DNA from: an alpha proteobacterium HIMB114
GTDB lineage: Bacteria; Pseudomonadota; Alphaproteobacteria; Pelagibacterales; Pelagibacteraceae
DNA: 64,000 nucleotides
Direction: 5' to 3'
Assembly: GCA_000163555.2 (NCBI GenBank)
Contig: ADAC02000001.1
Span: forward strand, 186,001 to 250,000
In this document: one piece after another, positions 1-64,000 of the stretch
How the letters are laid out: each line of letters begins with the position of its first letter
Position numbering within the stretch: position 1 is the stretch's first letter
Made by a program: the position numbers and the translations under genes
Notes under the pieces: model-generated
Told to the model about the DNA's origin: nothing
What the model saw: only the letters and a program-made list of their open reading frames with translations
Database searches by the model: none

Positions 1-3
1 TCA

Positions 4-912
4 TTAACTACAACTAGAACCGCCTAAAACGCAAAATTTTGAACAGTGCGGATGATTAAGGTAGATTTTTTTCATCGATTCTTTCAGGCTGTCGCCCAAG
101 TCAAACTCTTGTTTATAAGGAAGCAAAGTACATGCAATTACACTTGGGTTTTTATTTCCTTTTTTCTTAACAATCATTCGAGAAGTTGAACACATTACAG
201 TATCCGGACTTTTGTTTAAAATTCCCCAACATTCAGTTGTTATTTCTGGAGTATCTTGTTTTTCATCCATTTCTGCAAAAGTCACTAGTTGGTTTTTATT
301 CGCCACATCCAAAGTAAGTTGATATTGATCAATAAATTTTTTAAAATTTCTTCTTGTTGTTTCTTCGTCCTCATTCCACATTAACCGAGTTGCCAAACAA
401 TAATTAAATTTATTCTCAGACAACCATTTTAATCCTTCAATCATAGGACCCCAGCTATTTGGACCTCTGATTTGTTCATGCTTATCTTTATTATAATGAT
501 CAATTGAAACTCTTATTGATAGGTTTAAATGATTTAATTTATTCAAATCATTATTGTTATTCATCATTGGTTTCATTGCATTAGTAAGCACTAAAGTTTT
601 TAACCCGTTATCAAGAGAATATTTAATCATCTTAAAAATATCTTTATTCATAAATGGCTCACCACCAGTAAATCCAATTTCTTCAGTTCCCATTTCATTT
701 TGAATACTTTCATTTACAAACATCTTAAATTCATCAAAAGAAAGATAAGATAAGCGATCATTTTTAGGGCTTGATTCAATGTAACAATTTTTACAAGTTA
801 GATTGCAAAGTGTTCCTGTATTGAACCATAAAGTTTTTAATTTTTTAGACTCTATAAAAGCTCTAGCTTTATTATCAGCAGTAAAATTTTTATTTTCAAA
901 TTTTTTGTACAT
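4..912 (-). CDS. Radical SAM protein with SPASM-like cysteine tail
   Basis: This is a radical SAM enzyme of about 302 residues; its substrate is unknown. The [4Fe-4S] motif CNLTCKNC has Cys at about 36, 40 and 43, and the GGEP motif that follows the first helix is at about 83-86. The C-terminal end carries several more cysteines (a CTLLP stretch, then HCSKFC and a final GGSSC), as in SPASM/twitch-type enzymes that bind a second cluster. I prefer the ATG at 912; the longer frame begins with a TTG at 918. The gene is divergent from the LysE-type exporter, with only a 29-base gap. MoaA- or PqqE-like folds are the nearest families, but no peptide or cofactor partner is visible here. Confidence 0.85.
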   Translation of the reverse strand: MYKKFENKNFTADNKARAFIESKKLKTLWFNTGTLCNLTCKNCYIESSPKNDRLSYLSFDEFKMFVNESIQNEMGTEEIGFTGGEPFMNKDIFKMIKYSLDNGLKTLVLTNAMKPMMNNNNDLNKLNHLNLSIRVSIDHYNKDKHEQIRGPNSWGPMIEGLKWLSENKFNYCLATRLMWNEDEETTRRNFKKFIDQYQLTLDVANKNQLVTFAEMDEKQDTPEITTECWGILNKSPDTVMCSTSRMIVKKKGNKNPSVIACTLLPYKQEFDLGDSLKESMKKIYLNHPHCSKFCVLGGSSCS

Positions 913-941
913 TTTCAATTCTTTTAAACTAAATAACTTTA

Positions 942-1562
942 ATGTATATTATTGAAATGCTCCCAGAAAACTACTTGCTTTTTTTACAAATAATTATTGT
1001 GATGTTTGTTACTCCGGGAGGACCTAGAGTTCTAATCATGTCTCAGTCAATAAATTATGGGTTTAAAAAAAGTTTATGGACAGCTTTTGGTGATGTTACA
1101 GCAAATTCTGTACAGATGTTACTTGTTCTTTTTGGCTTAAGTGCATTGATAGAAATATTTCCAAATATTGTTTCAGTTTTTAAGTGGGTTGGTATTTCAT
1201 ACATATTATATGTTGCTTATGGTTTTTTTAAATCTAAAGCAAACTTAGATATTAAAACTGGAAAACAAATTAAATCTAATACTGCTTTATTTAGAGATGG
1301 ATTTTTTATTGCTTTTTTTAGTCCAAAGGCCATCGTTTTTTTTGCCGCTGTGTTTCCAACTTTTTTAACTGGTGAAAATTATATTACTCACTTTATTGTT
1401 ATGCTAATCAGTTGGGTAACTTTAGATTTTTTAACACTAGCAATTTACTCAAAGGTAGCTGAAAAAATTATTGATCAATTAAAGTCAAATCCAAAAACAT
1501 TAAATTATGTTTCTGCTGCAGCGCTTACTGTAATTGCAATTTTTATTGCCATAAAAGTATAA
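942..1562 (+). CDS. LysE/RhtB-family exporter
   Basis: This 206-residue inner-membrane protein has about six hydrophobic segments. The N-terminal TPGGPRVLIMSQSINYG stretch is typical of the LysE/RhtB superfamily, which exports amino acids or other small metabolites. The length matches the family (about 200-210 residues). It stands alone in front of the amino-acid ABC operon, separated from livK by about 100 bases. The substrate cannot be read from the sequence. Confidence 0.85.
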   Translation: MYIIEMLPENYLLFLQIIIVMFVTPGGPRVLIMSQSINYGFKKSLWTAFGDVTANSVQMLLVLFGLSALIEIFPNIVSVFKWVGISYILYVAYGFFKSKANLDIKTGKQIKSNTALFRDGFFIAFFSPKAIVFFAAVFPTFLTGENYITHFIVMLISWVTLDFLTLAIYSKVAEKIIDQLKSNPKTLNYVSAAALTVIAIFIAIKV

Positions 1563-1604
1563 TTCAATCAAAAGTTGTTTTTTTAATTTAGCTTTTTCAA
1601 GTTG

Positions 1605-1663
1605 ATTACAATTATTTTTAAATGTAATTCTCTAAGGTTAATTAACAAAAACAAACAGGGGAG
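1605..1663 (+). promoter_or_regulatory. Leader of the amino-acid ABC transporter gene
   Basis: The 104-base gap before the binding protein gene holds an inverted repeat, ATTACA at 1605-1610 and TGTAAT at 1623-1628. A strong purine-rich ribosome binding site (AGGGGAGAA, about 1657-1665) directly precedes the ATG at 1667. I see no confident -10/-35 pair and no recognised riboswitch fold. Confidence 0.35.
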
Positions 1664-1666
1664 AAT

Positions 1667-2902
1667 ATGAAAAATCTATATAGATCTATCTTAACTTTTA
1701 TCTCTGTACTTGCATTAGTTTTTAGTTTTGGAACTGCAAATGCAAAAGTTGAGGGCGATACAATTGTTCTTGGCGCAGCAGTATCTTTAACTGGAAAATA
1801 TTCTACAAATGGTGAGCATACTAAAAATGGTTACAACCTTGCCGTTGATAGAATTAATAGTATGGGTGGAGTAAAGGTTGGAGGAAAAAGCTATAAGTTT
1901 AAAATCATTTATTATGATGATGAGTCTAACTCAAAAAGAGCTGCTCAGTTAGCAGAGAGACTTATCAAACAAGATGGTGTTAAATATATGCTTGGACCTT
2001 ACAGTTCAGGATTAACAAAAGCGATTGCGCCAGTGACTGAGGAAAATAAAATTCCTATGGTTGAAGCAAATGGTGCATCAAGATCGTTATTTACTAAAGG
2101 ATATAAATACTTGTTCGCGGTTTTATCACCTGCAAACCAGTATCTTGAAGTAGCAATCGATCTAGCAGTTGAAAAGAACGGTGGAAAGCCAGTTAGAATT
2201 GCGCAAGCTTTCGAGCAAGATGCATTCTCACAAGACGTTAGATTGGGTGTTTTAGATGCAGCGAAAAGAACTGGATCAAAAATCATCATTGACGATAAGC
2301 TTCCAAAAGAACTTAATGATATGGCAGCAACTTTAGCAAAAGTTAAAGCTGTAAAGCCAGATGTTCTTGTTGTGTCAGGTCACTCAAAAGGTGCGTTAAC
2401 TGCGATCAGACAAATTTCAGAAATGAAAGTTGATGTTCCAATGTTAGCAATGACACACTGTGACGCTTCAAAATTAGCAAAACAACACGGTGCAAAATCT
2501 GAATTTGCTTTATGTGCATCTCAGTGGCATAAAACTTTAACCTACAAAGATAAATTCTTTGGTGATGGTATAAAGTATGACAAAGACTTTACTAAAGCTT
2601 ACGGTTATGCGCCTCCATATCAAGCAGCAGAGTCTTCTGCAGCATTATTAGTTTTTAAAGATGCATTTGAAAGAGCTAACTCTTTCGATACTAAAAAAGT
2701 TAGAGATGCATTAGCAAAGACTAAAATGCAAACTTTTTATGGAAATATAAAGTTTGGATCAGGTGGACAAAATACGGCAAAGCCAATGGTGCTTTTCCAA
2801 GTTATGTGCAAAAGTGGTAAATGTGAAAACGTAGTTGTTGCTCCAACTAAATGGGCAGCGGCTGAATTAATTCATCCAATACCACCTTGGTCAAAAAGAT
2901 AA
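1667..2902 (+). CDS. Periplasmic binding protein, branched-chain amino acid ABC type
   Basis: This 411-residue solute-binding protein is of the Peripla_BP_6 (LivJ/LivK) fold. Residues 1-26 form a signal peptide ending in TANA. The mature start (GDTIVLGAAVSLTGKYSTNG) and the segments with PYSSGLTKAI and YAPPYQAAESSAALL are characteristic. It captures an amino acid or amide-like ligand in the periplasm and delivers it to the permeases encoded just downstream. It heads the livK-H-M-G-F operon and is followed by a strong hairpin. The ligand is unknown; the LivK-like label refers to the family only. Confidence 0.93.
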   Translation: MKNLYRSILTFISVLALVFSFGTANAKVEGDTIVLGAAVSLTGKYSTNGEHTKNGYNLAVDRINSMGGVKVGGKSYKFKIIYYDDESNSKRAAQLAERLIKQDGVKYMLGPYSSGLTKAIAPVTEENKIPMVEANGASRSLFTKGYKYLFAVLSPANQYLEVAIDLAVEKNGGKPVRIAQAFEQDAFSQDVRLGVLDAAKRTGSKIIIDDKLPKELNDMAATLAKVKAVKPDVLVVSGHSKGALTAIRQISEMKVDVPMLAMTHCDASKLAKQHGAKSEFALCASQWHKTLTYKDKFFGDGIKYDKDFTKAYGYAPPYQAAESSAALLVFKDAFERANSFDTKKVRDALAKTKMQTFYGNIKFGSGGQNTAKPMVLFQVMCKSGKCENVVVAPTKWAAAELIHPIPPWSKR

Positions 2903-2917
2903 TTAAGATATAGAAAT

Positions 2918-2953
2918 TGCCCTCTTCTTAGTTTAGAAGGGGGCAGTTTTTTT
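2918..2953 (+). terminator. Hairpin with U-tract between binding protein and permease genes
   Basis: An 11-bp stem (TGCCCTCTTCT at 2918-2928 pairing with AGAAGGGGGCA at 2935-2945, one G-U pair, 6-base loop) is followed by seven T residues at 2947-2953. This is a textbook intrinsic terminator, but it ends three bases before the permease ATG at 2957. It probably acts as a partial terminator or 3' stabiliser that lets more binding-protein mRNA than permease mRNA accumulate. It also leaves the permease with no free Shine-Dalgarno site. Confidence 0.85.
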
Positions 2954-2956
2954 GAA

Positions 2957-3850
2957 ATGGATTTTTTAGTATTTCAAGTTCCAGCTTTAACAGCCCAGGC
3001 AATTCTTGATGGAATTCTTTTAGGAATTTTATTCGCCTTAATTGCTTACGGTATGGCTCTTCAATGGGGTGTAATGAACATTATTAATATTGCCCAAGGA
3101 GAACTAGTTATTATGGGCGGATACATTGCCTATTTCATGTATATGTCGGGCATTCATCCTGCTTGGGGTATTTTCGTATCACCCATCATAATGTTTTTTG
3201 TAGGAGTATTTATTTATAAACTTGTAATAAACAAAGTCGTTGACCGCGACATGTTTATTTCAATTTTAGCAACATTTGGAATTAGCATTTTAATGATGCA
3301 ATTAATGAATTTTGGTTTTGGTTCAGACGTTGTTGTAGCGCAGTCAGATTTTGGAACAACAATGTTATTTAATAATTCAGTTACACTTCCAAATTCAAAA
3401 ATTTTCTCAGCAGTTGTAAGTATTGTTTGTGCAGTATTACTTACTATTTATATGAAGAAATCTAAACTTGGTCGTGCAATTAGAGCAACAGCTCAGAATG
3501 CAAGGGCAGCAAAAATTTTAGGTGTAGATACTGAAAAAGTTTATGCTTCAACTTTTGGAATTAATGCTGCATTATGTGGTGTAGCTGGTGCGTTGGTTGC
3601 TATAACATTTACTTTACACCCTTATGTTGGTTTGCCCTATACAGTAAGATCTTTCATGATAGTAATTGTAGCGGGTCTTGGAAACTTACCTGGTGTTGCA
3701 ATGTCTGGTATGGGCTTGGGAGTATTTGAAGAGTTTGCTGATTATTTACTTGGAACAGAGTTTAGAATTGCAACTGTATTCTTTTTATTAGTATTAATTT
3801 TAGTTTATAGAAGATTTAAACTTGCCAAAACGAGGGAATATCTAAAATAA
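2957..3850 (+). CDS. LivH-type ABC permease
   Basis: This 297-residue inner-membrane permease is of the branched-chain amino acid (BPD_transp_2) family. Hydrophobic segments run throughout, and the conserved N-terminal signature GMALQWGVMNIINIAQGELVIMGGY is present. The family's cytoplasmic loop (RAIRATAQNARAAKILGVD) is near residues 175-195. It pairs with the LivM-type gene that starts 4 bases later. Its ATG lies directly behind a terminator-like hairpin. Confidence 0.93.
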   Translation: MDFLVFQVPALTAQAILDGILLGILFALIAYGMALQWGVMNIINIAQGELVIMGGYIAYFMYMSGIHPAWGIFVSPIIMFFVGVFIYKLVINKVVDRDMFISILATFGISILMMQLMNFGFGSDVVVAQSDFGTTMLFNNSVTLPNSKIFSAVVSIVCAVLLTIYMKKSKLGRAIRATAQNARAAKILGVDTEKVYASTFGINAALCGVAGALVAITFTLHPYVGLPYTVRSFMIVIVAGLGNLPGVAMSGMGLGVFEEFADYLLGTEFRIATVFFLLVLILVYRRFKLAKTREYLK

Positions 3851-3854
3851 ATCA

Positions 3855-4919
3855 ATGTTAGCTTTTACAAAAAGAGAACTTTATATTTGTGGTGCGCTTT
3901 TACTTTTTTTATTAGTTGCTCCATTTGTATTCGTTAATTTTAAATTACAATTAGCATTCATGTTAATACTTATCATTCTTGCAATGACATGGAATATTCA
4001 AGGTGGAGAAATGGGATACAATTCTTTTGGAAACATAATGTTTTTTGGAGTCGGAATGTATTTGTGTGCGAGTATGCAAATTGGTTTATATTTCCCTTTA
4101 GCTGAATGGACAGAAAGTGGTGGAGAAAAAACATTCGTTCATGAACCGGATCAATATTTTAAAGGTTTAGCACTAGGTTTAGCTTTTGCTGCGATGATTC
4201 CACCAATTATTGCGGGTTTAATTGGTTATGGAATTTTAGGATTAAGAGGACATTATTTTGCAATTTGTACTTTAGGAATTGGTATTGCATCAGGTGAATT
4301 GGCAGGTGGAATAGAATTAATTGGAGCAGGACAAGGCATGACAGCACCACCATTCCCAAAAGGTCTGGGAGATTTAGAAACGAGAGGAGAGTTTTTATAT
4401 TTCTTATGTTTAATTCTTTTAGTTGCTACGTTTACTTTCATAAGATGGTTATACACGACGAGATTTAGATTGGTTTTAAATGCCATAAGAGACAATGAGG
4501 ACAAAGCTGAAGCGATGGGTATTGAAACCATGCGTTATAAAATTACTGGTTGGATGATTTCAGCATTTTTCTGTGGTTTAGCAGGAGGTCTTGTAGGAAC
4601 AATGGTTGGTTACATAGAACCAGTTGAAGTAGCCTTTGATGGAAGAGAAATGGGTGTGTTTATGGTGTTAATGACAATTCTTGGAGGAAAAGGAACTTTA
4701 TGGGGACCAATAATTGGAGCTTCTGCGTTTCATATATTTAAAGAAAGTTTCTGGACTTTATTTTTAGGTTGGCAATATGTAGCTCTTGGAGTTTTAATCA
4801 TTGTAATCGTTATTTATTTCCCAGAAGGTTTAATGGGATATTTAAGAGAAAAAAAACCAGAGTGGTTTGGAGAAGTTATTGATGAAAAAGATAGAAAGGC
4901 TCAGATCAGTTTAGATTAA
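3855..4919 (+). CDS. LivM-type ABC permease
   Basis: This 354-residue inner-membrane permease is the partner of the LivH-type protein. Typical LivM features are the early WNIQGGEMGYNSFGN segment, the GLRGHYFAICTLG helix, and the loop FRLVLNAIRDNEDKAEAMGIE that contacts the ATPases. The C-terminal segment GGKGTLWGPIIGA is also diagnostic. The stop codon shares a base with the next ATG (TAATG), so translation is coupled to the LivG-type ATPase. Confidence 0.93.
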   Translation: MLAFTKRELYICGALLLFLLVAPFVFVNFKLQLAFMLILIILAMTWNIQGGEMGYNSFGNIMFFGVGMYLCASMQIGLYFPLAEWTESGGEKTFVHEPDQYFKGLALGLAFAAMIPPIIAGLIGYGILGLRGHYFAICTLGIGIASGELAGGIELIGAGQGMTAPPFPKGLGDLETRGEFLYFLCLILLVATFTFIRWLYTTRFRLVLNAIRDNEDKAEAMGIETMRYKITGWMISAFFCGLAGGLVGTMVGYIEPVEVAFDGREMGVFMVLMTILGGKGTLWGPIIGASAFHIFKESFWTLFLGWQYVALGVLIIVIVIYFPEGLMGYLREKKPEWFGEVIDEKDRKAQISLD

Positions 4920-5659
4920 TGGCATTATTAGAAGTCAAAAATGTTTCAAAATCTTTTGGCGGTGTAAAAGCTAATGTAGATATTTCACTGCAAGTTGAGC
5001 AAGGATCTATTGTTGGAATTATTGGACCAAACGGTTCTGGAAAGACAACATTATTTAATTCAATAGTTGGAACACATCCAATTGACCAGGGTTCAATTAA
5101 TTTTAATGGAAAAGAAATTTCCCAGTTAACTATTCCGTCTATTGCAAAATTAGGATTACTTAGAACTTTTCAGCAAACAAGAATTTATGGAAAGCTTAAC
5201 TGTGTTCAAAATATGCTCATTTCTCATAAACCAAGAGATGAAACTGTTTTCACGGTTTTTTCAGGAATACCTGCTGATTTAACAGCCAAGGCAGAAGATA
5301 TTTTAAAATTTGTAGGGCTTTATCAAAAAAGAAATTTAAGAGCTGGAGATTTATCTTTTGGTCAGCAAAAACTTTTAGAGTTAGCTATGGCATTAATGAG
5401 CGATCCCAAAATGTTATTACTTGATGAGCCAACTGCAGGAATTAATCCTACTTTAATTAATGGTATCATTAAAAGGTTAATTTCTGTCAATAAAGAATAC
5501 GGCATAACACTTTTGGTGATCGAGCATAATATGAAAGTTATTATGCAACTAGCTCAAAAAATTTTCTGTGTAGCGCACGGTCAACTTCTAGCTGAAGGAA
5601 ATCCAGATCAAATTAAAAACGATAAGCGAGTAATTGATGCTTATCTAGGAGCACAATAA
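4919..5659 (+). CDS. LivG-type ABC ATPase
   Basis: This 246-residue cytoplasmic ATPase energises the LivHM-type permease. The Walker A motif GPNGSGKTT is near residue 38. The ABC signature here is LSFGQQKLLELA, and the Walker B motif is LLLDEPTAGINP, followed by the H-loop IEHNM. The N-terminal SFGGVKA and the terminal IDAYLGA are typical of LivG. One-base overlaps link it to both neighbours. Confidence 0.93.
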   Translation: MALLEVKNVSKSFGGVKANVDISLQVEQGSIVGIIGPNGSGKTTLFNSIVGTHPIDQGSINFNGKEISQLTIPSIAKLGLLRTFQQTRIYGKLNCVQNMLISHKPRDETVFTVFSGIPADLTAKAEDILKFVGLYQKRNLRAGDLSFGQQKLLELAMALMSDPKMLLLDEPTAGINPTLINGIIKRLISVNKEYGITLLVIEHNMKVIMQLAQKIFCVAHGQLLAEGNPDQIKNDKRVIDAYLGAQ

Positions 5660-6444
5660 TGGCAGATCAATATTCAGTATTAGGCGCAAAACCAACTAAA
5701 TCAGATTTAGAAAAATTATCTTCTGGTGAAACCCATGTCACAATTGAAGGCTTAACAGCTGGATATGGTAAAATGGAAATTTTGCATAATATAGATTTAT
5801 TATGCAGCAAAGCTCAATCACTTTGTTTAATTGGCCCAAATGGAGCAGGTAAGTCAACTATTCTTCATTCTATTTATGGCTTTACAAATATCTTCTCAGG
5901 AAAAATTAATATTGATGGAAAAGAAGTTACAAACGTAACACCAGCTGAGAAATTAAAGTCATTCGGTATTGCGTATATTTTACAAGATAACTCTGTATTC
6001 CCAGATATGACCGTTGAAGAAAATTTGTTAATGGGAGGTTATACAAAAGATAAAACAGAAGAAGCTTATGAAGAAGCACAAAGAGTATTAGAAAAATATG
6101 AAAGACTAAGAAATAGAAGAAACCAACCTGCTAAAGTTCTATCTGGTGGTGAAAGAAGGCTATTAGAAATCTCAAGAGCTTTAGTTATGAAGCCAAGTGT
6201 TTTATTGGTCGATGAACCATCAATTGGTTTAGAACCAAGGTATATTGAAATGGTATTTGAAATTTTAAGAGACCTTCAACAAAATGAAAAGAAAACAATT
6301 ATTTTAGTTGAGCAAAATGCAAAAAAAGGTCTTGAGTTTGCAGATATTGGATATGTTTTAGTTTCAGGAGAGTTAGCAATTGTTGGTAAGGGTGATGAAT
6401 TGCTAAATAACCCGGATGTCGGTAGATTATTCCTTGGAGGATAA
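5659..6444 (+). CDS. LivF-type ABC ATPase
   Basis: This 261-residue ATPase is the second nucleotide-binding subunit of the transporter. The Walker A motif is GPNGAGKST, the signature is LSGGERRLLEISRAL, and the Walker B motif is VLLVDEPSIGLEP; the end VGRLFLGG is LivF-like. About 25 extra residues precede the usual LivF start (TIEGLTAGYGKMEIL). They are retained because the ATG overlaps the livG stop (TAATG). Confidence 0.92.
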   Translation: MADQYSVLGAKPTKSDLEKLSSGETHVTIEGLTAGYGKMEILHNIDLLCSKAQSLCLIGPNGAGKSTILHSIYGFTNIFSGKINIDGKEVTNVTPAEKLKSFGIAYILQDNSVFPDMTVEENLLMGGYTKDKTEEAYEEAQRVLEKYERLRNRRNQPAKVLSGGERRLLEISRALVMKPSVLLVDEPSIGLEPRYIEMVFEILRDLQQNEKKTIILVEQNAKKGLEFADIGYVLVSGELAIVGKGDELLNNPDVGRLFLGG

Positions 6445-6452
6445 TCTAAATC

Positions 6453-7154
6453 TTGTTTTCATCGCAATCTTTTAAAGACGGAGTTAAGCACGCCTTTGGT
6501 GTTCCAGCCTTAGGACTTGGCTCAAGCATGTTTGCTTTTGGAGCTTTTTTACATAGCGCTGGTTTTGATATTTATCAGAGCTTCTTCTCAACATTTTTTA
6601 CTTTTGCTTTACCTGGTCAGTTTGTGATGGCAGAGACAATTTTAGCTGGAGGAACTTTGTTAAACATTTTTCTAGCTGTTTTATTAACGAATAGTCGTTT
6701 ATACCCAATGACTGTCAATATCACTCCATTAATTAGAAATTCAAACGTTCCTAAATGGAAACAATATATTGGAGCGCATTTCATTGCAGTGACATCTTGG
6801 TTTAATTTTTTCTCTGTTCAAAAAAATATTAAGGAAGATGAAAAGTTTAATTATTTTGTTGGATTAGGAGGATTTTTGTGGGCTAACTCAGTTGTTTGTA
6901 CGGTAGCAGGGTACTTGTTTTCCAATCTGGTTACTCATGAAATTTTAATTGCTCTTGTATTTATTAATCCAATGTATTTTTTAGTCATGACAGTAAGTAA
7001 TTTAGAAGAAAAAAAGATTATTTGCTCAATTTTAGTTGGAGCAACTTTAAGTATTTTTTTAAATGATGTTTTTCCTGGCTGGTCAGTTTTAATTGCTGGA
7101 GTTTTAGCAGGAACATTAGGTTTTTTTATCTTCAGAAAAGAGAATAATGAGTAG
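6453..7154 (+). CDS. azlC: AzlC-family amino-acid exporter, large subunit
   Basis: This 233-residue membrane protein belongs to the AzlC family, which exports branched-chain amino acids together with AzlD. The N-terminal pattern (FKDGVKHAFGVPALGLGSSMFAFGAFLHSAGF) and the LTNSRLYPMTVNITPLIR segment are characteristic. The start is a TTG at 6453, with GGAGG about 12 bases upstream inside the end of livF. The last bases overlap azlD by 8. Finding an exporter in the same operon as an importer suggests balancing of an amino-acid pool. Confidence 0.88.
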   Translation: MFSSQSFKDGVKHAFGVPALGLGSSMFAFGAFLHSAGFDIYQSFFSTFFTFALPGQFVMAETILAGGTLLNIFLAVLLTNSRLYPMTVNITPLIRNSNVPKWKQYIGAHFIAVTSWFNFFSVQKNIKEDEKFNYFVGLGGFLWANSVVCTVAGYLFSNLVTHEILIALVFINPMYFLVMTVSNLEEKKIICSILVGATLSIFLNDVFPGWSVLIAGVLAGTLGFFIFRKENNE

Positions 7155-7473
7155 TCAATTTATTTACTTATCAATATTGGTCGCAAGTGTTGGTACATAT
7201 TTTTGTAGAGCTTTTGGCATGTTTAGTGCCAAAAATATTAAAGTAGATAGCCCTATTTTTCATTGGATTAGATGTGTCTCTATGGCTGTCATTGCTGCTG
7301 TTATTGCAAGAATAGTTTTTTTTCCAGTTGGTATATTAACCGAGTCTACTATGTTGGTACGAATTGTTTGTACCTTAATTTTATTAGTCGTTTATTTTTT
7401 ATTCAAAAAAAATGTAATATTAGCAGTATCTAGCAGTACAATATGTTTTGTGATACTAAATCATGTTTTGTAA
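7147..7473 (+). CDS. azlD: AzlD-family exporter, small subunit
   Basis: This 108-residue protein has about four hydrophobic segments and matches the AzlD family in length and in its early TYFCRAFGMF motif. It forms the two-part exporter with AzlC and overlaps that gene by 8 bases. Its stop codon shares a base with the start of the glutarate hydroxylase gene. Confidence 0.85.
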   Translation: MSSQFIYLSILVASVGTYFCRAFGMFSAKNIKVDSPIFHWIRCVSMAVIAAVIARIVFFPVGILTESTMLVRIVCTLILLVVYFLFKKNVILAVSSSTICFVILNHVL

Positions 7474-8384
7474 TGGAAAAGGTCACAGGATTAATAGTTA
7501 ATAATCATTCATCTAGTCAGAGACTAGTAGATATTAAAATCGAAAATGATTATCTAGATAAAGTTAAAGAGCAGTTTGATCAATTTGATTTACTTGATAT
7601 TGAATATAAACCTTTTTTGAGATTTCATATTACCGATATATTTAACAAAATTTTTAATGAGAAAATTCAAAGTTTAACTAAAACTATTTTATTAAATAGA
7701 AATCAAGGAGCATTTGTAATAGGCCCAGAAGCAATGGATCAATCTAAATACGACACTGATTTTTTGGTTAAGCTATCGACGGCTCTTACGCATCTTGTTG
7801 GTATACCTAACTTTGATGCAATGTATGGAAAATATTATGCAAGGTTTGAAGTTAAAAATACTGATAATAGTGACAGCTATTTAAGAAAGGCAGCAAAAAA
7901 ATTAGATCTTCATACAGATGGGACGTACGTCAAAGAAAAAACCGATTGGCTTTTGATGATGAAAATGAAAGAAGAAAATTCAGAGGGCGGAGAAAGTACA
8001 TTGTTACATTTAGATGATTGGGAAGATTGTGAAAAGTTTTTTACTGATCCGATTGGAAAAGAAAATTTTGTCTGGGGTTCTCCAAAAAGTAAAAATGTAG
8101 ATTACAAAATAGAACACCCAATTTTTTCCACGGATCGACAAGGAAAACCTATCATTTCATATATTGATCAGTTTCCAGAGCCGCAAAGTTTAAAGCAGGG
8201 TCTATATCTAAATAGTTTGTCAGAGTCTTTGGAGGGAAGCAAAAAATTAATATCTTTTAAATTACCCCCTGGTTATGCAATTTTTTCAAATAATTATTTT
8301 ATGTTACATGGAAGAAAAGCGTTTAAACCACATCCTAAACTATACAGAGAACTTCTTAGACAAAGAGGTATTTTTTATAAGTGA
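7473..8384 (+). CDS. glaH: Glutarate 2-hydroxylase (CsiD/GlaH family)
   Basis: This Fe(II)/2-oxoglutarate dioxygenase of about 303 residues is clearly CsiD-like. The segments NFDAMYGKYYARFEVKN, DNSDSYLR, LHTDGTYV (His and Asp ligands near 147 and 149), LLHLDDWEDCE and YRELLRQRG follow E. coli GlaH closely. GlaH hydroxylates glutarate to L-2-hydroxyglutarate in lysine degradation. The distal iron His is in MLHGRKAF near 279. I chose the ATG at 7473, which overlaps the azlD stop as TAATG; a longer frame from 7443 would add ten residues inside azlD. No lhgO or gab genes are present in the window. Confidence 0.88.
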   Translation: MEKVTGLIVNNHSSSQRLVDIKIENDYLDKVKEQFDQFDLLDIEYKPFLRFHITDIFNKIFNEKIQSLTKTILLNRNQGAFVIGPEAMDQSKYDTDFLVKLSTALTHLVGIPNFDAMYGKYYARFEVKNTDNSDSYLRKAAKKLDLHTDGTYVKEKTDWLLMMKMKEENSEGGESTLLHLDDWEDCEKFFTDPIGKENFVWGSPKSKNVDYKIEHPIFSTDRQGKPIISYIDQFPEPQSLKQGLYLNSLSESLEGSKKLISFKLPPGYAIFSNNYFMLHGRKAFKPHPKLYRELLRQRGIFYK

Positions 8385-8953
8385 TTAGATTTATAATCTT
8401 TTTTTTAATCTTATTTAGTTTAAATAATTTAACAATGGCAGATGAAAAAAAAGCATACTTTGCAGGTGGATGTTTTTGGTGTGTTGAAGAAGCATTTGAA
8501 AAAACTGATGGAGTTAAAGAAGTTAAATCAGGCTATACTGGTGGACATGTAAAAAACCCAACATATGAACAAGTAACATACGAAGAAACAGGTCACTACG
8601 AAGCTGTTGAAGTAATTTATGACTCAAATAAAATTTCTTATGATCAACTTTTAGATGTTTTTTGGAAAAATATAGACCCATATGATGCCAAAGGTCAATT
8701 TTGCGATAAAGGATCGAGTTATTTATCTGCAGTTTTCTATCAAAATGATGACGAGAAAAAAGCTTATGAAGAGTCTAAAAAAAGGTTGAACAAAAAAGAT
8801 GTTGCGGAATTTGCTACTCATATAAAAAAATTAGATGTTTTTTATCCAGCTGAAGATTACCACCAAGATTTTTATAAAAGAAATCCATTAAGATATAAGT
8901 ATTACAAAACTACTTGTGGTCGAGTTCAAAGATTAAAAAAAATCTGGAATTAA
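8381..8953 (+). CDS. msrA: Peptide methionine sulfoxide reductase MsrA, exported
   Basis: MsrA reduces methionine-S-sulfoxide in proteins. The catalytic GCFWCVEE motif (Cys31, Cys34), the GGHVKNPTYEQV loop, the GHYEAVEV segment and a C-terminal Cys (KTTCGRVQ) that can act as resolving residue are all present. The first 20 residues are a hydrophobic signal sequence ending in TMADEK, so the enzyme probably acts in the periplasm. The start is a GTG that overlaps the end of glaH (GTGA). It is convergent with the next gene, with a 4-base overlap. Confidence 0.93.
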   Translation: MIRFIIFFLILFSLNNLTMADEKKAYFAGGCFWCVEEAFEKTDGVKEVKSGYTGGHVKNPTYEQVTYEETGHYEAVEVIYDSNKISYDQLLDVFWKNIDPYDAKGQFCDKGSSYLSAVFYQNDDEKKAYEESKKRLNKKDVAEFATHIKKLDVFYPAEDYHQDFYKRNPLRYKYYKTTCGRVQRLKKIWN

Positions 8954-10005
8954 TGTTTAGAAAAATATTTTAAAATAAAAGGAATAGAAAAAATAATTAA
9001 AAATATTCTTAAAAAGTGATGGTAAGTCACAAATAGTGGGTCAATGTTATAGGCTATACTTATAACGACCATTTCGTGCAAACCTCCAGGTGCAAAACTT
9101 AGAAATGCTGCCATGAAATCAAAACCTAGAAAAACTTTTAAAAGGTAAGCGAAGATTGCTGCAATACCTAAAAGCAAAACCGAAACAATAAATCCATGTA
9201 AAGAATAAAAACCTATTTCTTTAATTGGTAAACCACTCAAACGACATCCAATTGCAGATCCTAGAAATACGAATGCAATATTAATAAAGAAGTCAGGAAA
9301 CCTTGCAGTTGTTATTTCAAATGTGTAGAAAATTCCACAGAGTATCATAGCCGCTAAAATCGGTGCGGAAGGTACTTTTAATCTTTTTAATCCCATTGAT
9401 CCTAGTTGCGCTATTCCTAATAAAAAAATTAGTTCGAGAAAATATCTCAAACTATAATCTGGATTATTTCCATGTGATGAGATTTCCTGGTAACCAACTT
9501 GAGTAACAAACACAAAAGGTAAGATTAATACAATAAACAAAACTCTTGTTGCTTGCGGAATAACAACCTGTCCACTTTCTTTCTTACTATCAGTCATCTG
9601 GTTGATTGCTGCAGCTATAACAACAAAAGCACCAGGCAATCCAGCTAATACGGCAACTAGTTTTCTAAATTTACAAACTTTATAAAAATAAAACGCAACT
9701 ACAATTGAACCAATGATCGTACATACGATCATCGCTATAGATGAATAGATCCATAAATGAATTTTGTATAATAACGTGATATTAAACGATCCAGCTAAAA
9801 TCACACCAATGATTAAAAGAACTGGTAGGAATATTTTTTTATCAAAAGTTATTTTATAACTTGTGAAAGAAACTAATAAATTAAGAAGTAGTGCGCCTAA
9901 TAACCAAGGTAAAGGCAAATGAATTAATGTACCTAGATATCCACCTATTATTCCAATAATTACACTTTTGTAACTTTTTTTAATTGCTTTGAAGTATTCA
10001 GCCAC
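8950..10005 (-). CDS. AbrB-family (COG3180) membrane protein
   Basis: This 351-residue, highly hydrophobic protein has about ten membrane segments in two similar halves. Each half has the family's PxPWLLGALL- or PSAPILAAMI-type start and a GxPGAFVVIAAAINQM- or APGGLHEMVVIS-type motif. The family is often mislabelled as an ammonia monooxygenase or a transcription regulator; it is probably a transporter. The start is GTG at 10005, two bases after the lyase gene stop, so it shares the IclR-headed operon. The substrate is unknown, but the context suggests an organic acid. Confidence 0.82.
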   Translation of the reverse strand: MAEYFKAIKKSYKSVIIGIIGGYLGTLIHLPLPWLLGALLLNLLVSFTSYKITFDKKIFLPVLLIIGVILAGSFNITLLYKIHLWIYSSIAMIVCTIIGSIVVAFYFYKVCKFRKLVAVLAGLPGAFVVIAAAINQMTDSKKESGQVVIPQATRVLFIVLILPFVFVTQVGYQEISSHGNNPDYSLRYFLELIFLLGIAQLGSMGLKRLKVPSAPILAAMILCGIFYTFEITTARFPDFFINIAFVFLGSAIGCRLSGLPIKEIGFYSLHGFIVSVLLLGIAAIFAYLLKVFLGFDFMAAFLSFAPGGLHEMVVISIAYNIDPLFVTYHHFLRIFLIIFSIPFILKYFSKH

Positions 10006-10007
10006 GT

Positions 10008-10856
10008 TTATTTATTTCCTTTTTCAATTTTTATGTATTTTTTAAAATCTAATAAATTTAAAGTATCACTTGCTTTGTTTTTATATTTAGGAATTATATT
10101 TTTTTTAATCAAATCTAAAGTTTGTTTAGTTGAGTCTATATATCCATTTAATATCTGTTGAGAAAATAAAGCAAATTTAAATTTATTTTTACTTACATCT
10201 TTTAAAGTAAATTTTACATTTTGAGTAATGTTAAGCATTAAAGGTATATTTTTTATTTTTTTGTTTATCATGTTTAAATGTTTTATTGAGTTAATGCCGG
10301 TGATGAAAATACAATCTGCACCTAGCTTTTTGAAATGCAAAGCTCTTTTAATAGCCTCGTCAAGCGAACCTGCAGTCAAAGCATCTGTTCTTGCAACAAC
10401 TAGGATATTTTTATTTTCTTTTGCAGCTTTAACTGCAGTTTTAACCCTCTCTTTTGCTTCTTTAAGGTTTAATAATTTAACATGATCGGTTAATGCACAT
10501 CTTTTTGGAAAAACCTGATCCTCTAACACTAGTGCTGAAGCTCCCGCATCTTCTAAATCTTTTACAGTCCTATAAACGTTAGCAAGACCACCAAATCCAG
10601 TATCTGCATCTACAATTATTGGTAATTTTGTATGGTTACAAATTTTTCTAGTCGCATCAACTAATTCTTTTTGAGTGATTAAACTAGCATCAGGAAAACC
10701 CAAGCTTGCAGAGGACAAAGCAAAACCTCCAATAAATGAAATCTTGAATCCTTTATTCTGGATTAATTTTGCAGATAAAGGATCATGACAAGTAGGAAGA
10801 TGATGGGTTTTTTTGTCTTTTAAATATTTTCTTAAAAGTAAAGTTTTTTTATTCAT
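10008..10856 (-). CDS. Isocitrate lyase/PEP mutase-family C-C lyase
   Basis: This cytoplasmic TIM-barrel enzyme of about 282 residues belongs to the family that includes methylisocitrate lyase, dimethylmalate lyase and oxaloacetate decarboxylase. Metal-binding DADTGFGG is at 83-90, and the early FIGGFALSSASLGFPD segment is family-typical. The active-site loop reads KRCAL near 118-122, where cleaving lyases usually have KKCGH or KRCGH. The general-base Cys is kept but the following Gly-His is not. The start at 10856 is chosen for the conserved LLLRKYL N terminus. It overlaps the iclR end by 8 bases. The product is probably pyruvate or glyoxylate plus a second acid, but the substrate is open. 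Confidence 0.85.
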   Translation of the reverse strand: MNKKTLLLRKYLKDKKTHHLPTCHDPLSAKLIQNKGFKISFIGGFALSSASLGFPDASLITQKELVDATRKICNHTKLPIIVDADTGFGGLANVYRTVKDLEDAGASALVLEDQVFPKRCALTDHVKLLNLKEAKERVKTAVKAAKENKNILVVARTDALTAGSLDEAIKRALHFKKLGADCIFITGINSIKHLNMINKKIKNIPLMLNITQNVKFTLKDVSKNKFKFALFSQQILNGYIDSTKQTLDLIKKNIIPKYKNKASDTLNLLDFKKYIKIEKGNK

Positions 10857-11526
10857 TTGATAATAATGTTTTAAGTTTATCTTGATAGCTTGATAGTATT
10901 TTATAGTACTTTGATACTGACTTGTTAGTAAAAAATTGTTTCCATCCTGAAACACTAATTGTTCCTTTAAAATTATCTTTATTATCAAAAACAGGCAAAG
11001 CTACGCTTGCTATATTATCTAGTCTCTCACCTGCAGTAAAAATATATCCCTTCTTACTTATTTGATTTTTTAGCTCTGAATTATCTTCAGTATAAGCAAG
11101 TAAAACTTTTCCCGTAGCAGATGTTAATTCAAAAGTTGTACCTTCTACGACATAATGATTTAATTCAGACTTAGAATTTACACGATATAGGCATACTTTT
11201 TTACTTCCAGCTTTTACCCAATAACCTGTTGATTGACCTGTGGTTTCACAAATTTCACTTAGGATTTCTTTTATTTCATTTCCAATTTTAAAATTTGAAT
11301 TGTAAATTGAACCAAGTTTCCAACTTCCGGGACCCAAACGATAACTTCCATTAATTTCATTTTTAATTAGGAAATTATGCTTAATTAAAGAACTGCATAT
11401 TCTTAATATTGTTGATTTATTTAATTGAGTGATCACTGTTAATTCTTTTAAAGAAATACTTTTATTTGCATCATCGAATGAATTTAAAATTTGAAAAGCT
11501 TTATCTAATACTTTTATGGTACTCAT
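10849..11526 (-). CDS. IclR-family transcription regulator
   Basis: This 225-residue regulator has an N-terminal winged helix (residues about 5-65, with LKELTVITQLNKSTILRICSSL as the helix-turn-helix) and a C-terminal effector-binding domain. The family responds to small organic acids. It is divergent from an MmgE/PrpD gene and heads an operon with the lyase and AbrB-type genes. A 17-bp palindrome begins four bases upstream of its start codon, which fits autoregulation. The same palindrome recurs at three other divergent promoters in the island, so this is the best candidate for the island-wide regulator. Confidence 0.92.
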   Translation of the reverse strand: MSTIKVLDKAFQILNSFDDANKSISLKELTVITQLNKSTILRICSSLIKHNFLIKNEINGSYRLGPGSWKLGSIYNSNFKIGNEIKEILSEICETTGQSTGYWVKAGSKKVCLYRVNSKSELNHYVVEGTTFELTSATGKVLLAYTEDNSELKNQISKKGYIFTAGERLDNIASVALPVFDNKDNFKGTISVSGWKQFFTNKSVSKYYKILSSYQDKLKTLLSNE

Positions 11527-11529
11527 AAT

Positions 11530-11546
11530 GTTTTACAATGTGAAAC
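11530..11546. promoter_or_regulatory. Putative IclR operator, site 1
   Basis: The palindrome GTTTTACAATGTGAAAC (half sites GTTTYA and TGAAAC around a 5-base centre) lies in the iclR-mmgE divergent gap, four bases from the iclR start. A TTGACA at 11570-11575 may be the -35 of the rightward promoter; the -10 is unclear, around 11596-11602. Assignment to IclR is inferred from position and from recurrence at 16337, 18944 and 36464. Confidence 0.7.
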
Positions 11547-11626
11547 AACATTTTATATTATAAAATTTGTTGACAATCTATATTATTTTTGTTGAAGTAT
11601 ATTTTTTTAAAATAAAGGGGACAAAG

Positions 11627-13051
11627 ATGGGCAAAGCTTACACACCAAATATCAAATCAGATAAAGGTAAAAACTTAACAAAATACGTAGCAGAGTTCGT
11701 AAAAAAAAATAAATACAACTCAATACCAAAAAAAGTAGTAGAATTAGGAAAGAAACATATTTTAGACGGCTTCGGTCTAGCATTATCAGGGTCAGTCGCA
11801 AGAACTGGAGATTATTTATTTAAGCATATTAAACAAAATTCAGCAAAAGGTAGAGCAACTGTAATTGGTTCTAAGATGAAAGTGACCTCGCGTTTCGCAG
11901 CATTAGCAAACGGTACAGGTATCCACTCAGATGATTATGATGATACACAACTTGCTGTCCAAAAAGATAGAGTTTATGGTTTGCTTACTCACCCCACAGC
12001 ACCATGTCTACCAAGCGCTTTAGCAGAAGGTGAACTAAAAAAAATTAATGGTAAAGATTTCTTAAATGCATATTTAATTGGTGTGGATGTTGAGTGTAAA
12101 GTTTCAGAGGCAATGTCTCCAAGACATTACCAGCATGGTTTTCACTCTACTGCAACATGTGGAACTTTAGCATCTGCGTCTGCAGCTGCAAAAATCAGAG
12201 GCTATAATGTTGATAAAATTCAGAGATCGCTAGCAATTGCTGCATCATTAAGTGCAGGACTAAGAGAAAACTTTGGCACAATGACAAAACCACTTCACGC
12301 TGGAAGAGCAGCTGAGAGTGGAGTTGTTGCTTGTGATTTAGTTGGATATGGATGGTCTGCAACTGATAAAATTTTAGAGTCGCCAAGAGGTTTTTTTCAA
12401 GCTCATGGTGGTGGATATAATTTAAATTCAATCAAAGGCCAGCTAGGTAGACCTTGGACTTTTTCTAAACCAGGTATTTCAATTAAGCCACATCCATGCG
12501 GATCTTTAACACACCCTGGAATGACAAAAATGTTAGAACTAATTTTAAAACATGACATCAAACCACAAGACGTCGTTAAAGTTGATGTGGGTACAAACCA
12601 TAACATGCAAAATGCATTAATACACCATAGGCCAACTAATGAGTTTCAAGCGAAATTTAGTATGGAATATTCTATGGCAATTTTGTTGGTTCAAAGAAGA
12701 GCTTACATACCTGAATACCAAGATAAAAGAATTAATAAACCAGATGTTCAGAAAATGTTAAGAAAAATTAATTTCTATAAAAATAAAGTTGCTGAGGCTG
12801 CAGGTTATGACAAGATGACAACTATTATTGACATTTATCTTAAAAATGGAAAGAAAATATCTGGTAGAGGTGATTTTGGAAAAGGAAGTCCAATGATCCC
12901 AATGTCTTATGATGAAGTAGCAGACAAATTCTTAGGATGTTGTGAATTTGCTAAATGGCCTACTAAAAAGTCAAAGGCAATTATCGAAACTGTAAGACAT
13001 TTGGAAAAATTAAAGGATATAAGAAAATTAACCAACTTATTATCTAAATAA
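11627..13051 (+). CDS. MmgE/PrpD-family protein 1
   Basis: This 474-residue enzyme belongs to the family of 2-methylcitrate dehydratase, cis-aconitate decarboxylase and iminodisuccinate epimerase. Family marks are the LANGTGIHSDDYDDTQ active-site segment, YLIGVDVECKVSEA, HSTATCGTLASASAAAKIRG, and KPHPCGSLTHP late in the protein. I place the start at 11627, behind AAAGGGGACAAAG; an upstream ATG at 11567 would run through the promoter. It is the first gene right of the IclR operator and is followed after 6 bases by a 2-hydroxyacid dehydrogenase. The exact substrate is unknown. Confidence 0.88.
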   Translation: MGKAYTPNIKSDKGKNLTKYVAEFVKKNKYNSIPKKVVELGKKHILDGFGLALSGSVARTGDYLFKHIKQNSAKGRATVIGSKMKVTSRFAALANGTGIHSDDYDDTQLAVQKDRVYGLLTHPTAPCLPSALAEGELKKINGKDFLNAYLIGVDVECKVSEAMSPRHYQHGFHSTATCGTLASASAAAKIRGYNVDKIQRSLAIAASLSAGLRENFGTMTKPLHAGRAAESGVVACDLVGYGWSATDKILESPRGFFQAHGGGYNLNSIKGQLGRPWTFSKPGISIKPHPCGSLTHPGMTKMLELILKHDIKPQDVVKVDVGTNHNMQNALIHHRPTNEFQAKFSMEYSMAILLVQRRAYIPEYQDKRINKPDVQKMLRKINFYKNKVAEAAGYDKMTTIIDIYLKNGKKISGRGDFGKGSPMIPMSYDEVADKFLGCCEFAKWPTKKSKAIIETVRHLEKLKDIRKLTNLLSK

Positions 13052-13057
13052 TTTTTC

Positions 13058-14005
13058 ATGAAAGTTGCTATACTTGATGATTATCAGGCTATAGCTGATC
13101 AACTAGTTGATTGGTCTAGATTTGAAAATAGCTGTGATGTTAAAGTTTTTAACCAGCCGTTTGAGAATGAAGAACATGCTATTGAAAACTTAAAAGATTT
13201 TGAGGCTCTCTTAATTATGAGAGAGCGGACACCAATTACAGAGAAACTAATTGATGGTTGTCCAAAATTAAAATTTATTGCAACTAGTGGAATGAGAAAT
13301 TTGGGTATCGATTTAGATTATGCAAAATCTAAAGGAATAATTGTTTCAGGATCGGAAGGTAATAAAAATCCTACTGCTGAGTTGACGTGGGCATTAATTT
13401 TAGGATTATCAAGAAATCTCAAACAGGAATCTGAAAATATGTACCAAGGTTATTGGCAAACAACTATTGGTTTTGAGCTTAAAGGAAAAACTCTTGGAAT
13501 TATGGGGCTTGGAAAGTTAGGTTGCATGGTTGCAAAAGTTGGGAAGGCTTTTGGGATGGATATTATAGCTTGGAGTGAAAACTTAAAAATGTCACACGCA
13601 GAAGAAAATGGTGCTTTGGCTGTTACAAAAGATGAGCTATTTGAAAAGTCAGATTTTTTATCAATACATTATCTTTTGAGTGAAAGGAGTAAAAATTTAG
13701 TAAAGTATGAAGATTTAGCAAAAATGAAAAAAACAGCTTTTATAATTAATACATCAAGAGGACCAATTATAAATGAAGATGATTTGATTAAAGCTCTTCA
13801 AGAAGAGATAATAGCAGGAGCAGGTTTGGATGTTTATAATATAGAACCACTACCTGAAAATCATAAGTTAAGATTTTTACCTAATGTTTTGTTAACGCCT
13901 CATATTGGATATGTAACAGTTGATAATTATATGAAATGGTACACTCAAATGGCAGAAGATCTTCAGGCTTTTATAGATGGAAGCCCAATAAGAGTTTTGA
14001 ATTAA
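13058..14005 (+). CDS. D-isomer-specific 2-hydroxyacid dehydrogenase
   Basis: This 315-residue NAD(P)-dependent dehydrogenase interconverts a 2-hydroxyacid and a 2-oxoacid. The Rossmann motif GIMGLGKLG is near residue 150. The conserved NTSRGPIINEDDL (catalytic Arg nearby), GAGLDVYNIEPLP (Glu) and LTPHIGY (His) segments are present. It is co-transcribed with MmgE/PrpD protein 1 under the IclR-site promoter. In this context it may process a lyase product or substrate. The family is certain; the substrate is not. Confidence 0.9.
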   Translation: MKVAILDDYQAIADQLVDWSRFENSCDVKVFNQPFENEEHAIENLKDFEALLIMRERTPITEKLIDGCPKLKFIATSGMRNLGIDLDYAKSKGIIVSGSEGNKNPTAELTWALILGLSRNLKQESENMYQGYWQTTIGFELKGKTLGIMGLGKLGCMVAKVGKAFGMDIIAWSENLKMSHAEENGALAVTKDELFEKSDFLSIHYLLSERSKNLVKYEDLAKMKKTAFIINTSRGPIINEDDLIKALQEEIIAGAGLDVYNIEPLPENHKLRFLPNVLLTPHIGYVTVDNYMKWYTQMAEDLQAFIDGSPIRVLN

Positions 14006-14014
14006 AAAATAAAA

Positions 14015-14401
14015 TTATATTTTTTTCCAAATACCTTCGGCTGTAGCTAAAAGTTTATCTTCACACTTAATTTCTCCATACATAAAGATCAATGTATTTG
14101 TATGTTTTTTTATTTTTGCGTATCCAATGATTTTATCTCCAACTTTTGATCCTCCAATAAAATTAGTATTTAAACTAATAGTCACCGCTCTTCCTTTAAT
14201 AACCTGATGTGCTGAGGTACCCATGCCTGAGTCCAGCATCGACATAACAAAACCACCATGAGTTACACCACCGGCATTCATATGAAATTCTTTGATAGTA
14301 GTAGTAAACTCAAATTCAGTATCTGATATTTTCCTAAACTCTAATCCACCGTTGTGTTTCATGAAACCAACTTTGCTTATATTTCTAAAATTCTCAGTCA
14401 T
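14015..14401 (-). CDS. PaaI-type hotdog thioesterase
   Basis: This 128-residue single hotdog-domain protein is of the PaaI/acyl-CoA thioesterase family. The MNAGGVTHGGFVMSMLDSGMGTSA segment is the family's catalytic helix region, with the HGG start and an Asp. The following VTISLNTNFIGGSKVGDKI strand is also typical. It hydrolyses acyl-CoA esters. It is co-directional with the cupin gene (3-base gap) and convergent with the dehydrogenase, 9 bases apart. Confidence 0.85.
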   Translation of the reverse strand: MTENFRNISKVGFMKHNGGLEFRKISDTEFEFTTTIKEFHMNAGGVTHGGFVMSMLDSGMGTSAHQVIKGRAVTISLNTNFIGGSKVGDKIIGYAKIKKHTNTLIFMYGEIKCEDKLLATAEGIWKKI

Positions 14402-14404
14402 TGA

Positions 14405-14806
14405 TTATTTATGTTCATTTAAAATTTTATTAGTTTTATCAGTCAGTACATCTGTTCTTGTTGCATTAGCATTTGCATATGTCCAATAAATTTTTAATTT
14501 CTCTTTTTTTTTGTTCATGAAACGATGTGGAATTTTAGCTGGTATCCAGCTAACTTCTCCTTTTTTTAGAATATATTTTTTTTTATTAATTTCAGCTATA
14601 GCCGTACCTTCAAGGATCATCACAGCTTCCTCACAGTTATGATAATGTAAGTTAATAGATTTATTTTGAGGAATTATTGTTATTCCACTAATCATTTTTT
14701 TTGATCCCTGTTTTTTGTTAATAAAAATTTTAGTTTTTACGCTACCAAACCTTTTAATGGGTTTAATTTTTTGTTCTTTAAAAATTTTTTCTTTAATTTG
14801 TTTCAT
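14405..14806 (-). CDS. Small cupin protein
   Basis: This cupin-fold protein has about 133 residues. The metal-site pattern is visible as NLHYHNCEEAVMILEGTA, and the second motif ends in WIPAKIPHRFMN. Such stand-alone cupins resemble mannose-6-phosphate isomerase C-domains or acid decarboxylase and isomerase helpers; no specific reaction can be given. The ATG at 14806 is preferred over the TTG at 14815. It is divergent from the decarboxylating dehydrogenase gene. An inverted repeat (TTTTCAA at 14809-14815, TTGAAAA at 14831-14837) spans the 30-base gap. Confidence 0.78.
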   Translation of the reverse strand: MKQIKEKIFKEQKIKPIKRFGSVKTKIFINKKQGSKKMISGITIIPQNKSINLHYHNCEEAVMILEGTAIAEINKKKYILKKGEVSWIPAKIPHRFMNKKKEKLKIYWTYANANATRTDVLTDKTNKILNEHK

Positions 14807-14836
14807 TTTTTTCAATATATATATAAAAAGTTGAAA

Positions 14837-15910
14837 ATGAGTAATCTTAAATTTTTAGTATTAGAGGGCGATGGAATTGGTCCTGAAATTGCAAAAGCAT
14901 CAGTTGATGTATTACAAGCAGCACTAAAACTATATGATTTAAAAGTTAATCTCGTATATGAAGAAATAGGTTTTGCTTCTTTGAAAAAACACAAAACAAC
15001 TTTTAGAAGTGAAGTTTTAAAAATAGCAGAAAAATGTGACGGTATGATTTTAGGTACCTGTTCTCACAATGATTATCCTCCGACTGAGGAAGGCGGTTTG
15101 AACCCATCAGGGGTAATCAGAAAATATTTTGATTTATATGCAAATGTAAGACCAGCAAAAAATAGATTAGGAAAATTAGAAAGATTTCCAATGGGTATTG
15201 ATTGCTTAGTTATGAGAGAAAATACAGAAGGATTTTATTCAGACCGTAATATGTTTAAAGGGGTAGGGGAGTTAATGCCAACTCCTGATGTAGCGATTTC
15301 CATTAGAAATATCACCAGAAAAGGCTCAACTAGAATTGCAGAAATTGGTTTTAAGTACGCAATGGAAAGAAGGAAAAAATTAGTAGCAATCCATAAAGCA
15401 AATGTACTTCGCTATAGTGATGGTTTATTTTTAGAGTGCGCAAGGCAGGTCTCTAAAAAATATCCTGAGGTAGAGTATAAAGAGCAAATTGTAGACTCAA
15501 TGTCTGCAATGTTAATTAGAGATCCTTCTGTCTTTGATGTTATTTTAGCTACAAATTTATTTGGAGACAATCTTTCCGATGCAGCTTCTGAAATAGCTGG
15601 AGGCCTTGGTTTAGCAGAGTCAATAAATGCAGGTGAAAATTATTGTATTGCCCAAGCCCAGCACGGATCAGCTCCTGATATTGCAGGTAAAAATATTGCA
15701 AATCCAGTATCATTAATTGGATCTACTGCAATGATGTTAGACTGGTTGGGTAAGAAGAATAATAATCAACAATTAAAAGAAATTGCGCAAATGATCGAAG
15801 ATGCAATTGATAAAACTATAATCAATCCAAAGACAAGAACATCAGATATTGGTGGAAATTTATCAACTACTGATTTTACAGATGTATTAATTTCTAATTT
15901 AAAAAAATAA
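14837..15910 (+). CDS. Isocitrate/isopropylmalate dehydrogenase-family enzyme
   Basis: This oxidative decarboxylase of about 357 residues acts on a beta-carboxyl 2-hydroxyacid. The N-terminal LEGDGIGPEI, the MRENTEGFYSD loop, HKANVLRYSDGLFLE, the metal-site Asp residues in ATNLFGDNLSDAASEIAGGLGLA, and the nucleotide-site QAQHGSAPDIAGKNIANP are all present. The Leu-rich loop of true isopropylmalate dehydrogenase is not obvious, so isocitrate, homoisocitrate, tartrate or a related acid is possible. I use the ATG at 14837, where the conserved domain begins; a frame from 14771 would overlap the divergent cupin. Confidence 0.87.
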   Translation: MSNLKFLVLEGDGIGPEIAKASVDVLQAALKLYDLKVNLVYEEIGFASLKKHKTTFRSEVLKIAEKCDGMILGTCSHNDYPPTEEGGLNPSGVIRKYFDLYANVRPAKNRLGKLERFPMGIDCLVMRENTEGFYSDRNMFKGVGELMPTPDVAISIRNITRKGSTRIAEIGFKYAMERRKKLVAIHKANVLRYSDGLFLECARQVSKKYPEVEYKEQIVDSMSAMLIRDPSVFDVILATNLFGDNLSDAASEIAGGLGLAESINAGENYCIAQAQHGSAPDIAGKNIANPVSLIGSTAMMLDWLGKKNNNQQLKEIAQMIEDAIDKTIINPKTRTSDIGGNLSTTDFTDVLISNLKK

Positions 15911-15919
15911 TTTTTAATT

Positions 15920-16315
15920 TTAATCTTTTGGCTTGAACTTTAGCGCTTTACCGTTGTTACAAAACCTTTTACCAGTTGGCTCTGGACCATCATCAAATAT
16001 ATGCCCATGATGACTACCACATTTTGCACAATGATACTCTGTTCTAGGATAGCCTACGTGATGATCTGTTTTAGTTTCAAATACCTCTGGTTTACTTTCA
16101 AAGAAAGATGGCCATCCACTCCCGCTTTCATATTTTTTCTCAGAATCAAACAATAAAGTATCACATCCGGCACAATGATATGTCCCTGTCCTTTTTTCAG
16201 AATTTAATTTACTACTACCTGGAGGTTCAGTTCCTTCTTCGCGCATAATCAGAAACTGTTCTTGATCTAAAATTTTTCTCCATTCTTCAATATTTTTATT
16301 TTTAAAATCTGACAT
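15920..16315 (-). CDS. msrB: Methionine-R-sulfoxide reductase MsrB
   Basis: This cytoplasmic enzyme of about 131 residues reduces methionine-R-sulfoxide in proteins. Two CxxC zinc pairs (CAGC and CAKC), the SGSGWPSFFE segment and the catalytic Cys in GKRFCNNGKALKF define it. The ATG at 16315 is preferred to the TTG at 16324. It sits divergent from the tricarballylate-dehydrogenase-like gene, across the second IclR-like site. Confidence 0.93.
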   Translation of the reverse strand: MSDFKNKNIEEWRKILDQEQFLIMREEGTEPPGSSKLNSEKRTGTYHCAGCDTLLFDSEKKYESGSGWPSFFESKPEVFETKTDHHVGYPRTEYHCAKCGSHHGHIFDDGPEPTGKRFCNNGKALKFKPKD

Positions 16316-16336
16316 CGATTTCAAAATAGATGAATG

Positions 16337-16353
16337 ATTTCATATTGTAAAAT
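16337..16353. promoter_or_regulatory. Putative IclR operator, site 2 (weaker)
   Basis: ATTTCATATTGTAAAAT is a near-palindrome with the same half-site spacing as the three stronger sites. It differs from the consensus GTTTYAYAWTGTGAAAY at two positions (first base A, and A instead of G in the right half). It lies between msrB and the TcuA-like gene, about 45 bases before the latter's ATG. Confidence 0.5.
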
Positions 16354-16398
16354 AATTTTTCTCTTTCAAATAAAATAAATTATATTAAATACTCACCC

Positions 16399-17868
16399 AT
16401 GATCAAATATGATGTCGTCGTCGTTGGAGCAGGTAATGCCGCACTATCATCTGCGCTGGCAGCAAAAGATAATGGTGCAAAAAACATTCTAGTATTAGAA
16501 AAAGCTTCACAAAAAGAACGTGGCGGAAATAGTAGATATACTAATGGAGCATATAGATTTGCCTATAATGGATTTTCAGATTTAAAAAAAATTATTCCAA
16601 GTTTAAAAAATTCAAACAGTATAGATTATGGGAAATATACTGTGAGTGACTTTTTAAAAGATATGAAAAAAGTAACTGACGGTAAAACTGATAAAGTATT
16701 GTCAAAAACATTGACCTCAAAAAGTTTTGAAACAATTCATTGGCTAAGTAAAAAAGGTTTGAAGTTTAAACCGATAGAAGGTCGACAGTCTTTTAAAATA
16801 AATGGAGTAATGAAATATTGGGGTGGTTTAACATTAGAAGTTAATGGTCAAGGTGAAAAACTTGTGGATTCATTATTAAAAATTACAAAAAAAAACGGAA
16901 TCAAAATTCAATATGATTCAGCGGCCACTGATTTAATTTACGAGGATAATCAAATTAAAGGTGTAGAAGTATTATATAAAAACAAACCTCAAAAAATTTA
17001 TGCCCAGTCAGTTGTATTAGCTTGTGGAGGTTTCGAGTCTAGTTCAGAGATGAGAACACGATATTTAGGACCAGGCTGGGAAATGGCTAAAGTTAGAGGA
17101 ACAAAGCATAATACTGGAGATGGTTTAACCATGGCTTTAAAAGTAGGAGCTTCTCCTTACGGAAATTGGTCAGGCTGCCATGCAGTATTTCATGACATGA
17201 ATGGACCTGAGTTTAGCGATTTAAAAATAAGTAATAAGTATAGAAAAATTAGTTACCCTTGGGGGATTGTTTTAAATGCAAATGGAGAAAGGTTTGTTGA
17301 TGAGGGTGAAGACTTTAGAAATTATACTTACGCTAAATTTGGAAGAGAGGTCATAAAGCAACCAAATCAGATTGGCTGGCAGATCTTTGATCAAAAAGTC
17401 AGACACATGCTGTATCCAGAATATGATGTAAAATCTGCAACTATGGTTAAAGCTAAAACAATTGAAGAATTAGTAAAAAAACTCTCAGGAGTTAATAGCG
17501 CTAAAGCTTTACAGACAATCAAAGAATATAATGAATCTGTTAGAGACGACATTAAGTATGATCCAACAATTAAAGATGGAAGATGCACAGAAGGATTAAA
17601 AGTAAATAAAACAAATTGGGCTAATAAAATAGATCAAGCTCCTTTTTATGCGTACGGCGTTACATGTGGTATTACATTCACATTTGGTGGCTTAAGAGTT
17701 AATAATAAGTGCCAAGTATTAAATAAAGTCATGAAACCTATTAAAGGTCTTTATGCTGCTGGAGAGATGATAGGTGGAATTTTCTATTTTAATTATCCAG
17801 GCGGAAGCGGTTTAACCTCAGGAGCTGTATTCGGTAAGATTGCAGGACAATCTGCAGCAAGAGTTTAA
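16399..17868 (+). CDS. TcuA-like FAD-dependent tricarballylate dehydrogenase
   Basis: This 489-residue flavoprotein belongs to the succinate dehydrogenase/fumarate reductase flavoprotein family. The FAD motif VVVGAGNAALSSALAA is at the N terminus, followed by ERGGNSRYTNGAYRFAY. The SFKINGVMKYWGGLTLEVNGQGE region resembles TcuA, which oxidises tricarballylate to cis-aconitate. The C-terminal FAD contact GGIFYFNYPGGSGLTSGAVFG is also present. TcuA normally passes electrons to TcuB, which is not seen in this window. Neighbouring aconitase, PrpF and tricarboxylate transporter genes support a tricarboxylate substrate. Related fumarate reductase-type enzymes remain an alternative. Confidence 0.8.
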   Translation: MIKYDVVVVGAGNAALSSALAAKDNGAKNILVLEKASQKERGGNSRYTNGAYRFAYNGFSDLKKIIPSLKNSNSIDYGKYTVSDFLKDMKKVTDGKTDKVLSKTLTSKSFETIHWLSKKGLKFKPIEGRQSFKINGVMKYWGGLTLEVNGQGEKLVDSLLKITKKNGIKIQYDSAATDLIYEDNQIKGVEVLYKNKPQKIYAQSVVLACGGFESSSEMRTRYLGPGWEMAKVRGTKHNTGDGLTMALKVGASPYGNWSGCHAVFHDMNGPEFSDLKISNKYRKISYPWGIVLNANGERFVDEGEDFRNYTYAKFGREVIKQPNQIGWQIFDQKVRHMLYPEYDVKSATMVKAKTIEELVKKLSGVNSAKALQTIKEYNESVRDDIKYDPTIKDGRCTEGLKVNKTNWANKIDQAPFYAYGVTCGITFTFGGLRVNNKCQVLNKVMKPIKGLYAAGEMIGGIFYFNYPGGSGLTSGAVFGKIAGQSAARV

Positions 17869-18914
17869 AAAGGACTCTTAATTTTATACTGACTAGCTAG
17901 TTTTTTTAATTCAATTACTGTTTCTTTAGATAAATTAATACCTGATCTTTTTAATCTCATTTCGTTAAGATACTCTGGCTCACCAGGATGTAAAATTTTT
18001 TTAAAACCTTTAGCTTTTTTTAATTGTTTAACCTGTTTAATTCCATATTCAATTTTTTTAATAAAATTTTTATGAGATTGAAAAAGATTTGTTCGCATGC
18101 AAATCATTAGATGTCCTACATTTGCTGGACCAGAAAAATCATTAATTGCATTTTTAACTTTTCCACTATGATTAGCGCCAGTAAATATACCTGCAACAAT
18201 ATCCATCATCCAAGATAATCCCGCACCTTTCATGCCACCAAAGGGCAACATAATACCTTCAAATGCTTTTTGCCCATCATTAGTTGGTTTGCCAAATTTA
18301 TCTAAAGCATAACCGAATGGGATTTTAATATTATTTTGAGCTGCAAATTTTAATTTTCCTCTTGCAACTGATGATGAAGCCATATCTAAAATAAATGGTT
18401 TATTTTTATTTTTTGTAGGACAACTAAATGCAAATGGACTTGTTCCAAAAAAAGGTGCCATAGCACCGTGAGGTGGAAGCGCTTTAGACGCATTAGTAAA
18501 AACCCAAGATATACAATTATTTTTAGCAGCTAATTCTAAATAATTAGCAGCCATTCCAAAATGATTACTATTGCTTATTCCTACTAAACCAATTCCATTT
18601 TTTTTAGCAAGCTGAATACATTTTTTCATTCCTTCATTAGCAGAAATAAATCCGAGCCCGTTATCACCATTTAAATGAAATGCACTTTGTGAGATTTTTT
18701 TAAATTTTAATTTTGGTTTTGGGTTGGCGGCGTTTTTATTTAATCTTTGAACGTACACTGGAAGTCTTACAATACCGTGAGACCATACCCCTCGCTCATC
18801 TGCTCTAACCAACATTTCAGACACAACTTTTGCGTTAATAGAGTTTAGTCCTACTTTTTTAAGTATTGCTTGAGTTAATGATTTAAGTTTATAGATTTTA
18901 ATTTTTTTTTGCAT
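17865..18914 (-). CDS. Ldh2/MdhII-family malate or lactate dehydrogenase
   Basis: This 349-residue NAD(P)-dependent enzyme belongs to the non-Rossmann Ldh_2 family, which includes malate, ureidoglycolate and sulfolactate dehydrogenases. The SHGIVRLPVYVQRL segment (catalytic His), GISNSNHFGMAANYLE, and PFILDMASSSVARGKL are family hallmarks. It is divergent from the first tricarboxylate-type transporter across IclR-like site 3, and convergent with the TcuA-like gene with a 4-base overlap. It would oxidise an S- or R-2-hydroxyacid from the pathway; which one is unknown. Confidence 0.88.
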   Translation of the reverse strand: MQKKIKIYKLKSLTQAILKKVGLNSINAKVVSEMLVRADERGVWSHGIVRLPVYVQRLNKNAANPKPKLKFKKISQSAFHLNGDNGLGFISANEGMKKCIQLAKKNGIGLVGISNSNHFGMAANYLELAAKNNCISWVFTNASKALPPHGAMAPFFGTSPFAFSCPTKNKNKPFILDMASSSVARGKLKFAAQNNIKIPFGYALDKFGKPTNDGQKAFEGIMLPFGGMKGAGLSWMMDIVAGIFTGANHSGKVKNAINDFSGPANVGHLMICMRTNLFQSHKNFIKKIEYGIKQVKQLKKAKGFKKILHPGEPEYLNEMRLKRSGINLSKETVIELKKLASQYKIKSPF

Positions 18915-18943
18915 TGCATTATCAAATTTTAATTTTGACTGTT

Positions 18944-18960
18944 GTTTTACATTGTGAAAT
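18944..18960. promoter_or_regulatory. Putative IclR operator, site 3
   Basis: GTTTTACATTGTGAAAT matches site 1 at 15 of 17 positions and sits in the divergent gap between the Ldh2-family gene and the binding-protein gene at 19024. Both genes could be controlled from it. Confidence 0.65.
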
Positions 18961-19023
18961 TTGTTTATTAACTATCATTATTAAATTTAATAATAACAAA
19001 CTTAACATAGGGGAATACAAAAA

Positions 19024-20082
19024 ATGTTAAACAAATTAATCGCTACATTAGTTGCTTCTGTCATGATGATCTCTTCTGCTTTTGCAGTTGATTATTCAGG
19101 CAAAACAGTAACAATGTGGATTCCATTCAAAGCTGGTGGTGGATCTGATACTTGGGCAAGAGCTTTAGCTCCAATCTTAAGTAAAAGTTTACCTGGCAAT
19201 CCGTCAGTTGTAGTTAAAAACGTAACTGAAGGAAAAGCAATCGGTGCTTCAAATAAATATTTTGCTGAACACGGTAAAGATAAAGACGGTGTTGTAGTAT
19301 TTGGTACTTCAGGATCGGTGCAATTACCTTTTATCTTCAAAGATAAAAGAGTTAGATACAGATACAAAGATATGTATCCGGTATTTGCAAGTGGTACTGG
19401 TGGAGTTGTTTACGTAAGAAGCGACTCTGGTGTTAAAGATATCATAAAAGATTTTAATAAAATAAAATCTTCTAAGTTGGTATATGGATCTCAAGGTAAA
19501 ACATCTTTAGATGCAGTTCCAATTTTAGCATTTGATATGTTAGGCATGAATACGAAAGTTGTTTACGGAATGAAAGGTAGAAAAGGTGGAAGAGCTGCTA
19601 TCCTTAGAGGCGAAACAACAATCGATTATCAAACGACTGCTTCATATTTAAAACACGTAAAACCACTTGTTGGAAAAGGTGAAATGGTACCTTTAATGAC
19701 TTGGGGTGCTTTAAAAAATGGAAAAGTAGTTAGAGATCCTAATTTTCCAAATTTACCTTCTTTCCCAGAAGTATACGAGAAAGTTACTGGTAAAAAATTT
19801 AAAGGCACAGAAGCTAAAGCTTGGACTGCAATGTTTACAGCAGGATTTGCAACACAAAAATATATTATGTTGCCAAAATCTGCAAAAGGTAGTGTAAAAA
19901 AAGCTTGGACTAAAGCGGCAGCGAATATTGTTAATGACCCTTCAGCAATGAAAGTGATTAACAAAAAGCTTGGAAAATATGACCAAGTTACTGGAAAAGC
20001 ATTGAAGCCAGCTCTTAAAAAAGCAACTTCAATCGACTCTGCTTCAAACAAGTTTTTACAAGCTTGGAAAGCTAAGAAGTAA
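19024..20082 (+). CDS. Tripartite tricarboxylate transporter-like binding protein
   Basis: This 352-residue periplasmic protein has a signal peptide ending near residue 21 (SSAFAVDYS). The early VTMWIPFKAGGGSDTWARALAPIL segment and the later DYQTTASYLKHVKPL region fit TctC-type (Bug) binding proteins, although the sequence is divergent. It is the ligand-capture component for the TctA-TctB fusion encoded downstream. A strong GGGG-type ribosome site precedes it, and a stable hairpin follows it. The ligand is probably a di- or tricarboxylate. Confidence 0.82.
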   Translation: MLNKLIATLVASVMMISSAFAVDYSGKTVTMWIPFKAGGGSDTWARALAPILSKSLPGNPSVVVKNVTEGKAIGASNKYFAEHGKDKDGVVVFGTSGSVQLPFIFKDKRVRYRYKDMYPVFASGTGGVVYVRSDSGVKDIIKDFNKIKSSKLVYGSQGKTSLDAVPILAFDMLGMNTKVVYGMKGRKGGRAAILRGETTIDYQTTASYLKHVKPLVGKGEMVPLMTWGALKNGKVVRDPNFPNLPSFPEVYEKVTGKKFKGTEAKAWTAMFTAGFATQKYIMLPKSAKGSVKKAWTKAAANIVNDPSAMKVINKKLGKYDQVTGKALKPALKKATSIDSASNKFLQAWKAKK

Positions 20083-20092
20083 TTTCTAAATA

Positions 20093-20120
20093 TTAGAGGG
20101 GCAATTATTTGCCCCTCTAA
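20093..20120 (+). terminator. Strong hairpin after the transporter binding-protein gene
   Basis: A perfect 12-bp stem (TTAGAGGGGCAA at 20093-20104, loop TTAT, TTGCCCCTCTAA at 20109-20120) lies ten bases past the stop and five bases before the next ATG. There is no run of T after it, so it may stabilise the upstream mRNA or hinder translation of the next gene rather than terminate fully. Confidence 0.75.
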
Positions 20121-20125
20121 ATTAT

Positions 20126-21256
20126 ATGAATCAAAACTCTGATATAGTTTTAAAAGATCACAAAATATTTTTTGTAGGTGGTACTGATTTTAAAATAAAT
20201 AATAAAGTTTTTAAAAGAGGGCAAATGTATGTTGAGTCCTTTAAGCCAAAAAATTCTAATGGAAAAAAAATTATTTTAATTCATGGTGGTGGCCAGTCAG
20301 GTGCAGGATTTATTTCAACTGCTGATGGTCGAAGAGGATGGTTACATAACTTTTTAGATAAAGGCTATGAAGTTTACATAGTTGATCAGCCAGGTAGAGC
20401 AAGATCTGGTTATTCAGAAAATTTATATGGCAAATACTTAGAAAGGGAAACAAATTTAGATGATGCTGAAAGACGCTTTACAGCAATGGCTGTAAAAGGA
20501 AATTGGCCTCAAGCAAAGACACATACACAGTGGCCTAGTAATGGCCTTAGAGGAGACCAGGTTTTTGAACAGTACATGGCCTCACAAGTAAATACGATGG
20601 CTGATAGAATTGATATTGAAGAAATGTCTAAAATTGCATTGTCAGACTTAATTGATCAAATAGGCGATACGGCAGTTTTAGGTCATAGCCAAGGAGGACC
20701 ATTTTGCTGGCTTGCTGCTGATGTTAGGCCGAAACAAGTAAAAGCATGTGTTGCCGTAGAACCTAACGGTCCACCTTTTTTTAATGTGTCTTATGGAGGT
20801 ATTCAACATTCGCACTTAGATAAACAAACTTTTAAAAAGAATGATTTTGATAAAGATTGGTACCAAACTAGTTCAGAACCAGATAGACCATGCGGTATAA
20901 CTTATTCTGCATTAACGTATGATCCACCACTCAAACAAGGTGAAAAATTAATACCGGAGATTGATACTCAAAAAACACCAGAAAATTTAGCACAATGTTT
21001 TTTGCAAAAAGAACCTGCAAGAAAACTGGTGAATTTAGCTAAAACCAATATCTTAATTTTGACTGCAGAATCCTCGTATCATGCTCCGTATGACCATGGG
21101 ACTAGTAATTTTTTAAAACAAGCTGGTGTTAATCATGATTTTATAAGATTAGAAGATCATGAAATTAAAGGAAATGGTCATATGATGATGCATGAAAAAA
21201 ATAGTAACGAAGTATCAAATTTTATTATGAATTGGCTAGATAAAAATTATGCATAA
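20126..21256 (+). CDS. Alpha/beta hydrolase
   Basis: This 376-residue hydrolase has the oxyanion segment LIHGGGQSGAGF, the nucleophile elbow GHSQGGPFCW (Ser about 186), and a late GNGHMMMHEKNS that probably carries the catalytic His. There is no signal peptide, so it is cytoplasmic. It sits between the binding protein and the TctAB fusion in one operon. It may therefore cleave an ester, lactone or C-C bond of the imported acid. The reaction itself is not identifiable. Confidence 0.83.
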   Translation: MNQNSDIVLKDHKIFFVGGTDFKINNKVFKRGQMYVESFKPKNSNGKKIILIHGGGQSGAGFISTADGRRGWLHNFLDKGYEVYIVDQPGRARSGYSENLYGKYLERETNLDDAERRFTAMAVKGNWPQAKTHTQWPSNGLRGDQVFEQYMASQVNTMADRIDIEEMSKIALSDLIDQIGDTAVLGHSQGGPFCWLAADVRPKQVKACVAVEPNGPPFFNVSYGGIQHSHLDKQTFKKNDFDKDWYQTSSEPDRPCGITYSALTYDPPLKQGEKLIPEIDTQKTPENLAQCFLQKEPARKLVNLAKTNILILTAESSYHAPYDHGTSNFLKQAGVNHDFIRLEDHEIKGNGHMMMHEKNSNEVSNFIMNWLDKNYA

Positions 21257-21318
21257 AGTATTTGATACAATTATTTTAAAAATAAGGTTTATATCCACAT
21301 TAACTAATTCTAAATTAA

Positions 21319-23325
21319 ATGATTGAATCTCTCTTAAGTGCACTTGTTACAGTTTTATCAGGTCAATCTTTTTTCTTTTTAATATTAGGTGTAGTTATTG
21401 GATTGATTGTTGGTGTCATACCAGGATTTGGTGGAACAGTGGGCTTGTCTTTACTGCTTCCATTTGTTTTTGGAATGGAACCAATTTCTGGAATTGCAAT
21501 GATGATGGGTTTACTATCGGTTGTAGCCACCTCTGATACATTTCCTGCCGTTTTAATTGGTGTGCCAGGTTCTGTATCTGCACAAGCTACTGTAATGGAT
21601 GGTTTTCCACTTGCGAAAAAAGGACAAGCAGCTCGTGCTTTATCCGCAGCTTTTTTTGCTTCATTATTTGGCGGTTTATTTGGGGCAACACTACTAACAA
21701 TGATTATTCAAATCGCTAAACCTATAATATTGGCATTTGGAACTGGTGAGATGCTGATGCTTGCGATTTTTGGAATTTCAATTGTAGGAACTCTTACAGG
21801 CTCAAGTATTGCAAAAGGTTTAGTAGCTGCATGTCTTGGTTTAATTATAGGAGCGATTGGTATTGCTCCTGCTACTTCAGAATATAGATTGGATATGAGT
21901 ACATTCTTAGATGTTCATAATCCAGTTGTTTCATATTTAAGTGGTGGGATACATTTGATGGTAATTGCAATATCAATTTTTGCTGTTCCTGAAATAGTTG
22001 AATTATTAAGAACAAATAAACCAGTCAGCGAAAAAGCAAGTTTAGAAAAGACTGGATGGGCACAAGGTTTTAAAGATTTTTTAGCAAATAAATTTTTAGT
22101 TTTGAGATGTTCATTTATTGGAAGTTTAATTGGGATGATACCAGGTATTGGTGGTTCATGCATTGATTGGATAAGTTATAGTCATGCCAAAACAACTGTA
22201 AAAGATGCTGATAATTTTGGTAAAGGAGATATCAGAGGTGTTATCGGTCCAGAATCTAGCTCTAACTCAAAAGAAGGTGGAGCTCTAATACCTACGTTGT
22301 TGTTTGGAATTCCAGGCTCTGGTGGAACAGCGGTATTGATGGGCGGGTTAATTTTACTTGGTGTTGATCCTGGAATACAGTTAATTGAAACAAAATTAGA
22401 TCTTGTTTATACAATTATTTGGTCTTTAGCAGTCGCAAATATTTTTGGAGCAATTATTTGCGCAACATTAGCAAAGCCAATATCAAATCTAACAACAATT
22501 AATTTTACTTTATTGGCTCCTTTTTTAATTTCTTTGATTTTGTTTGCTATTTTTAACTCCACAAGATCATGGGGTGACTTAATTTTTGCCCTTATGGTTG
22601 GAGTAATTGCGGTATTTATGAAGAGATTTGATTACTCAAGAGTAGCGTTAATGATTGGATTTGTTTTGAGCGATGGAATTGAAACAAATTTATATCAAAC
22701 TATGCAGTTTTATACTTTTGGAGAATTGATAACTCGTCCAATATTTATAGTCTTGATAATTATTGCACTATTATCAATTTACTCAGGAATTGTTGTGATT
22801 AGAAAATCTAGACAAATCAAAGGTGATGAGGTTTCCGCATTTAATTTCTCAAAAACTCCGCAGTGGATCTTTGTTATCCTTATGATGCTGATTTCAATTG
22901 GAACATTTTTAGCAACTAAAAACTTAGAATATTTAGGCATGGTTTATCCAGTCTCTGTTTCAGTAATAATGTTTGTTTTATCATTTACAATTGCAGTTCA
23001 AATGTACTTTTCAAATGAATATTCTTCAGTTTTATTTGACAACGAGCAAAGTCTTTTAAAACAAAAAGATCTTAGACCTTTTTGGCTACCTATATTTTGG
23101 TTTATCTCACCCCTATTATTATCAATATTTATTGGTTTTTATATTTCTATAGGATTGTTTGTAATAATATTCTTAATTAAGATAGCTAAAGTTAGTGTAA
23201 AGAAATCTATTATTGGAGGTATTGGGGTATGGATTGTCCTAGCGTTAATTTCACATTTTATGGTAATGGATTTTCCTCCAGGAATAATTCAAAGTTTTAT
23301 AGAATTACCTTGGCCAATTAACTAA
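21319..23325 (+). CDS. TctA-TctB fusion permease of a tripartite tricarboxylate transporter
   Basis: This 668-residue membrane protein joins two transporter parts. Residues 1 to about 490 are TctA-like: GLIVGVIPGFGGTVGLSLLLPF, the IGVPGSVSAQATVMDGFPLAKKG loop, and the repeat-half IPGIGGSCIDWISY with IPGSGGTAVLMGG. Residues from about 510 to the end form four further hydrophobic segments resembling the small TctB subunit. Fused TctA/TctB proteins are less common than separate ones; the second system here (37570-39575) is split. It probably imports a carboxylate with sodium or protons. Confidence 0.85.
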   Translation: MIESLLSALVTVLSGQSFFFLILGVVIGLIVGVIPGFGGTVGLSLLLPFVFGMEPISGIAMMMGLLSVVATSDTFPAVLIGVPGSVSAQATVMDGFPLAKKGQAARALSAAFFASLFGGLFGATLLTMIIQIAKPIILAFGTGEMLMLAIFGISIVGTLTGSSIAKGLVAACLGLIIGAIGIAPATSEYRLDMSTFLDVHNPVVSYLSGGIHLMVIAISIFAVPEIVELLRTNKPVSEKASLEKTGWAQGFKDFLANKFLVLRCSFIGSLIGMIPGIGGSCIDWISYSHAKTTVKDADNFGKGDIRGVIGPESSSNSKEGGALIPTLLFGIPGSGGTAVLMGGLILLGVDPGIQLIETKLDLVYTIIWSLAVANIFGAIICATLAKPISNLTTINFTLLAPFLISLILFAIFNSTRSWGDLIFALMVGVIAVFMKRFDYSRVALMIGFVLSDGIETNLYQTMQFYTFGELITRPIFIVLIIIALLSIYSGIVVIRKSRQIKGDEVSAFNFSKTPQWIFVILMMLISIGTFLATKNLEYLGMVYPVSVSVIMFVLSFTIAVQMYFSNEYSSVLFDNEQSLLKQKDLRPFWLPIFWFISPLLLSIFIGFYISIGLFVIIFLIKIAKVSVKKSIIGGIGVWIVLALISHFMVMDFPPGIIQSFIELPWPIN

Positions 23326-23328
23326 ATT

Positions 23329-24411
23329 ATGACTGATCAAATTAAAATTCCGTGTTTGTTTATGAGAGGTGGAACTTCAAGAGGTCCATATCTTTTAAAA
23401 TCTGATTTACCGGAAGATTTAAGTCAAAGAGATAAAATTTTATTAGCTATCATGGGATCACCTGATGTTAGACAAATTGATGGAATAGGTGGAGCTGATC
23501 CAGTTAAAAGTAAAGTTGCTATATTATCAAAGTCAGATGAAGAAGGTGTTGATGTGAATTATCATTTTGCACAGGTTAAAATAGATGAACCGATTGTAGA
23601 TACAAAGCCATCTTGTGGAAATATGTTAATTGGAGTTGGACCAGCTTCTATTGAAAGAGGCTTGGTTAAAGTAAGCGGAGATGAAACAAAAGTAACAATT
23701 CGAGATGTAAATACTGGAATGAAAATAGAAGAAATTGTTCAGACACCAGGCGGAGAGGTTTCTTATGATGGTGATTTTAAAATTGATGGAGTTCCAAACT
23801 CTGGAACACCTGTTGAAATTAGATTTTTAGATTCAATTGGATCTAAAACAAAAAAACTTTTCCCCACTGGAAACAAAATAGATAAAATTAATGGGAAAGA
23901 ATGTTCGCTCGTTGATGCTGCTATGCCAGTAGTTTTTTTCAGAGCAACAGATTTTGGAGTAACTGGAAATGAAAGTCATTTGGAATTAAATCAAAATCAA
24001 AACTTAATTGATGAAATGGGTAAAATAAGAATAGAACTTGGAAAAAGAATTGGATTTGGAGATGTAAGCAAATCTGTGATTCCAAAAGTAGCTTTAGTAT
24101 CAAAACCAGACAAGGGATCTATTAAATCAAGATATTTTATGCCATGGAGCTGTCATAACGGATATGCTATCACAGGATCAATTTGTTTAATGGCTGCTTC
24201 AAAATCAAGAGGCACTATTTGTTCTGAGTTTTATTCAGATTATTCTGATAAAGGTTCATTTGAAATTGAACATCCAACAGGTATTTCAAAACTAAATTTA
24301 GAAATTGATTATAAAGGTGATGAAATTATTAATTTAGTTGCTGGAACAACGAGGCACGCTAGACTAATCATGTCTGGAGACGTACACGTTCAAAAAAGTA
24401 AGTTAAAATAA
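23329..24411 (+). CDS. PrpF/GalD-family isomerase 1
   Basis: This 360-residue protein has the double DapF-like fold of the PrpF family (aconitate isomerase, 4-oxalomesaconate tautomerase). The start CLFMRGGTSRGPYLLKSDLPED resembles GalD, and the CGNMLIGVGPASIERGLV segment carries the Cys thought to be catalytic in PrpF. The HPTGISKLNLEI and GTTRHARLIMSGDVHV endings are family-typical. It starts three bases after the transporter fusion gene. It would move a double bond or interconvert cis and trans isomers of an unsaturated tricarboxylate. Confidence 0.85.
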   Translation: MTDQIKIPCLFMRGGTSRGPYLLKSDLPEDLSQRDKILLAIMGSPDVRQIDGIGGADPVKSKVAILSKSDEEGVDVNYHFAQVKIDEPIVDTKPSCGNMLIGVGPASIERGLVKVSGDETKVTIRDVNTGMKIEEIVQTPGGEVSYDGDFKIDGVPNSGTPVEIRFLDSIGSKTKKLFPTGNKIDKINGKECSLVDAAMPVVFFRATDFGVTGNESHLELNQNQNLIDEMGKIRIELGKRIGFGDVSKSVIPKVALVSKPDKGSIKSRYFMPWSCHNGYAITGSICLMAASKSRGTICSEFYSDYSDKGSFEIEHPTGISKLNLEIDYKGDEIINLVAGTTRHARLIMSGDVHVQKSKLK

Positions 24412-24512
24412 CGATAAAGTTAAATTATAGGTTGTTGATAGATGTTTATGCCACAGGGTAATTATAGCTCTTATTCTTGATTTTATTGTTTTATTTCAAT
24501 ATTTAGCTGTCC

Positions 24513-27179
24513 ATGAAAAGTTTAGATAGTTTTAAGTCTTTATCAGACTTGCAAGTTGGTTCAAAAAAATTCAAATATTATAATCTTAAAAAAGCAGCAC
24601 AAAATGGTTTGGATGGTACTGAAAAATTACCAAAATCGTTAAAAGTTGTTTTAGAAAACCTTTTAAGATTTGAAGACGATTTATCAGTTAATAAAGATCA
24701 AATTTTAGCTTTAAAAGAATGGCTAAAAAATAGGAAGTCGCCACAAGAAATAGCATACAGACCTGCAAGAGTTTTATTACAAGACTTTACTGGTATTCCT
24801 GCAGTTGCAGATTTAGCTGCAATGAGAGAAATCGTAAAAGAAAAAAACAAAGACCCAAATAAGATTAATCCATTATCACCAGTTGATCTAGTAATTGATC
24901 ACTCAGTTCAAGTTGATATCAATGGATCTAAAGATGCGCTTCAAAAAAATGTTGAAAAAGAGTTTGAAAGAAATGGTGAGAGATATTCTTTTTTAAAATG
25001 GGGACAGCAAGCTTTTAATAATTTAAGAATCGTCCCTCCAGGAACTGGAATTTGTCACCAGGTTAATCTTGAATTTTTGTCGAAGGTAGTTTGGACAGCA
25101 GATGTTAATGGAGAAACATATGCTTATCCAGATACACTAGTTGGGACAGACAGTCATACAACAATGGTTAATGGATTATCTGTTTTAGGTTGGGGCGTAG
25201 GTGGTATTGAAGCTGAAGCAGGAATGTTAGGACAACCTATATCAATGTTACTTCCTGAAGTTATTGGATTTGAAGTTAAGGGAAAATTACCTGAAGGTAC
25301 AACCGCGACTGACTTAGTTTTAACAGTTGTTAAAATTTTAAGAGACAAAGGAGTTGTAGGAAAGTTTGTTGAATTTTATGGAGAAGGCTTAAAGAATCTT
25401 ACATTAGCAGATAGAGCTACGATTGGAAATATGGCCCCTGAGTATGGAGCAACTTGTGGCTTCTTCCCAATTGATGATGAGACAATAAAATATTTAGAAT
25501 TATCTGGTAGAGATAATGAAACGATTGAACTTGTAAAACTTTATGCAAAAGAACAAGGTTTGTGGGCTGATGATAATGCAGTTTATACTGATACGGTATC
25601 TCTTGATATGTCAACTGTGGTTCCAACAATATCTGGACCTAAAAGACCACAAGATAAAGTATTACTGACTGAAGCTGCGGCTACGTTTAAAAATGTTTTA
25701 AAAGATATTTCAAAAAGAGATAACCCTAAGTCTGTTAAAGTTGAAAACAATGACTTTGAACTTGAAGACGGAAAAATCGTTATTGCGGCAATTACGTCCT
25801 GTACTAACACATCAAATCCTAGTGTTTTAGTTGGCGCTGGAATAGTTGCAAAAAAAGCAGCAGAGTTAGGTTTAAAATCTAAGCCTTGGGTTAGAACTTC
25901 ATTAGCGCCAGGTTCTCAAGTTGTTACGGACTACTTAAATAAAGCAGGCCTTACTCATTATTTGGATGAATTAGGTTTTAATACTGTTGGTTATGGTTGT
26001 ACGACTTGTATTGGTAATTCTGGTCCATTACCAGATGAGATAAATAACGCAATTTTAGATAACGATTTATTAGCTGTTTCAGTTTTATCTGGAAACAGAA
26101 ACTTCGAAGGTCGTATTAGTCCAGTGGTTAAAGCAAACTTTTTAGCATCACCACCACTCGTTGTTGCTTATGCAATTGCAGGATCAATGAATATTGATTT
26201 ATACAAAGATCCGATTGGACAAGACAAAGATGGAAAAGATGTGTTCCTTAAAGATATATGGCCAACAAATAAAGAAATTGAAGATACTCTAATGTCTTGC
26301 TTAGATGCTAACATGTTCAAATCTAGATATTCAAAAGTTTCCGAAGGTCCTAAAGAATGGCAATCAATTACTTCAGAAGAGTCTAGTATTTATTCTTGGG
26401 ATCCAGGTTCAACTTATGTAAAAAAACCACCATTTTTTGATGGTATGCCAGATGAGCCTGAAGGTTTTAAAGAAATTAAAGACGCTAGACCATTATTAAT
26501 TTTAGGAGATATGATTACAACTGATCATATATCACCCGCAGGATCTATTCCAAAAGATAGTCCAACAGGTAATTATTTTATGGAACATCAAATTCTTCAA
26601 AAAGATTTTAACTCTTATGGAGCAAGAAGAGGAAATCATGAAGTGATGATGAGAGGAACTTTTGGAAATATACGAATTAAAAATGAAATGGCTCCAGGTA
26701 CTGAAGGAGGATTTACTAAAATTTATCCTGAAGGAAAAGACGCAACAGTTTTTGATGCAGTCATGGAATATAAAAAAAGAGGAACACCACTTGTTGTTGT
26801 TGGTGGAAAACTTTATGGAACAGGGTCTTCAAGAGACTGGGCTGCAAAAGGCACTCAATTAGTAGGCGTTAAAGTTGTTATTGCTGAAAGTTTCGAAAGA
26901 ATTCATAGATCAAATTTAGTTGGAATGGGAGTTTTACCGTTACAATTTAAAGAAGGTATGGATAGAAAAAGTTTAAAATTAGTTGGATCTGAATTGATTA
27001 CAGTTATTGATGTGGAGAAAGGTTTAAAACCTCTTCAAGATGTTAAAGTTGAAATCAAATACGCTGATGGAACTGCAAAAACTATAGATACGACTTGTAG
27101 AATTGATACGGATAATGAAGTTTTATATTACATTAATGGTGGAATTCTTCAGTATGTTTTAAGAAACATGCTACAATAG
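24513..27179 (+). CDS. acnA: Aconitate hydratase AcnA
   Basis: This 888-residue [4Fe-4S] hydratase interconverts citrate, cis-aconitate and isocitrate. The cluster ligands are Cys430 (TSCTNTSNPS) and Cys496/Cys499 (GCTTCIGNSGPLPD). The swivel domain carries GDMITTDHISPAGSIP and GTGSSRDWAAKGTQLLG-like motifs with substrate-binding Ser and Arg residues. Length and motifs match housekeeping AcnA. It is preceded by a 101-base gap, so it probably has its own promoter. A second aconitase-family gene follows six bases later. Confidence 0.93.
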   Translation: MKSLDSFKSLSDLQVGSKKFKYYNLKKAAQNGLDGTEKLPKSLKVVLENLLRFEDDLSVNKDQILALKEWLKNRKSPQEIAYRPARVLLQDFTGIPAVADLAAMREIVKEKNKDPNKINPLSPVDLVIDHSVQVDINGSKDALQKNVEKEFERNGERYSFLKWGQQAFNNLRIVPPGTGICHQVNLEFLSKVVWTADVNGETYAYPDTLVGTDSHTTMVNGLSVLGWGVGGIEAEAGMLGQPISMLLPEVIGFEVKGKLPEGTTATDLVLTVVKILRDKGVVGKFVEFYGEGLKNLTLADRATIGNMAPEYGATCGFFPIDDETIKYLELSGRDNETIELVKLYAKEQGLWADDNAVYTDTVSLDMSTVVPTISGPKRPQDKVLLTEAAATFKNVLKDISKRDNPKSVKVENNDFELEDGKIVIAAITSCTNTSNPSVLVGAGIVAKKAAELGLKSKPWVRTSLAPGSQVVTDYLNKAGLTHYLDELGFNTVGYGCTTCIGNSGPLPDEINNAILDNDLLAVSVLSGNRNFEGRISPVVKANFLASPPLVVAYAIAGSMNIDLYKDPIGQDKDGKDVFLKDIWPTNKEIEDTLMSCLDANMFKSRYSKVSEGPKEWQSITSEESSIYSWDPGSTYVKKPPFFDGMPDEPEGFKEIKDARPLLILGDMITTDHISPAGSIPKDSPTGNYFMEHQILQKDFNSYGARRGNHEVMMRGTFGNIRIKNEMAPGTEGGFTKIYPEGKDATVFDAVMEYKKRGTPLVVVGGKLYGTGSSRDWAAKGTQLVGVKVVIAESFERIHRSNLVGMGVLPLQFKEGMDRKSLKLVGSELITVIDVEKGLKPLQDVKVEIKYADGTAKTIDTTCRIDTDNEVLYYINGGILQYVLRNMLQ

Positions 27180-27184
27180 CATGC

Positions 27185-29812
27185 ATGATACCAGATAGTT
27201 TTAAAAAAATCACAATTCAAAATCAAGATTATGATGTTGCCGATATTAGCAATATAAATGATATTCAGAAAATTCCATTTTCTTACAGAATTTTAATTGA
27301 AAATATTATCAGACAAAGTTTACTTGGAAGAAACGAAAACGCAAATCAACAAGTAAAATCTATTTTGGATAATAAGATTGGTTCTGCAATTAATTTTGCA
27401 CCAAACAGAATTTTAAGTCATGATATTCTAGGAAAAGTTATGCTAGTTGATTTTTTAGCATACAGAGAAGCTTTACAAAAAAAAGGTATTAGTTCTGATT
27501 CAATTCAACCTGATGTTCCAGTTGATGTTGTTATTGATCACTCTTTGCAAGTTGATTTTTTTGGTAATGATGAAGCTAAAATTAAAAATTTACAAAAAGA
27601 GTATGAAAGGAATTCTGAAAGATTTTCTTTTCTAAGATGGTGCTCAAAATTTTTAGATAAAGTAAACGTCATACCTCCAGGAGTAGGAATATGTCACCAA
27701 GTCAATATTGAATATTTATCAAAAGTTATTTGGAGAGAGAAAAAACAAGGTCATAATTTAATGCATCCAGACACATGCATTGGAACAGATAGCCATACCC
27801 CTATGGTTAATGCAATTGGTGTAATGGGCTGGGGTGTTGGAGGTGTTGAAGCAGAAATATCAATGCTTGGCAGAACTATTCCAATGACAGTGCCCGAGGT
27901 TGTCGGAGTTAATTTAAAAAATAACTTAAAAGAAGGTATCACTTCAACAGACTTAGTTTTGCATATCACTAAATTGTTAAGAGAAAACAAAGTTGTTGGA
28001 AGTTTCATAGAGTTTTTCGGAGATGGTGTTGAGAATTTAACAGTTGGCGACAGAGCAACTATTTCCAATATGGCACCAGAATATGGAGCAACGAATGTTT
28101 TGTTTCCAGTAGATAATTCAACTTTAGATTATTTAAAAATGACTGGCAGAACAGATGAGGAGATTAAAATTGTTGAAGAATATTCTAAAAATCAAAAACT
28201 TTGGAGAAATCCTGGAGACGCTCCAATGTATAATAGAGTTTTAGAGTTAGATCTTGATTCAATAACCCCATGTGTTTCTGGTCCAAAAAACCCTGAGGAT
28301 AAGATTAATCTAGATCAATTCTCAAGTTTGGCAAATGAACATTCGCAAATGCTTTACAAAAAAGATTTACGTAATGAAGAATTTGAAGTTCCTAAACTTG
28401 GTTTTAAAATTAAAGACGCAGACATAATGATTGCAGCGATAACAAGTTGTACAAACACTGCAAATCCTAAAAATGTGATTGCAGCAGGACTGATTGCTAA
28501 AAAATTAGTAGAGCTTGGGATTAAGAGAAATGAAAAAGTAAAAACATCTTTTGCACCAGGTAGCAAAGTTACCGCTGAAATTTTATCTCAAACAGGTTTG
28601 CAAAAATACTTGGATGAGCTTGGTTTTAACATGGTGGGTATTGGTTGCACAACTTGTAACGGGAGTTCAGGACCATTAGACGATAATATTGCAAATACTA
28701 TTGAGAAAGAAAAAGTTTTTTCAATTGCCGTCTTGTCTGGAAATAGAAATTTTCAAGGTAGAATTCATCCAAATATTAGAGCATCCTACTTGGCGTCACC
28801 AGGTTTGATAGTTTTATTTTCTATTTTAGGGACAATAAAAAAAGATTTAACAAAAGATAGCCTGGGAAAAGATAAAGATGGTAAAGATGTTTATTTTAAA
28901 GATGTATGGCCATCAAATGAAGACGTAAATAAAATTATTAATCAATTTTATAAATCGGAGACCTTTAGTGAAAAATATAAAGAGGTAAATGATGGGGGGG
29001 ATCTTTGGGAAGGTCTTCAAGTTTCAAATTCTAGTAACTATGATTGGCCAGAAAGTACTTATATAAAAAAACCTCCATATATGAGTAATACTGAAAATAA
29101 TGTGATTAAAGATATTAATTTAGCAAGGCCTATCGTTCTTTTAGGAGACTCTGTAACAACAGATCACATATCTCCATCCAGTGTAATTACAAAAGGAACT
29201 GCAGCTTGGGATTATTTAACTGAATTAGGATTAGATCCAAAAGACTTTAATAATTATTTAACACGAAGAGCAAACCACGAGATTGTTGCACGATCTACTT
29301 TTGCAAGTTTAAGATTGCGAAATCTTATGACCCCCGATCAGGAAGGAAGTATTACGGTTAAGTATCCAGAGAATAAAACTATGAGACTCTATGAAGTCGC
29401 GATGGGTTATCAAAAAGAAAATAAAGAAATTATTGTTTTAGCGGGAGAAAATTATGGATGTGGATCATCTAGAGATGTTGCAGCTAAAGGTCCATTGTTA
29501 ATCGGTGTTAGAGCTATAGTTGCTAAAAGCTTTGAGAGAATTCACAGATCAAATTTAGTAGGTATGGGCTTGTTACCTTTAGAGTTCGAAAAAGGACAGG
29601 GTATAGAGGAATTGAAGATAATGAGTACTGATCAATTTAGCATCATTGGTTTAGATAAAATTAGTAATGATAATAAAAAAGTTACGATGAAAATTCACAA
29701 AGATAGTGGCGATGTGATAGATGTGAAATTAAATGTTAGGTTAGATGTTCCTGAAGAGGTTACTTTTTGGAAAAATGGAGGTATTTTACCTACAGCTTAT
29801 AAGGAAGCCTAA
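27185..29812 (+). CDS. Second aconitase-family hydratase, AcnD-like
   Basis: This 875-residue paralogue of the preceding aconitase keeps the cluster ligands (Cys422 in SCTNTANP; Cys488 and Cys491 in GCTTCNGSSGPLDD) and the swivel motifs GDSVTTDHISPSSVI and GENYGCGSSRDVAAKGP. The Gly-Cys before Gly-Ser-Ser-Arg differs from AcnA here (GTGSSR). Its stop overlaps the start of a PrpF gene (TAATG). The acnD-prpF pair is the known arrangement for Fe-S 2-methylcitrate dehydratase, so AcnD is the best guess. No methylcitrate synthase is present, so the substrate may be another alkylated or trans tricarboxylate. Confidence 0.85.
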   Translation: MIPDSFKKITIQNQDYDVADISNINDIQKIPFSYRILIENIIRQSLLGRNENANQQVKSILDNKIGSAINFAPNRILSHDILGKVMLVDFLAYREALQKKGISSDSIQPDVPVDVVIDHSLQVDFFGNDEAKIKNLQKEYERNSERFSFLRWCSKFLDKVNVIPPGVGICHQVNIEYLSKVIWREKKQGHNLMHPDTCIGTDSHTPMVNAIGVMGWGVGGVEAEISMLGRTIPMTVPEVVGVNLKNNLKEGITSTDLVLHITKLLRENKVVGSFIEFFGDGVENLTVGDRATISNMAPEYGATNVLFPVDNSTLDYLKMTGRTDEEIKIVEEYSKNQKLWRNPGDAPMYNRVLELDLDSITPCVSGPKNPEDKINLDQFSSLANEHSQMLYKKDLRNEEFEVPKLGFKIKDADIMIAAITSCTNTANPKNVIAAGLIAKKLVELGIKRNEKVKTSFAPGSKVTAEILSQTGLQKYLDELGFNMVGIGCTTCNGSSGPLDDNIANTIEKEKVFSIAVLSGNRNFQGRIHPNIRASYLASPGLIVLFSILGTIKKDLTKDSLGKDKDGKDVYFKDVWPSNEDVNKIINQFYKSETFSEKYKEVNDGGDLWEGLQVSNSSNYDWPESTYIKKPPYMSNTENNVIKDINLARPIVLLGDSVTTDHISPSSVITKGTAAWDYLTELGLDPKDFNNYLTRRANHEIVARSTFASLRLRNLMTPDQEGSITVKYPENKTMRLYEVAMGYQKENKEIIVLAGENYGCGSSRDVAAKGPLLIGVRAIVAKSFERIHRSNLVGMGLLPLEFEKGQGIEELKIMSTDQFSIIGLDKISNDNKKVTMKIHKDSGDVIDVKLNVRLDVPEEVTFWKNGGILPTAYKEA

Positions 29813-30945
29813 TGAGTCAAAACTGGATTAAAGCAACATATTATAGGGGCGGAACTAGTAAAGGAGTTTTCTTTCAAAAAAAAGATTTACCAACTCAAGA
29901 TGAAAAAGAATTAAATAAAATATTCTTAAAAGTTATTGGAAGTCCCGATCCAAATGGAAGACAATTAAATGGTATGGGTGGCGGAGTTTCTTCAGTATCA
30001 AAATGTGTAATCATCAGTCCATCCGAAAGAGATGATGCAGATGTTGATTATAATTTTATTCAAATTGCAGTAGACCAACCAATTGCAGAATGGAATAATA
30101 ATTGTGGAAATTTATCAGGTGCAGTTGGTCCTTATGCTGTTCAAGAAGGTATTATAAAACCAAAAGAGGGTGAAAATAAAATAAGAATTTATCAAGTTAA
30201 TACCGATAAAATTATTCATTCAACTTTTAATGTTAAAGATGGAAAACCTGAAATTAAAGGTGATTATACTATCGCTGGCGTTTATGGTGAAAGCTCAAAA
30301 GTTAGACTTGATTATTTAGAGCCAGGTGGATCTGGTACTGGTAAATTATTACCAACTGGAAATGTCATAGATGAAATTGAAATTGATGGCTTTGGAAAAA
30401 TAAAAGTCAGTATTGTTGATGCCGCTACACCACTTATTTATATTCAAGCAGAGGATTTAGGCCTTAAAGGAACCGAAAGTCCTGATGAGCTAGACGGTAA
30501 TACAGAAAAAATGGAAATCATTCAAAAGATAAGAAGAAAATGTGCTTTTATGACTGGTCTATCAAAAACAGAAAATGAAGCTCCAATGAACACTCCTCGA
30601 ATTGGTATTGTTACATCGCCTAAAGATTATATCAGTTTAGATAAATCAAATGTTAAAGGTGATGATCAAGATATTACCGCAAGAATGTTTTCAATGGGAA
30701 AAACTCATAAAGCTATTATGGGTACCGCTGGAGTTAATATTGGAGTTGCAGCAGCAATTGAAGGCACAATTCCAAATCTAATAAAAAGAAAAGGCTCAAA
30801 CCCTTTAGAGCTTAGAGCCGGAAATCCATCGGGAGTTATGACTGCTGGAGCCGTAATTGAACAGGTTGATGGGAAGCCTCATGCAAAATCAGCTATTATG
30901 TATAGAACATTCAGACCTCTTATGAGAGGTGAAGTTTTAGTCTAA
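29812..30945 (+). CDS. prpF: PrpF-family isomerase 2
   Basis: This 377-residue PrpF protein begins TYYRGGTSKGVFFQKKDLP and continues with GSPDPNGRQLNGMGGGVSSVSK and NNNCGNLSGAVGPYAV, all typical of true PrpF. PrpF isomerises aconitate or 2-methylaconitate and works with AcnD. The TAATG overlap with the aconitase paralogue supports that partnership. It is closer to PrpF than the copy at 23329, which is GalD-like. It is convergent with the dioxygenase gene, with a 4-base overlap. Confidence 0.9.
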   Translation: MSQNWIKATYYRGGTSKGVFFQKKDLPTQDEKELNKIFLKVIGSPDPNGRQLNGMGGGVSSVSKCVIISPSERDDADVDYNFIQIAVDQPIAEWNNNCGNLSGAVGPYAVQEGIIKPKEGENKIRIYQVNTDKIIHSTFNVKDGKPEIKGDYTIAGVYGESSKVRLDYLEPGGSGTGKLLPTGNVIDEIEIDGFGKIKVSIVDAATPLIYIQAEDLGLKGTESPDELDGNTEKMEIIQKIRRKCAFMTGLSKTENEAPMNTPRIGIVTSPKDYISLDKSNVKGDDQDITARMFSMGKTHKAIMGTAGVNIGVAAAIEGTIPNLIKRKGSNPLELRAGNPSGVMTAGAVIEQVDGKPHAKSAIMYRTFRPLMRGEVLV

Positions 30946-31793
30946 GCTGAAATTTTCATTTCACCCGTAACTTGGGTTCTGTGCATTACTCTTCTAGTAT
31001 TAGGATCAAAAGCGTCTCTTTTATGAAGAACAAAAAGATTTTTCCACATTAGTAGTTCATTTGCCTGCCATCTTTGTGTCCAGGTATATTTTTTTTGAGT
31101 TGCATGTGCCCAAATATCATCAAGTAATTTTTCACTTTCACTTAGTTCCAATCCAATAACGTAAGCGTGAGGTCTTCTCCCAATAAAAAGAGCTTTTTTT
31201 CCAGTATTAGGGTCTTTAAAGACTATTGGATGTTTTGCACCTGGTGTTTTTGATGGGTCGGAAACTTCTTCATAACCTTTTCTTAATTGTCCAGCACTGT
31301 TGTGCGCAGAGTCATGAATTAAAATTTTTCCTTCAATTCTATTTTTTAAATCATCTGGCATATCTTCGTAAGCTGCGATCATGTTTGCAAAATGAGTATC
31401 TCCTTGATCCTTTGGAACTTCTAAAGAATACAAAATACCAGCTTTAGGAGGCACATCTTGATAAGACATATCAGAATGCCAGGTTGCTTCACCATCTCCT
31501 AAAATTCCAGTAGGTTTACCTTCTTTTTTTACATTAGAAATTACATTGATTTCTGGATATTCTGGAGAAAAATTTATACCAAATGGATTTGGCGCTGGGT
31601 GATCCAAGTTACCAAAATTTTTACTAAATTTGATTAAATCAGGATCAGTTAAATTTTGATTTTTAAAAACCAAAACTAAATTTTCATCCCATGCTTTGTT
31701 AATCTGGTCGACTTCATTTGAACTCAAATCTTTGCTTAAGTCCATACCTTTGACTTCAGCACCAAGAGCTAGACCACTTTTGATAATTTCCAT
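30942..31793 (-). CDS. TauD/TfdA-family Fe(II)/2-oxoglutarate dioxygenase
   Basis: This 283-residue dioxygenase has iron ligands His106 and Asp108 (TWHSDMSY) and a distal His near 257 (VLHKRDAFDP), with the 2OG-binding Arg in TRRVMHRTQV. The family covers taurine, sulfonate, 2,4-D and other hydroxylations. It is the last gene of the leftward operon with two MmgE/PrpD genes, a YeiH-type and a TSUP-type exporter. That company would fit an organosulfur substrate releasing sulfite, but the sequence does not prove it. Confidence 0.88.
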   Translation of the reverse strand: MEIIKSGLALGAEVKGMDLSKDLSSNEVDQINKAWDENLVLVFKNQNLTDPDLIKFSKNFGNLDHPAPNPFGINFSPEYPEINVISNVKKEGKPTGILGDGEATWHSDMSYQDVPPKAGILYSLEVPKDQGDTHFANMIAAYEDMPDDLKNRIEGKILIHDSAHNSAGQLRKGYEEVSDPSKTPGAKHPIVFKDPNTGKKALFIGRRPHAYVIGLELSESEKLLDDIWAHATQKKYTWTQRWQANELLMWKNLFVLHKRDAFDPNTRRVMHRTQVTGEMKISA

Positions 31794-31831
31794 AAAATAA
31801 TATTAATTATTTTTTAAATTATAGTCAAATT

Positions 31832-32584
31832 TTAGAGGTTCTGAAAACCAAAATAAATTAATCTAATTGCTCCAAAAAACAAAATTATACTTAAGATCTT
31901 TTTAAAATAACTTTGACCCTTTGAAATAAGAACCAATTTTCCAAGGTAAGTTCCAAGAAAACCTACTAAAATCATCACAGTGACTAACGGCAAATATTGT
32001 TGAAAAGAAAACCCAATAAAAAAATACGCAAAAGATTTAAATAAATGCTGAAAAGTCATCATTGATCCATGTGTTGCAACATGCTTTACAGGATTAAAAT
32101 TCATATTTTTTATTAAAGTTGCAACAAGCGGTCCAGAGGCTCCAAACATTACTGACATGGTTGATGAGGCAATTCCTCCAAAAAAAATATATTTTTTTCC
32201 AAGCTTTGGGAACTTTCCAAATAATGAGTATAAAATAAATAATCCTACCCCAATTTGTCCAATTGCAGGAGACAAAACTTCCACAACATTTGCTCCAAGG
32301 AATGATCCGATTAGCGTCCCACCCATGAAGGGTAATATTATTTTTATATCTAAATCTTTGAGGGAAACAAATATTCTTGCAAAATTTGAACCAAGTTGAA
32401 TTATTCCATGCACAGGAACTAAAGCTACCGGAGGTACAATGAAGGATAAACTTACTAACATTAAAAGTCCTCCACCTAAGCTAAGTGCAGTTGAAATAAA
32501 TGAGCATAATAAATTGATTAATATTAACGCTAAAGCTCCAGCAAAGGATACGGTATCTGGTAAATATAAATTTATTGATTCCAC
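31832..32584 (-). CDS. TSUP (TauE/SafE) family membrane exporter
   Basis: This 250-residue protein has about eight hydrophobic segments and the duplicated TSUP pattern (LSLGGGLLMLVSLSFIVPPVALVPVHGIIQLGSN; later MFGASGPLVATLI). The family moves sulfite, sulfoacetate or other small organic anions. The start is GTG, sharing its first G with the upstream stop (TAGTG). It is the first of three TSUP genes in the window. Confidence 0.85.
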   Translation of the reverse strand: MESINLYLPDTVSFAGALALILINLLCSFISTALSLGGGLLMLVSLSFIVPPVALVPVHGIIQLGSNFARIFVSLKDLDIKIILPFMGGTLIGSFLGANVVEVLSPAIGQIGVGLFILYSLFGKFPKLGKKYIFFGGIASSTMSVMFGASGPLVATLIKNMNFNPVKHVATHGSMMTFQHLFKSFAYFFIGFSFQQYLPLVTVMILVGFLGTYLGKLVLISKGQSYFKKILSIILFFGAIRLIYFGFQNL

Positions 32585-33594
32585 TAAATTAATTTCAAAT
32601 AAATAGTCGTAGAAATAATTAATATCACACTAATACAAAATCCAACTAAGAAAGGTTTAAAACCAAATCCTTTTAAATCATTAATGGAAATACTAGATCC
32701 AAGTCCAAATAATGCAAATAATATCAAATATTTAGAAACCGTTGAAACAAAACTAACTATTTTTTCCCAATTAGATAACATTGAGACTTCAATTGTTGCA
32801 TCAACTATACTTCTTAAGGCTGCCAAAAGTATAAAAAAAATAATAAAGGGCGGAAGTAGATTAAAAAATTTTATTTTATTTTTTTGCTCTTGAGATGAAT
32901 AATAAAACGCCAGTAAAGGTATCAAAATAATTAAAAAAGAGTTTCTTAGCAATTTAGTTGATATTGTTGAATTAAAAGATTGAGCATCACCATAAATATT
33001 TTGAAAAATAGTGCCTGCAGCTGTTACTTGAGATGTATCATGAATTGTTGCACCAAGCAGTATGCCTGCTTTGATTTGTTCTTGTTCAAAAATCAGATTT
33101 GCAAAAAATGGAGAAGAAAATACAGACAAAGTACCAATTAGAGTAATCACAGCAACTGCGCATGTAATATCTTTTTTTTTATTATTCATGACCGAGCTTG
33201 CTGCCATAATAGCTGTAATACCGCATACTGCAGAACCAATTCCTAATAAATTTATCATTCCTTTATTTGAATTAAGAAATGAGTTTAAAACTTTAATCAA
33301 AATAAAAATTAAAATAAAATTTAAAACGATAATAAAAAAAGAAATACTTGCGTAATTATAAAACTCAAAAAAACTGATTTTAATTCCAATTAAAGCAACT
33401 CCAATTTTTAAAAAATTTTTGGTTAAAATATTATTAATATTCTCAAAATTACTTATTTGAAAATGATTTATCAAAAGCCCCACAAGGATGCATATAATTG
33501 CAGATGATATTTCAATTGAATTATTAGATAATAATACAGATATATACTCGGCTATCGCTACAATAAAAGTAGCAATTAAAAAATTTTTTTTCAT
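32584..33594 (-). CDS. YeiH/UPF0324-family membrane protein
   Basis: This 336-residue, ten-segment membrane protein is of the YeiH family (COG2855, often called putative sulfate exporter). Marks are LLNLGIGSAVCGITAIMAASSVM-type and GATIHDTSQVTAAGTIF segments. It overlaps the upstream MmgE/PrpD gene (ATGA) and the downstream TSUP gene by one base, so it is firmly part of this operon. It presumably exports an anionic end product. Confidence 0.85.
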   Translation of the reverse strand: MKKNFLIATFIVAIAEYISVLLSNNSIEISSAIICILVGLLINHFQISNFENINNILTKNFLKIGVALIGIKISFFEFYNYASISFFIIVLNFILIFILIKVLNSFLNSNKGMINLLGIGSAVCGITAIMAASSVMNNKKKDITCAVAVITLIGTLSVFSSPFFANLIFEQEQIKAGILLGATIHDTSQVTAAGTIFQNIYGDAQSFNSTISTKLLRNSFLIILIPLLAFYYSSQEQKNKIKFFNLLPPFIIFFILLAALRSIVDATIEVSMLSNWEKIVSFVSTVSKYLILFALFGLGSSISINDLKGFGFKPFLVGFCISVILIISTTIYLKLI

Positions 33595-34940
33595 GAAATA
33601 TTTAAGTTTGAAAGCTCAACAAGTTCTTTAATCGTAAAGTCCTTATTTAAAATACAATCAATTAGATCATCAGTTTTAGAATTATTAAATACTTTAAATA
33701 ATCTTTGAGATTTTGCAGTGATATCATTTTTATCCATTGGATTATCTGGTGTACCTCTGACTGAACTTGCATGATAAAAAAGCTTTTTATCATCATTTAG
33801 TATTATTGTTAATTTTGATTGTCTTTCAGGTCTAGCTTTAGCCAGTTCATCACTTGATACTGATTTAATTTTTTTTCTTAATGCTACTACATCTGGATCA
33901 TTAAAAAGATTTTCATCATGAGCCTCTTCGTATCCCATAGTCTTTTTAATTAAATGTACAGCAATTAAATGTTGTGCACTTATTGAGGGAATTTCTCTGT
34001 CATTTACAATATGAAAACGATCTGATGGTATTTCAATTGTAAGCTCTTTTATATCTTTATGATCAAAATCATTATTTTTTAGAAGATGTTCAACTGCATC
34101 CATCATAGATTGAATAGGAGATCCTACTGACCATTTTTTTAAAGATGAATGATCAATCTCAAATTTTTTTCCAAGTTCACTTATTATTAAATCAGGTTTA
34201 GGATTATGAGCAAAACCTTCATGAAAGCCTCTTTCTCCTAGAAGTGGATCAGTAACAGATGTAAAGTTTTCTTTTGCAAGAAGCGCTGAATAAATTGCAT
34301 TTCTTGTTGTCATTCCAGAAAATACAAATGCCTTTTCAATATGATCAGGATCTCTATTCCAACAAGCTAAACCCGAAGCTTGTTGTATCGTATAGGATAA
34401 TAAATAATTACATTGTTGGTGGTTTAATTTTAACAATGCACCAGCTGAAGCTGCACACCCAAAAATTGGACCTAAACTATGTGTTGCAAAGATTGTTGTT
34501 TTTGGAGTTTCATAACCTAAGCTTGTGGTAATTCTAACGCCAATATCATATCCAAGTGCGATTGCTTTTAAAATTTCTTTAGAACTTAAATTTTCTCTTT
34601 CAGCAATTGCTAATGTTGCGGGAACAATTGCACATCCAGGATGAAATCTGCCATTTGTATGAGAGTCATCAGTTTCGTTTGCGTGCGCTGCCATTCCATT
34701 TGCAAATCCTGCATGAATTGCAGACACTTTAATATCATTACCTAATAGTGTTGCTTCTTTAGGACCGCCTTGATTTTTAGAAAATTCAAAACCTTTTTTA
34801 CCCGGAGGCAAAAGTCTTCCTGTTAGAATAGCAACCATGGTATCTAACAGATGAAACCTTGTATTTAATTCAGTCTCTTTCGGTAATTCGTGTGATAATG
34901 CTTCAGATATATATTTTGTGAGCGTTTGTTGAATGTCCAT
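33591..34940 (-). CDS. MmgE/PrpD-family protein 2
   Basis: This 449-residue member of the family shows the active-site AHANETDDSHTNGRFHPG region, followed by ATHSLGPIFGCAASAGALLKL. It ends without the longer C-terminal insert of true PrpD. The start overlaps the preceding PrpD stop (TAATG). It probably acts on a carboxylate as dehydratase, epimerase or decarboxylase; the specific reaction cannot be assigned from sequence alone. Confidence 0.87.
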   Translation of the reverse strand: MDIQQTLTKYISEALSHELPKETELNTRFHLLDTMVAILTGRLLPPGKKGFEFSKNQGGPKEATLLGNDIKVSAIHAGFANGMAAHANETDDSHTNGRFHPGCAIVPATLAIAERENLSSKEILKAIALGYDIGVRITTSLGYETPKTTIFATHSLGPIFGCAASAGALLKLNHQQCNYLLSYTIQQASGLACWNRDPDHIEKAFVFSGMTTRNAIYSALLAKENFTSVTDPLLGERGFHEGFAHNPKPDLIISELGKKFEIDHSSLKKWSVGSPIQSMMDAVEHLLKNNDFDHKDIKELTIEIPSDRFHIVNDREIPSISAQHLIAVHLIKKTMGYEEAHDENLFNDPDVVALRKKIKSVSSDELAKARPERQSKLTIILNDDKKLFYHASSVRGTPDNPMDKNDITAKSQRLFKVFNNSKTDDLIDCILNKDFTIKELVELSNLNIS

Positions 34941-36451
34941 TAAAAAATTCCTTTAATATTATTTTTATCAAAATTAATTTTATTTTCATCACACATTACA
35001 TTAAGTTTTTTTACATCATCAGAAGAAAGATTTTTTAAATTATTTATTAAATCTAAAAATCTTTTTTGTTCTTTTTCATTTACCATGTTTTCAAACAAAG
35101 GTTCCATTTTTTTAATATATTCTGGTCTTTCAAATGGGGTTTTGCCACTTGGATGTGCATTTGCGAATTCTAAACTATCAATAATTTTTTCACCATTGTT
35201 TAAAATAATTTCGACTTTTGCACCTTGAGCTTTTTTTAAAGGATCTGGTTCATCATAATACTTTTTATTCCATTCAGGGCTTTCAAAAGTTTCAATTTTA
35301 TTCCAAAGTTCTACAGTTTCTTTTCTGTTTTTTCTTTCTTCGCTGTAACTTTTTTCATGGTGCCATTCTCCATCCTCTAATGCTACGGCAAATATATACA
35401 TAGCTGAATGGTCTAATGTTTCACGTGTTGCTTTAGGGCTATATTTTTCCTTATCATTACTTCCACTACCCATTACAATATGGGTATATTGTTTACTATG
35501 AATATTAATTTTACTAATCTCTTTGGTATCTTTAATTTTTTTTCTCATATTAAATGCAATATCGATTAAAGAGTTACCATGATATCCGGCTGAATGTTCT
35601 TTAGTAAATGTTCCTAAAATTCCTTTTCTAGGTTCATCTCCAACAGGTAACTCAATATCTAAATCATCATTATTTTTTTTTAATAATATTGGAATGATTC
35701 CGTAATCTCCTTCCCATACTGGACTAGGTGAGGTGTCACCGCGAATTGCTCTATCGATAGCATCGATTGCATTTTTACCAACTAGTCCTGGCGCATAAGC
35801 TTTCCAGCTTGAAAACTCACCTTTTCTTCCCTGTCTTGTAAAAATTGATGTATGTGCGCTCCATTGAATTGCTTGATAAATAGTATCAGCGTCTAACTTT
35901 AAAAGTTTACCTATCCCACTAGTGATTGCTGGACCCAAGTGACCAACATGATCAATTCTGTTTGGGTTAAGTGCAATTGACATGGATAATCTTAATTGCG
36001 TTTCGTAACTTGTAGATATTGCTTTTACCAAATCGTCACCGTTACAATTTTGTTGTTGAGCTACAGCTAAAATTGTTGGGATACAATCTCCAGGATGACA
36101 AGTTTCTTTAGCCATAATATTATCATGGAAATCTAATTCTCTAACTGCAACTGCATTAGCCCAAGCAGCCCACTGACAATCATATTTTTTATTATCCTCA
36201 AGGCCAAAGAGGGTTGCACCATTCTTATTTTCAAATTGCATTGCTTGCGCTCTTGCAATTTTAACCGCTTCTCTGTTTAAAGCTGCCACCGCAACACCTG
36301 CATTATCTATAATTCTATTACCTACCATTTCAGTAATTTCATTGGTTAAATTCCATTCTTCAGATGACATTACTGCGATGCGATATGCTAATTGATTTTC
36401 TTTTTTTAATTTATCGCCAGGTTTTTGAATTTTAATGTTAAAATTTTTCAT
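34940..36451 (-). CDS. PrpD-like 2-methylcitrate dehydratase homologue
   Basis: This 503-residue protein is the closest of the four MmgE/PrpD genes to genuine PrpD in length and pattern. It has NRIIDNAGVAVAALNREAV, the active-site REFHDN-like segment (AVRELDFHDNIMAKETCHPGDCIPTI), SAGYHGNSLIDIAF and KTPFERPEYIKK near the end. PrpD dehydrates 2-methylcitrate without a cofactor. It heads the leftward operon, 13 bases from IclR-like site 4, and is divergent from the second tctC. A methylcitrate-type or related tricarboxylate is likely. Confidence 0.87.
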   Translation of the reverse strand: MKNFNIKIQKPGDKLKKENQLAYRIAVMSSEEWNLTNEITEMVGNRIIDNAGVAVAALNREAVKIARAQAMQFENKNGATLFGLEDNKKYDCQWAAWANAVAVRELDFHDNIMAKETCHPGDCIPTILAVAQQQNCNGDDLVKAISTSYETQLRLSMSIALNPNRIDHVGHLGPAITSGIGKLLKLDADTIYQAIQWSAHTSIFTRQGRKGEFSSWKAYAPGLVGKNAIDAIDRAIRGDTSPSPVWEGDYGIIPILLKKNNDDLDIELPVGDEPRKGILGTFTKEHSAGYHGNSLIDIAFNMRKKIKDTKEISKINIHSKQYTHIVMGSGSNDKEKYSPKATRETLDHSAMYIFAVALEDGEWHHEKSYSEERKNRKETVELWNKIETFESPEWNKKYYDEPDPLKKAQGAKVEIILNNGEKIIDSLEFANAHPSGKTPFERPEYIKKMEPLFENMVNEKEQKRFLDLINNLKNLSSDDVKKLNVMCDENKINFDKNNIKGIF

Positions 36452-36463
36452 ATTTTGTTTTTT

Positions 36464-36480
36464 GTTTCATAATGTGAAAC
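36464..36480. promoter_or_regulatory. Putative IclR operator, site 4
   Basis: GTTTCATAATGTGAAAC is the most symmetric copy of the island palindrome (GTTTCA, 5-base centre, TGAAAC). It lies between the prpD-like gene and the second tctC gene, and so could control both the leftward enzyme operon and the rightward transporter operon. Confidence 0.7.
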
Positions 36481-36529
36481 TATGTTTTGCATCTTGATAT
36501 CTTATAGACTTGTGTTACGTTTATGTAAA

Positions 36530-36545
36530 TTAATTGATCAATTAA
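36530..36545. promoter_or_regulatory. 16-bp perfect palindrome before tctC
   Basis: TTAATTGATCAATTAA lies between IclR-like site 4 and the strong ribosome site (AAGGGGG, 36551-36557) of the tctC gene. It may be an operator or a 5' mRNA hairpin. In AT-rich DNA such palindromes also arise by chance. Confidence 0.35.
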
Positions 36546-36561
36546 ACACAAAGGGGGATAA

Positions 36562-37560
36562 ATGTTCAATTTAAAATTAAAAAAGCTTTTTGGCTTTTTC
36601 AGTTTATTCGCTCTGATTTTTACATCACTAACTGGTCAGTCTTTTGCAAAGAAGCACCCAACTTATGCTCAGAAAGTTTGTAATGGACAAATTCAAGTTG
36701 TGATACACGCATCATACGGTGGTGGTACTGATACTACTGCAAGAATGATGTCAATCAGAACAAGAAGAACTTTAAACACAGATATCCAAATCGTAGGTAA
36801 AAGAGGTGGATCTGGAGCAAAAGCACAGAACTACACTTTAACAAGACCTAAAGATGGATGTACAGTTATGGCTTTAACTGAGTCTCACTTGTACACAATG
36901 GCTAGAGGTAAATCTAATATGAAGATTAATGATCTAGTTGGTGTTGCAAGAGCTATGGAAGAGCCAACATTTGTTGTTGTTAACGCTAAAAATAAAGAGC
37001 TTAGCACAGTAAAAAAAATGCAGAAAAGAGCACAGAAGAAACCAATTAGCGTTGCAATCGCATCAATTGGTGGAACAGAGCACATTGGTATGTACACATA
37101 CTCAAAGGCTGCAAACATTCCATTTAAAGCAGTTTCATTTGGATCAGGAGCACAAAGTTTACAAGCTTTAGCATCTGGTAAAGTTGAAGCTTCTTTATTA
37201 AACCCTTCTGAAGCAGCTGCATTAATTGCTGACAAAAAGATTAAAGCAATCGTTTTATTGCACGATAAATCTTTAGCTGATTACCCTAAAGTGAAAACTT
37301 CGTACTCTATGGGTCACAAAGTAAAAGTTGTGACTACAAGAGGATATGCGGTGCTTAAAGGTACACCACAATCTACGATCGATGAGATCTCAAAAGGTAT
37401 GGTGAAAGCTATGAAGCATGAAACGTTTGGTAACTACCTTAAAGGTGCATCTCTAGACCCTGCTACTAGCCCAGCTGGTACAGAAGTTTGGGATAAGCAG
37501 CTAAAAGAAAATTATAAAAAAGCTGCTGCTGCATTAAAAGGTTTAGGTTTAACTAAATAG
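36562..37560 (+). CDS. tctC: TctC-family periplasmic binding protein
   Basis: This 332-residue solute-binding protein belongs to the tripartite tricarboxylate transporter. It has a signal peptide to about residue 29 (GQSFAKK). Family features are IHASYGGGTDTTARMMS, QIVGKRGGSGAKAQNYTL, and the ligand-loop region IASIGGTEHIGMYTYSKAANIPFKAVSFGSGAQSLQALASGKVEASL. Two cysteines (about 39 and 98) could form a disulfide. It begins the tctC-tctB-tctA-SDR-mmgE-TSUP operon. The ligand is a carboxylate of unknown identity. Confidence 0.88.
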   Translation: MFNLKLKKLFGFFSLFALIFTSLTGQSFAKKHPTYAQKVCNGQIQVVIHASYGGGTDTTARMMSIRTRRTLNTDIQIVGKRGGSGAKAQNYTLTRPKDGCTVMALTESHLYTMARGKSNMKINDLVGVARAMEEPTFVVVNAKNKELSTVKKMQKRAQKKPISVAIASIGGTEHIGMYTYSKAANIPFKAVSFGSGAQSLQALASGKVEASLLNPSEAAALIADKKIKAIVLLHDKSLADYPKVKTSYSMGHKVKVVTTRGYAVLKGTPQSTIDEISKGMVKAMKHETFGNYLKGASLDPATSPAGTEVWDKQLKENYKKAAAALKGLGLTK

Positions 37561-37569
37561 TTAATATCT

Positions 37570-38094
37570 ATGTCTAACGAATCTAATTTTGCGCCTGATA
37601 AAACAGGCGCAAAATTATTCCACCGAAAAGATTTATATTTAGCTCTTGTGCTCGTCGCATTTGGAGCATTTGTATATTATGAAGCTGGAAAGTTTCCTCC
37701 AGCACCCTTAGTATTAGGAGACACTATTAACGCTGACGTATTTCCAAAAATATTAGTTATTATTTTACTTTTTCTTACTGCTATCATCCCATTTGAATTT
37801 AAAATGACTCCAGAAAAAGTTGCAAAGATTGATAAAGAACGTGATCAAAAAACTCTTCCAATTACTTGGATTACTATTTTTCTATTACTTACAATTGTTT
37901 TTTTAACAGATTTTCTTGGCGCAGTATTAACCATGTTTGTAATTTGTCTACTGTTACCTCTTGTTTGGGGTGAAAAAAATTATGTAGCTGTTGCAATTTA
38001 TGCACTTTTATTTCCAGCGTTTGTTTGGTTTTTATTTAATCAAATTCTAGGTTTATATTTTGCACCTGGTTTATTGGAGGTATTTTTTAAATAG
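37570..38094 (+). CDS. tctB: TctB small permease subunit
   Basis: This 174-residue membrane protein has about four hydrophobic segments (starting near residue 22) and fits the small TctB/DUF1468 subunit. It lies between TctC and TctA as usual. The first dozen codons contain a perfect 13-bp inverted repeat, an unusual place for such a structure. No better ATG exists downstream before the first membrane segment, so the start is kept. Confidence 0.83.
   Translation: MSNESNFAPDKTGAKLFHRKDLYLALVLVAFGAFVYYEAGKFPPAPLVLGDTINADVFPKILVIILLFLTAIIPFEFKMTPEKVAKIDKERDQKTLPITWITIFLLLTIVFLTDFLGAVLTMFVICLLLPLVWGEKNYVAVAIYALLFPAFVWFLFNQILGLYFAPGLLEVFFK
37585..37616 (+). terminator. 13-bp hairpin inside the start of tctB
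   Basis: AATTTTGCGCCTG (37585-37597) and CAGGCGCAAAATT (37604-37616) pair perfectly around a 6-base loop, 25 bases past the tctC stop and inside codons 6-16 of tctB. There is no long T-run after it. It is probably a 3' stabiliser of tctC mRNA or an attenuator that limits permease expression. Confidence 0.7.
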
Positions 38095-38096
38095 TT

Positions 38097-39575
38097 ATGG
38101 AAGATGTAATTAAAGGGTTTGGATTAATCTTAGAATTTAAAAACATTGCACTTATATTTGGTGGTGTTTTAATTGGAGTTTTAGTTGGCGCTCTACCAGG
38201 ATTAAGTTCGCCAATGGCAATTGCATTATTAATGCCATTTACAATAAGCCTTGATCCAGTGGCCTCTATTTCAATGATGGCTGCTCTATATTGCGCTGGT
38301 ACGTTCGGGGGTTCGATTACAGCGATATTAATTAATGCTCCAGGTGCGCCACCAGCAGTTGCGACTGCATTAGATGGATACCAGATGGCAAAAAATGGTG
38401 AGCCAGGAAGAGCACTGGGTTTAGCAGCAGTATCAAGTGTAATAGGTGGTATCATTGCAATTTTCATATTTTTAATGGCGACACCTTTGCTTGCAGAAAT
38501 TGCTTTAAAATTTGGTCCAGTTGAATATTTTGGTTTATCTGTTTTCGCATTATCAATGCTAGCGGCAATGAGCGGAAAGTCATCTATCAGGAACTTAATT
38601 GCTGGAACTCTTGGCGTTTTAATTTCTACAGTAGGAGTACACCTTGCAACTGGAGTTGAGAGATTTGATTTTGGAGTTCAAGAGTTAACTGAAGGAATAA
38701 AATTTGTACCAGTTTTAATTGGTTTATTTGCAATGTCAGAATTACTGAATCAATCAAGAACTTTAAATGCTGCGGTTGAAAGAATGAATGCAAAAGCTTT
38801 AAGACTGCCAACAATTGCAGAATTAAAAGCCTTAAAGGGAACAATTCTTAGATCTTCTGGTCTTGGAACTTTTATTGGAATTTTACCAGCTGAAGGTTCT
38901 ACAGTCGCCGCTATGATGGGTTATAATGAAGCAAAAAGATTTTCAAAAACCCCGGAAAAATTTGGTACAGGACATGCTGAAGGAATAGTCGGTCCAGAGG
39001 CAGCTAACAATGCAGCAGCTGGAGGAGCAATGGTTCCTACATTAGCATTAGGTATTCCAGGTAGTGGAACAACTGCACTTATTTTAGCCGCGTTAGTAAT
39101 GCACGGGTTTAGACCAGGTCCATATTTAATTACTGAAACACCGCACCTGGTTCACGCAATATTTGGAGCTATGTTATTTGCTAACATTGGTTTTTTAGGA
39201 ATTGGATTAGTAGGAGCAAGGTTTTTCTCTTATGTCACGTTCATCCCTAAAAGATTTTTATGGCCATCAGTCTTTGTATTTTCTTTAATTGGTTCTTATG
39301 CTTATAGTTCAGCGTTTTTTGATGTTTGGGTTATGTTAATTTCAGGTATCATTGGCTACTTTGCGTTAAGAAATGGTTTTTCACCAGCACCATTTGTGAT
39401 GGGACTTATTCTTGGTAAAATGGTTGAAGAAACATTCACTCAATCCATGGTTATTTACGATAGTAATTTCATGTCATTCTTTGATAGTGGTGTCTTTATC
39501 TTGTTTATGGTTTTAACTGTTATAAGTCTTTCAACACCTTTCTGGGGTACGATAAGAAAAAAGTTAAAATCTTAA
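38097..39575 (+). CDS. tctA: TctA large permease subunit
   Basis: This 492-residue permease has about twelve membrane segments. The two repeat motifs GVLVGALPGLSSPMAIALLMPF and GIPGSGTTALILAALVMHGFRPGP, with the INAPGAPPAVATALDGYQMAKNGEPGRALG loop, are hallmarks of TctA. It starts two bases after tctB. It imports the ligand delivered by the TctC protein. Confidence 0.92.
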   Translation: MEDVIKGFGLILEFKNIALIFGGVLIGVLVGALPGLSSPMAIALLMPFTISLDPVASISMMAALYCAGTFGGSITAILINAPGAPPAVATALDGYQMAKNGEPGRALGLAAVSSVIGGIIAIFIFLMATPLLAEIALKFGPVEYFGLSVFALSMLAAMSGKSSIRNLIAGTLGVLISTVGVHLATGVERFDFGVQELTEGIKFVPVLIGLFAMSELLNQSRTLNAAVERMNAKALRLPTIAELKALKGTILRSSGLGTFIGILPAEGSTVAAMMGYNEAKRFSKTPEKFGTGHAEGIVGPEAANNAAAGGAMVPTLALGIPGSGTTALILAALVMHGFRPGPYLITETPHLVHAIFGAMLFANIGFLGIGLVGARFFSYVTFIPKRFLWPSVFVFSLIGSYAYSSAFFDVWVMLISGIIGYFALRNGFSPAPFVMGLILGKMVEETFTQSMVIYDSNFMSFFDSGVFILFMVLTVISLSTPFWGTIRKKLKS

Positions 39576-39579
39576 AAAG

Positions 39580-40344
39580 TTGAGCAACAATTTTTCAAAG
39601 AATAAAGTAGTTGTAATTACAGGTGGGGCAAAAAAAATTGGCCGTGCTACTGCTAAAAAATTAGCTGATCAAGGCTTTAATATTCTTATTCATACAGGCG
39701 GCAAAAGTATTGATGAAGCAAAAAAAACAGTAGATATTGTTAAGGAATATGGAGTTCAATCTGATTTTATTGATGGAGATTTGGCAGATATTAAAACAAT
39801 TGATAAAATTAAAAGTGCTGCAGAAAAGCTGGGTACTCCTTCAGTTTTAATTAATAACGCAGGTTTAAGAATTCATGATGATTTTGAGAAAATCACCTAT
39901 GAAGATTGGAAGAGAGTAATGACTGTAAATGTGGATGCATCATTTCTTTGTACGCAGGCATTGATAGGTCATATGACTAAACAAAAATGGGGAAGAGTAA
40001 TTAATATTGGTGGCTTGTCAGCACATATTGGAGCAAAAGAAAGAGCGCATGTTGTAACCTCAAAAGCTGCATTAATTGGCTTAACAAAAGCTATAAGTAT
40101 GGAGTTTTTAGAAAGGGGCGTGACATGTAACTGCGTTGTACCTGGTTTTATAGAAGATTTTGACAGCAAAGAAAAAGCTCTTAAAGGTCATTGGTTAAGA
40201 CATCCTCAGACACCAAATCTTGTTCTTAATAGATTTGGTAATCCTGACGAAGTTGCAGAGGTGATTGCCAATTTGTGTAAAAAGGAAGCGGATTATATTA
40301 ATGGCCAAACATTACATGTGAATGGTGGTAGCTTTACCCCATGA
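39580..40344 (+). CDS. SDR-family protein lacking the usual catalytic Tyr
   Basis: This 254-residue protein has the short-chain dehydrogenase fold. TGGAKKIGRATA is the cofactor loop at 14-25, NNAG is at 92-95, and a C-terminal PDEVAEVIANLC and NGQTLHVNGG complete it. The YxxxK active-site pair is replaced: Lys162 is present, but the position four residues before it is Val158 (AHVVTSKAAL). The upstream Ser region (GGLSAHIG) is kept. The start is TTG at 39580, five bases after tctA. It may be a reductase with an altered mechanism or a non-redox enzyme. Confidence 0.85.
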   Translation: MSNNFSKNKVVVITGGAKKIGRATAKKLADQGFNILIHTGGKSIDEAKKTVDIVKEYGVQSDFIDGDLADIKTIDKIKSAAEKLGTPSVLINNAGLRIHDDFEKITYEDWKRVMTVNVDASFLCTQALIGHMTKQKWGRVINIGGLSAHIGAKERAHVVTSKAALIGLTKAISMEFLERGVTCNCVVPGFIEDFDSKEKALKGHWLRHPQTPNLVLNRFGNPDEVAEVIANLCKKEADYINGQTLHVNGGSFTP

Positions 40345-41693
40345 CAATTGCTGAAGAGTTTTCAAGTTGGGCAAAATCCCTTTCGACAAAAGATATTTCA
40401 GATAAATCAAGACAAACTTTAGAGTTTCTATTTAAAGATATTTGTGGAGTAATTGTTTCGGCAAGAAATGAAAATTATGTTCAAAGTTTAGTAAAAACAT
40501 ATAAAGGAACAGGTTCTCTAATCTCTCTTGGCCACGGAAAAAATTTTGATATGTCTTCAGCCGCGATAATTACCGGCACTGCTGCACACGGAGAAGATTT
40601 TGACGATACATTTGAAGGTAATCCAATGCACGTTGGAGCATCCATGATACCAGCGATGTTGTCTGCAGCACAAAAATTTAATTTATCTGGAGATCAAATT
40701 TTAAAAGGGATGATTGTAGGTTCTGAACTAATTTGCAGATTAGCATTAGTTGCTCCCACAGCAATGCACAAACAATGTTTTCACCCAACAGCTGTATGTG
40801 GAACCTTTGGAGTTGCAGCAGGTTTGTCATCAGTTCTTAATATGTCAGAAAAACAAATGTCATCCGCACTTGGAGTGGCTGGAAGTTTTACTTCTGGTAT
40901 TATTGAATACTTAGCTGAAGGATCATGGACTAAACGAGTGCACCCAGGCTGGTCTGCAAATTCAGGAATGAATGCAGCTTTAATAGCAAAGTCAGATTTT
41001 TATGGTCCAAGAACAGTATTTGAAGGTGAACATGGTTTCTTCAAAGCATTTGCATTAAGAGAAATTGAAAGAGATTATTCTCATTTAACTGACAAGTTAG
41101 GATCAAGATGGGAGACAGAAAATTTAGCATTTAAACCGTATGCTTGCGGAACTATGGCTCAACCATTTGTAGATTGCGCGGTAAAATTAAAAGAAAAAGT
41201 AAAAGATCCAAAAAAAATTAAATCAATTTTAGCAAAAGTTGGAGAAGGTACTGTTCATAGATTATGGGAGCCTTCAAAAGAAAAGAAAAATCCATCCACT
41301 CCATATTCGGCTAAATTCTCAGTTCCGTATTGCGTTGCTGTTGGTTTTTTAAGAGGCGATGCGGGTCTAAGTGAATTTAATGAACAAAGTATTAAAGACA
41401 AAGAGATCTTAGAATTAGCTGGCAAAGTTCAATATGAGATTGATCCAAATGACGAATACCCAAAAAATTATACTGGGACTTTGATTTGTGAAACTGATGA
41501 TGGAGTTTTTAAAGAACATCAACCTTGTTTTAGAGGTGGTCGAAAACAACCTGTTACTAAAGAAGATATTGAGAAAAAATATCAAGCGAATTTAAAATTT
41601 TCTAAAATAGGCGATAAAGAGATAAAAAATTTAAATTCTTTTGTTGATACAATTTTTGAAAAACCAGATTTTACAAAAATTATTATTCAATAA
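40341..41693 (+). CDS. MmgE/PrpD-family protein 3
   Basis: This 450-residue protein carries the family's active-site stretch (TAAHGEDFDDTFEGNPMHVGASMIPAM), HPTAVCGTFGVAAGLSSVL, TKRVHPGWSANSGMNAALIA and KPYACGTMAQP. The Glu-Asp-Phe-Asp-Asp version is like protein 1 and unlike the PrpD-like copy. It overlaps the SDR gene (ATGA) and lies in the second tricarboxylate transporter operon, so the imported acid is its probable substrate. Confidence 0.87.
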   Translation: MTIAEEFSSWAKSLSTKDISDKSRQTLEFLFKDICGVIVSARNENYVQSLVKTYKGTGSLISLGHGKNFDMSSAAIITGTAAHGEDFDDTFEGNPMHVGASMIPAMLSAAQKFNLSGDQILKGMIVGSELICRLALVAPTAMHKQCFHPTAVCGTFGVAAGLSSVLNMSEKQMSSALGVAGSFTSGIIEYLAEGSWTKRVHPGWSANSGMNAALIAKSDFYGPRTVFEGEHGFFKAFALREIERDYSHLTDKLGSRWETENLAFKPYACGTMAQPFVDCAVKLKEKVKDPKKIKSILAKVGEGTVHRLWEPSKEKKNPSTPYSAKFSVPYCVAVGFLRGDAGLSEFNEQSIKDKEILELAGKVQYEIDPNDEYPKNYTGTLICETDDGVFKEHQPCFRGGRKQPVTKEDIEKKYQANLKFSKIGDKEIKNLNSFVDTIFEKPDFTKIIIQ

Positions 41694-41701
41694 TCCATAT
41701 T

Positions 41702-42475
41702 ATGGAACCTGATTTTGATATAGCAGCTTTATTTGTAAGCCTTGGTTTTTTTGAATTGAGTATTTTAATTTTAACTGCTTATTTTGCATCAGTAGTTTCA
41801 GGAATATCTGGATACGGCGGTGGAATGACACTTGGTCTTTTGGTGTCACCATTTATTCCAATCAAGTTACTTGTTCCATTAATGTCAGTTTTTGTTTTAT
41901 TCTCTAATTTTTCAAGAATGTACTATTACAGAAAAAATATTTTTTGGAAAAAAGGTATTTATTTTGCTGCTATTTCAACACCGTTTTTAATTGCTGGTAC
42001 AAATTTTTATGCAGCAGTTTCACCAAAGACTTTATATTTTTGTCTAGGTTTTGGATTGGCATTTATTGTTATCTTAAGAAGAGTATTCAAAAAAATTAAT
42101 CTAAATATTGGATGGTTTGGTTTGGGAGTAATGGCTGTTTTTTACGGCACTATAAGCGGAGTTATTTTAGGACCTGGATCAGTATTACTTACAGCATTAG
42201 CTGCAAATGGAATGGTCGGTGCACAAATTATAGGAACAGATTCTTTTATAACGTTAATTAATGTTATCATTCGGTTAATTTCATTTTGGAATCTTGGCTT
42301 GTTAAATCTTGATGCTCTTTATATCGGTTCAATGATTGGAATTGTTGCAATTTTTGGGTCTTATACTGCTAAAAAAATTGCTGATAAACTTGGTGTCAAA
42401 TTACATACAATTATAATTGAAGTGTGCGTTATATTAGGTGGTGCAGCTATGATATATAGAGCATTTACTTTTTAA
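41702..42475 (+). CDS. TSUP-family exporter 2
   Basis: This 257-residue, eight-segment membrane protein is of the TSUP (TauE/SafE) family, with SVVSGISGYGGGMTLGLLVSPFIPIKLLVPLMSVF in the first half and GTISGVILGPGSVLLTAL in the second. It is the last gene of the tctCBA-SDR-mmgE operon and overlaps the convergent moaE by 11 bases. It probably exports a small anion from the same pathway. Confidence 0.85.
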   Translation: MEPDFDIAALFVSLGFFELSILILTAYFASVVSGISGYGGGMTLGLLVSPFIPIKLLVPLMSVFVLFSNFSRMYYYRKNIFWKKGIYFAAISTPFLIAGTNFYAAVSPKTLYFCLGFGLAFIVILRRVFKKINLNIGWFGLGVMAVFYGTISGVILGPGSVLLTALAANGMVGAQIIGTDSFITLINVIIRLISFWNLGLLNLDALYIGSMIGIVAIFGSYTAKKIADKLGVKLHTIIIEVCVILGGAAMIYRAFTF

Positions 42476-42908
42476 TTTCTAATTTTTGTCCATCTAACCA
42501 CTCAGCATCCTCACCTTTGTAATGCTCTTTCTTCCAGATGGGTGTTCTTTTTTTTATTTCCTCGATTATAAATCTTGAAAAATCGTAAACTTGTTTTCTA
42601 TGTTTGCATGCAACAGCTATAATAATTGAAATTCCACCTAGTGGTACATAGCCTTTAGCATGCTCAACGAATGCTACTGGATGTTGTAAATCTAATTTTT
42701 TAATTGCTTCATTATATATCTCCTCAAAACTTTTTTTCACCATTGCATCGTGAGAGTCATAGGTAATTCCTGTAACTTCTTTTTCATTATTATGATTTCT
42801 TACTGTTCCAATAAAAAATAAAGACGCACCACATTTATGAGACTCAATAAATTTTTGAGCTTTATCTAAAGAAATATTTTTTATATCTACTACATCACAA
42901 TGAAACAT
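42465..42908 (-). CDS. moaE: Molybdopterin synthase large subunit MoaE
   Basis: This 147-residue catalytic subunit transfers sulfur from MoaD to precursor Z (cPMP) to give molybdopterin. GASLFFIGTVRNHNNEKEVTGITYDSH, VAVACKHRKQVYDFSRFIIEEIKKRTPIWKKE and the final EDAEWLDG are typical. Its ATG overlaps the moaD stop (TAATG), and the moaD Gly codons form its ribosome site. Confidence 0.93.
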   Translation of the reverse strand: MFHCDVVDIKNISLDKAQKFIESHKCGASLFFIGTVRNHNNEKEVTGITYDSHDAMVKKSFEEIYNEAIKKLDLQHPVAFVEHAKGYVPLGGISIIIAVACKHRKQVYDFSRFIIEEIKKRTPIWKKEHYKGEDAEWLDGQKLEIKK

Positions 42909-43174
42909 TAACCACCTCCTATTGGCGGTATAATTGATACAGCGTCATTATTTTTTAATTTATAAGTATCTTCAATAATTTCATCTTTTGAGCTAAATGC
43001 AGATTTCTCAACCATCTCTAAGTAATTATTATTTTCTGGAAATTTAGTTTTAACAATTTCAATCATTTGATCTCTGACATCTTTAATTTTAGAATTTTCA
43101 TTTAACTCAAGATCAATATGATCTTTATCAGAAAGCTCTCTACAAACACCAAATAATTCTACTTTAATTTTCAT
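42908..43174 (-). CDS. moaD: Molybdopterin synthase small subunit MoaD
   Basis: This ubiquitin-like sulfur carrier of about 88 residues ends in the required Gly-Gly (PPIGGG), which is adenylated and thiocarboxylated. The start at 43174 (ATG) is chosen over a TTG two codons earlier. It overlaps the end of moeA. The Gly codons (GGA GGT GGT) also provide an AGGAGG-type ribosome site for moaE. Confidence 0.92.
   Translation of the reverse strand: MKIKVELFGVCRELSDKDHIDLELNENSKIKDVRDQMIEIVKTKFPENNNYLEMVEKSAFSSKDEIIEDTYKLKNNDAVSIIPPIGGG
42909..42919 (-). promoter_or_regulatory. moaE ribosome site encoded by the moaD Gly-Gly tail
   Basis: The antisense strand reads AGGAGGTGGTTAATG, where GGA GGT GGT encodes the MoaD C-terminal glycines, TAA is its stop, and ATG starts moaE. 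The Shine-Dalgarno bases are therefore fixed by the functional diglycine. Confidence 0.8.
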
Positions 43175-44333
43175 AATCAATAAATTTTACTAGATCACCT
43201 TTTTTAATTACCTTATTTTTTTGATCAAGTAGTAACCAGCAGTTTGCTTTGACCAAACTATTAAGCTTGTAAGACTCTTGATCAGGAATAATTTTTACTC
43301 CTTTTTGATCAACAAATGCTCTTCGCAATTCAGTTAATTGAGGATTTTTTTTATAATTATGCAATAATTTTGTAGTTTTAAAACTAACCTTCCGGTTTTG
43401 CATAGAAAGTATTAAAGGAATAACTAAGAAGTGAAATCCTACGATAGTTGATATAGGATTTCCAGGTAAGCCAAAATAATATTTACTATCCTTAACTGCG
43501 AATAGGGTAGGTCTACCTGGCTGCATTCCAATTCTATGAAATTGGATTTTATATTTTTGTTGTTTTAAAAATTTAGGAAAATAATCTTTATGTCCAGCTG
43601 ATACGCCGCCTGTTGAAATGATAATTGTATTTTTTAAATTTTTAATTTTAGAAAAAATACTATTAATTGCTTTTTGGTTATCTTTGACTATCCCAAGGTA
43701 AGTAAAGTTAAAGTTAAATTTTGATGAAAAGCTTTTAAAATATTCAGGTATAGAATTTATAACTTTTTCATTGTTTTCAATACGATCTGAAATTTCATCG
43801 CCAGAGCTAAATAATACAACGTTTGGTGTTTCGTAAGTTGATGTGATGTGATTTCCTGATGATTTAATTAATAATTTTTTTGCTGGAGATAGTTTTTCAT
43901 TTTTTTTTATTAACATCTTGCCCTTTTTAAAGTCTGATCCTTCTAATCTTACATTATGATATTTCCTTATTTTTTTAGGAATTTGAACCAGTTCATCAAT
44001 AACCTCAACTTGTTCATAAGGCAGCATACAATCGAAAGGGGCTATAATTTTTCCACCCGTGCTTATGCGGTAACAGGTATTTTTAACGTATTGAATTGTT
44101 TTTTTTTCTCCAACTGCAAGCTCTCCATTAATTTTAAAAAAGCTATTTCTAACTGTATCCGAAGATTTGAACGCAAATCCATCTAATAAACTATTATTAT
44201 AAAAAGGGTTATTTCTTTTTGCTTTGATGTTTTCAGCTAAAACCTCATTATTTAAATCTTTAGTGTATTTTTTTACTTTATTTTTTTTTGAAGTTTTGAG
44301 AACTTTCTGAAGAGCTTCTTTATACGAAGTCAT
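43164..44333 (-). CDS. moeA: Molybdopterin molybdotransferase MoeA
   Basis: This 389-residue enzyme inserts molybdate into adenylated molybdopterin. It contains NNSLLDGFAF, LPYEQVE, the FSSGDEI segment, ISTGGVSAGHKDYFPKFL, and RIGMQPGRPTLF with GLPGNPIST, in the order expected for MoeA. It sits between moaC and moaD in the leftward Moco operon (2 bases from moaC, overlapping moaD). Confidence 0.93.
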   Translation of the reverse strand: MTSYKEALQKVLKTSKKNKVKKYTKDLNNEVLAENIKAKRNNPFYNNSLLDGFAFKSSDTVRNSFFKINGELAVGEKKTIQYVKNTCYRISTGGKIIAPFDCMLPYEQVEVIDELVQIPKKIRKYHNVRLEGSDFKKGKMLIKKNEKLSPAKKLLIKSSGNHITSTYETPNVVLFSSGDEISDRIENNEKVINSIPEYFKSFSSKFNFNFTYLGIVKDNQKAINSIFSKIKNLKNTIIISTGGVSAGHKDYFPKFLKQQKYKIQFHRIGMQPGRPTLFAVKDSKYYFGLPGNPISTIVGFHFLVIPLILSMQNRKVSFKTTKLLHNYKKNPQLTELRRAFVDQKGVKIIPDQESYKLNSLVKANCWLLLDQKNKVIKKGDLVKFIDYEN

Positions 44334-44335
44334 GA

Positions 44336-44878
44336 TTATTTAAGGTGAGATAAAAATTCAGGAACACCATTTGGATTAATCCATAATCCACTCTTTCCTC
44401 CTTGTTTAACTAAAAGTCGAGTTTGCTGTATCAGTAAATCTGGATTAACTATTTTACTTAAATCATAAATTGTTATTAAAGCGGCATTCACACCCATGAT
44501 AGCTTCCATCTCAACACCAGTTTTTGCATTTGCCGATACCAAACAATATACATCTAATGCAAAATTATTTTCATCTAAGACAATTTTTGTTGAAGTATGA
44601 TCTATCTGCAATGGATGACAAAGCGGAATAAGATCACTTGTTCTTTTTACACCAAGCACAGCAGCAACCTCTGCAAGCGTAACTGGATCGCCTTTTGGCA
44701 TCTCGCGGTTTTTAATTAAATTGAAAACTTCTTTTCCAACTATAATTGACCCTGTCGCCAAAGCTCTTCTCAAAGTAATTTCCTTATCAGAAACATCAAT
44801 CATATTGAAAGACTTTTCCTGGAAGAGTTCTTTTGTCCAATCTTTAAGATCTTCTTTTGTTACAATTTTAAGTTTCAA
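44336..44878 (-). CDS. moaC: Cyclic pyranopterin monophosphate synthase MoaC
   Basis: This 180-residue enzyme converts the MoaA product to cPMP. LIPLCHPLQIDHTS and TGVEMEAIMGVNAALITIYDLSK hold the active-site residues. Compared with the usual length of about 160, it has about 15 extra N-terminal residues and a short tail. The start is TTG at 44878, supported by a well-placed AGGAGGA just upstream inside the moaA end; the next ATG is 25 codons on. Confidence 0.92.
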   Translation of the reverse strand: MKLKIVTKEDLKDWTKELFQEKSFNMIDVSDKEITLRRALATGSIIVGKEVFNLIKNREMPKGDPVTLAEVAAVLGVKRTSDLIPLCHPLQIDHTSTKIVLDENNFALDVYCLVSANAKTGVEMEAIMGVNAALITIYDLSKIVNPDLLIQQTRLLVKQGGKSGLWINPNGVPEFLSHLK

Positions 44879-44879
44879 A

Positions 44880-45872
44880 TTATCCTCCTACTGATGCTAG
44901 ATGAGGAGTTATACCTGTATTTCCTAGCTCAAGGTGATGAGACTCTTTTTTAAATCTTAATTGAGTTAAGATTAGATCAACCAACTCATCTTTTTGTTTA
45001 GGATTTTGTAAATATTTTCTCAAATCAGTGCCAGTGTTCCCAAATAAGCAAAGTCTTAACTCACCCTTGGCAGTAATTCTAAGTCTATTACATGCTTTAC
45101 AAAAATCTTTAGAATAAGGTGCGATAACTCCAAATTGTCCTTTTAAATTTTCATTTTTGTAATTTAAAGCAGGCCCATCATCTAATGCTCGGTCAATATT
45201 TTTCCAACCTTTAGCCTCAATATATTCTTTGAACACTTTGGAACTTTGATGATACTTTTTAAAATAGTCTAAATTATCACCAGTCTGCATTAGCTCGATA
45301 TATCTAAAACTGATATCATTTTGATTTATAAATTCTGACCAAGCATCAAACTCTTCTTGGTTATCATTTATATTTTTTAATAAAACAGCATTAATTTTAA
45401 TATTTTTAAATCCTTTATCTTGTAAAATTTTTATACCTTCTAAAATTTCTGGTAATCGATCATGACCTGTGATCTCTTTAAATTTTGACCTATTTAATGA
45501 ATCAATACTAATATTCATGCCATCTATGCCTGCATCAAGAAATTTATCTGTAAGTTGATTAAGTTTATAACCGTTAGTAGTAACAACTAATTTTTTTATT
45601 CCATTTTTTGATTTAATTAATTTCATTACATCAAAAAAGTCTTTCCTCACCGTTGGTTCTCCGCCTGTGACTCTAATCTTAGAGACACCTAAATCTGAAA
45701 GACCATTGATTAAATTTTCTATTTCAAAAATATTTAGAAAACCAGGATGATTATTTGGTTTAAAATAACCATTTGGCAGACAATAACCGCACTTGAAATT
45801 ACAGACATCGGTGATGGATAATCTAATATAAGGAAAGGTGCGCCCAAATGTATCTCTTAGTTTTCCCCCCAT
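44880..45872 (-). CDS. moaA: GTP 3',8-cyclase MoaA
   Basis: This 330-residue radical SAM enzyme starts molybdopterin synthesis from GTP. The first cluster motif is CNFKCGYC (Cys24, 28, 31). The second cluster uses Cys in KDFCKACNRLRITAKGELRLCLFG. It ends in the conserved Gly-Gly tail. It is the first gene of the moaA-moaC-moeA-moaD-moaE operon and is preceded by the longest intergenic gap in the window (135 bases), which presumably holds its promoter. Confidence 0.95.
   Translation of the reverse strand: MGGKLRDTFGRTFPYIRLSITDVCNFKCGYCLPNGYFKPNNHPGFLNIFEIENLINGLSDLGVSKIRVTGGEPTVRKDFFDVMKLIKSKNGIKKLVVTTNGYKLNQLTDKFLDAGIDGMNISIDSLNRSKFKEITGHDRLPEILEGIKILQDKGFKNIKINAVLLKNINDNQEEFDAWSEFINQNDISFRYIELMQTGDNLDYFKKYHQSSKVFKEYIEAKGWKNIDRALDDGPALNYKNENLKGQFGVIAPYSKDFCKACNRLRITAKGELRLCLFGNTGTDLRKYLQNPKQKDELVDLILTQLRFKKESHHLELGNTGITPHLASVGG
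44883..44889 (-). promoter_or_regulatory. moaC ribosome site encoded by the moaA Gly-Gly tail
   Basis: The antisense strand reads AGGAGGATAATTTG: GGA GGA are the MoaA terminal glycine codons, TAA is the stop, and TTG starts moaC five bases beyond the glycines. The strong Shine-Dalgarno supports the TTG start. Confidence 0.8.
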
Positions 45873-46007
45873 GGTTTTAGAGTACTGTTTTTATCCAATA
45901 ATTTAAAGATTTTTTTATGACTTATTTATTTTATTCATCTTTAAAAAATTGAAATTGCTTCAATTTATGTTGCAAAAGTAACTGCAAAGCGGGTATATAA
46001 AGTAATT

Positions 46008-46196
46008 ATGGAAATTTTAAATATGGGCGGTTACGCAGCTTTTGTTTGGTCAGCTTATTTTTTTGCACTAGGTTTAACATTCTTTTTATACAAACGTTCA
46101 GTAAAACAGCTTAAAACTGTTGAGAAGAAAGCTGAAGAGTTAGGATTGGTATCTAAAGAAGTTAGTCAAACAGTTAGAGCTAGCCAAACTATCTAG
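46008..46196 (+). CDS. ccmD: CcmD-like heme exporter small subunit
   Basis: This 62-residue single-pass protein has the CcmD pattern MGGYAAFVWSAYFFALGLTF followed by a basic, coiled C-terminal tail. CcmD helps release holo-CcmE from the CcmABC complex in cytochrome c maturation. No other ccm gene is nearby, so it stands as an orphan in front of a convergent TSUP gene (4-base gap). The gap upstream contains a TATATAAAG stretch that may be a -10 region. Confidence 0.78.
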   Translation: MEILNMGGYAAFVWSAYFFALGLTFFLYKRSVKQLKTVEKKAEELGLVSKEVSQTVRASQTI

Positions 46197-46200
46197 TTAA

Positions 46201-46944
46201 CTACAAAATCTTCATACCCATTCGAATTGCAACAAACAACACAAGTGCGCCTGTAACAAATGCAAGAACTTTTGTAGGCAATATTCTTATATTAACAAAA
46301 TTACCTATTTGACCACCGATAAAAACACTTATTAATAAAGGCCAATAATTTAATAATTCATTGAATACAAAATTTTTAGAGAGGTGACCAAAAACACCTG
46401 ATATAGAATTTATTAATATGAACAGCGAGGCAGCTGTCGCAATTTCTTTAGGTTTGCCAGCTCTTATTATAAAGAGAATTGGGCTTAAAAAAATTCCTCC
46501 ACCAATTCCCACAACACCAGAAATAAAACCAAGCACTGAGCCAATCCCAATTGAAATTGGATATGAAATCTTTTTATAACTTTTCTCATTATCATCATAT
46601 TTTTTAAAATTGATTAATAATAGCAATCCTGCAATTGTGAGAATTACAAAAAGTAATACTTCAAATATTTCTTTATTAATCGAAAGGGTTCCACCAAAAA
46701 AAGCTAAAGGAACAGATCCAATTAAATAAGGTACAAGTAATTTAAGATTTAAGTTTCCAGCTCTTGTGTAATTAATGCAGTTTCCTGTAACGACAATGAT
46801 GTTACAACAAAGCGCGATAATTGGAAAAAAAGTAAACGGAATTCCCCAAAGCAATAATAACGCTAAGTAAGTTGATCCACCCCCAAACCCAACGCTTGAA
46901 TAGATACAGGCAGTTATTAAAAATAATATTGTTAAAATTATCAT
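46201..46944 (-). CDS. TSUP-family exporter 3
   Basis: This TSUP membrane protein of about 247 residues has SVGFGGGSTYLALLLLWGIPF in the first half and SGVVGIGGGIFLSPILFI in the second. I set the start at the ATG at 46944, which overlaps the upstream methyltransferase stop (ATGA); the longer frame from 46992 would add 16 residues inside that gene. The co-transcribed partner suggests a sulfur-related anion, but that is only an inference. Confidence 0.83.
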   Translation of the reverse strand: MIILTILFLITACIYSSVGFGGGSTYLALLLLWGIPFTFFPIIALCCNIIVVTGNCINYTRAGNLNLKLLVPYLIGSVPLAFFGGTLSINKEIFEVLLFVILTIAGLLLLINFKKYDDNEKSYKKISYPISIGIGSVLGFISGVVGIGGGIFLSPILFIIRAGKPKEIATAASLFILINSISGVFGHLSKNFVFNELLNYWPLLISVFIGGQIGNFVNIRILPTKVLAFVTGALVLFVAIRMGMKIL

Positions 46945-47831
46945 CTTAAATCTTGAATTTTGGATATATGTGACGGTGTAATTTCGCAACATCCGCCAAT
47001 TAGTTTTGCACCCATATCAATGAATTCTTTTGAAATTTCTTGAAATTTAAAAGCAGTTAAATCTTCATTTTTACCCAGCGCTAAATTTGGATTTGAAGAG
47101 TCAGGCTTCCATCCTTTTGGTATTTCTTTGAATGCATTTACTTTAAATCCAAAAGGTAAACCAGACTCTATGAAACCATTTTTAGCATCAATAACATCTT
47201 CATAAGCTACACAAGAGCCGGTTATTGCTAAAGGATTATAAGATTTTATTTTATTTATAACATTTTTTATTTTTTCACCCGAGGGTAATAAGCCATTTTT
47301 TTTAAAATGAATTCCAACCACAAAAGGTTTATTGAAAGTTTGTATTGATTGAATACCAATTTCGATTTCTTCTGAACTACTTAAAACATCAAGATAAAAC
47401 AAATCTACTCCTTCATTTAAAATTTTCGCTTGGTCAAAAAAGTTTTTTTTCATTTTATCTATGTCGCCAAGTTCAGGAAGATAAGTAAAGTTTTGTGGAG
47501 GCAAACTGCCAGCAATTAGCACTTTTCTTCCAGACTCTTTCACAGATTCTTTTGCAAGTTTTAAAGCCGTAAAGTTTAATTCTTCGAAACGGTTTTCAAT
47601 TTGATTATCTTCAAGTCGCCTTCTTCTAGATCCAAAAGTATTTGTTAATATGATTTCAGCTCCGGCATTGATAAAATCAAGATGGCAATCTTTTATAATT
47701 TGGTGATATTTTTTTTCCATCAATGCAGTTGCAGACCATAAGTTTGATACAGGCTTTACACCTCTAGCTAGAAGTTCTTGTCCCATTCCACCATCAAGTA
47801 TTATGAAATTTTTTGTAAAAATATTTTTCAT
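46941..47831 (-). CDS. Homocysteine S-methyltransferase family protein
   Basis: This 296-residue protein has the S-methyl-transfer (MmuM/BHMT) barrel. The start is ILDGGMGQELLARG. The zinc-binding Cys residues are in ITGSCVAYED and the terminal GGCCEITPSHI. It would methylate homocysteine from S-methylmethionine, dimethylsulfoniopropionate or betaine. All of these are plausible methyl donors in seawater, but the donor cannot be told here. It is followed by a TSUP exporter in the same operon. Confidence 0.88.
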   Translation of the reverse strand: MKNIFTKNFIILDGGMGQELLARGVKPVSNLWSATALMEKKYHQIIKDCHLDFINAGAEIILTNTFGSRRRRLEDNQIENRFEELNFTALKLAKESVKESGRKVLIAGSLPPQNFTYLPELGDIDKMKKNFFDQAKILNEGVDLFYLDVLSSSEEIEIGIQSIQTFNKPFVVGIHFKKNGLLPSGEKIKNVINKIKSYNPLAITGSCVAYEDVIDAKNGFIESGLPFGFKVNAFKEIPKGWKPDSSNPNLALGKNEDLTAFKFQEISKEFIDMGAKLIGGCCEITPSHISKIQDLR

Positions 47832-47883
47832 TTAAAGACCTAATAAACCTTGTAATTACTTAAGCAATTACTAAATAGCTCTA

Positions 47884-48459
47884 ATGAATATTTTACATCT
47901 AGACTCTAGTGCCAGGAAAGAGGAATCAGTATCAAGAAAACTCGCCAAAGAACTGGTTAACAAATTAAAAAAAAATAATGATCAATTGGTCTACAGAGAT
48001 ATCTCTTCAAATATCCCATTTGTAGCAGGAATTAAAGGTGCAGGTTTTATAATTCCTGAAGAGGATAGAACTGAACAGGATAAAGAGTTATTTAAATTTT
48101 CAGATGAGCTTGTCGATGAAGTGTTAGCTGCAGATACAATTGTAATTTCAACGCCAATTTATAATTTTGGGCCACCGGCAGCTGCCAAGGCTTGGTTTGA
48201 TCTCGTTGCAAGGGCAGGAAAAACTTTCAAATATGAGCCCACTGGCCCAATTGGTTTGATAGGTGGAGGTAAAAAAGTTTATTTAGTAGTTACCTCAGGT
48301 GGAGTTCCAGTTGATAGTCCTGTAGATTTTTGTACACCATGGTTTAAGCAAGCATTAAATTTTTTAGGTATTTCTGATATAGAAATTATTGACTCATCTC
48401 AATTAAATATAAATGATGATAATTTAAAAAAAGCACAGGAGAAAATTAATAATTTATGA
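47884..48459 (+). CDS. FMN-dependent NADH-azoreductase-like flavoprotein
   Basis: This 191-residue flavodoxin-fold quinone or azo reductase starts NILHLDSSARKEESVSRKLA and has STPIYNFGPPAAAKAWFDLVARAGKTFKY and VTSGGVP, the usual AzoR motifs for FMN binding. It overlaps the pirin gene (ATGA). Pirin and AzoR neighbours are common and suggest protection against quinones or electrophiles. Confidence 0.88.
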   Translation: MNILHLDSSARKEESVSRKLAKELVNKLKKNNDQLVYRDISSNIPFVAGIKGAGFIIPEEDRTEQDKELFKFSDELVDEVLAADTIVISTPIYNFGPPAAAKAWFDLVARAGKTFKYEPTGPIGLIGGGKKVYLVVTSGGVPVDSPVDFCTPWFKQALNFLGISDIEIIDSSQLNINDDNLKKAQEKINNL

Positions 48460-49157
48460 TTAATGTAATCAAATATGAAGATCTAGGTGGAGCAGACCAC
48501 GGGTGGTTAAAAGCTAAACATCATTTTAGTTTTGCAAGTTATCAAGATCCAAATAGAGTTAGATTTGGTCCAATGAGAGTTATTAATGATGATATAGTAG
48601 GTCCAAAAACTGGTTTTGATCCTCATCCACATGACAATATGGAAATAATTACTTATGTGAGAAAAGGAGCAATAACCCATAAAGATGATATGGGCAATGA
48701 AGGCAAAACTGGTGCAGGTGATGTTCAGGTTATGTCGGCTGGAACTGGGGTTGTTCACTCAGAATATAATTTAGAAGATGAGGATACAAACCTCTATCAA
48801 ATTTGGATGTTTCCAAATAAAAAAAATGTAAAACCAAGATGGGATGCAAAAGAATTTCCCAAAGAACCAGTTGAAGGACAGTTAAAACCTTTGGTTACTG
48901 GTTTTGATAACAATCATTCAGACTCGTTAAAAATTCACCAAGATGCTGTAATTTATGCAGGAAGAGTAAACAAAGGTAAAAGTGTGAAACAAACTATCGA
49001 TAGAGATCAAGCTTACGTATTATGTTCACAAGGAAAAATTAAAATTAATGATACTGAAATTAAAAAAGGCGATGGAGCAGAAATTACAGAGCTAAAAGAT
49101 GTTGAAATAACATCGTTAGAAGATAGTGAAATTTTATTTATTGATCTTCCAAGATAA
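48456..49157 (+). CDS. Pirin family protein
   Basis: This 233-residue bicupin has the pirin N-terminal motif FDPHPHDNMEIITYVRKGAITHKDDMGNEG, and GDVQVMSAGTGVVHSEYN carries the remaining metal-binding His and Glu. Some pirins act as quercetinases; most bacterial roles are unknown. It is translationally coupled to the azoreductase-like gene. Confidence 0.9.
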   Translation: MINVIKYEDLGGADHGWLKAKHHFSFASYQDPNRVRFGPMRVINDDIVGPKTGFDPHPHDNMEIITYVRKGAITHKDDMGNEGKTGAGDVQVMSAGTGVVHSEYNLEDEDTNLYQIWMFPNKKNVKPRWDAKEFPKEPVEGQLKPLVTGFDNNHSDSLKIHQDAVIYAGRVNKGKSVKQTIDRDQAYVLCSQGKIKINDTEIKKGDGAEITELKDVEITSLEDSEILFIDLPR

Positions 49158-49180
49158 TTTTTTAATAGTATAAATATCTC

Positions 49181-49708
49181 ATGCCTATTGATAGCACTAA
49201 AGAGTTTAAGCCAATCAAAATTTCTGTTTTAACAATCTCAGACACTAGAACTGAGGCTACTGATAAATCCGGCCAAATTTTAGCAAAGAAAATTAAAGAA
49301 AAGGGTCACGGGTTATCTCATAAGCAAATTGTTAAAGATGACAAAGATGATATTAAAAAAATTCTTTTAGAGTGGTGTAATGATAAAAATGTAGATGTCA
49401 TTTTAACTACTGGTGGAACGGGGTTAACGGGCAGAGATACTACTCCTGAGGCTTTAGAAGAAATTAAGGATAAAGATATTCCAGGATTTGGGGAATTATT
49501 TAGATTAATTAGTTATAAAAAAATTGGTGCTTCGACGATCCAATCAAGAGCGATGGCAGTGCTTGCAAAAGGAACCTATATTTTTGCATTACCAGGTTCA
49601 TCAGGTGCAGTAACTGATGCATGGGAAGATATATTAAAATTTCAATTAGATTCTAGATTTAGACCCTGTAATTTTATTGAATTAATCCCAAGACTCAATG
49701 AAGAGTAG
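49181..49708 (+). CDS. moaB: MoaB/MogA-type molybdopterin adenylyltransferase
   Basis: This 175-residue protein has the MoCF-binding fold: KISVLTISDTRTEATDKSG, DVILTTGGTGLTGRDTTPEAL, and FALPGSSGAVTDAWEDIL. It adenylates molybdopterin before MoeA acts and so supplies the one Moco step missing from the leftward moa operon 3.3 kb away. It follows pirin by 23 bases and is convergent with zur. Confidence 0.92.
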   Translation: MPIDSTKEFKPIKISVLTISDTRTEATDKSGQILAKKIKEKGHGLSHKQIVKDDKDDIKKILLEWCNDKNVDVILTTGGTGLTGRDTTPEALEEIKDKDIPGFGELFRLISYKKIGASTIQSRAMAVLAKGTYIFALPGSSGAVTDAWEDILKFQLDSRFRPCNFIELIPRLNEE

Positions 49709-49714
49709 ACAAAA

Positions 49715-50107
49715 CTAGGATTTGCACTTTTTACAAATACCATAAAATTCTAAATTATATTCTAAGTATTCTTCTCCAGCATCATCTTTAAAACTTGATA
49801 AAAATTTTGATAGTTTTGTGTTAAGTATCTCGGTAACTTTTTCACACCTTTGGCAGATTGAAAAAGCTGTTTTTGATGAGGTCTTACATTTAGAATTTTG
49901 ACAATCTAAATACGCATTTTTACTTTCAATTCTGTGAATTTTACCCTTTTTAATTAATTTGTCTAAAGCTCGATAAACTTGAGGTGGCGCTTTTAAACCA
50001 TTTTTCTTAACATCAGATAAGATTGTATAAGCTTTTATTGGTCCGGTTGATTTTTTTACTACCTCTAAAACCACTTTTTCATTTTTGCTTAATTTTTGAG
50101 ATTTCAT
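49715..50107 (-). CDS. zur: Zinc uptake regulator Zur (Fur family)
   Basis: This 130-residue Fur-family repressor has an N-terminal winged helix (PIKAYTILSDVKKNGLKAPPQVYRALDKLIKKGKIHRIESKNAYL). The structural-zinc cysteines are in SICQRC and YGICKKC. The location behind znuC-znuB and the Zur boxes upstream point to Zur rather than Fur. It represses zinc uptake when zinc is plentiful. Confidence 0.92.
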   Translation of the reverse strand: MKSQKLSKNEKVVLEVVKKSTGPIKAYTILSDVKKNGLKAPPQVYRALDKLIKKGKIHRIESKNAYLDCQNSKCKTSSKTAFSICQRCEKVTEILNTKLSKFLSSFKDDAGEEYLEYNLEFYGICKKCKS

Positions 50108-50115
50108 TTTTATAT

Positions 50116-50922
50116 TTAATAATTTTTAACTTTATTTGATTTTTTAAAATTTATCAAAGACAGCAAAAATAGAATTAATGCAGCTGTTATTATTGATGGA
50201 CCTGATGGTGAATTAAATTCTAGCGATGCAAATAAACCAATTGATACTGACATTATTCCTCCTACAATTGATAAAATTACCATTTTAGTTGGACTATCAG
50301 ATAAATTTCTGGCCATAGCAGCTGGCATGATCAGCATGCCAGTGATTAATAATAAACCTACCATTTTTATAGCTATAGCAATCATGGCAGCCATTAAAAT
50401 TATAAAAATGACATTTGCTCTATCCGGTTTCATACCTTCAGCTTCAGCAAGATCATAATTAACAGTTGCCGCAAAAAGAGATTTCCATATAAATTTTAAA
50501 ATAATTAGTATTATTGCACCACCAATCCAAATAATTAAAATATCTATTTTATTTACTGCAAGGATATCTCCAAAAAGTAATCCCATAACATCAAATCTTA
50601 TATTTGATAAAAAACCGATAACGACTAACCCAGTTGCTAATGATGAGTGAGCTAATAAACCTAAAAGAGCATCTCCTGGAAGACGTGTATTTTTTTGAAG
50701 TGATAAAAGCATTACAGCAATTATTGATGAGATAACAAATACAGCGAATGGAATATTTAATTCAAATGTTAATGCCATTGTAACTCCAAGTAAGGCAGAA
50801 TGGGCTAGGGTATCTCCAAAAAAAGAAAGTCTTTTCCAGATTGTAAAACAACCCATTGGACCTGTAATCAATGAAACGCCAAGACCTGCAATTAACGCTC
50901 TTATAAAAAAATCATCTAACAT
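50116..50922 (-). CDS. znuB: Zinc ABC transporter permease ZnuB
   Basis: This 268-residue ABC-3 family permease has about eight membrane segments, with the start GLGVSLITGPMGCFTIWKRLSFFGDTLAHSALLGV and the segment LAEAEGMKPDRANVIFIILMA. It starts two bases past the znuC stop and precedes zur by 8 bases, forming znuC-znuB-zur. It carries Zn(II) across the inner membrane. Confidence 0.93.
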   Translation of the reverse strand: MLDDFFIRALIAGLGVSLITGPMGCFTIWKRLSFFGDTLAHSALLGVTMALTFELNIPFAVFVISSIIAVMLLSLQKNTRLPGDALLGLLAHSSLATGLVVIGFLSNIRFDVMGLLFGDILAVNKIDILIIWIGGAIILIILKFIWKSLFAATVNYDLAEAEGMKPDRANVIFIILMAAMIAIAIKMVGLLLITGMLIMPAAMARNLSDSPTKMVILSIVGGIMSVSIGLFASLEFNSPSGPSIITAALILFLLSLINFKKSNKVKNY

Positions 50923-50924
50923 AA

Positions 50925-51677
50925 CTAATTATTTTTTTTTATTGTTCCATCAGTTGAATGACTATGATCATGATTATGCTCATAAATTGAAAGCATCGTA
51001 GAAGCTCGATCTCCGAATAACTCCCTGTATTGATCACTATTTGCTACTTTCTTTGGGGTACCAGAACAACATATATGTCCATTGAGGCACACAACATAAT
51101 CAGTAGCTGACATTACTACATGTAAATCATGGGATATAAGTAAAATACCGCAATTAGTTTTTTTAGATATAGATCTAATAAGCTCATAAAGTGAAATTTC
51201 ACCTTTAAAATCTACTCCTTGTACCGGTTCATCAAGAACCAAAAGCTCAGGTTTTTTTGCTATTGCTCTCGCAATCAGTATTCTTTGGAATTCACCACCT
51301 GATAATTCATTTAAATTCTTATTTTTTAAATGATCTACACCGGTAAAGTCTAATGCTTCATTGATTTCCTCCGGATTGATCTTTGAAGTTAATTGCATAA
51401 AATCATTAACCCTTATTGGCAATGTCCAGTCAATCACTACCTTTTGAGGAACATAACCAATTTGACTGGTATATCTTTGAACATTACCTTCAAAGTTTTC
51501 ATTTATACCCAAAGCCATTTTTGCAGTTGTTGTTTTACCCGATCCGTTTGGCCCGATAAGAGTTACAATTTCTCCTTGTTTCACCTCAAATGAAATGTTT
51601 TTCACAAGTATTTTTTTATTTTTTTCAACACTTGCATTTTCTAATTTGACTAAAGTTTTTTTATTATTTTTTTTCAT
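50925..51677 (-). CDS. znuC: Zinc ABC transporter ATPase ZnuC
   Basis: This 250-residue ATPase has Walker A GPNGSGKTT, signature LSGGEFQRILIARAI and Walker B LLVLDEPVQGVD, followed by HDLHVVM. The C-terminal tail contains a His-rich stretch (EHNHDHSHS), as in many ZnuC proteins. It is divergent from znuA and shares the two Zur boxes with it. Confidence 0.93.
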   Translation of the reverse strand: MKKNNKKTLVKLENASVEKNKKILVKNISFEVKQGEIVTLIGPNGSGKTTTAKMALGINENFEGNVQRYTSQIGYVPQKVVIDWTLPIRVNDFMQLTSKINPEEINEALDFTGVDHLKNKNLNELSGGEFQRILIARAIAKKPELLVLDEPVQGVDFKGEISLYELIRSISKKTNCGILLISHDLHVVMSATDYVVCLNGHICCSGTPKKVANSDQYRELFGDRASTMLSIYEHNHDHSHSTDGTIKKNN

Positions 51678-51699
51678 ATAGCTGTTGACTTCATAAAAG

Positions 51700-51728
51700 T
51701 GTTATATTATAACAAGTTATATTATAAC
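51700..51728. promoter_or_regulatory. Two Zur boxes between znuC and znuA
   Basis: The 13-bp palindrome GTTATATTATAAC occurs at 51701-51713 and again at 51716-51728, with centres 15 bp apart. This is the alphaproteobacterial Zur-type operator. Both copies lie in the divergent gap, 12 bases or more from the znuA ATG and 23 or more from that of znuC, so Zur would shut off both directions. Confidence 0.88.
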
Positions 51729-51739
51729 AATAATTTGCG

Positions 51740-52750
51740 ATGTTAACCATGAAAAATCAAATAAACAAATTCTTTTTTTCAGTTTTTTTGACACTATTTT
51801 TAGGCTTTTCACATGCTAAAGCTGAATTACAAGTGGTAACCTCTATAAAACCTATACACTCTTTGGCAAGCATGTTAATGGACGGTATTGGTGCTCCGAA
51901 ACTTATAGTTGATGGTAGCAACTCTCCACATAATTTTACCCTAAAACCTTCACATGCAAAAATGCTACAAAATGCTGACTTAGTATTTTGGGTAGGTGAA
52001 GACATCGAGGCATTCTTGGAAAAACCACTTCGTACAGTCGCTAAAAAAGCGAAAAAAATTGAATTGATGGAAATCAGCCAGATAAAAAAAATAAAATTTA
52101 GAGAAAAAAATTTATATAAAGATCATCACGATGATCACGGACACAAAAAACACGATGATCACGGACACAAAAAACACGATGATCACGGACACAAAAAACA
52201 CGATGATCACGGACACAAAAAACACGATGATCATGGACATGCCCATGGTGAACATGACCCCCACATTTGGCTAGATCCTTTGAATGCAAAAGTGATCTTA
52301 AATGTTATGGCTAAGAATATGAAAATAATGGATAAGAAAAATTCAGCAAATTATGACTCAAATTTAAAAAAAGCTAATGCAAAAATAGACGGTTTAGTCT
52401 CTGAAATTAATAGGGTTATTAATAAAAATGCGAAATATGTAGTTTTTCATGATGCGTATCAATATTTCGAAAGACGTTTTGGTCTTAAAACACTTGGTGC
52501 TTTGACTGTAAATACAGATGTACTCCCAGGCGCAGAGCAATTAAAGGATATAAGAAAAGTTATTAAAAGAGAAAATGCAAAATGTATATTTTCAGAGCCT
52601 CAATTTAATCCAAAAATAATTAAGGCAATTGCAAAAGATACAAATATTAAAACTGGTGTATTAGACCCTCTTGGTGCAGATCTTAAAAATAATAAAGATC
52701 TTTACTTTCAATTATTAAATAATTTATCTAATTCACTTAGAAAGTGTTGA
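51740..52750 (+). CDS. znuA: Zinc ABC transporter binding protein ZnuA
   Basis: This 336-residue periplasmic zinc-binding protein has a signal peptide ending near residue 29 (GFSHAKAELQ). Metal-site His residues appear in NSPHNFTLKPS, HDPHIWLDP and VFHDAYQYF. The central loop (residues about 128-175) is an expanded His/Asp-rich repeat, HDDHGHKK repeated four times plus part of a fifth. ATGs at 51740 and 51749 are both possible. It overlaps the convergent rlmN by 18 bases. Confidence 0.93.
   Translation: MLTMKNQINKFFFSVFLTLFLGFSHAKAELQVVTSIKPIHSLASMLMDGIGAPKLIVDGSNSPHNFTLKPSHAKMLQNADLVFWVGEDIEAFLEKPLRTVAKKAKKIELMEISQIKKIKFREKNLYKDHHDDHGHKKHDDHGHKKHDDHGHKKHDDHGHKKHDDHGHAHGEHDPHIWLDPLNAKVILNVMAKNMKIMDKKNSANYDSNLKKANAKIDGLVSEINRVINKNAKYVVFHDAYQYFERRFGLKTLGALTVNTDVLPGAEQLKDIRKVIKRENAKCIFSEPQFNPKIIKAIAKDTNIKTGVLDPLGADLKNNKDLYFQLLNNLSNSLRKC
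52127..52240 (+). repeat. 24-bp tandem repeat in znuA
   Basis: Four identical 24-base units begin at 52127, 52151, 52175 and 52199, each encoding HDDHGHKK, with a partial, slightly changed fifth unit to 52240. The exact DNA identity shows recent expansion by slippage or recombination. The product is the zinc-catching loop of ZnuA. Confidence 0.93.
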
Positions 52751-53806
52751 CCTCTTCTCACGCTCGCTTGCGGTCTTTAGTTGGCCGCAAGCTCCTAAAA
52801 TATCGTCACCTCTTGATTTTCTAAGAGTAACAACGTGACCATTCTTCTTTATTATTTCTATGAATTTAGAAGTTTGTTCTTTTGTCGCAGTTTTATATTT
52901 AACCCCTGGCCATGGATTAAATTGAATTAAATTTAATTTACATGGAAATTGTGACATGATTTTTGACAACTCTTTTGCACACTGTTCAGTATCATTCACA
53001 TCTTTTAAAAGAACATATTCAATAAAAATTTTTTCTCCATTTTCTTTTGCATATTGACTGCAATGTTCAATTATATTCTCAATATTATATTTTTTATTGA
53101 TTGGCATAATTTCGTTTCTGATTTCATTATTAGGTGCATGCAAAGATAATGCTAAATAAGTTCCAATTTCATTTGCAGCTTTTTTGATATTTGGAGATAT
53201 CCCGGATGTTGATACAGTTATCTTTTTATTTGAAAAGTTAAGACCATTTTCATCTTTTAAAATTTCAACTGACTTTTTTATGTTTTCAAAATTATAAAAT
53301 GGTTCACCCATGCCCATATAAACAATATTGTTAATTTTTTTTTGCTCTTTCCAATCATTCAATTCATCTTTTGCAATCAAGATCTGACTAATAATTTCAT
53401 TTGATGATAAGTTTTTTACAAGTGGTTGAATACCGGTATGACAGAATTTACAATTTAAAGTACATCCAACTTGCGAAGAAATGCAAAGTGTAGAATGAGT
53501 TTCAGATGGTATATAAACTGTTTCAACTAAATTTTTATCATTTAACTCTAATAACCATTTAATAGTTCCATCTTTTGATACTTGTTTATTTTTAATTTTA
53601 GGTCTGGAAAAATTTACTATTTTTAATAATTCATCACGTAAACTCTGAGTTAAGTTTGAAAAGAGATTAGGATCAGAATATCCTTTTTGATAATAAAACT
53701 TCCAAACTTGATTGGCTCTCATTGAAGATTTTTTTTTATCTAAATTAAAATTATTGGAAAAAATACTTTTTACTTCTCTATAATTAAGATCAGCAAATTC
53801 GATCAT
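52733..53806 (-). CDS. rlmN: 23S rRNA/tRNA adenine C2-methyltransferase RlmN
   Basis: This 357-residue radical SAM methyltransferase has the cluster motif CTLNCKFC in SSQVGCTLNCKFCHTG. The GMGEPFYNFENI segment and the C-terminal catalytic Cys in GDDILGACGQL are present. It methylates A2503 of 23S rRNA and A37 of some tRNAs. It is the last gene of a three-gene operon with two small genes. Confidence 0.94.
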   Translation of the reverse strand: MIEFADLNYREVKSIFSNNFNLDKKKSSMRANQVWKFYYQKGYSDPNLFSNLTQSLRDELLKIVNFSRPKIKNKQVSKDGTIKWLLELNDKNLVETVYIPSETHSTLCISSQVGCTLNCKFCHTGIQPLVKNLSSNEIISQILIAKDELNDWKEQKKINNIVYMGMGEPFYNFENIKKSVEILKDENGLNFSNKKITVSTSGISPNIKKAANEIGTYLALSLHAPNNEIRNEIMPINKKYNIENIIEHCSQYAKENGEKIFIEYVLLKDVNDTEQCAKELSKIMSQFPCKLNLIQFNPWPGVKYKTATKEQTSKFIEIIKKNGHVVTLRKSRGDDILGACGQLKTASEREKRSTLSK

Positions 53807-53998
53807 TTAAATTACAAATTTACTAAAAAGAAAATTAATTGATATCAAGACAAAGCTTGTAATTACTAATATGATACACCAAAATCTTAACAAAATCGCA
53901 GTTCCAGCTTTTTCGAAATTTTTCCAAGGTATAAAATAATAACTAAGTAACGTTACTAAAATAAAAAAAAGTAAAATATCAGTTAAGCTTATATTCAC
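53807..53998 (-). CDS. Small two-helix membrane protein, unknown function
   Basis: This 63-residue protein has two hydrophobic segments (about 5-24 and 38-60) joined by a short basic loop (PWKNFEKAG). The GTG start overlaps the upstream gene stop (GTGA), and its stop abuts the rlmN ATG with no gap. This tight coupling supports a real gene. I recognise no family. Confidence 0.65.
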   Translation of the reverse strand: MNISLTDILLFFILVTLLSYYFIPWKNFEKAGTAILLRFWCIILVITSFVLISINFLFSKFVI

Positions 53999-54240
53999 TT
54001 TTGAAATTTATCTTTCCATTCAGAGTATGGCATTCCGTAAATCATTTCTCTTGAATCTGGATCAGAGATCTCAACACCTTTTTTTTCAGCCTCTTCCCTG
54101 AACCATTTTGATAAACAGTTCCTGCAAAAACCAGCCAAATTCATAAGATCAATGTTTTGAACATCTTTTCTCTCTCTTAAATGATTAACAAGTCTTTCAA
54201 ATGCCTGTGATTGAATTTCTTTTTTTGTAGCTTCGTCCAT
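53995..54240 (-). CDS. DUF1244 family protein
   Basis: This 81-residue soluble protein has the highly conserved core FERLVNHLRERKDVQNIDLMNLAGFCRNCLSKW and REMIYGMPYSEWK, which define DUF1244. The CRNC pair may bind metal. The family is common in Alpha- and Gammaproteobacteria, but its function is unknown. It heads the operon that ends in rlmN. Confidence 0.88.
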   Translation of the reverse strand: MDEATKKEIQSQAFERLVNHLRERKDVQNIDLMNLAGFCRNCLSKWFREEAEKKGVEISDPDSREMIYGMPYSEWKDKFQK

Positions 54241-54262
54241 AAAAATAATTATAAGAAGTTTA

Positions 54263-54820
54263 ATGAAACTAACAGGTTCTTATAAAATTCCAACCGATAA
54301 ACAGTCAGTTTGGGAAGCGCTAAATAATCCAGAGATATTAGAAAAGTGCATTCCCGGGTGCGAAGAGTTTAAAAAAAATTCTGACACTAGTTTTACAGCA
54401 ACTGCCACAAACAAAATTGGTCCATTTAATGCAAGTTTTACCGGTGATGTTGAACTTCAAGATCTCAATCCTCCACATAGTTATAAGCTTGTAGGACAAG
54501 GTAATTCACCAGTAGGTTTTGCATCTGGAGAAGCTAAAGTAACCTTGGCCGAGGATGCGGGTCATACTGTTTTGACTTATGATGTTGAGGCAAATGTTGG
54601 AGGAAAGATTGCACAAGTAGGTAGTAGATTGATTGATATGACGGCAAAAAAAATGGCTGATATTTTTTTTGGCAAATTTTCCGAAACAATATCCCCTCAA
54701 AGCCAAACTTCGCAATCTACAACAAAAACTTCTGTTGAAAAAAAAGGATTTAACAAAAAATTAATTTATGCGTTTGCAACATTAGTTTCTGTGGGCCTGA
54801 TTTTATTAGCATTTTTTTAA
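54263..54820 (+). CDS. coxG: CoxG-family SRPBCC protein
   Basis: This 185-residue protein has a CoxG/SRPBCC lipid-binding-like domain (residues 1-145: LTGSYKIPTDKQSVWEALNNPEILEKCIPGCEEF). A linker and a C-terminal membrane helix (LIYAFATLVSVGLILLAFF) follow. CoxG anchors CO dehydrogenase-type enzymes to the membrane in other bacteria. It precedes coxS by 82 bases, in the same direction. Confidence 0.87.
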   Translation: MKLTGSYKIPTDKQSVWEALNNPEILEKCIPGCEEFKKNSDTSFTATATNKIGPFNASFTGDVELQDLNPPHSYKLVGQGNSPVGFASGEAKVTLAEDAGHTVLTYDVEANVGGKIAQVGSRLIDMTAKKMADIFFGKFSETISPQSQTSQSTTKTSVEKKGFNKKLIYAFATLVSVGLILLAFF

Positions 54821-54902
54821 ACAACTTTTAATTGAAATTTTCTGACGCACTTGTTTTTTCATCTCAGTATGAGAAGATGATTCTAGGGAGACAAGTTTAA
54901 TA

Positions 54903-55364
54903 ATGATGAAATTATCACTTAAAGTTAATGGAAAAAAAATAGAAAAAGAAGTTGATGATAATACTTTATTAGTTTCTTTTATTAGAGAAAATTTAAATTT
55001 AACAGGAACACATGTTGGATGCGATACAAGCCAATGTGGATCTTGCGTAGTTCATGTTAATGGCAAATCAGTAAAAAGTTGTGCAATGTTTGCTGTTGAC
55101 GCTAATGGTTCAGAGGTGACAACTATAGAAGGATTGGAAAAGGATGGAAAATTACACCCTGTTCAAGAGTCTTTTAAAAAGCATCATGGTTTACAGTGTG
55201 GATATTGTACTCCAGGAATGGTTATGAGTTCTATTGATTTATTAAAATCACACAAAAACCCAACTGAAGAAGAAATTAGAAAAGGTTTAGAAGGTAATAT
55301 TTGTAGATGTACAGGTTACCAAAATATTGTTGCATCAGTTAAAGGTGCAATTGGAAAAGTTTAA
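54903..55364 (+). CDS. Mo-hydroxylase 2Fe-2S subunit (CoxS type)
   Basis: This 153-residue iron-sulfur subunit has a plant-ferredoxin-type cluster (Cys40, 45, 48, 60) and a C-terminal four-helix domain with the second cluster (Cys99, 102, 134, 136: [13 protein letters not shown]). It passes electrons from the Mo site to FAD in a three-subunit hydroxylase of the xanthine oxidase family. Confidence 0.93.
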
Positions 55365-55381
55365 CAAAAGGAGAAATAAAA

Positions 55382-57757
55382 ATGGCAAGTATGATTGGTT
55401 CAAAAGTTGAAAGAAAAGAAGACAAAAAGTTTTTAACAGGAAAAGGAAGATACACTGCGGATATAACATTACATAACCAATCATATGCAGTTTTCATTCG
55501 TTCTCCTCACGCAAGAGCAAAAATTAAAGGAATTGATACAGCGAAAGCAAAAAAAGCATCTGGAGTTATCGATGTTTTAACAGGTAAAGATTTAGCAGAT
55601 GATAAAATTGGAGGCTTGATCGCAGGCTGGAAGATTGTCAGCAAAGATGGAACGGATATGAAATGTCCCGCACACCCTGCATTAGCTACTGATACAGTTA
55701 ATTATGTAGGTGATCATGTTGCATTAGTAATCGCTGAAAGTTTACAAGAAGCAAAAGATGCTGCTGATTTAGTAAATGTTGATTACAAAGTTTTAAAGGC
55801 AGTTGCAAATACAGGCGATGCCATGAACGCTGAAGCAATACACGAAGGTATTGATAAAAATTTATGTTTTGATTGGGAGCTTGGCGATAAAGCAAAAGTC
55901 GACGAAGCGTTTTCAAGTGCAGATAAAGTTGTTGAGATGGATATCGTGAACAATAGATTAGTTCCAAATGCTATGGAACCTAGAGCATCTATTGGTGATT
56001 ACAATTCATCTTCAGATGAATTAACTTTGTATACAACAAGTCAAAATCCTCACTTATCAAGATTAGTAATGTCAGCATTTAACGCACTTCATCCAGAGCA
56101 TAAATTTAGAATTGTTGCTCCAGATGTTGGCGGAGGTTTTGGATCAAAAATTTATCCTTATTCTGAAGATGTTGTTATTGCTTGGGCAGCAAAAAGACTG
56201 CAGCGTCCAGTCAAATGGGTTTGTGAAAGAACAGAGTCATTCCTTTCAGACTGTCACGGAAGAGATCATATCACAAAAGCAGCTGTTGCAGTTAAAAGTG
56301 ATGGAACTGTTACTGGTTTAAAAGTTGATACAATTGCAAACTTAGGTGGTTATGCATCTTTATTTGCAACTGTAACACCGACATATTTATATGGTCCATT
56401 AGTTTTAGGACTTTACAATATACCCGCTGCTTACTGTAACGTAAAAGCAGTTTACACAAATACTGCTCCAGTTGATGCTTATAGAGGTGCTGGAAGACCA
56501 GAAGCTACTTATTTAATTGAAAGAATAATGGATAAAGCCGCTAAAGAAATGGGTATGGATAGAGCGGAGTTTAGAAAGAAAAACTTTATTAAACAGTTTC
56601 CTCATCAACAATGTTTAGTTCATAACATTGACTCAGGAGATTATGATGCGCACTTCGATAAAGCATTAAATCTAGCTGATTATGCTGGGTTTGAAAAAAG
56701 GAAAGCAGAATCTGCAGCAAAAGGTAAGCTAAGAGGTATTGGTTTTTCAACTTATATCGAAGCATGCGGTATTGCTCCATCAGCAGCAGTCATGTCATTA
56801 GGTGCTGGTGTTGGTTTATGGGAGTCTGCCGAAATTAGATTTAATCCAACTGGAAATATTTCAGTATTTACAGGAACACATAGTCATGGCCAAGGTCATG
56901 ATACAACTTTTGCCCAAATAGTTTCCGACAAGTTGGGTGTGCCAGTTGAAAATATTGAAATCGTACATGGAGATACGGATAAAGGTCCATTTGGTATGGG
57001 TACTTATGGTTCTAGATCACTTGCTGTAGGTGGTTCTGCAATCTCAAAAGCTTGTGATAAAATTGTAGAAAAAGGAAAGGCAGTAGCTGCAAATATGCTA
57101 GAAGCTAAACCTGAGGACATTGAATTTAAAGATGGAGAATTCATTGTACCTAATACTAATAAGAAAAAAACAATGGGTGAAATTGCTTTTGCTTGTTATT
57201 TACCAGGAACATATGGTGAAATAAAATCACCTTTACCGGAAGGTATGGAGCCAGGTTTAAAAGAGACAGCATTTTACGATCCAGTAAACTTCTCTTTCCC
57301 AGCAGGTTCACATATTTGTGAAGTAGAAATTGATCCAACAACTGGAGAAACAAAGGTTGATACTTATACCTGTGTTGATGACTTTGGAAACTTAATCAAT
57401 CCTATGATTGTTGAAGGCCAAATTCATGGTGGTTTGGCTCAAGGAATTGGACAAGCATTATATGAAAATGCTTATTACGATGAAACTGGTCAGTTAGTAA
57501 CTGCATCATACATGGATTATTGTATGCCAAGAGCAGATAATTTTCCAGAGTTTAGAATTGATTACACATGCACGCCAGCAACTTCAAACCCATTAGGTGT
57601 TAAAGGTTGTGGAGAGGCAGGTGCAATCGCTTCTCCTCCAGCTGTAATGAACGCAGTAGTAGATGCAATTGGAACAGAAGTTACAATGCCTGCAACTGCT
57701 GAAAAAGTTTGGAGAGCATTAAAAGATAAAAAATCAGCTCAAAAAAAAGCGGCATAA
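55382..57757 (+). CDS. Mo-hydroxylase large subunit, form II CoxL type
   Basis: This 791-residue molybdopterin-cytosine dinucleotide subunit belongs to the xanthine oxidase family. The active-site loop reads AYRGAGR (366-372), which marks form II. True CO dehydrogenase (form I) has AYRCSFR with the Cu-binding Cys. The catalytic Glu is at 745 (GCGEAGAIA). It therefore probably hydroxylates an aldehyde or aromatic heterocycle, not CO. The operon order coxG-S-L-M is intact. Confidence 0.93.
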   Translation: MASMIGSKVERKEDKKFLTGKGRYTADITLHNQSYAVFIRSPHARAKIKGIDTAKAKKASGVIDVLTGKDLADDKIGGLIAGWKIVSKDGTDMKCPAHPALATDTVNYVGDHVALVIAESLQEAKDAADLVNVDYKVLKAVANTGDAMNAEAIHEGIDKNLCFDWELGDKAKVDEAFSSADKVVEMDIVNNRLVPNAMEPRASIGDYNSSSDELTLYTTSQNPHLSRLVMSAFNALHPEHKFRIVAPDVGGGFGSKIYPYSEDVVIAWAAKRLQRPVKWVCERTESFLSDCHGRDHITKAAVAVKSDGTVTGLKVDTIANLGGYASLFATVTPTYLYGPLVLGLYNIPAAYCNVKAVYTNTAPVDAYRGAGRPEATYLIERIMDKAAKEMGMDRAEFRKKNFIKQFPHQQCLVHNIDSGDYDAHFDKALNLADYAGFEKRKAESAAKGKLRGIGFSTYIEACGIAPSAAVMSLGAGVGLWESAEIRFNPTGNISVFTGTHSHGQGHDTTFAQIVSDKLGVPVENIEIVHGDTDKGPFGMGTYGSRSLAVGGSAISKACDKIVEKGKAVAANMLEAKPEDIEFKDGEFIVPNTNKKKTMGEIAFACYLPGTYGEIKSPLPEGMEPGLKETAFYDPVNFSFPAGSHICEVEIDPTTGETKVDTYTCVDDFGNLINPMIVEGQIHGGLAQGIGQALYENAYYDETGQLVTASYMDYCMPRADNFPEFRIDYTCTPATSNPLGVKGCGEAGAIASPPAVMNAVVDAIGTEVTMPATAEKVWRALKDKKSAQKKAA

Positions 57758-57766
57758 GGGGGTTAA

Positions 57767-58555
57767 ATGAAACAGTTTAATTTTCACGAAGCAAAGAACG
57801 TAAAAGATGCAGTCAAAGCTTCATCAAAAAAATCTGCTTTTTTATCTGGAGGCCAGACTTTAATTCCTTCAATGAAATTAAGGTTATCTAGTTTTGATGA
57901 TGTAATTAACGTCAAAAACATAAAAGATCTTCAAGGTATCAAAGTTAGTAGTAAATCTGTTACGATAGGTGCTGCAACAACACATGCTGAAGTAGCTGCG
58001 TCTAAAGATGTAAAAAAAGCTATTCCGTCCCTTTCTCATTTAGCTGGGATGATTGGTGACGCTCAAGTTCGTAATAAAGGAACATTGGGTGGATCGATTG
58101 CTAATAATGATCCGAGTGCGTGTTACCCATCTGCTTGCATCGCATTGGATGCTACAGTTCATACATCTGATAGAAAAATAGAGGCTTCAAAGTTTTTTAA
58201 AGGTATGTTTGAAACGGCACTAAAAAAAGATGAATTAGTTACAGCTGTAGAGTTTAAAATACCAGAAAGTTCAAGCTATGTTAAAATTCCAAATCCAGCT
58301 TCAAGATATGCAATGGTTGGAGTTTATGTTGCTAAACACAAAAAAGATGTAATCTGTGCAGTAACTGGCGCTCAAGCAGTGGTTTATCGATGCAAGGAAA
58401 TTGAAAAAGAATTAGGTAATAATTTTTCTTCAGATTCTTTAAATAACCTAAATTTAGATTATAGCGAAATGAACTCAGATATCCATGCATCAGCAGAATA
58501 TAGAGCAAGTTTAGTTTTATCTGCTGCCCAAAAAGCAGTCGCTAATTGCAAATAA
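57767..58555 (+). CDS. Mo-hydroxylase FAD subunit (CoxM type)
   Basis: This 262-residue FAD-binding subunit has the two FAD motifs SGGQTLIPSMKLRL (about 27-40) and NKGTLGGSIANNDPSACYP (about 105-123). It passes electrons from CoxS to an acceptor such as quinone or oxygen. It starts ten bases after coxL, behind AAGGGGGTT. Confidence 0.93.
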   Translation: MKQFNFHEAKNVKDAVKASSKKSAFLSGGQTLIPSMKLRLSSFDDVINVKNIKDLQGIKVSSKSVTIGAATTHAEVAASKDVKKAIPSLSHLAGMIGDAQVRNKGTLGGSIANNDPSACYPSACIALDATVHTSDRKIEASKFFKGMFETALKKDELVTAVEFKIPESSSYVKIPNPASRYAMVGVYVAKHKKDVICAVTGAQAVVYRCKEIEKELGNNFSSDSLNNLNLDYSEMNSDIHASAEYRASLVLSAAQKAVANCK

Positions 58556-58592
58556 TTTAAATAATTTATCATAATCTGATAAGGTACTATTT

Positions 58593-58925
58593 ATGAATAA
58601 TACCTTTGATGAAAAAATTCTAGATGAAGCTCAACAATGGATTGAGCAAAATAAAAAAGTTATTCTAGCAACAGTCATTCAAACATGGGGTTCTTCACCA
58701 AGGCCAATAGGAAGCTTGATGATTGTAAATAATTCTGGTGATTTTTCTGGCTCAGTATCTGGTGGATGCGTAGAAGGTGAGGTTGTAAGACAATGTCTAG
58801 ATTTATTAAATGATAAAAATGATTTTAAAAAAATTGATTTCAAAGTTTCAAATGAAAGCGCCTGGAATGTTGGTCTTGCATGTGGAGGCGAGATTGCCAT
58901 CTTTTTAGAAAAACTAAAAAAATGA
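58593..58925 (+). CDS. XdhC-type maturation factor, N-terminal domain only
   Basis: This 110-residue protein corresponds to the XdhC/CoxI N-terminal domain: VIQTWGSSPRPIGSLMIVNNSGDFSGSVSGGCVEGEVV. In XdhC this part is fused to a Rossmann domain; here the Rossmann part is the next gene, joined by an ATGA overlap. XdhC-type proteins bind and sulfurate the Mo cofactor and insert it into the hydroxylase. Confidence 0.88.
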   Translation: MNNTFDEKILDEAQQWIEQNKKVILATVIQTWGSSPRPIGSLMIVNNSGDFSGSVSGGCVEGEVVRQCLDLLNDKNDFKKIDFKVSNESAWNVGLACGGEIAIFLEKLKK

Positions 58926-59602
58926 ATTTAGACTTACTTCAAGAAATAATTAATTTAAAAAATTCTAAAAAAGAATTTTCAGTTATTACTGATATCAGCA
59001 ATGCTAAAAGTTATATTTTTTCATTAAACGAAAAAATACAAGAAGAGCTAAAAGAAAATGAAAAAAAAATTATTGAACTTTATAAATCTAGAAAAGATGG
59101 CTTAATAAAAGGAACAGACTTATTTGTAAAAAATTATCACCGACCAATCAAGGTCGTAATAGTTGGAGCTGTTCATATATCTCAATTTTTCGTTGAGTAT
59201 GCAAAATCGCTTAATCTGGATATTTATATTATTGATCCGCGTGGTTATTTTGCTTCTGAGAAAAGATTTCCGTCAGCAAATATAATTAATTTGTGGCCAG
59301 ACGAGGCTTTTAAACATTGTACATTAGATAAAAATACGGCTTTGATTGCTTTAACCCATGACCCAAAAATTGATGATCCCGCAATACAAGAGGCTTTAAA
59401 TAAAAAATGTTTTTATATTGGTGCGCTAGGAAGTAAGAAAACTCATGAGAATAGATGTAATCGTTTGATTGAAAATGGTTTTGAAAAAGAAGAGATAAAA
59501 AAAATTTTTGGACCAATCGGAATTAAATTTGGAGGAAGATCTGCACCAGAGATAGCTTTATCAATTATTTTTCAACTGATGACTGAGATTTACAAGCAGT
59601 GA
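58922..59602 (+). CDS. XdhC-type maturation factor, Rossmann domain
   Basis: This protein of about 226 residues matches the XdhC C-terminal domain: KVVIVGAVHISQFFVEYAKSLNLDIYIIDPRGYFASEKRFPSA, then YIGALGSKKTHENRCNRL and IGIKFGGRSAPEIALSI. I take the ATG at 58922, which overlaps the preceding stop; a frame from 58880 would lie inside that gene. Together with the previous gene it completes a split XdhC. Confidence 0.88.
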   Translation: MNLDLLQEIINLKNSKKEFSVITDISNAKSYIFSLNEKIQEELKENEKKIIELYKSRKDGLIKGTDLFVKNYHRPIKVVIVGAVHISQFFVEYAKSLNLDIYIIDPRGYFASEKRFPSANIINLWPDEAFKHCTLDKNTALIALTHDPKIDDPAIQEALNKKCFYIGALGSKKTHENRCNRLIENGFEKEEIKKIFGPIGIKFGGRSAPEIALSIIFQLMTEIYKQ

Positions 59603-60168
59603 TATCTGCAATTTTACTAGTGGCCGGTACGTCATCACGTTATGGGAAAGATAATAAACTTCTTGTTAAATATAAAAAAAAACCTTTACTGTCATATTCT
59701 TTAAAAGCTTTATTAAAAAGCAAAGTCAAAGATATTGTTGTTGTACTTGGTAAAGATAAACAAAAGATACTAGAAGAAGTTCCTCAGAACAGAAAAATTA
59801 AAGTCATTTTTAATAAAAATTATAAAAGAGGAATGGCATCTTCTATCCTGGCTGGTTTGAAAAAAATAAATAAAAGCAGCCATGGCTTTATGGTGTGTTT
59901 ATCTGATATGCCAAAAATAAAATCTTCTACTTATAATAAAATTATTAATCACTTTAATAAAAACAAAAAAATTCCTTGTGTTCCTTGCTATAAAAATAGA
60001 AATGGAAATCCAGTATGCTTTCCAATCAGCTTTAAATCTAAAATCAAAAATATCAAAGGTGATCAGGGAGCAAAAAAAATCCTTCTAATGAATAATTTTA
60101 ATAAAGTTAATATTTCATCAAGTTCAATATTAATTGATTTTGATAAAAAATCTGATTTTAAAAAGTAA
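59599..60168 (+). CDS. MocA/MobA-like nucleotidyltransferase
   Basis: This 189-residue NTP transferase has SAILLVAGTSSRYGKDNKLLVKYKKKPLL as its nucleotide loop and the metal-binding VCLSDMPKIKSSTY. In this operon the likely job is adding CMP to molybdopterin (MocA activity) to form the dinucleotide cofactor that CoxL uses. The start is GTG, overlapping the XdhC stop (GTGA). It is convergent with the HAD gene, with an 11-base overlap. Confidence 0.85.
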   Translation: MISAILLVAGTSSRYGKDNKLLVKYKKKPLLSYSLKALLKSKVKDIVVVLGKDKQKILEEVPQNRKIKVIFNKNYKRGMASSILAGLKKINKSSHGFMVCLSDMPKIKSSTYNKIINHFNKNKKIPCVPCYKNRNGNPVCFPISFKSKIKNIKGDQGAKKILLMNNFNKVNISSSSILIDFDKKSDFKK

Positions 60169-60763
60169 ATTCTTTTAAATATTCTTTTAGCTTATTTGGT
60201 TTGTCTAAAGTTATTGTTTGAAAACCTATTTTTTTTGCTGATTCAGTATTTTCTGTTCTATCATCAATAAAAAGTGTTGTTTTAGGATCACAAATAAATT
60301 TTTTAATTGCTAGTTCGTAAATTTTTACATCTGGTTTTTTTAGACCAACTTTTCCAGATATAATCATGTCATTAAACTCATTAACGAATTTATTTTTAGA
60401 TGCATAAATATCAAATTGATCACCAGGAAAATTACTTAAAATAAAAATCGGAATGCCCTTTTTTTTTAAATCAAATGCAATCTTAAGATTTTCCTCATAA
60501 ACACCAACTATCATCTCCTGAAAGCGACCGTAAAATGATTCTATTGCATATTTATAATCTGGATATTCTTCAATTTTTTTTAAAGTTGCGGGTTTTGTGT
60601 CATAAACTAAATCTTGTTGAATATGCCATTCCCAAGGACATATATTTTTAAAAAAAAAATCAGTATCTTCTGGGGTATTAAAAATTTTATAGTATAGATT
60701 TCTTGGATCAAATTTAACTATGACTTTCCCAAGATCAAAAATTACTTTTTCAATTTTATTCAC
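60158..60763 (-). CDS. HAD-family hydrolase (YihX-like)
   Basis: This 201-residue HAD subfamily IA protein has motif I VIFDLGKVIVKFD, motif II FILSNFPGD, a motif III Lys (SGKVGLKKPDVKIYE) and motif IV LFIDDRTENTESAKKIGF. The second Asp of motif I is replaced by Gly (FDLGK), as in the FDLGNV/FDLGGV group. It is a phosphatase or a dehalogenase-like hydrolase of unknown substrate. The GTG start overlaps the DUF2237 stop. Confidence 0.85.
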   Translation of the reverse strand: MNKIEKVIFDLGKVIVKFDPRNLYYKIFNTPEDTDFFFKNICPWEWHIQQDLVYDTKPATLKKIEEYPDYKYAIESFYGRFQEMIVGVYEENLKIAFDLKKKGIPIFILSNFPGDQFDIYASKNKFVNEFNDMIISGKVGLKKPDVKIYELAIKKFICDPKTTLFIDDRTENTESAKKIGFQTITLDKPNKLKEYLKEFTF

Positions 60764-61134
60764 GATAAATCGATAGCGAATTTTTTAAGAGTTTCTAAAT
60801 TTATAATTTCTAAAGTTTTTTTATTGGTACTTTTAATAAAAATCTTACATGGATGACCAGCATCTACTGCTCTCTTAAACCATGTTGCACAAACACACCA
60901 GCTATCACCATTTTTTAATCCTACGAAATTATATTCTGGTCTAGGTGTAATCAAATCATTACCGTTATCTTTGCAAAATTTTAAAAAATCATCGTTTACT
61001 TTTGCACATACAGTATGAGTGCCAATATCGTTTTCATCTGTATTGCAACATCCATCTCTGTACCAGCCTGTCAATGGATCTAATGAGCAATTTTCTAATT
61101 TTTCACCAAGAACATTGAGTTGATTTTTAGTCAT
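60760..61134 (-). CDS. DUF2237 family protein
   Basis: This protein of about 124 residues has the family core NVLGEKLENCSLDPLTGWYRDGCCNTDENDIGTHTVCA and PRPEYNFVGLKNGDSWCVCATWF, with many conserved Cys residues. Its function is unknown. I chose the ATG at 61134; a frame from 61149 adds five residues inside the neighbouring oxygenase gene. It is co-transcribed between a 2OG-Fe(II) oxygenase and a HAD hydrolase. Confidence 0.85.
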   Translation of the reverse strand: MTKNQLNVLGEKLENCSLDPLTGWYRDGCCNTDENDIGTHTVCAKVNDDFLKFCKDNGNDLITPRPEYNFVGLKNGDSWCVCATWFKRAVDAGHPCKIFIKSTNKKTLEIINLETLKKFAIDLS

Positions 61135-61735
61135 GAAAGACGTTTGCAATTTTTTCTTCTAATTCAATGTTTAATGAAAAGGATCGCCTTTCGCCACTTG
61201 TATGAAATGGATAGGCTGTGTGCATCAAATAATTTGGAAATAATATCATATCCCCAACTTTCGGAACATGATTATAAATACTATCACTTAAAAAATTCTT
61301 AGAGCCATTGATGAAATCAATTGTTCCATTTGTTTTGATGTTTTTTTTACTTTTATTAAAATTTTTTGGGATCTTCAGGTATCCTACAGCAGATAAATGT
61401 CCATCGTGATAATGAATAGGGTTATATTCATTTTGAAACTGTCTTACTACCCAGAGGTTTTTAATTATTATTTTTTTTGCGTTTTTATTAATAGATTTTT
61501 TTAAAAAAACTTTTACTTCTTTAGCAATAAGTTTTGATAGGTTTTTCTTTATGAAAGTTTTTGGCAATTCAAATTCCTGTTTCACCTCACCAACTAGATT
61601 CTTTGAATAATTAAGTTTTTTTACCAACTGTTTATTTTCTAATATTCTATCAACTTCAGTATTTATTTTTTTAATTATAGAAAGAGGTAATTTAAATTTA
61701 CCCATCTTTGGTCCAAAAGGGCTTAGAACTTTCAT
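61127..61735 (-). CDS. 2OG-Fe(II) oxygenase, TIGR02466-like
   Basis: This putative prolyl-hydroxylase-type dioxygenase has about 202 residues. The metal site is NPIHYHDGHLSAVGYL (His and Asp), with the distal His in MHTAYPFHTSGERRSFSLNIEL and the 2OG-binding Arg just after. The substrate is unknown. I set the start at 61735, where the domain begins, one base after the hisI stop; the longer frame to 61807 is an out-of-frame extension into hisI. Confidence 0.8.
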   Translation of the reverse strand: MKVLSPFGPKMGKFKLPLSIIKKINTEVDRILENKQLVKKLNYSKNLVGEVKQEFELPKTFIKKNLSKLIAKEVKVFLKKSINKNAKKIIIKNLWVVRQFQNEYNPIHYHDGHLSAVGYLKIPKNFNKSKKNIKTNGTIDFINGSKNFLSDSIYNHVPKVGDMILFPNYLMHTAYPFHTSGERRSFSLNIELEEKIANVFHD

Positions 61736-61736
61736 T

Positions 61737-62198
61737 TTAAAGCTTCGTTGGGTTTGGTTGACCCTTGTATACAATTTCAGGGTCAAATGTTTTCTCTTTT
61801 TCCTCAAACTTTAACTCAATATCATCAGTTTTATTTTCAAGCGGTATTGATCTATAAAAACATGAGTAGTATCCAACATGACAACTCGCTCCATCACCAA
61901 TATCAACTGATATCCACAAAGAGTCTTGATCGTCATCTATTCTTATAAATTTTATTTTTTGAACCCATCCGCTTGTTTTACCTTTATGCCAAATAGCATT
62001 TCTTGATCTACTGAAATAATGTGCTTCTTTTGTCTCAATAGTTTTTTTAAATGCTTCCTCATTCATATAACCGTGCATTAAAATTTCCCCAGATTTATAA
62101 TCAGTGGTGATCACAGGTATCAACCCATTTTGATCAAACTTTGGGCATAATTCTTTACCTTCTTCTACTTGTTCTACAGATATTCTTTTTTTAAACAT
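61737..62198 (-). CDS. hisI: Phosphoribosyl-AMP cyclohydrolase HisI
   Basis: This 153-residue enzyme catalyses the third step of histidine synthesis. GEILMHGYMNEEAFKKTIETKEAHYFSRSRNAIWHKGKTSG and the zinc/magnesium site GDGASCHVGYYSCFY are diagnostic. The gene is isolated from the rest of the his pathway. It is divergent from folE. Confidence 0.93.
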   Translation of the reverse strand: MFKKRISVEQVEEGKELCPKFDQNGLIPVITTDYKSGEILMHGYMNEEAFKKTIETKEAHYFSRSRNAIWHKGKTSGWVQKIKFIRIDDDQDSLWISVDIGDGASCHVGYYSCFYRSIPLENKTDDIELKFEEKEKTFDPEIVYKGQPNPTKL

Positions 62199-62257
62199 TG
62201 TTATGTGTATCTATAATTGTATATTAGATTAATCAAATTTAATTATACAGGGACTAA

Positions 62258-62869
62258 ATGACAAATAAAAATGTAACAGAATTTAAAGCAAAATTAGTAG
62301 AAAAGATTAGTAAAGAGGAAGCAAAAAAAGCTATTCAAACAATATTAAAATACATTGGGGAAAATCCTGATCGCGAAGGCCTAATTGAAACCCCAAAAAG
62401 AGTAATCAAAGCTTTTGATGAATATTTCTCAGGCTATGCAGAAGACCCCCAGTTATATTTGGAAAAAACTTTTGGAGATGTGGAAGGATATAACGATATG
62501 GTTATTCAAAAAAACATTTCTATCCAAAGTCATTGCGAACACCATATGGCACCAATAATTGGAATTACTCATGTGGCTTATATCCCTTCAGAAAAAGTTG
62601 TTGGTTTAAGCAAATTAGCTAGAGTCGTTGAGGCGTATTCAAGAAGACTGCAAACCCAGGAGAGATTAACTATGCAAATTGCCAATGCGATTAACAAAGG
62701 TTTAAAAGCTCATGGAGCGGCAGTGTGTATTGATGCTGTTCACCAATGCATGACGACTAGAGGAGTAATGAAAGAAAACGCATCAACTGTAACAAACTAT
62801 TTCACAGGCTCATTTAGAGATAGTCAGTCACTTCAGCAAAGATTTTTATCTTATATTAACCAAAAGTAA
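62258..62869 (+). CDS. folE: GTP cyclohydrolase I FolE
   Basis: This 203-residue enzyme makes dihydroneopterin triphosphate from GTP for folate or queuosine-type products. The zinc site is SHCEHHMAPIIG plus Cys in HQCMTTRGV; RVVEAYSRRLQTQERLT and the early GENPDREGLIETPKRV are canonical. It overlaps the next small gene (TAATG). Confidence 0.94.
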   Translation: MTNKNVTEFKAKLVEKISKEEAKKAIQTILKYIGENPDREGLIETPKRVIKAFDEYFSGYAEDPQLYLEKTFGDVEGYNDMVIQKNISIQSHCEHHMAPIIGITHVAYIPSEKVVGLSKLARVVEAYSRRLQTQERLTMQIANAINKGLKAHGAAVCIDAVHQCMTTRGVMKENASTVTNYFTGSFRDSQSLQQRFLSYINQK

Positions 62870-63105
62870 TGTTTGATATTCCTGATAAATATAAAAATTT
62901 AAAAAAAGTTTATGTTGATACAACTCATGTAGCGACACAAATAGATAGCCCTAAAGTTTATTATAAAATCAAACCAAACGAAGGATATGTAGTTTGTGGA
63001 TACTGTAATATTTGCTTTATTTTAAAAGAGGACGCAGATCTTGATACGGACAGAGTATTTTTTTATAATGAAAGACAAAGTAAATTAGAACATCAATCAA
63101 ATTAA
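62869..63105 (+). CDS. Small zinc-finger-like protein (zf-CHCC type, degenerate)
   Basis: This 78-residue protein contains SPKVYYKIKPNEGYVVCGYCNICFILKED, which resembles the zf-CHCC domain of a mitochondrial complex I subunit and its bacterial homologues (normally Cys, His, CxxC). The CxxC is present, but the usual GHPRVY-type His is Ser and the first Cys is missing, so zinc binding may differ. Its ATG overlaps the folE stop, which couples the two genes. Confidence 0.65.
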   Translation: MFDIPDKYKNLKKVYVDTTHVATQIDSPKVYYKIKPNEGYVVCGYCNICFILKEDADLDTDRVFFYNERQSKLEHQSN

Positions 63106-63111
63106 AATTTT

Positions 63112-64000
63112 ATGAGTTTTAAAGCTATAGTTTTAAATAAGGATGGTGAAAATTTTACCAGAGAACTTAAAGAGGTTGAAAAGTCTTTTTTAACTCATGG
63201 TAATGTTTTGGTTAAAGTAGATTATTCATCTTTAAATTTTAAAGACGGCATGATTTTAAAGAATGGAGGAAACCTGGTTAAAGATTATCCTCATATACCA
63301 GGTATAGACTTTGCAGGAACCGTTGAGGAAAGCGAGTCTGGTAAATTCAAAAAGGGTGACAAAGTCATATTAACTGGCTGGAGAGTAGGCGAGGTTTTTT
63401 TTGGTGGGTATTCTCAGTATGCAAAAGTTCAAGATGATTTTTTAGTTAAAATGCCAAATGACCTAGATAGTAAAAAGGCAATGATATTAGGAACGGCAGG
63501 CCTTACAGCTTTAATGTGTGTCTTAGCTATTCAAGCAAGAGAGACAATTTTATTAGGTGAGCCAATAAAAGATGTTTTAGTGACAGGTGCTACAGGTGGA
63601 GTTGGAAGTGTTGCAGTTTTAGCGCTTAGTAAACTTGGTTATAATGTTTCAGCCGTAACTGGAAAAAAAGATAAATCAGATTTTTTAAAATCCTTTGGAG
63701 CAAATAATATTGTAGATCGTTCAGAACTTGATCAAGATGCAAGACCAATTGATAAAGGCTTATACGACGGGGTAGTTGATACAACAGGTGGGAAAATACT
63801 TGCAAAAGCATTATCTCATACAAGACCAAATGGTATTGTAGCTGCTTGTGGATTGGCTAGTAGTTACAAATTAGAAACAACTGTTATGCCTTTTATTATT
63901 AGAGGAGTTAAGCTCTGGGGAATAGACTCTGTTACAGCTCCTGCAAAAAGAAGAGAGTTTCTATGGTCACAAGCGACTAATTATATTGATTTTAATAAGT
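63112..64000 (+). CDS. Acrylyl-CoA reductase (AcuI/YhdH)-type oxidoreductase, partial
   Basis: This open frame of 296 codons runs off the window end without a stop. It belongs to the medium-chain dehydrogenase family: early SSLNFKDGMILKNGG, HIPGIDFAGTVEES, the Rossmann VLVTGATGGVGSVAVLALSKLGY, YDGVVDTTGGKIL, and GVKLWGIDSVTAPAKRREFLW fit the YhdH/AcuI group. AcuI reduces acrylyl-CoA with NADPH, which detoxifies acrylate from dimethylsulfoniopropionate. The complete protein should be about 325-330 residues. Confidence 0.85.
   Translation, partial: MSFKAIVLNKDGENFTRELKEVEKSFLTHGNVLVKVDYSSLNFKDGMILKNGGNLVKDYPHIPGIDFAGTVEESESGKFKKGDKVILTGWRVGEVFFGGYSQYAKVQDDFLVKMPNDLDSKKAMILGTAGLTALMCVLAIQARETILLGEPIKDVLVTGATGGVGSVAVLALSKLGYNVSAVTGKKDKSDFLKSFGANNIVDRSELDQDARPIDKGLYDGVVDTTGGKILAKALSHTRPNGIVAACGLASSYKLETTVMPFIIRGVKLWGIDSVTAPAKRREFLWSQATNYIDFNK

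Follow-up and report, generated by a model that had tools for sequence, protein, structure and literature searches.

The structure that lies between malE and malF, a hairpin placed after a binding-protein gene and before the genes of the membrane subunits, is a REP. Its protective, intergenic character is described in the work on differentially decaying operons of E. coli (Dar and Sorek 2018, PMC5927463), where, of the 34 segments with a stabilised 5′ gene, 26 have their end directly past a stable hairpin that lacks a U-tract, where 17 of those 26 hairpins lie inside the next open reading frame (ORF), and where the stabilised gene is that of the substrate-binding subunit in five ABC operons. 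The kind of element treated here, i.e., the 3′-protective hairpin, including its in-ORF variety, is thus already known from E. coli. For SAR11 itself, the accessible text of a 2009 study of candidate structured RNAs in Cand. Pelagibacter ubique (PMC2704228) reports cis RNA structures found by comparison, among them the rhtB element (a hairpin, about half of the time with poly-U); the candidates given in that text come from intergenic regions, and none is placed after a binding-protein gene or inside tctB, unlike the hairpin that is the subject of this report. A literature search, with most subscription papers outside its reach, turned up no account of a post-binding-protein hairpin in SAR11 or in tctB.

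The locus is a tctC-tctB-tctA operon (36562-39575) encoding a tripartite tricarboxylate transporter (TTT) in a Pelagibacteraceae (SAR11) genome of 1.237 Mb; positions refer to the window, which is the whole 64-kb stretch of DNA analysed, unless marked as genome positions. Its features are as follows:

36562 to 37560, plus strand: tctC, periplasmic binding protein of the TTT transporter (ORF; Pfam PF03401, E 8.7e-15), presumed to be the gene protected by the hairpin
37570 to 38094, plus strand: tctB, small membrane subunit (ORF; Pfam PF07331 over residues 24-163)
37584 to 37617, plus strand: hairpin over tctB codons 5-16, 14-bp stem with loop ATAAAA (sequence, fold, covariation, orthologues)
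37584 to 37597, plus strand: 5′ arm, TAATTTTGCGCCTG (sequence, orthologues)
37604 to 37617, plus strand: 3′ arm, CAGGCGCAAAATTA (sequence, orthologues)
38097 to 39575, plus strand: tctA, large membrane subunit, the downstream part of the operon (Pfam PF01970, E 9.3e-147)

The ATG of tctB (37570) lies 9 nt past the tctC stop, beyond which the hairpin begins after 23 nt; residues 1-23 of TctB precede the Pfam domain match, and no obvious Shine-Dalgarno sequence was seen by eye in the tctB start region. The operon is flanked (33591-41693) by three MmgE/PrpD-family genes and a short-chain dehydrogenase gene, hinting at a substrate pathway shared with the transporter.

The initial annotation had described a 13-bp perfect hairpin at 37585-37616, spanning tctB codons 6-16; the perfect stem inside the first codons of tctB is there as described, and an extra T-A pair (37584/37617) lengthens it to 14 bp, so that its exact extent is from the third base of codon 5 to codon 16. 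There is no U-tract directly 3′ of the stem, where the next bases are TTCCACCG (TTCCACC), and the element hence lacks that mark of an intrinsic terminator. Neither does it belong to a dispersed, REP-like repeat as far as exact copies are concerned, since the 1.237-Mb genome has the exact arms at this one place, and Rfam membership was rejected, there being no match to any family at gathering score within the 64-kb window. The hairpin is beyond chance: a 400-kb sample of the genome contains no other perfect stem that is 14 bp or longer and has six or more G+C in each arm, and stems of even 12 bp or more with at least six G+C were absent from all 40 order-2 Markov simulations of 400 kb. The region 37540-37660 folds at -31.5 kcal/mol (z = -4.36, with none of 200 shuffles as low), and the first 66 nt of tctB rank 4th in fold among the 399 ORF starts of the 400-kb sample, whose gene calls are greedy longest ORFs made with no gene finder. 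The strongest such fold (-23.1) belongs to a hairpin starting an rsmH/mraW-like gene after an ftsZ-like gene (named by eye) at genome position 154904 (L027). When the N-terminus was recoded at random with synonymous codons, as many as 213 of 4000 versions folded as well as the native one, the residues A-P...G-A favouring such a stem, which makes this sequence on its own only moderately telling; the decisive evidence is the comparison across relatives.

An orthologous tctB (E <= 1e-20) was found in 12 of 297 family genomes and in five of the eight genomes of the genus, the present one included in both counts; in a search of 297 genomes drawn from the order, all matches listed belong to Pelagibacteraceae. 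All 12 carry an uninterrupted stem of 13-15 bp made of standard pairs, with its start 14-24 nt downstream of the tctB ATG and 21-44 nt past the stop of tctC, and in all 12 the lowest-energy 60-nt window of tctB covers it; loss of the stem in close relatives, which the initial annotation had named as a possible refutation of its reading, is thus seen in none. Ten of these orthologues (the two others share the arms of locus L009) gave 10 distinct sequences from four genera for the covariation alignment, in which the 13 alignable pairs are standard-paired in 130 of 130 cells, with double changes in eight of the 13. The covariation score is 0.609, against 0.356 +/- 0.040 in shuffles, none of 500 being as high, a figure that ignores relatedness and is not a probability; the stronger control is the slid register, where pairing falls to 51.5% or less once the partner is shifted by one, two or three columns. 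Departures from Watson-Crick pairing, scored strand-symmetrically over the same 10 sequences, number six for G.U and zero for A.C, which indicates that the structure is formed by the RNA of the coding (sense) strand. The sequences of the arms are strongly altered between genera, and the stretch of 12 nt after the closed stem has no more than three T's in a row in any of the 12 orthologues (five T's in a row, beginning within the 3′ arm, occur in three orthologues of the genus). By these comparisons, the hairpin is a real, conserved RNA structure.

Its placement in coding sequence also seems genuine. ATG-TC(T/A) is retained in each orthologue, the frame stays open and lengths differ by multiples of three, and an MS(N/D/K) start with an in-frame upstream ATG is present in all; as for the downstream start that the initial annotation considered capable of overturning its view, the alignment offers no start-like codon common to all from the stem to the first membrane segment. 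In contrast, the residues encoded by the stem vary (FAPDKTGAK, FASDKSGAR, FAPRTLGAG, PATNLVAGL), the N-terminal tail being among the most variable parts of TctB, and it is by compensating changes that the stem is maintained while they do so, as the alignment of tctB starts proposed in that annotation was expected to reveal. Within genus g1, the hairpin codons show 0.091 synonymous differences per codon versus 0.310 in the rest of tctB, and 0.273 amino-acid differences per codon versus 0.125 (for the 11 hairpin codons, 110 comparisons with 10 synonymous and 30 amino-acid differences; for the codons elsewhere, 1620 with 502 and 203; these comparisons are not independent of one another); within g5, the respective counts are three and none in 66 for the hairpin codons, and 86 and 15 in 984 for the rest. 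The earlier proposal of a dual-use stretch, whose encoded N-terminus is partly dictated by RNA structure, is supported by this comparison. Because the hairpin sits within tctB, the roughly 17-residue tail of TctB would largely be what the RNA allows, and the N-terminal residues should not be read as a protein signal alone.

Hairpins are found at other types of tctB, too. A second type (the copy in this genome is at genome positions 923594-924073) carries a stem of 10-17 bp, 12-22 nt inside the first ATG, in all 30 loci inspected (L044-L073) of the 39 matched; here, the hairpin is terminator-like, with a U-tract at the end of the stem or beyond it (read off the sequence by eye in the 30 loci), five different arm sequences are in use, and the reading frame through the stem differs (KKGG versus KRAN). 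In another type, where TctB is devoid of the roughly 17-residue tail (three of seven aligned), the hairpin is intergenic, at 11-12 nt from the tctC stop, and has no U-tract; this holds for seven of 30 loci (L166, L169, L170 and L176-L179), a count that omits three mis-anchored rows (L175, L181 and L187). Since the hairpin is within tctB in some operons and intergenic in others, it is the post-tctC hairpin that is constant and its coding status that changes. A further tctC-tctB junction of this genome, at genome position 296046 (own copy at genome 296055; L040-L043), shows in four of four genomes a stem that has a longer loop and involves the start region of tctB; the residues there are nearly invariant, and it says little about structure.

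Hairpins recur after genes of other binding proteins. When 255 same-strand junctions within the 400-kb sample were ranked by local hairpin energy, the six that follow binding-protein-like genes (taken from a list of 37 candidates passing a signal-peptide filter and read by eye, with the junction genes checked against Pfam, which confirms five of the six) ranked 1, 2, 3, 4, 6 and 19 (P = 2e-5; P = 4.6e-4 for the four left after removal of the tctC-tctB hairpin and of one protein without a Pfam match), the 296046 junction reaching only rank 19 with the 40-nt scan used. At rank 2, a strong hairpin with a U-run (2912-2951) separates a Peripla_BP_6 binding-protein gene (1667-2902) from the BPD_transp_2 permease gene (from 2957) that follows it in an ABC system; at rank 3, a 12-bp perfect hairpin without a U-run (20093-20120) lies before an alpha/beta hydrolase gene and after the gene for a 352-aa exported protein (19024-20082; genome 205024), which has no Pfam match and weak PDB matches to TctC-type proteins. 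Among relatives, a hairpin of at most -12 kcal/mol is seen at the DctP311-DctQ junction in 21 of 23 loci, all of them intergenic, and a U-tract is present in nine of those 21 and absent from 12; the DctP284-DctQ junction has a hairpin in 28 of 30 loci, with a U-tract in 26 of the 28. That the DctP311 hairpin is kept in nearly all loci but its U-tract in fewer than half points to selection keeping the hairpin and not the U-tract.

Strong hairpins were also seen after groEL-, HU-, glnA- and porin-like genes (named by eye; genome 70893, 254273, 344075 and 354374; L023, L032 and L037), which are other genes expected to be highly expressed. The hairpin at the atpE-to-atpF′ junction (rank 5 of 255; names by eye; L025:4879-5451) was not counted as a second in-ORF case: a stem of 7-10 bp occurs in 14 of 16 loci of nearer relatives (L074-L089) and, in that form, is missing from the other 14 of the 30 compared (L074-L103), which are more distant, and it falls in an alanine-rich, signal-peptide-like start whose composition favours a stem.

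The tctB hairpin shares with the protective hairpins of E. coli (PMC5927463) its boundary position after the 5′ gene, the binding subunit being encoded upstream, the missing U-tract, conservation in relatives and constraint at wobble sites. It differs from them in being found in SAR11 and in a TTT transporter, in lying 14-24 nt into the ORF, in its long perfect stem and in its strong cross-genus covariation. Like the malE-malF structure, it follows a binding-protein gene and precedes membrane subunits; unlike it, it is inside the next gene and unique in the genome. New in the present case are the strong cross-genus covariation of an in-ORF hairpin, the evidence for retention of the hairpin rather than of the U-tract, and the shift of the element in and out of coding sequence.

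The function that seems rather probable is that of a 3′-protective element, owing to which tctC mRNA would outlast tctBA mRNA and the binding protein would be made in excess. The hairpin of the tctCBA transcript would form the 3′ boundary of the tctC segment: an endonuclease would cut in tctBA, 3′-to-5′ exonucleases would digest the mRNA of the membrane subunits until halted by the hairpin just past the tctC stop, and a persisting tctC-only mRNA would yield an excess of TctC over TctB/TctA, with ribosomes elongating on tctB presumably melting the structure. Several things that such protection calls for are found here: a stable hairpin just after the favoured gene, without a U-tract and conserved with constraint at synonymous sites, and PNPase and RNase E/G genes in the genome (both above curated cut-off). 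A hairpin that starts 21-44 nt past the tctC stop and 14-24 nt past the tctB ATG need not get in the way of ribosomes terminating on tctC, and most orthologues have it at or outside what we take to be the edge of a ribosome initiating at the tctB ATG. Counting against protection is the distance into the ORF, as the protective in-ORF hairpins of E. coli lie on average 107 nt into it (PMC5927463), compared with 14-24 nt in tctB. Also unfavourable to it are the U-tracts of the DctP284 junction and of the second tctB type, the runs of five T's that begin in the 3′ arm of three genus orthologues, and the low rank of the 296046 junction.

The main rival is translational control of tctB, in which the hairpin would slow or gate initiation or early elongation, or hold a re-initiating ribosome, and thereby lower TctB/TctA. 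The hairpin starts 14-24 nt from the ATG, structures near start codons commonly reduce initiation, and a tctB that begins no more than 13 nt after the tctC stop in 10 of 12 orthologues (overlapping it in L008), as in coupled genes, and that has no obvious Shine-Dalgarno sequence would suit this account; the spacing to the ATG, however, varies (14, 15, 18 or 24 nt) and is at least 18 nt from its A in seven of the 12, and the hairpins after other binding-protein genes are intergenic, with no fixed distance to the start codon that follows, the constant thus being the binding-protein stop and not the next start, and we consider translational control unlikely, if worth keeping in mind. A partial transcription terminator or attenuator after tctC, either intrinsic or Rho-assisted, is a quite doubtful alternative. 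The strong GC-rich stem after a gene is what such elements between operon genes look like, and the sister junctions with U-tracts (the second tctB type and DctP284) speak for it, so that termination may be an ancestral or shared function; yet the tctB stem of every orthologue lacks a U-tract after it, for which reason an intrinsic terminator was rejected for this hairpin, and the DctP311 hairpin persists largely without one.

Two further explanations were weighed. A palindrome acting at the DNA level, such as an operator or another protein-binding inverted repeat, could be read into a 14-bp inverted repeat with a 6-nt spacer; it is highly improbable and was rejected, given arms that change strongly between genera, mismatches of the G.T but never of the A.C kind, which fits RNA, and an exact motif that is unique in the genome. 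The notion that the stem is a by-product of the protein, with conserved A-P...G-A residues happening to be encoded by complementary codons, draws on the recodings of the present sequence; in nine other sequences, however, only 0-117 of 4000 recodings fold as well, residues differ between genera while pairing stays complete, synonymous change over the hairpin is depleted and amino-acid change raised within the genus, and the frame through the stem shifts in the second tctB type. Coding coincidence, rejected in view of such cross-genus covariation and residue change under full pairing, therefore has a next to negligible chance of being correct.

What makes the hairpin of some interest is that it covaries strongly and that it recurs in the transport operons of SAR11. 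It is tentatively conceivable, at somewhat less than even confidence, that a "binding protein - hairpin - membrane subunit" punctuation is common to these operons and sets the binding-protein excess needed for oligotrophic uptake, with the hairpin as the conserved unit and the U-tract and coding status coming and going; in TTT operons, the tctB start might then have moved upstream of the hairpin (or the reverse), leaving the TctB tail as an RNA element that is translated yet has hardly any function in its own right. In models of marine oligotrophs, as one such study states for ABC transport (PMC8168909), uptake owes its affinity to binding proteins being more numerous than the transport units. 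If the proposed punctuation is true, a conserved post-binding-protein hairpin would provide very small genomes with a simple encoded means of setting that ratio from one promoter.
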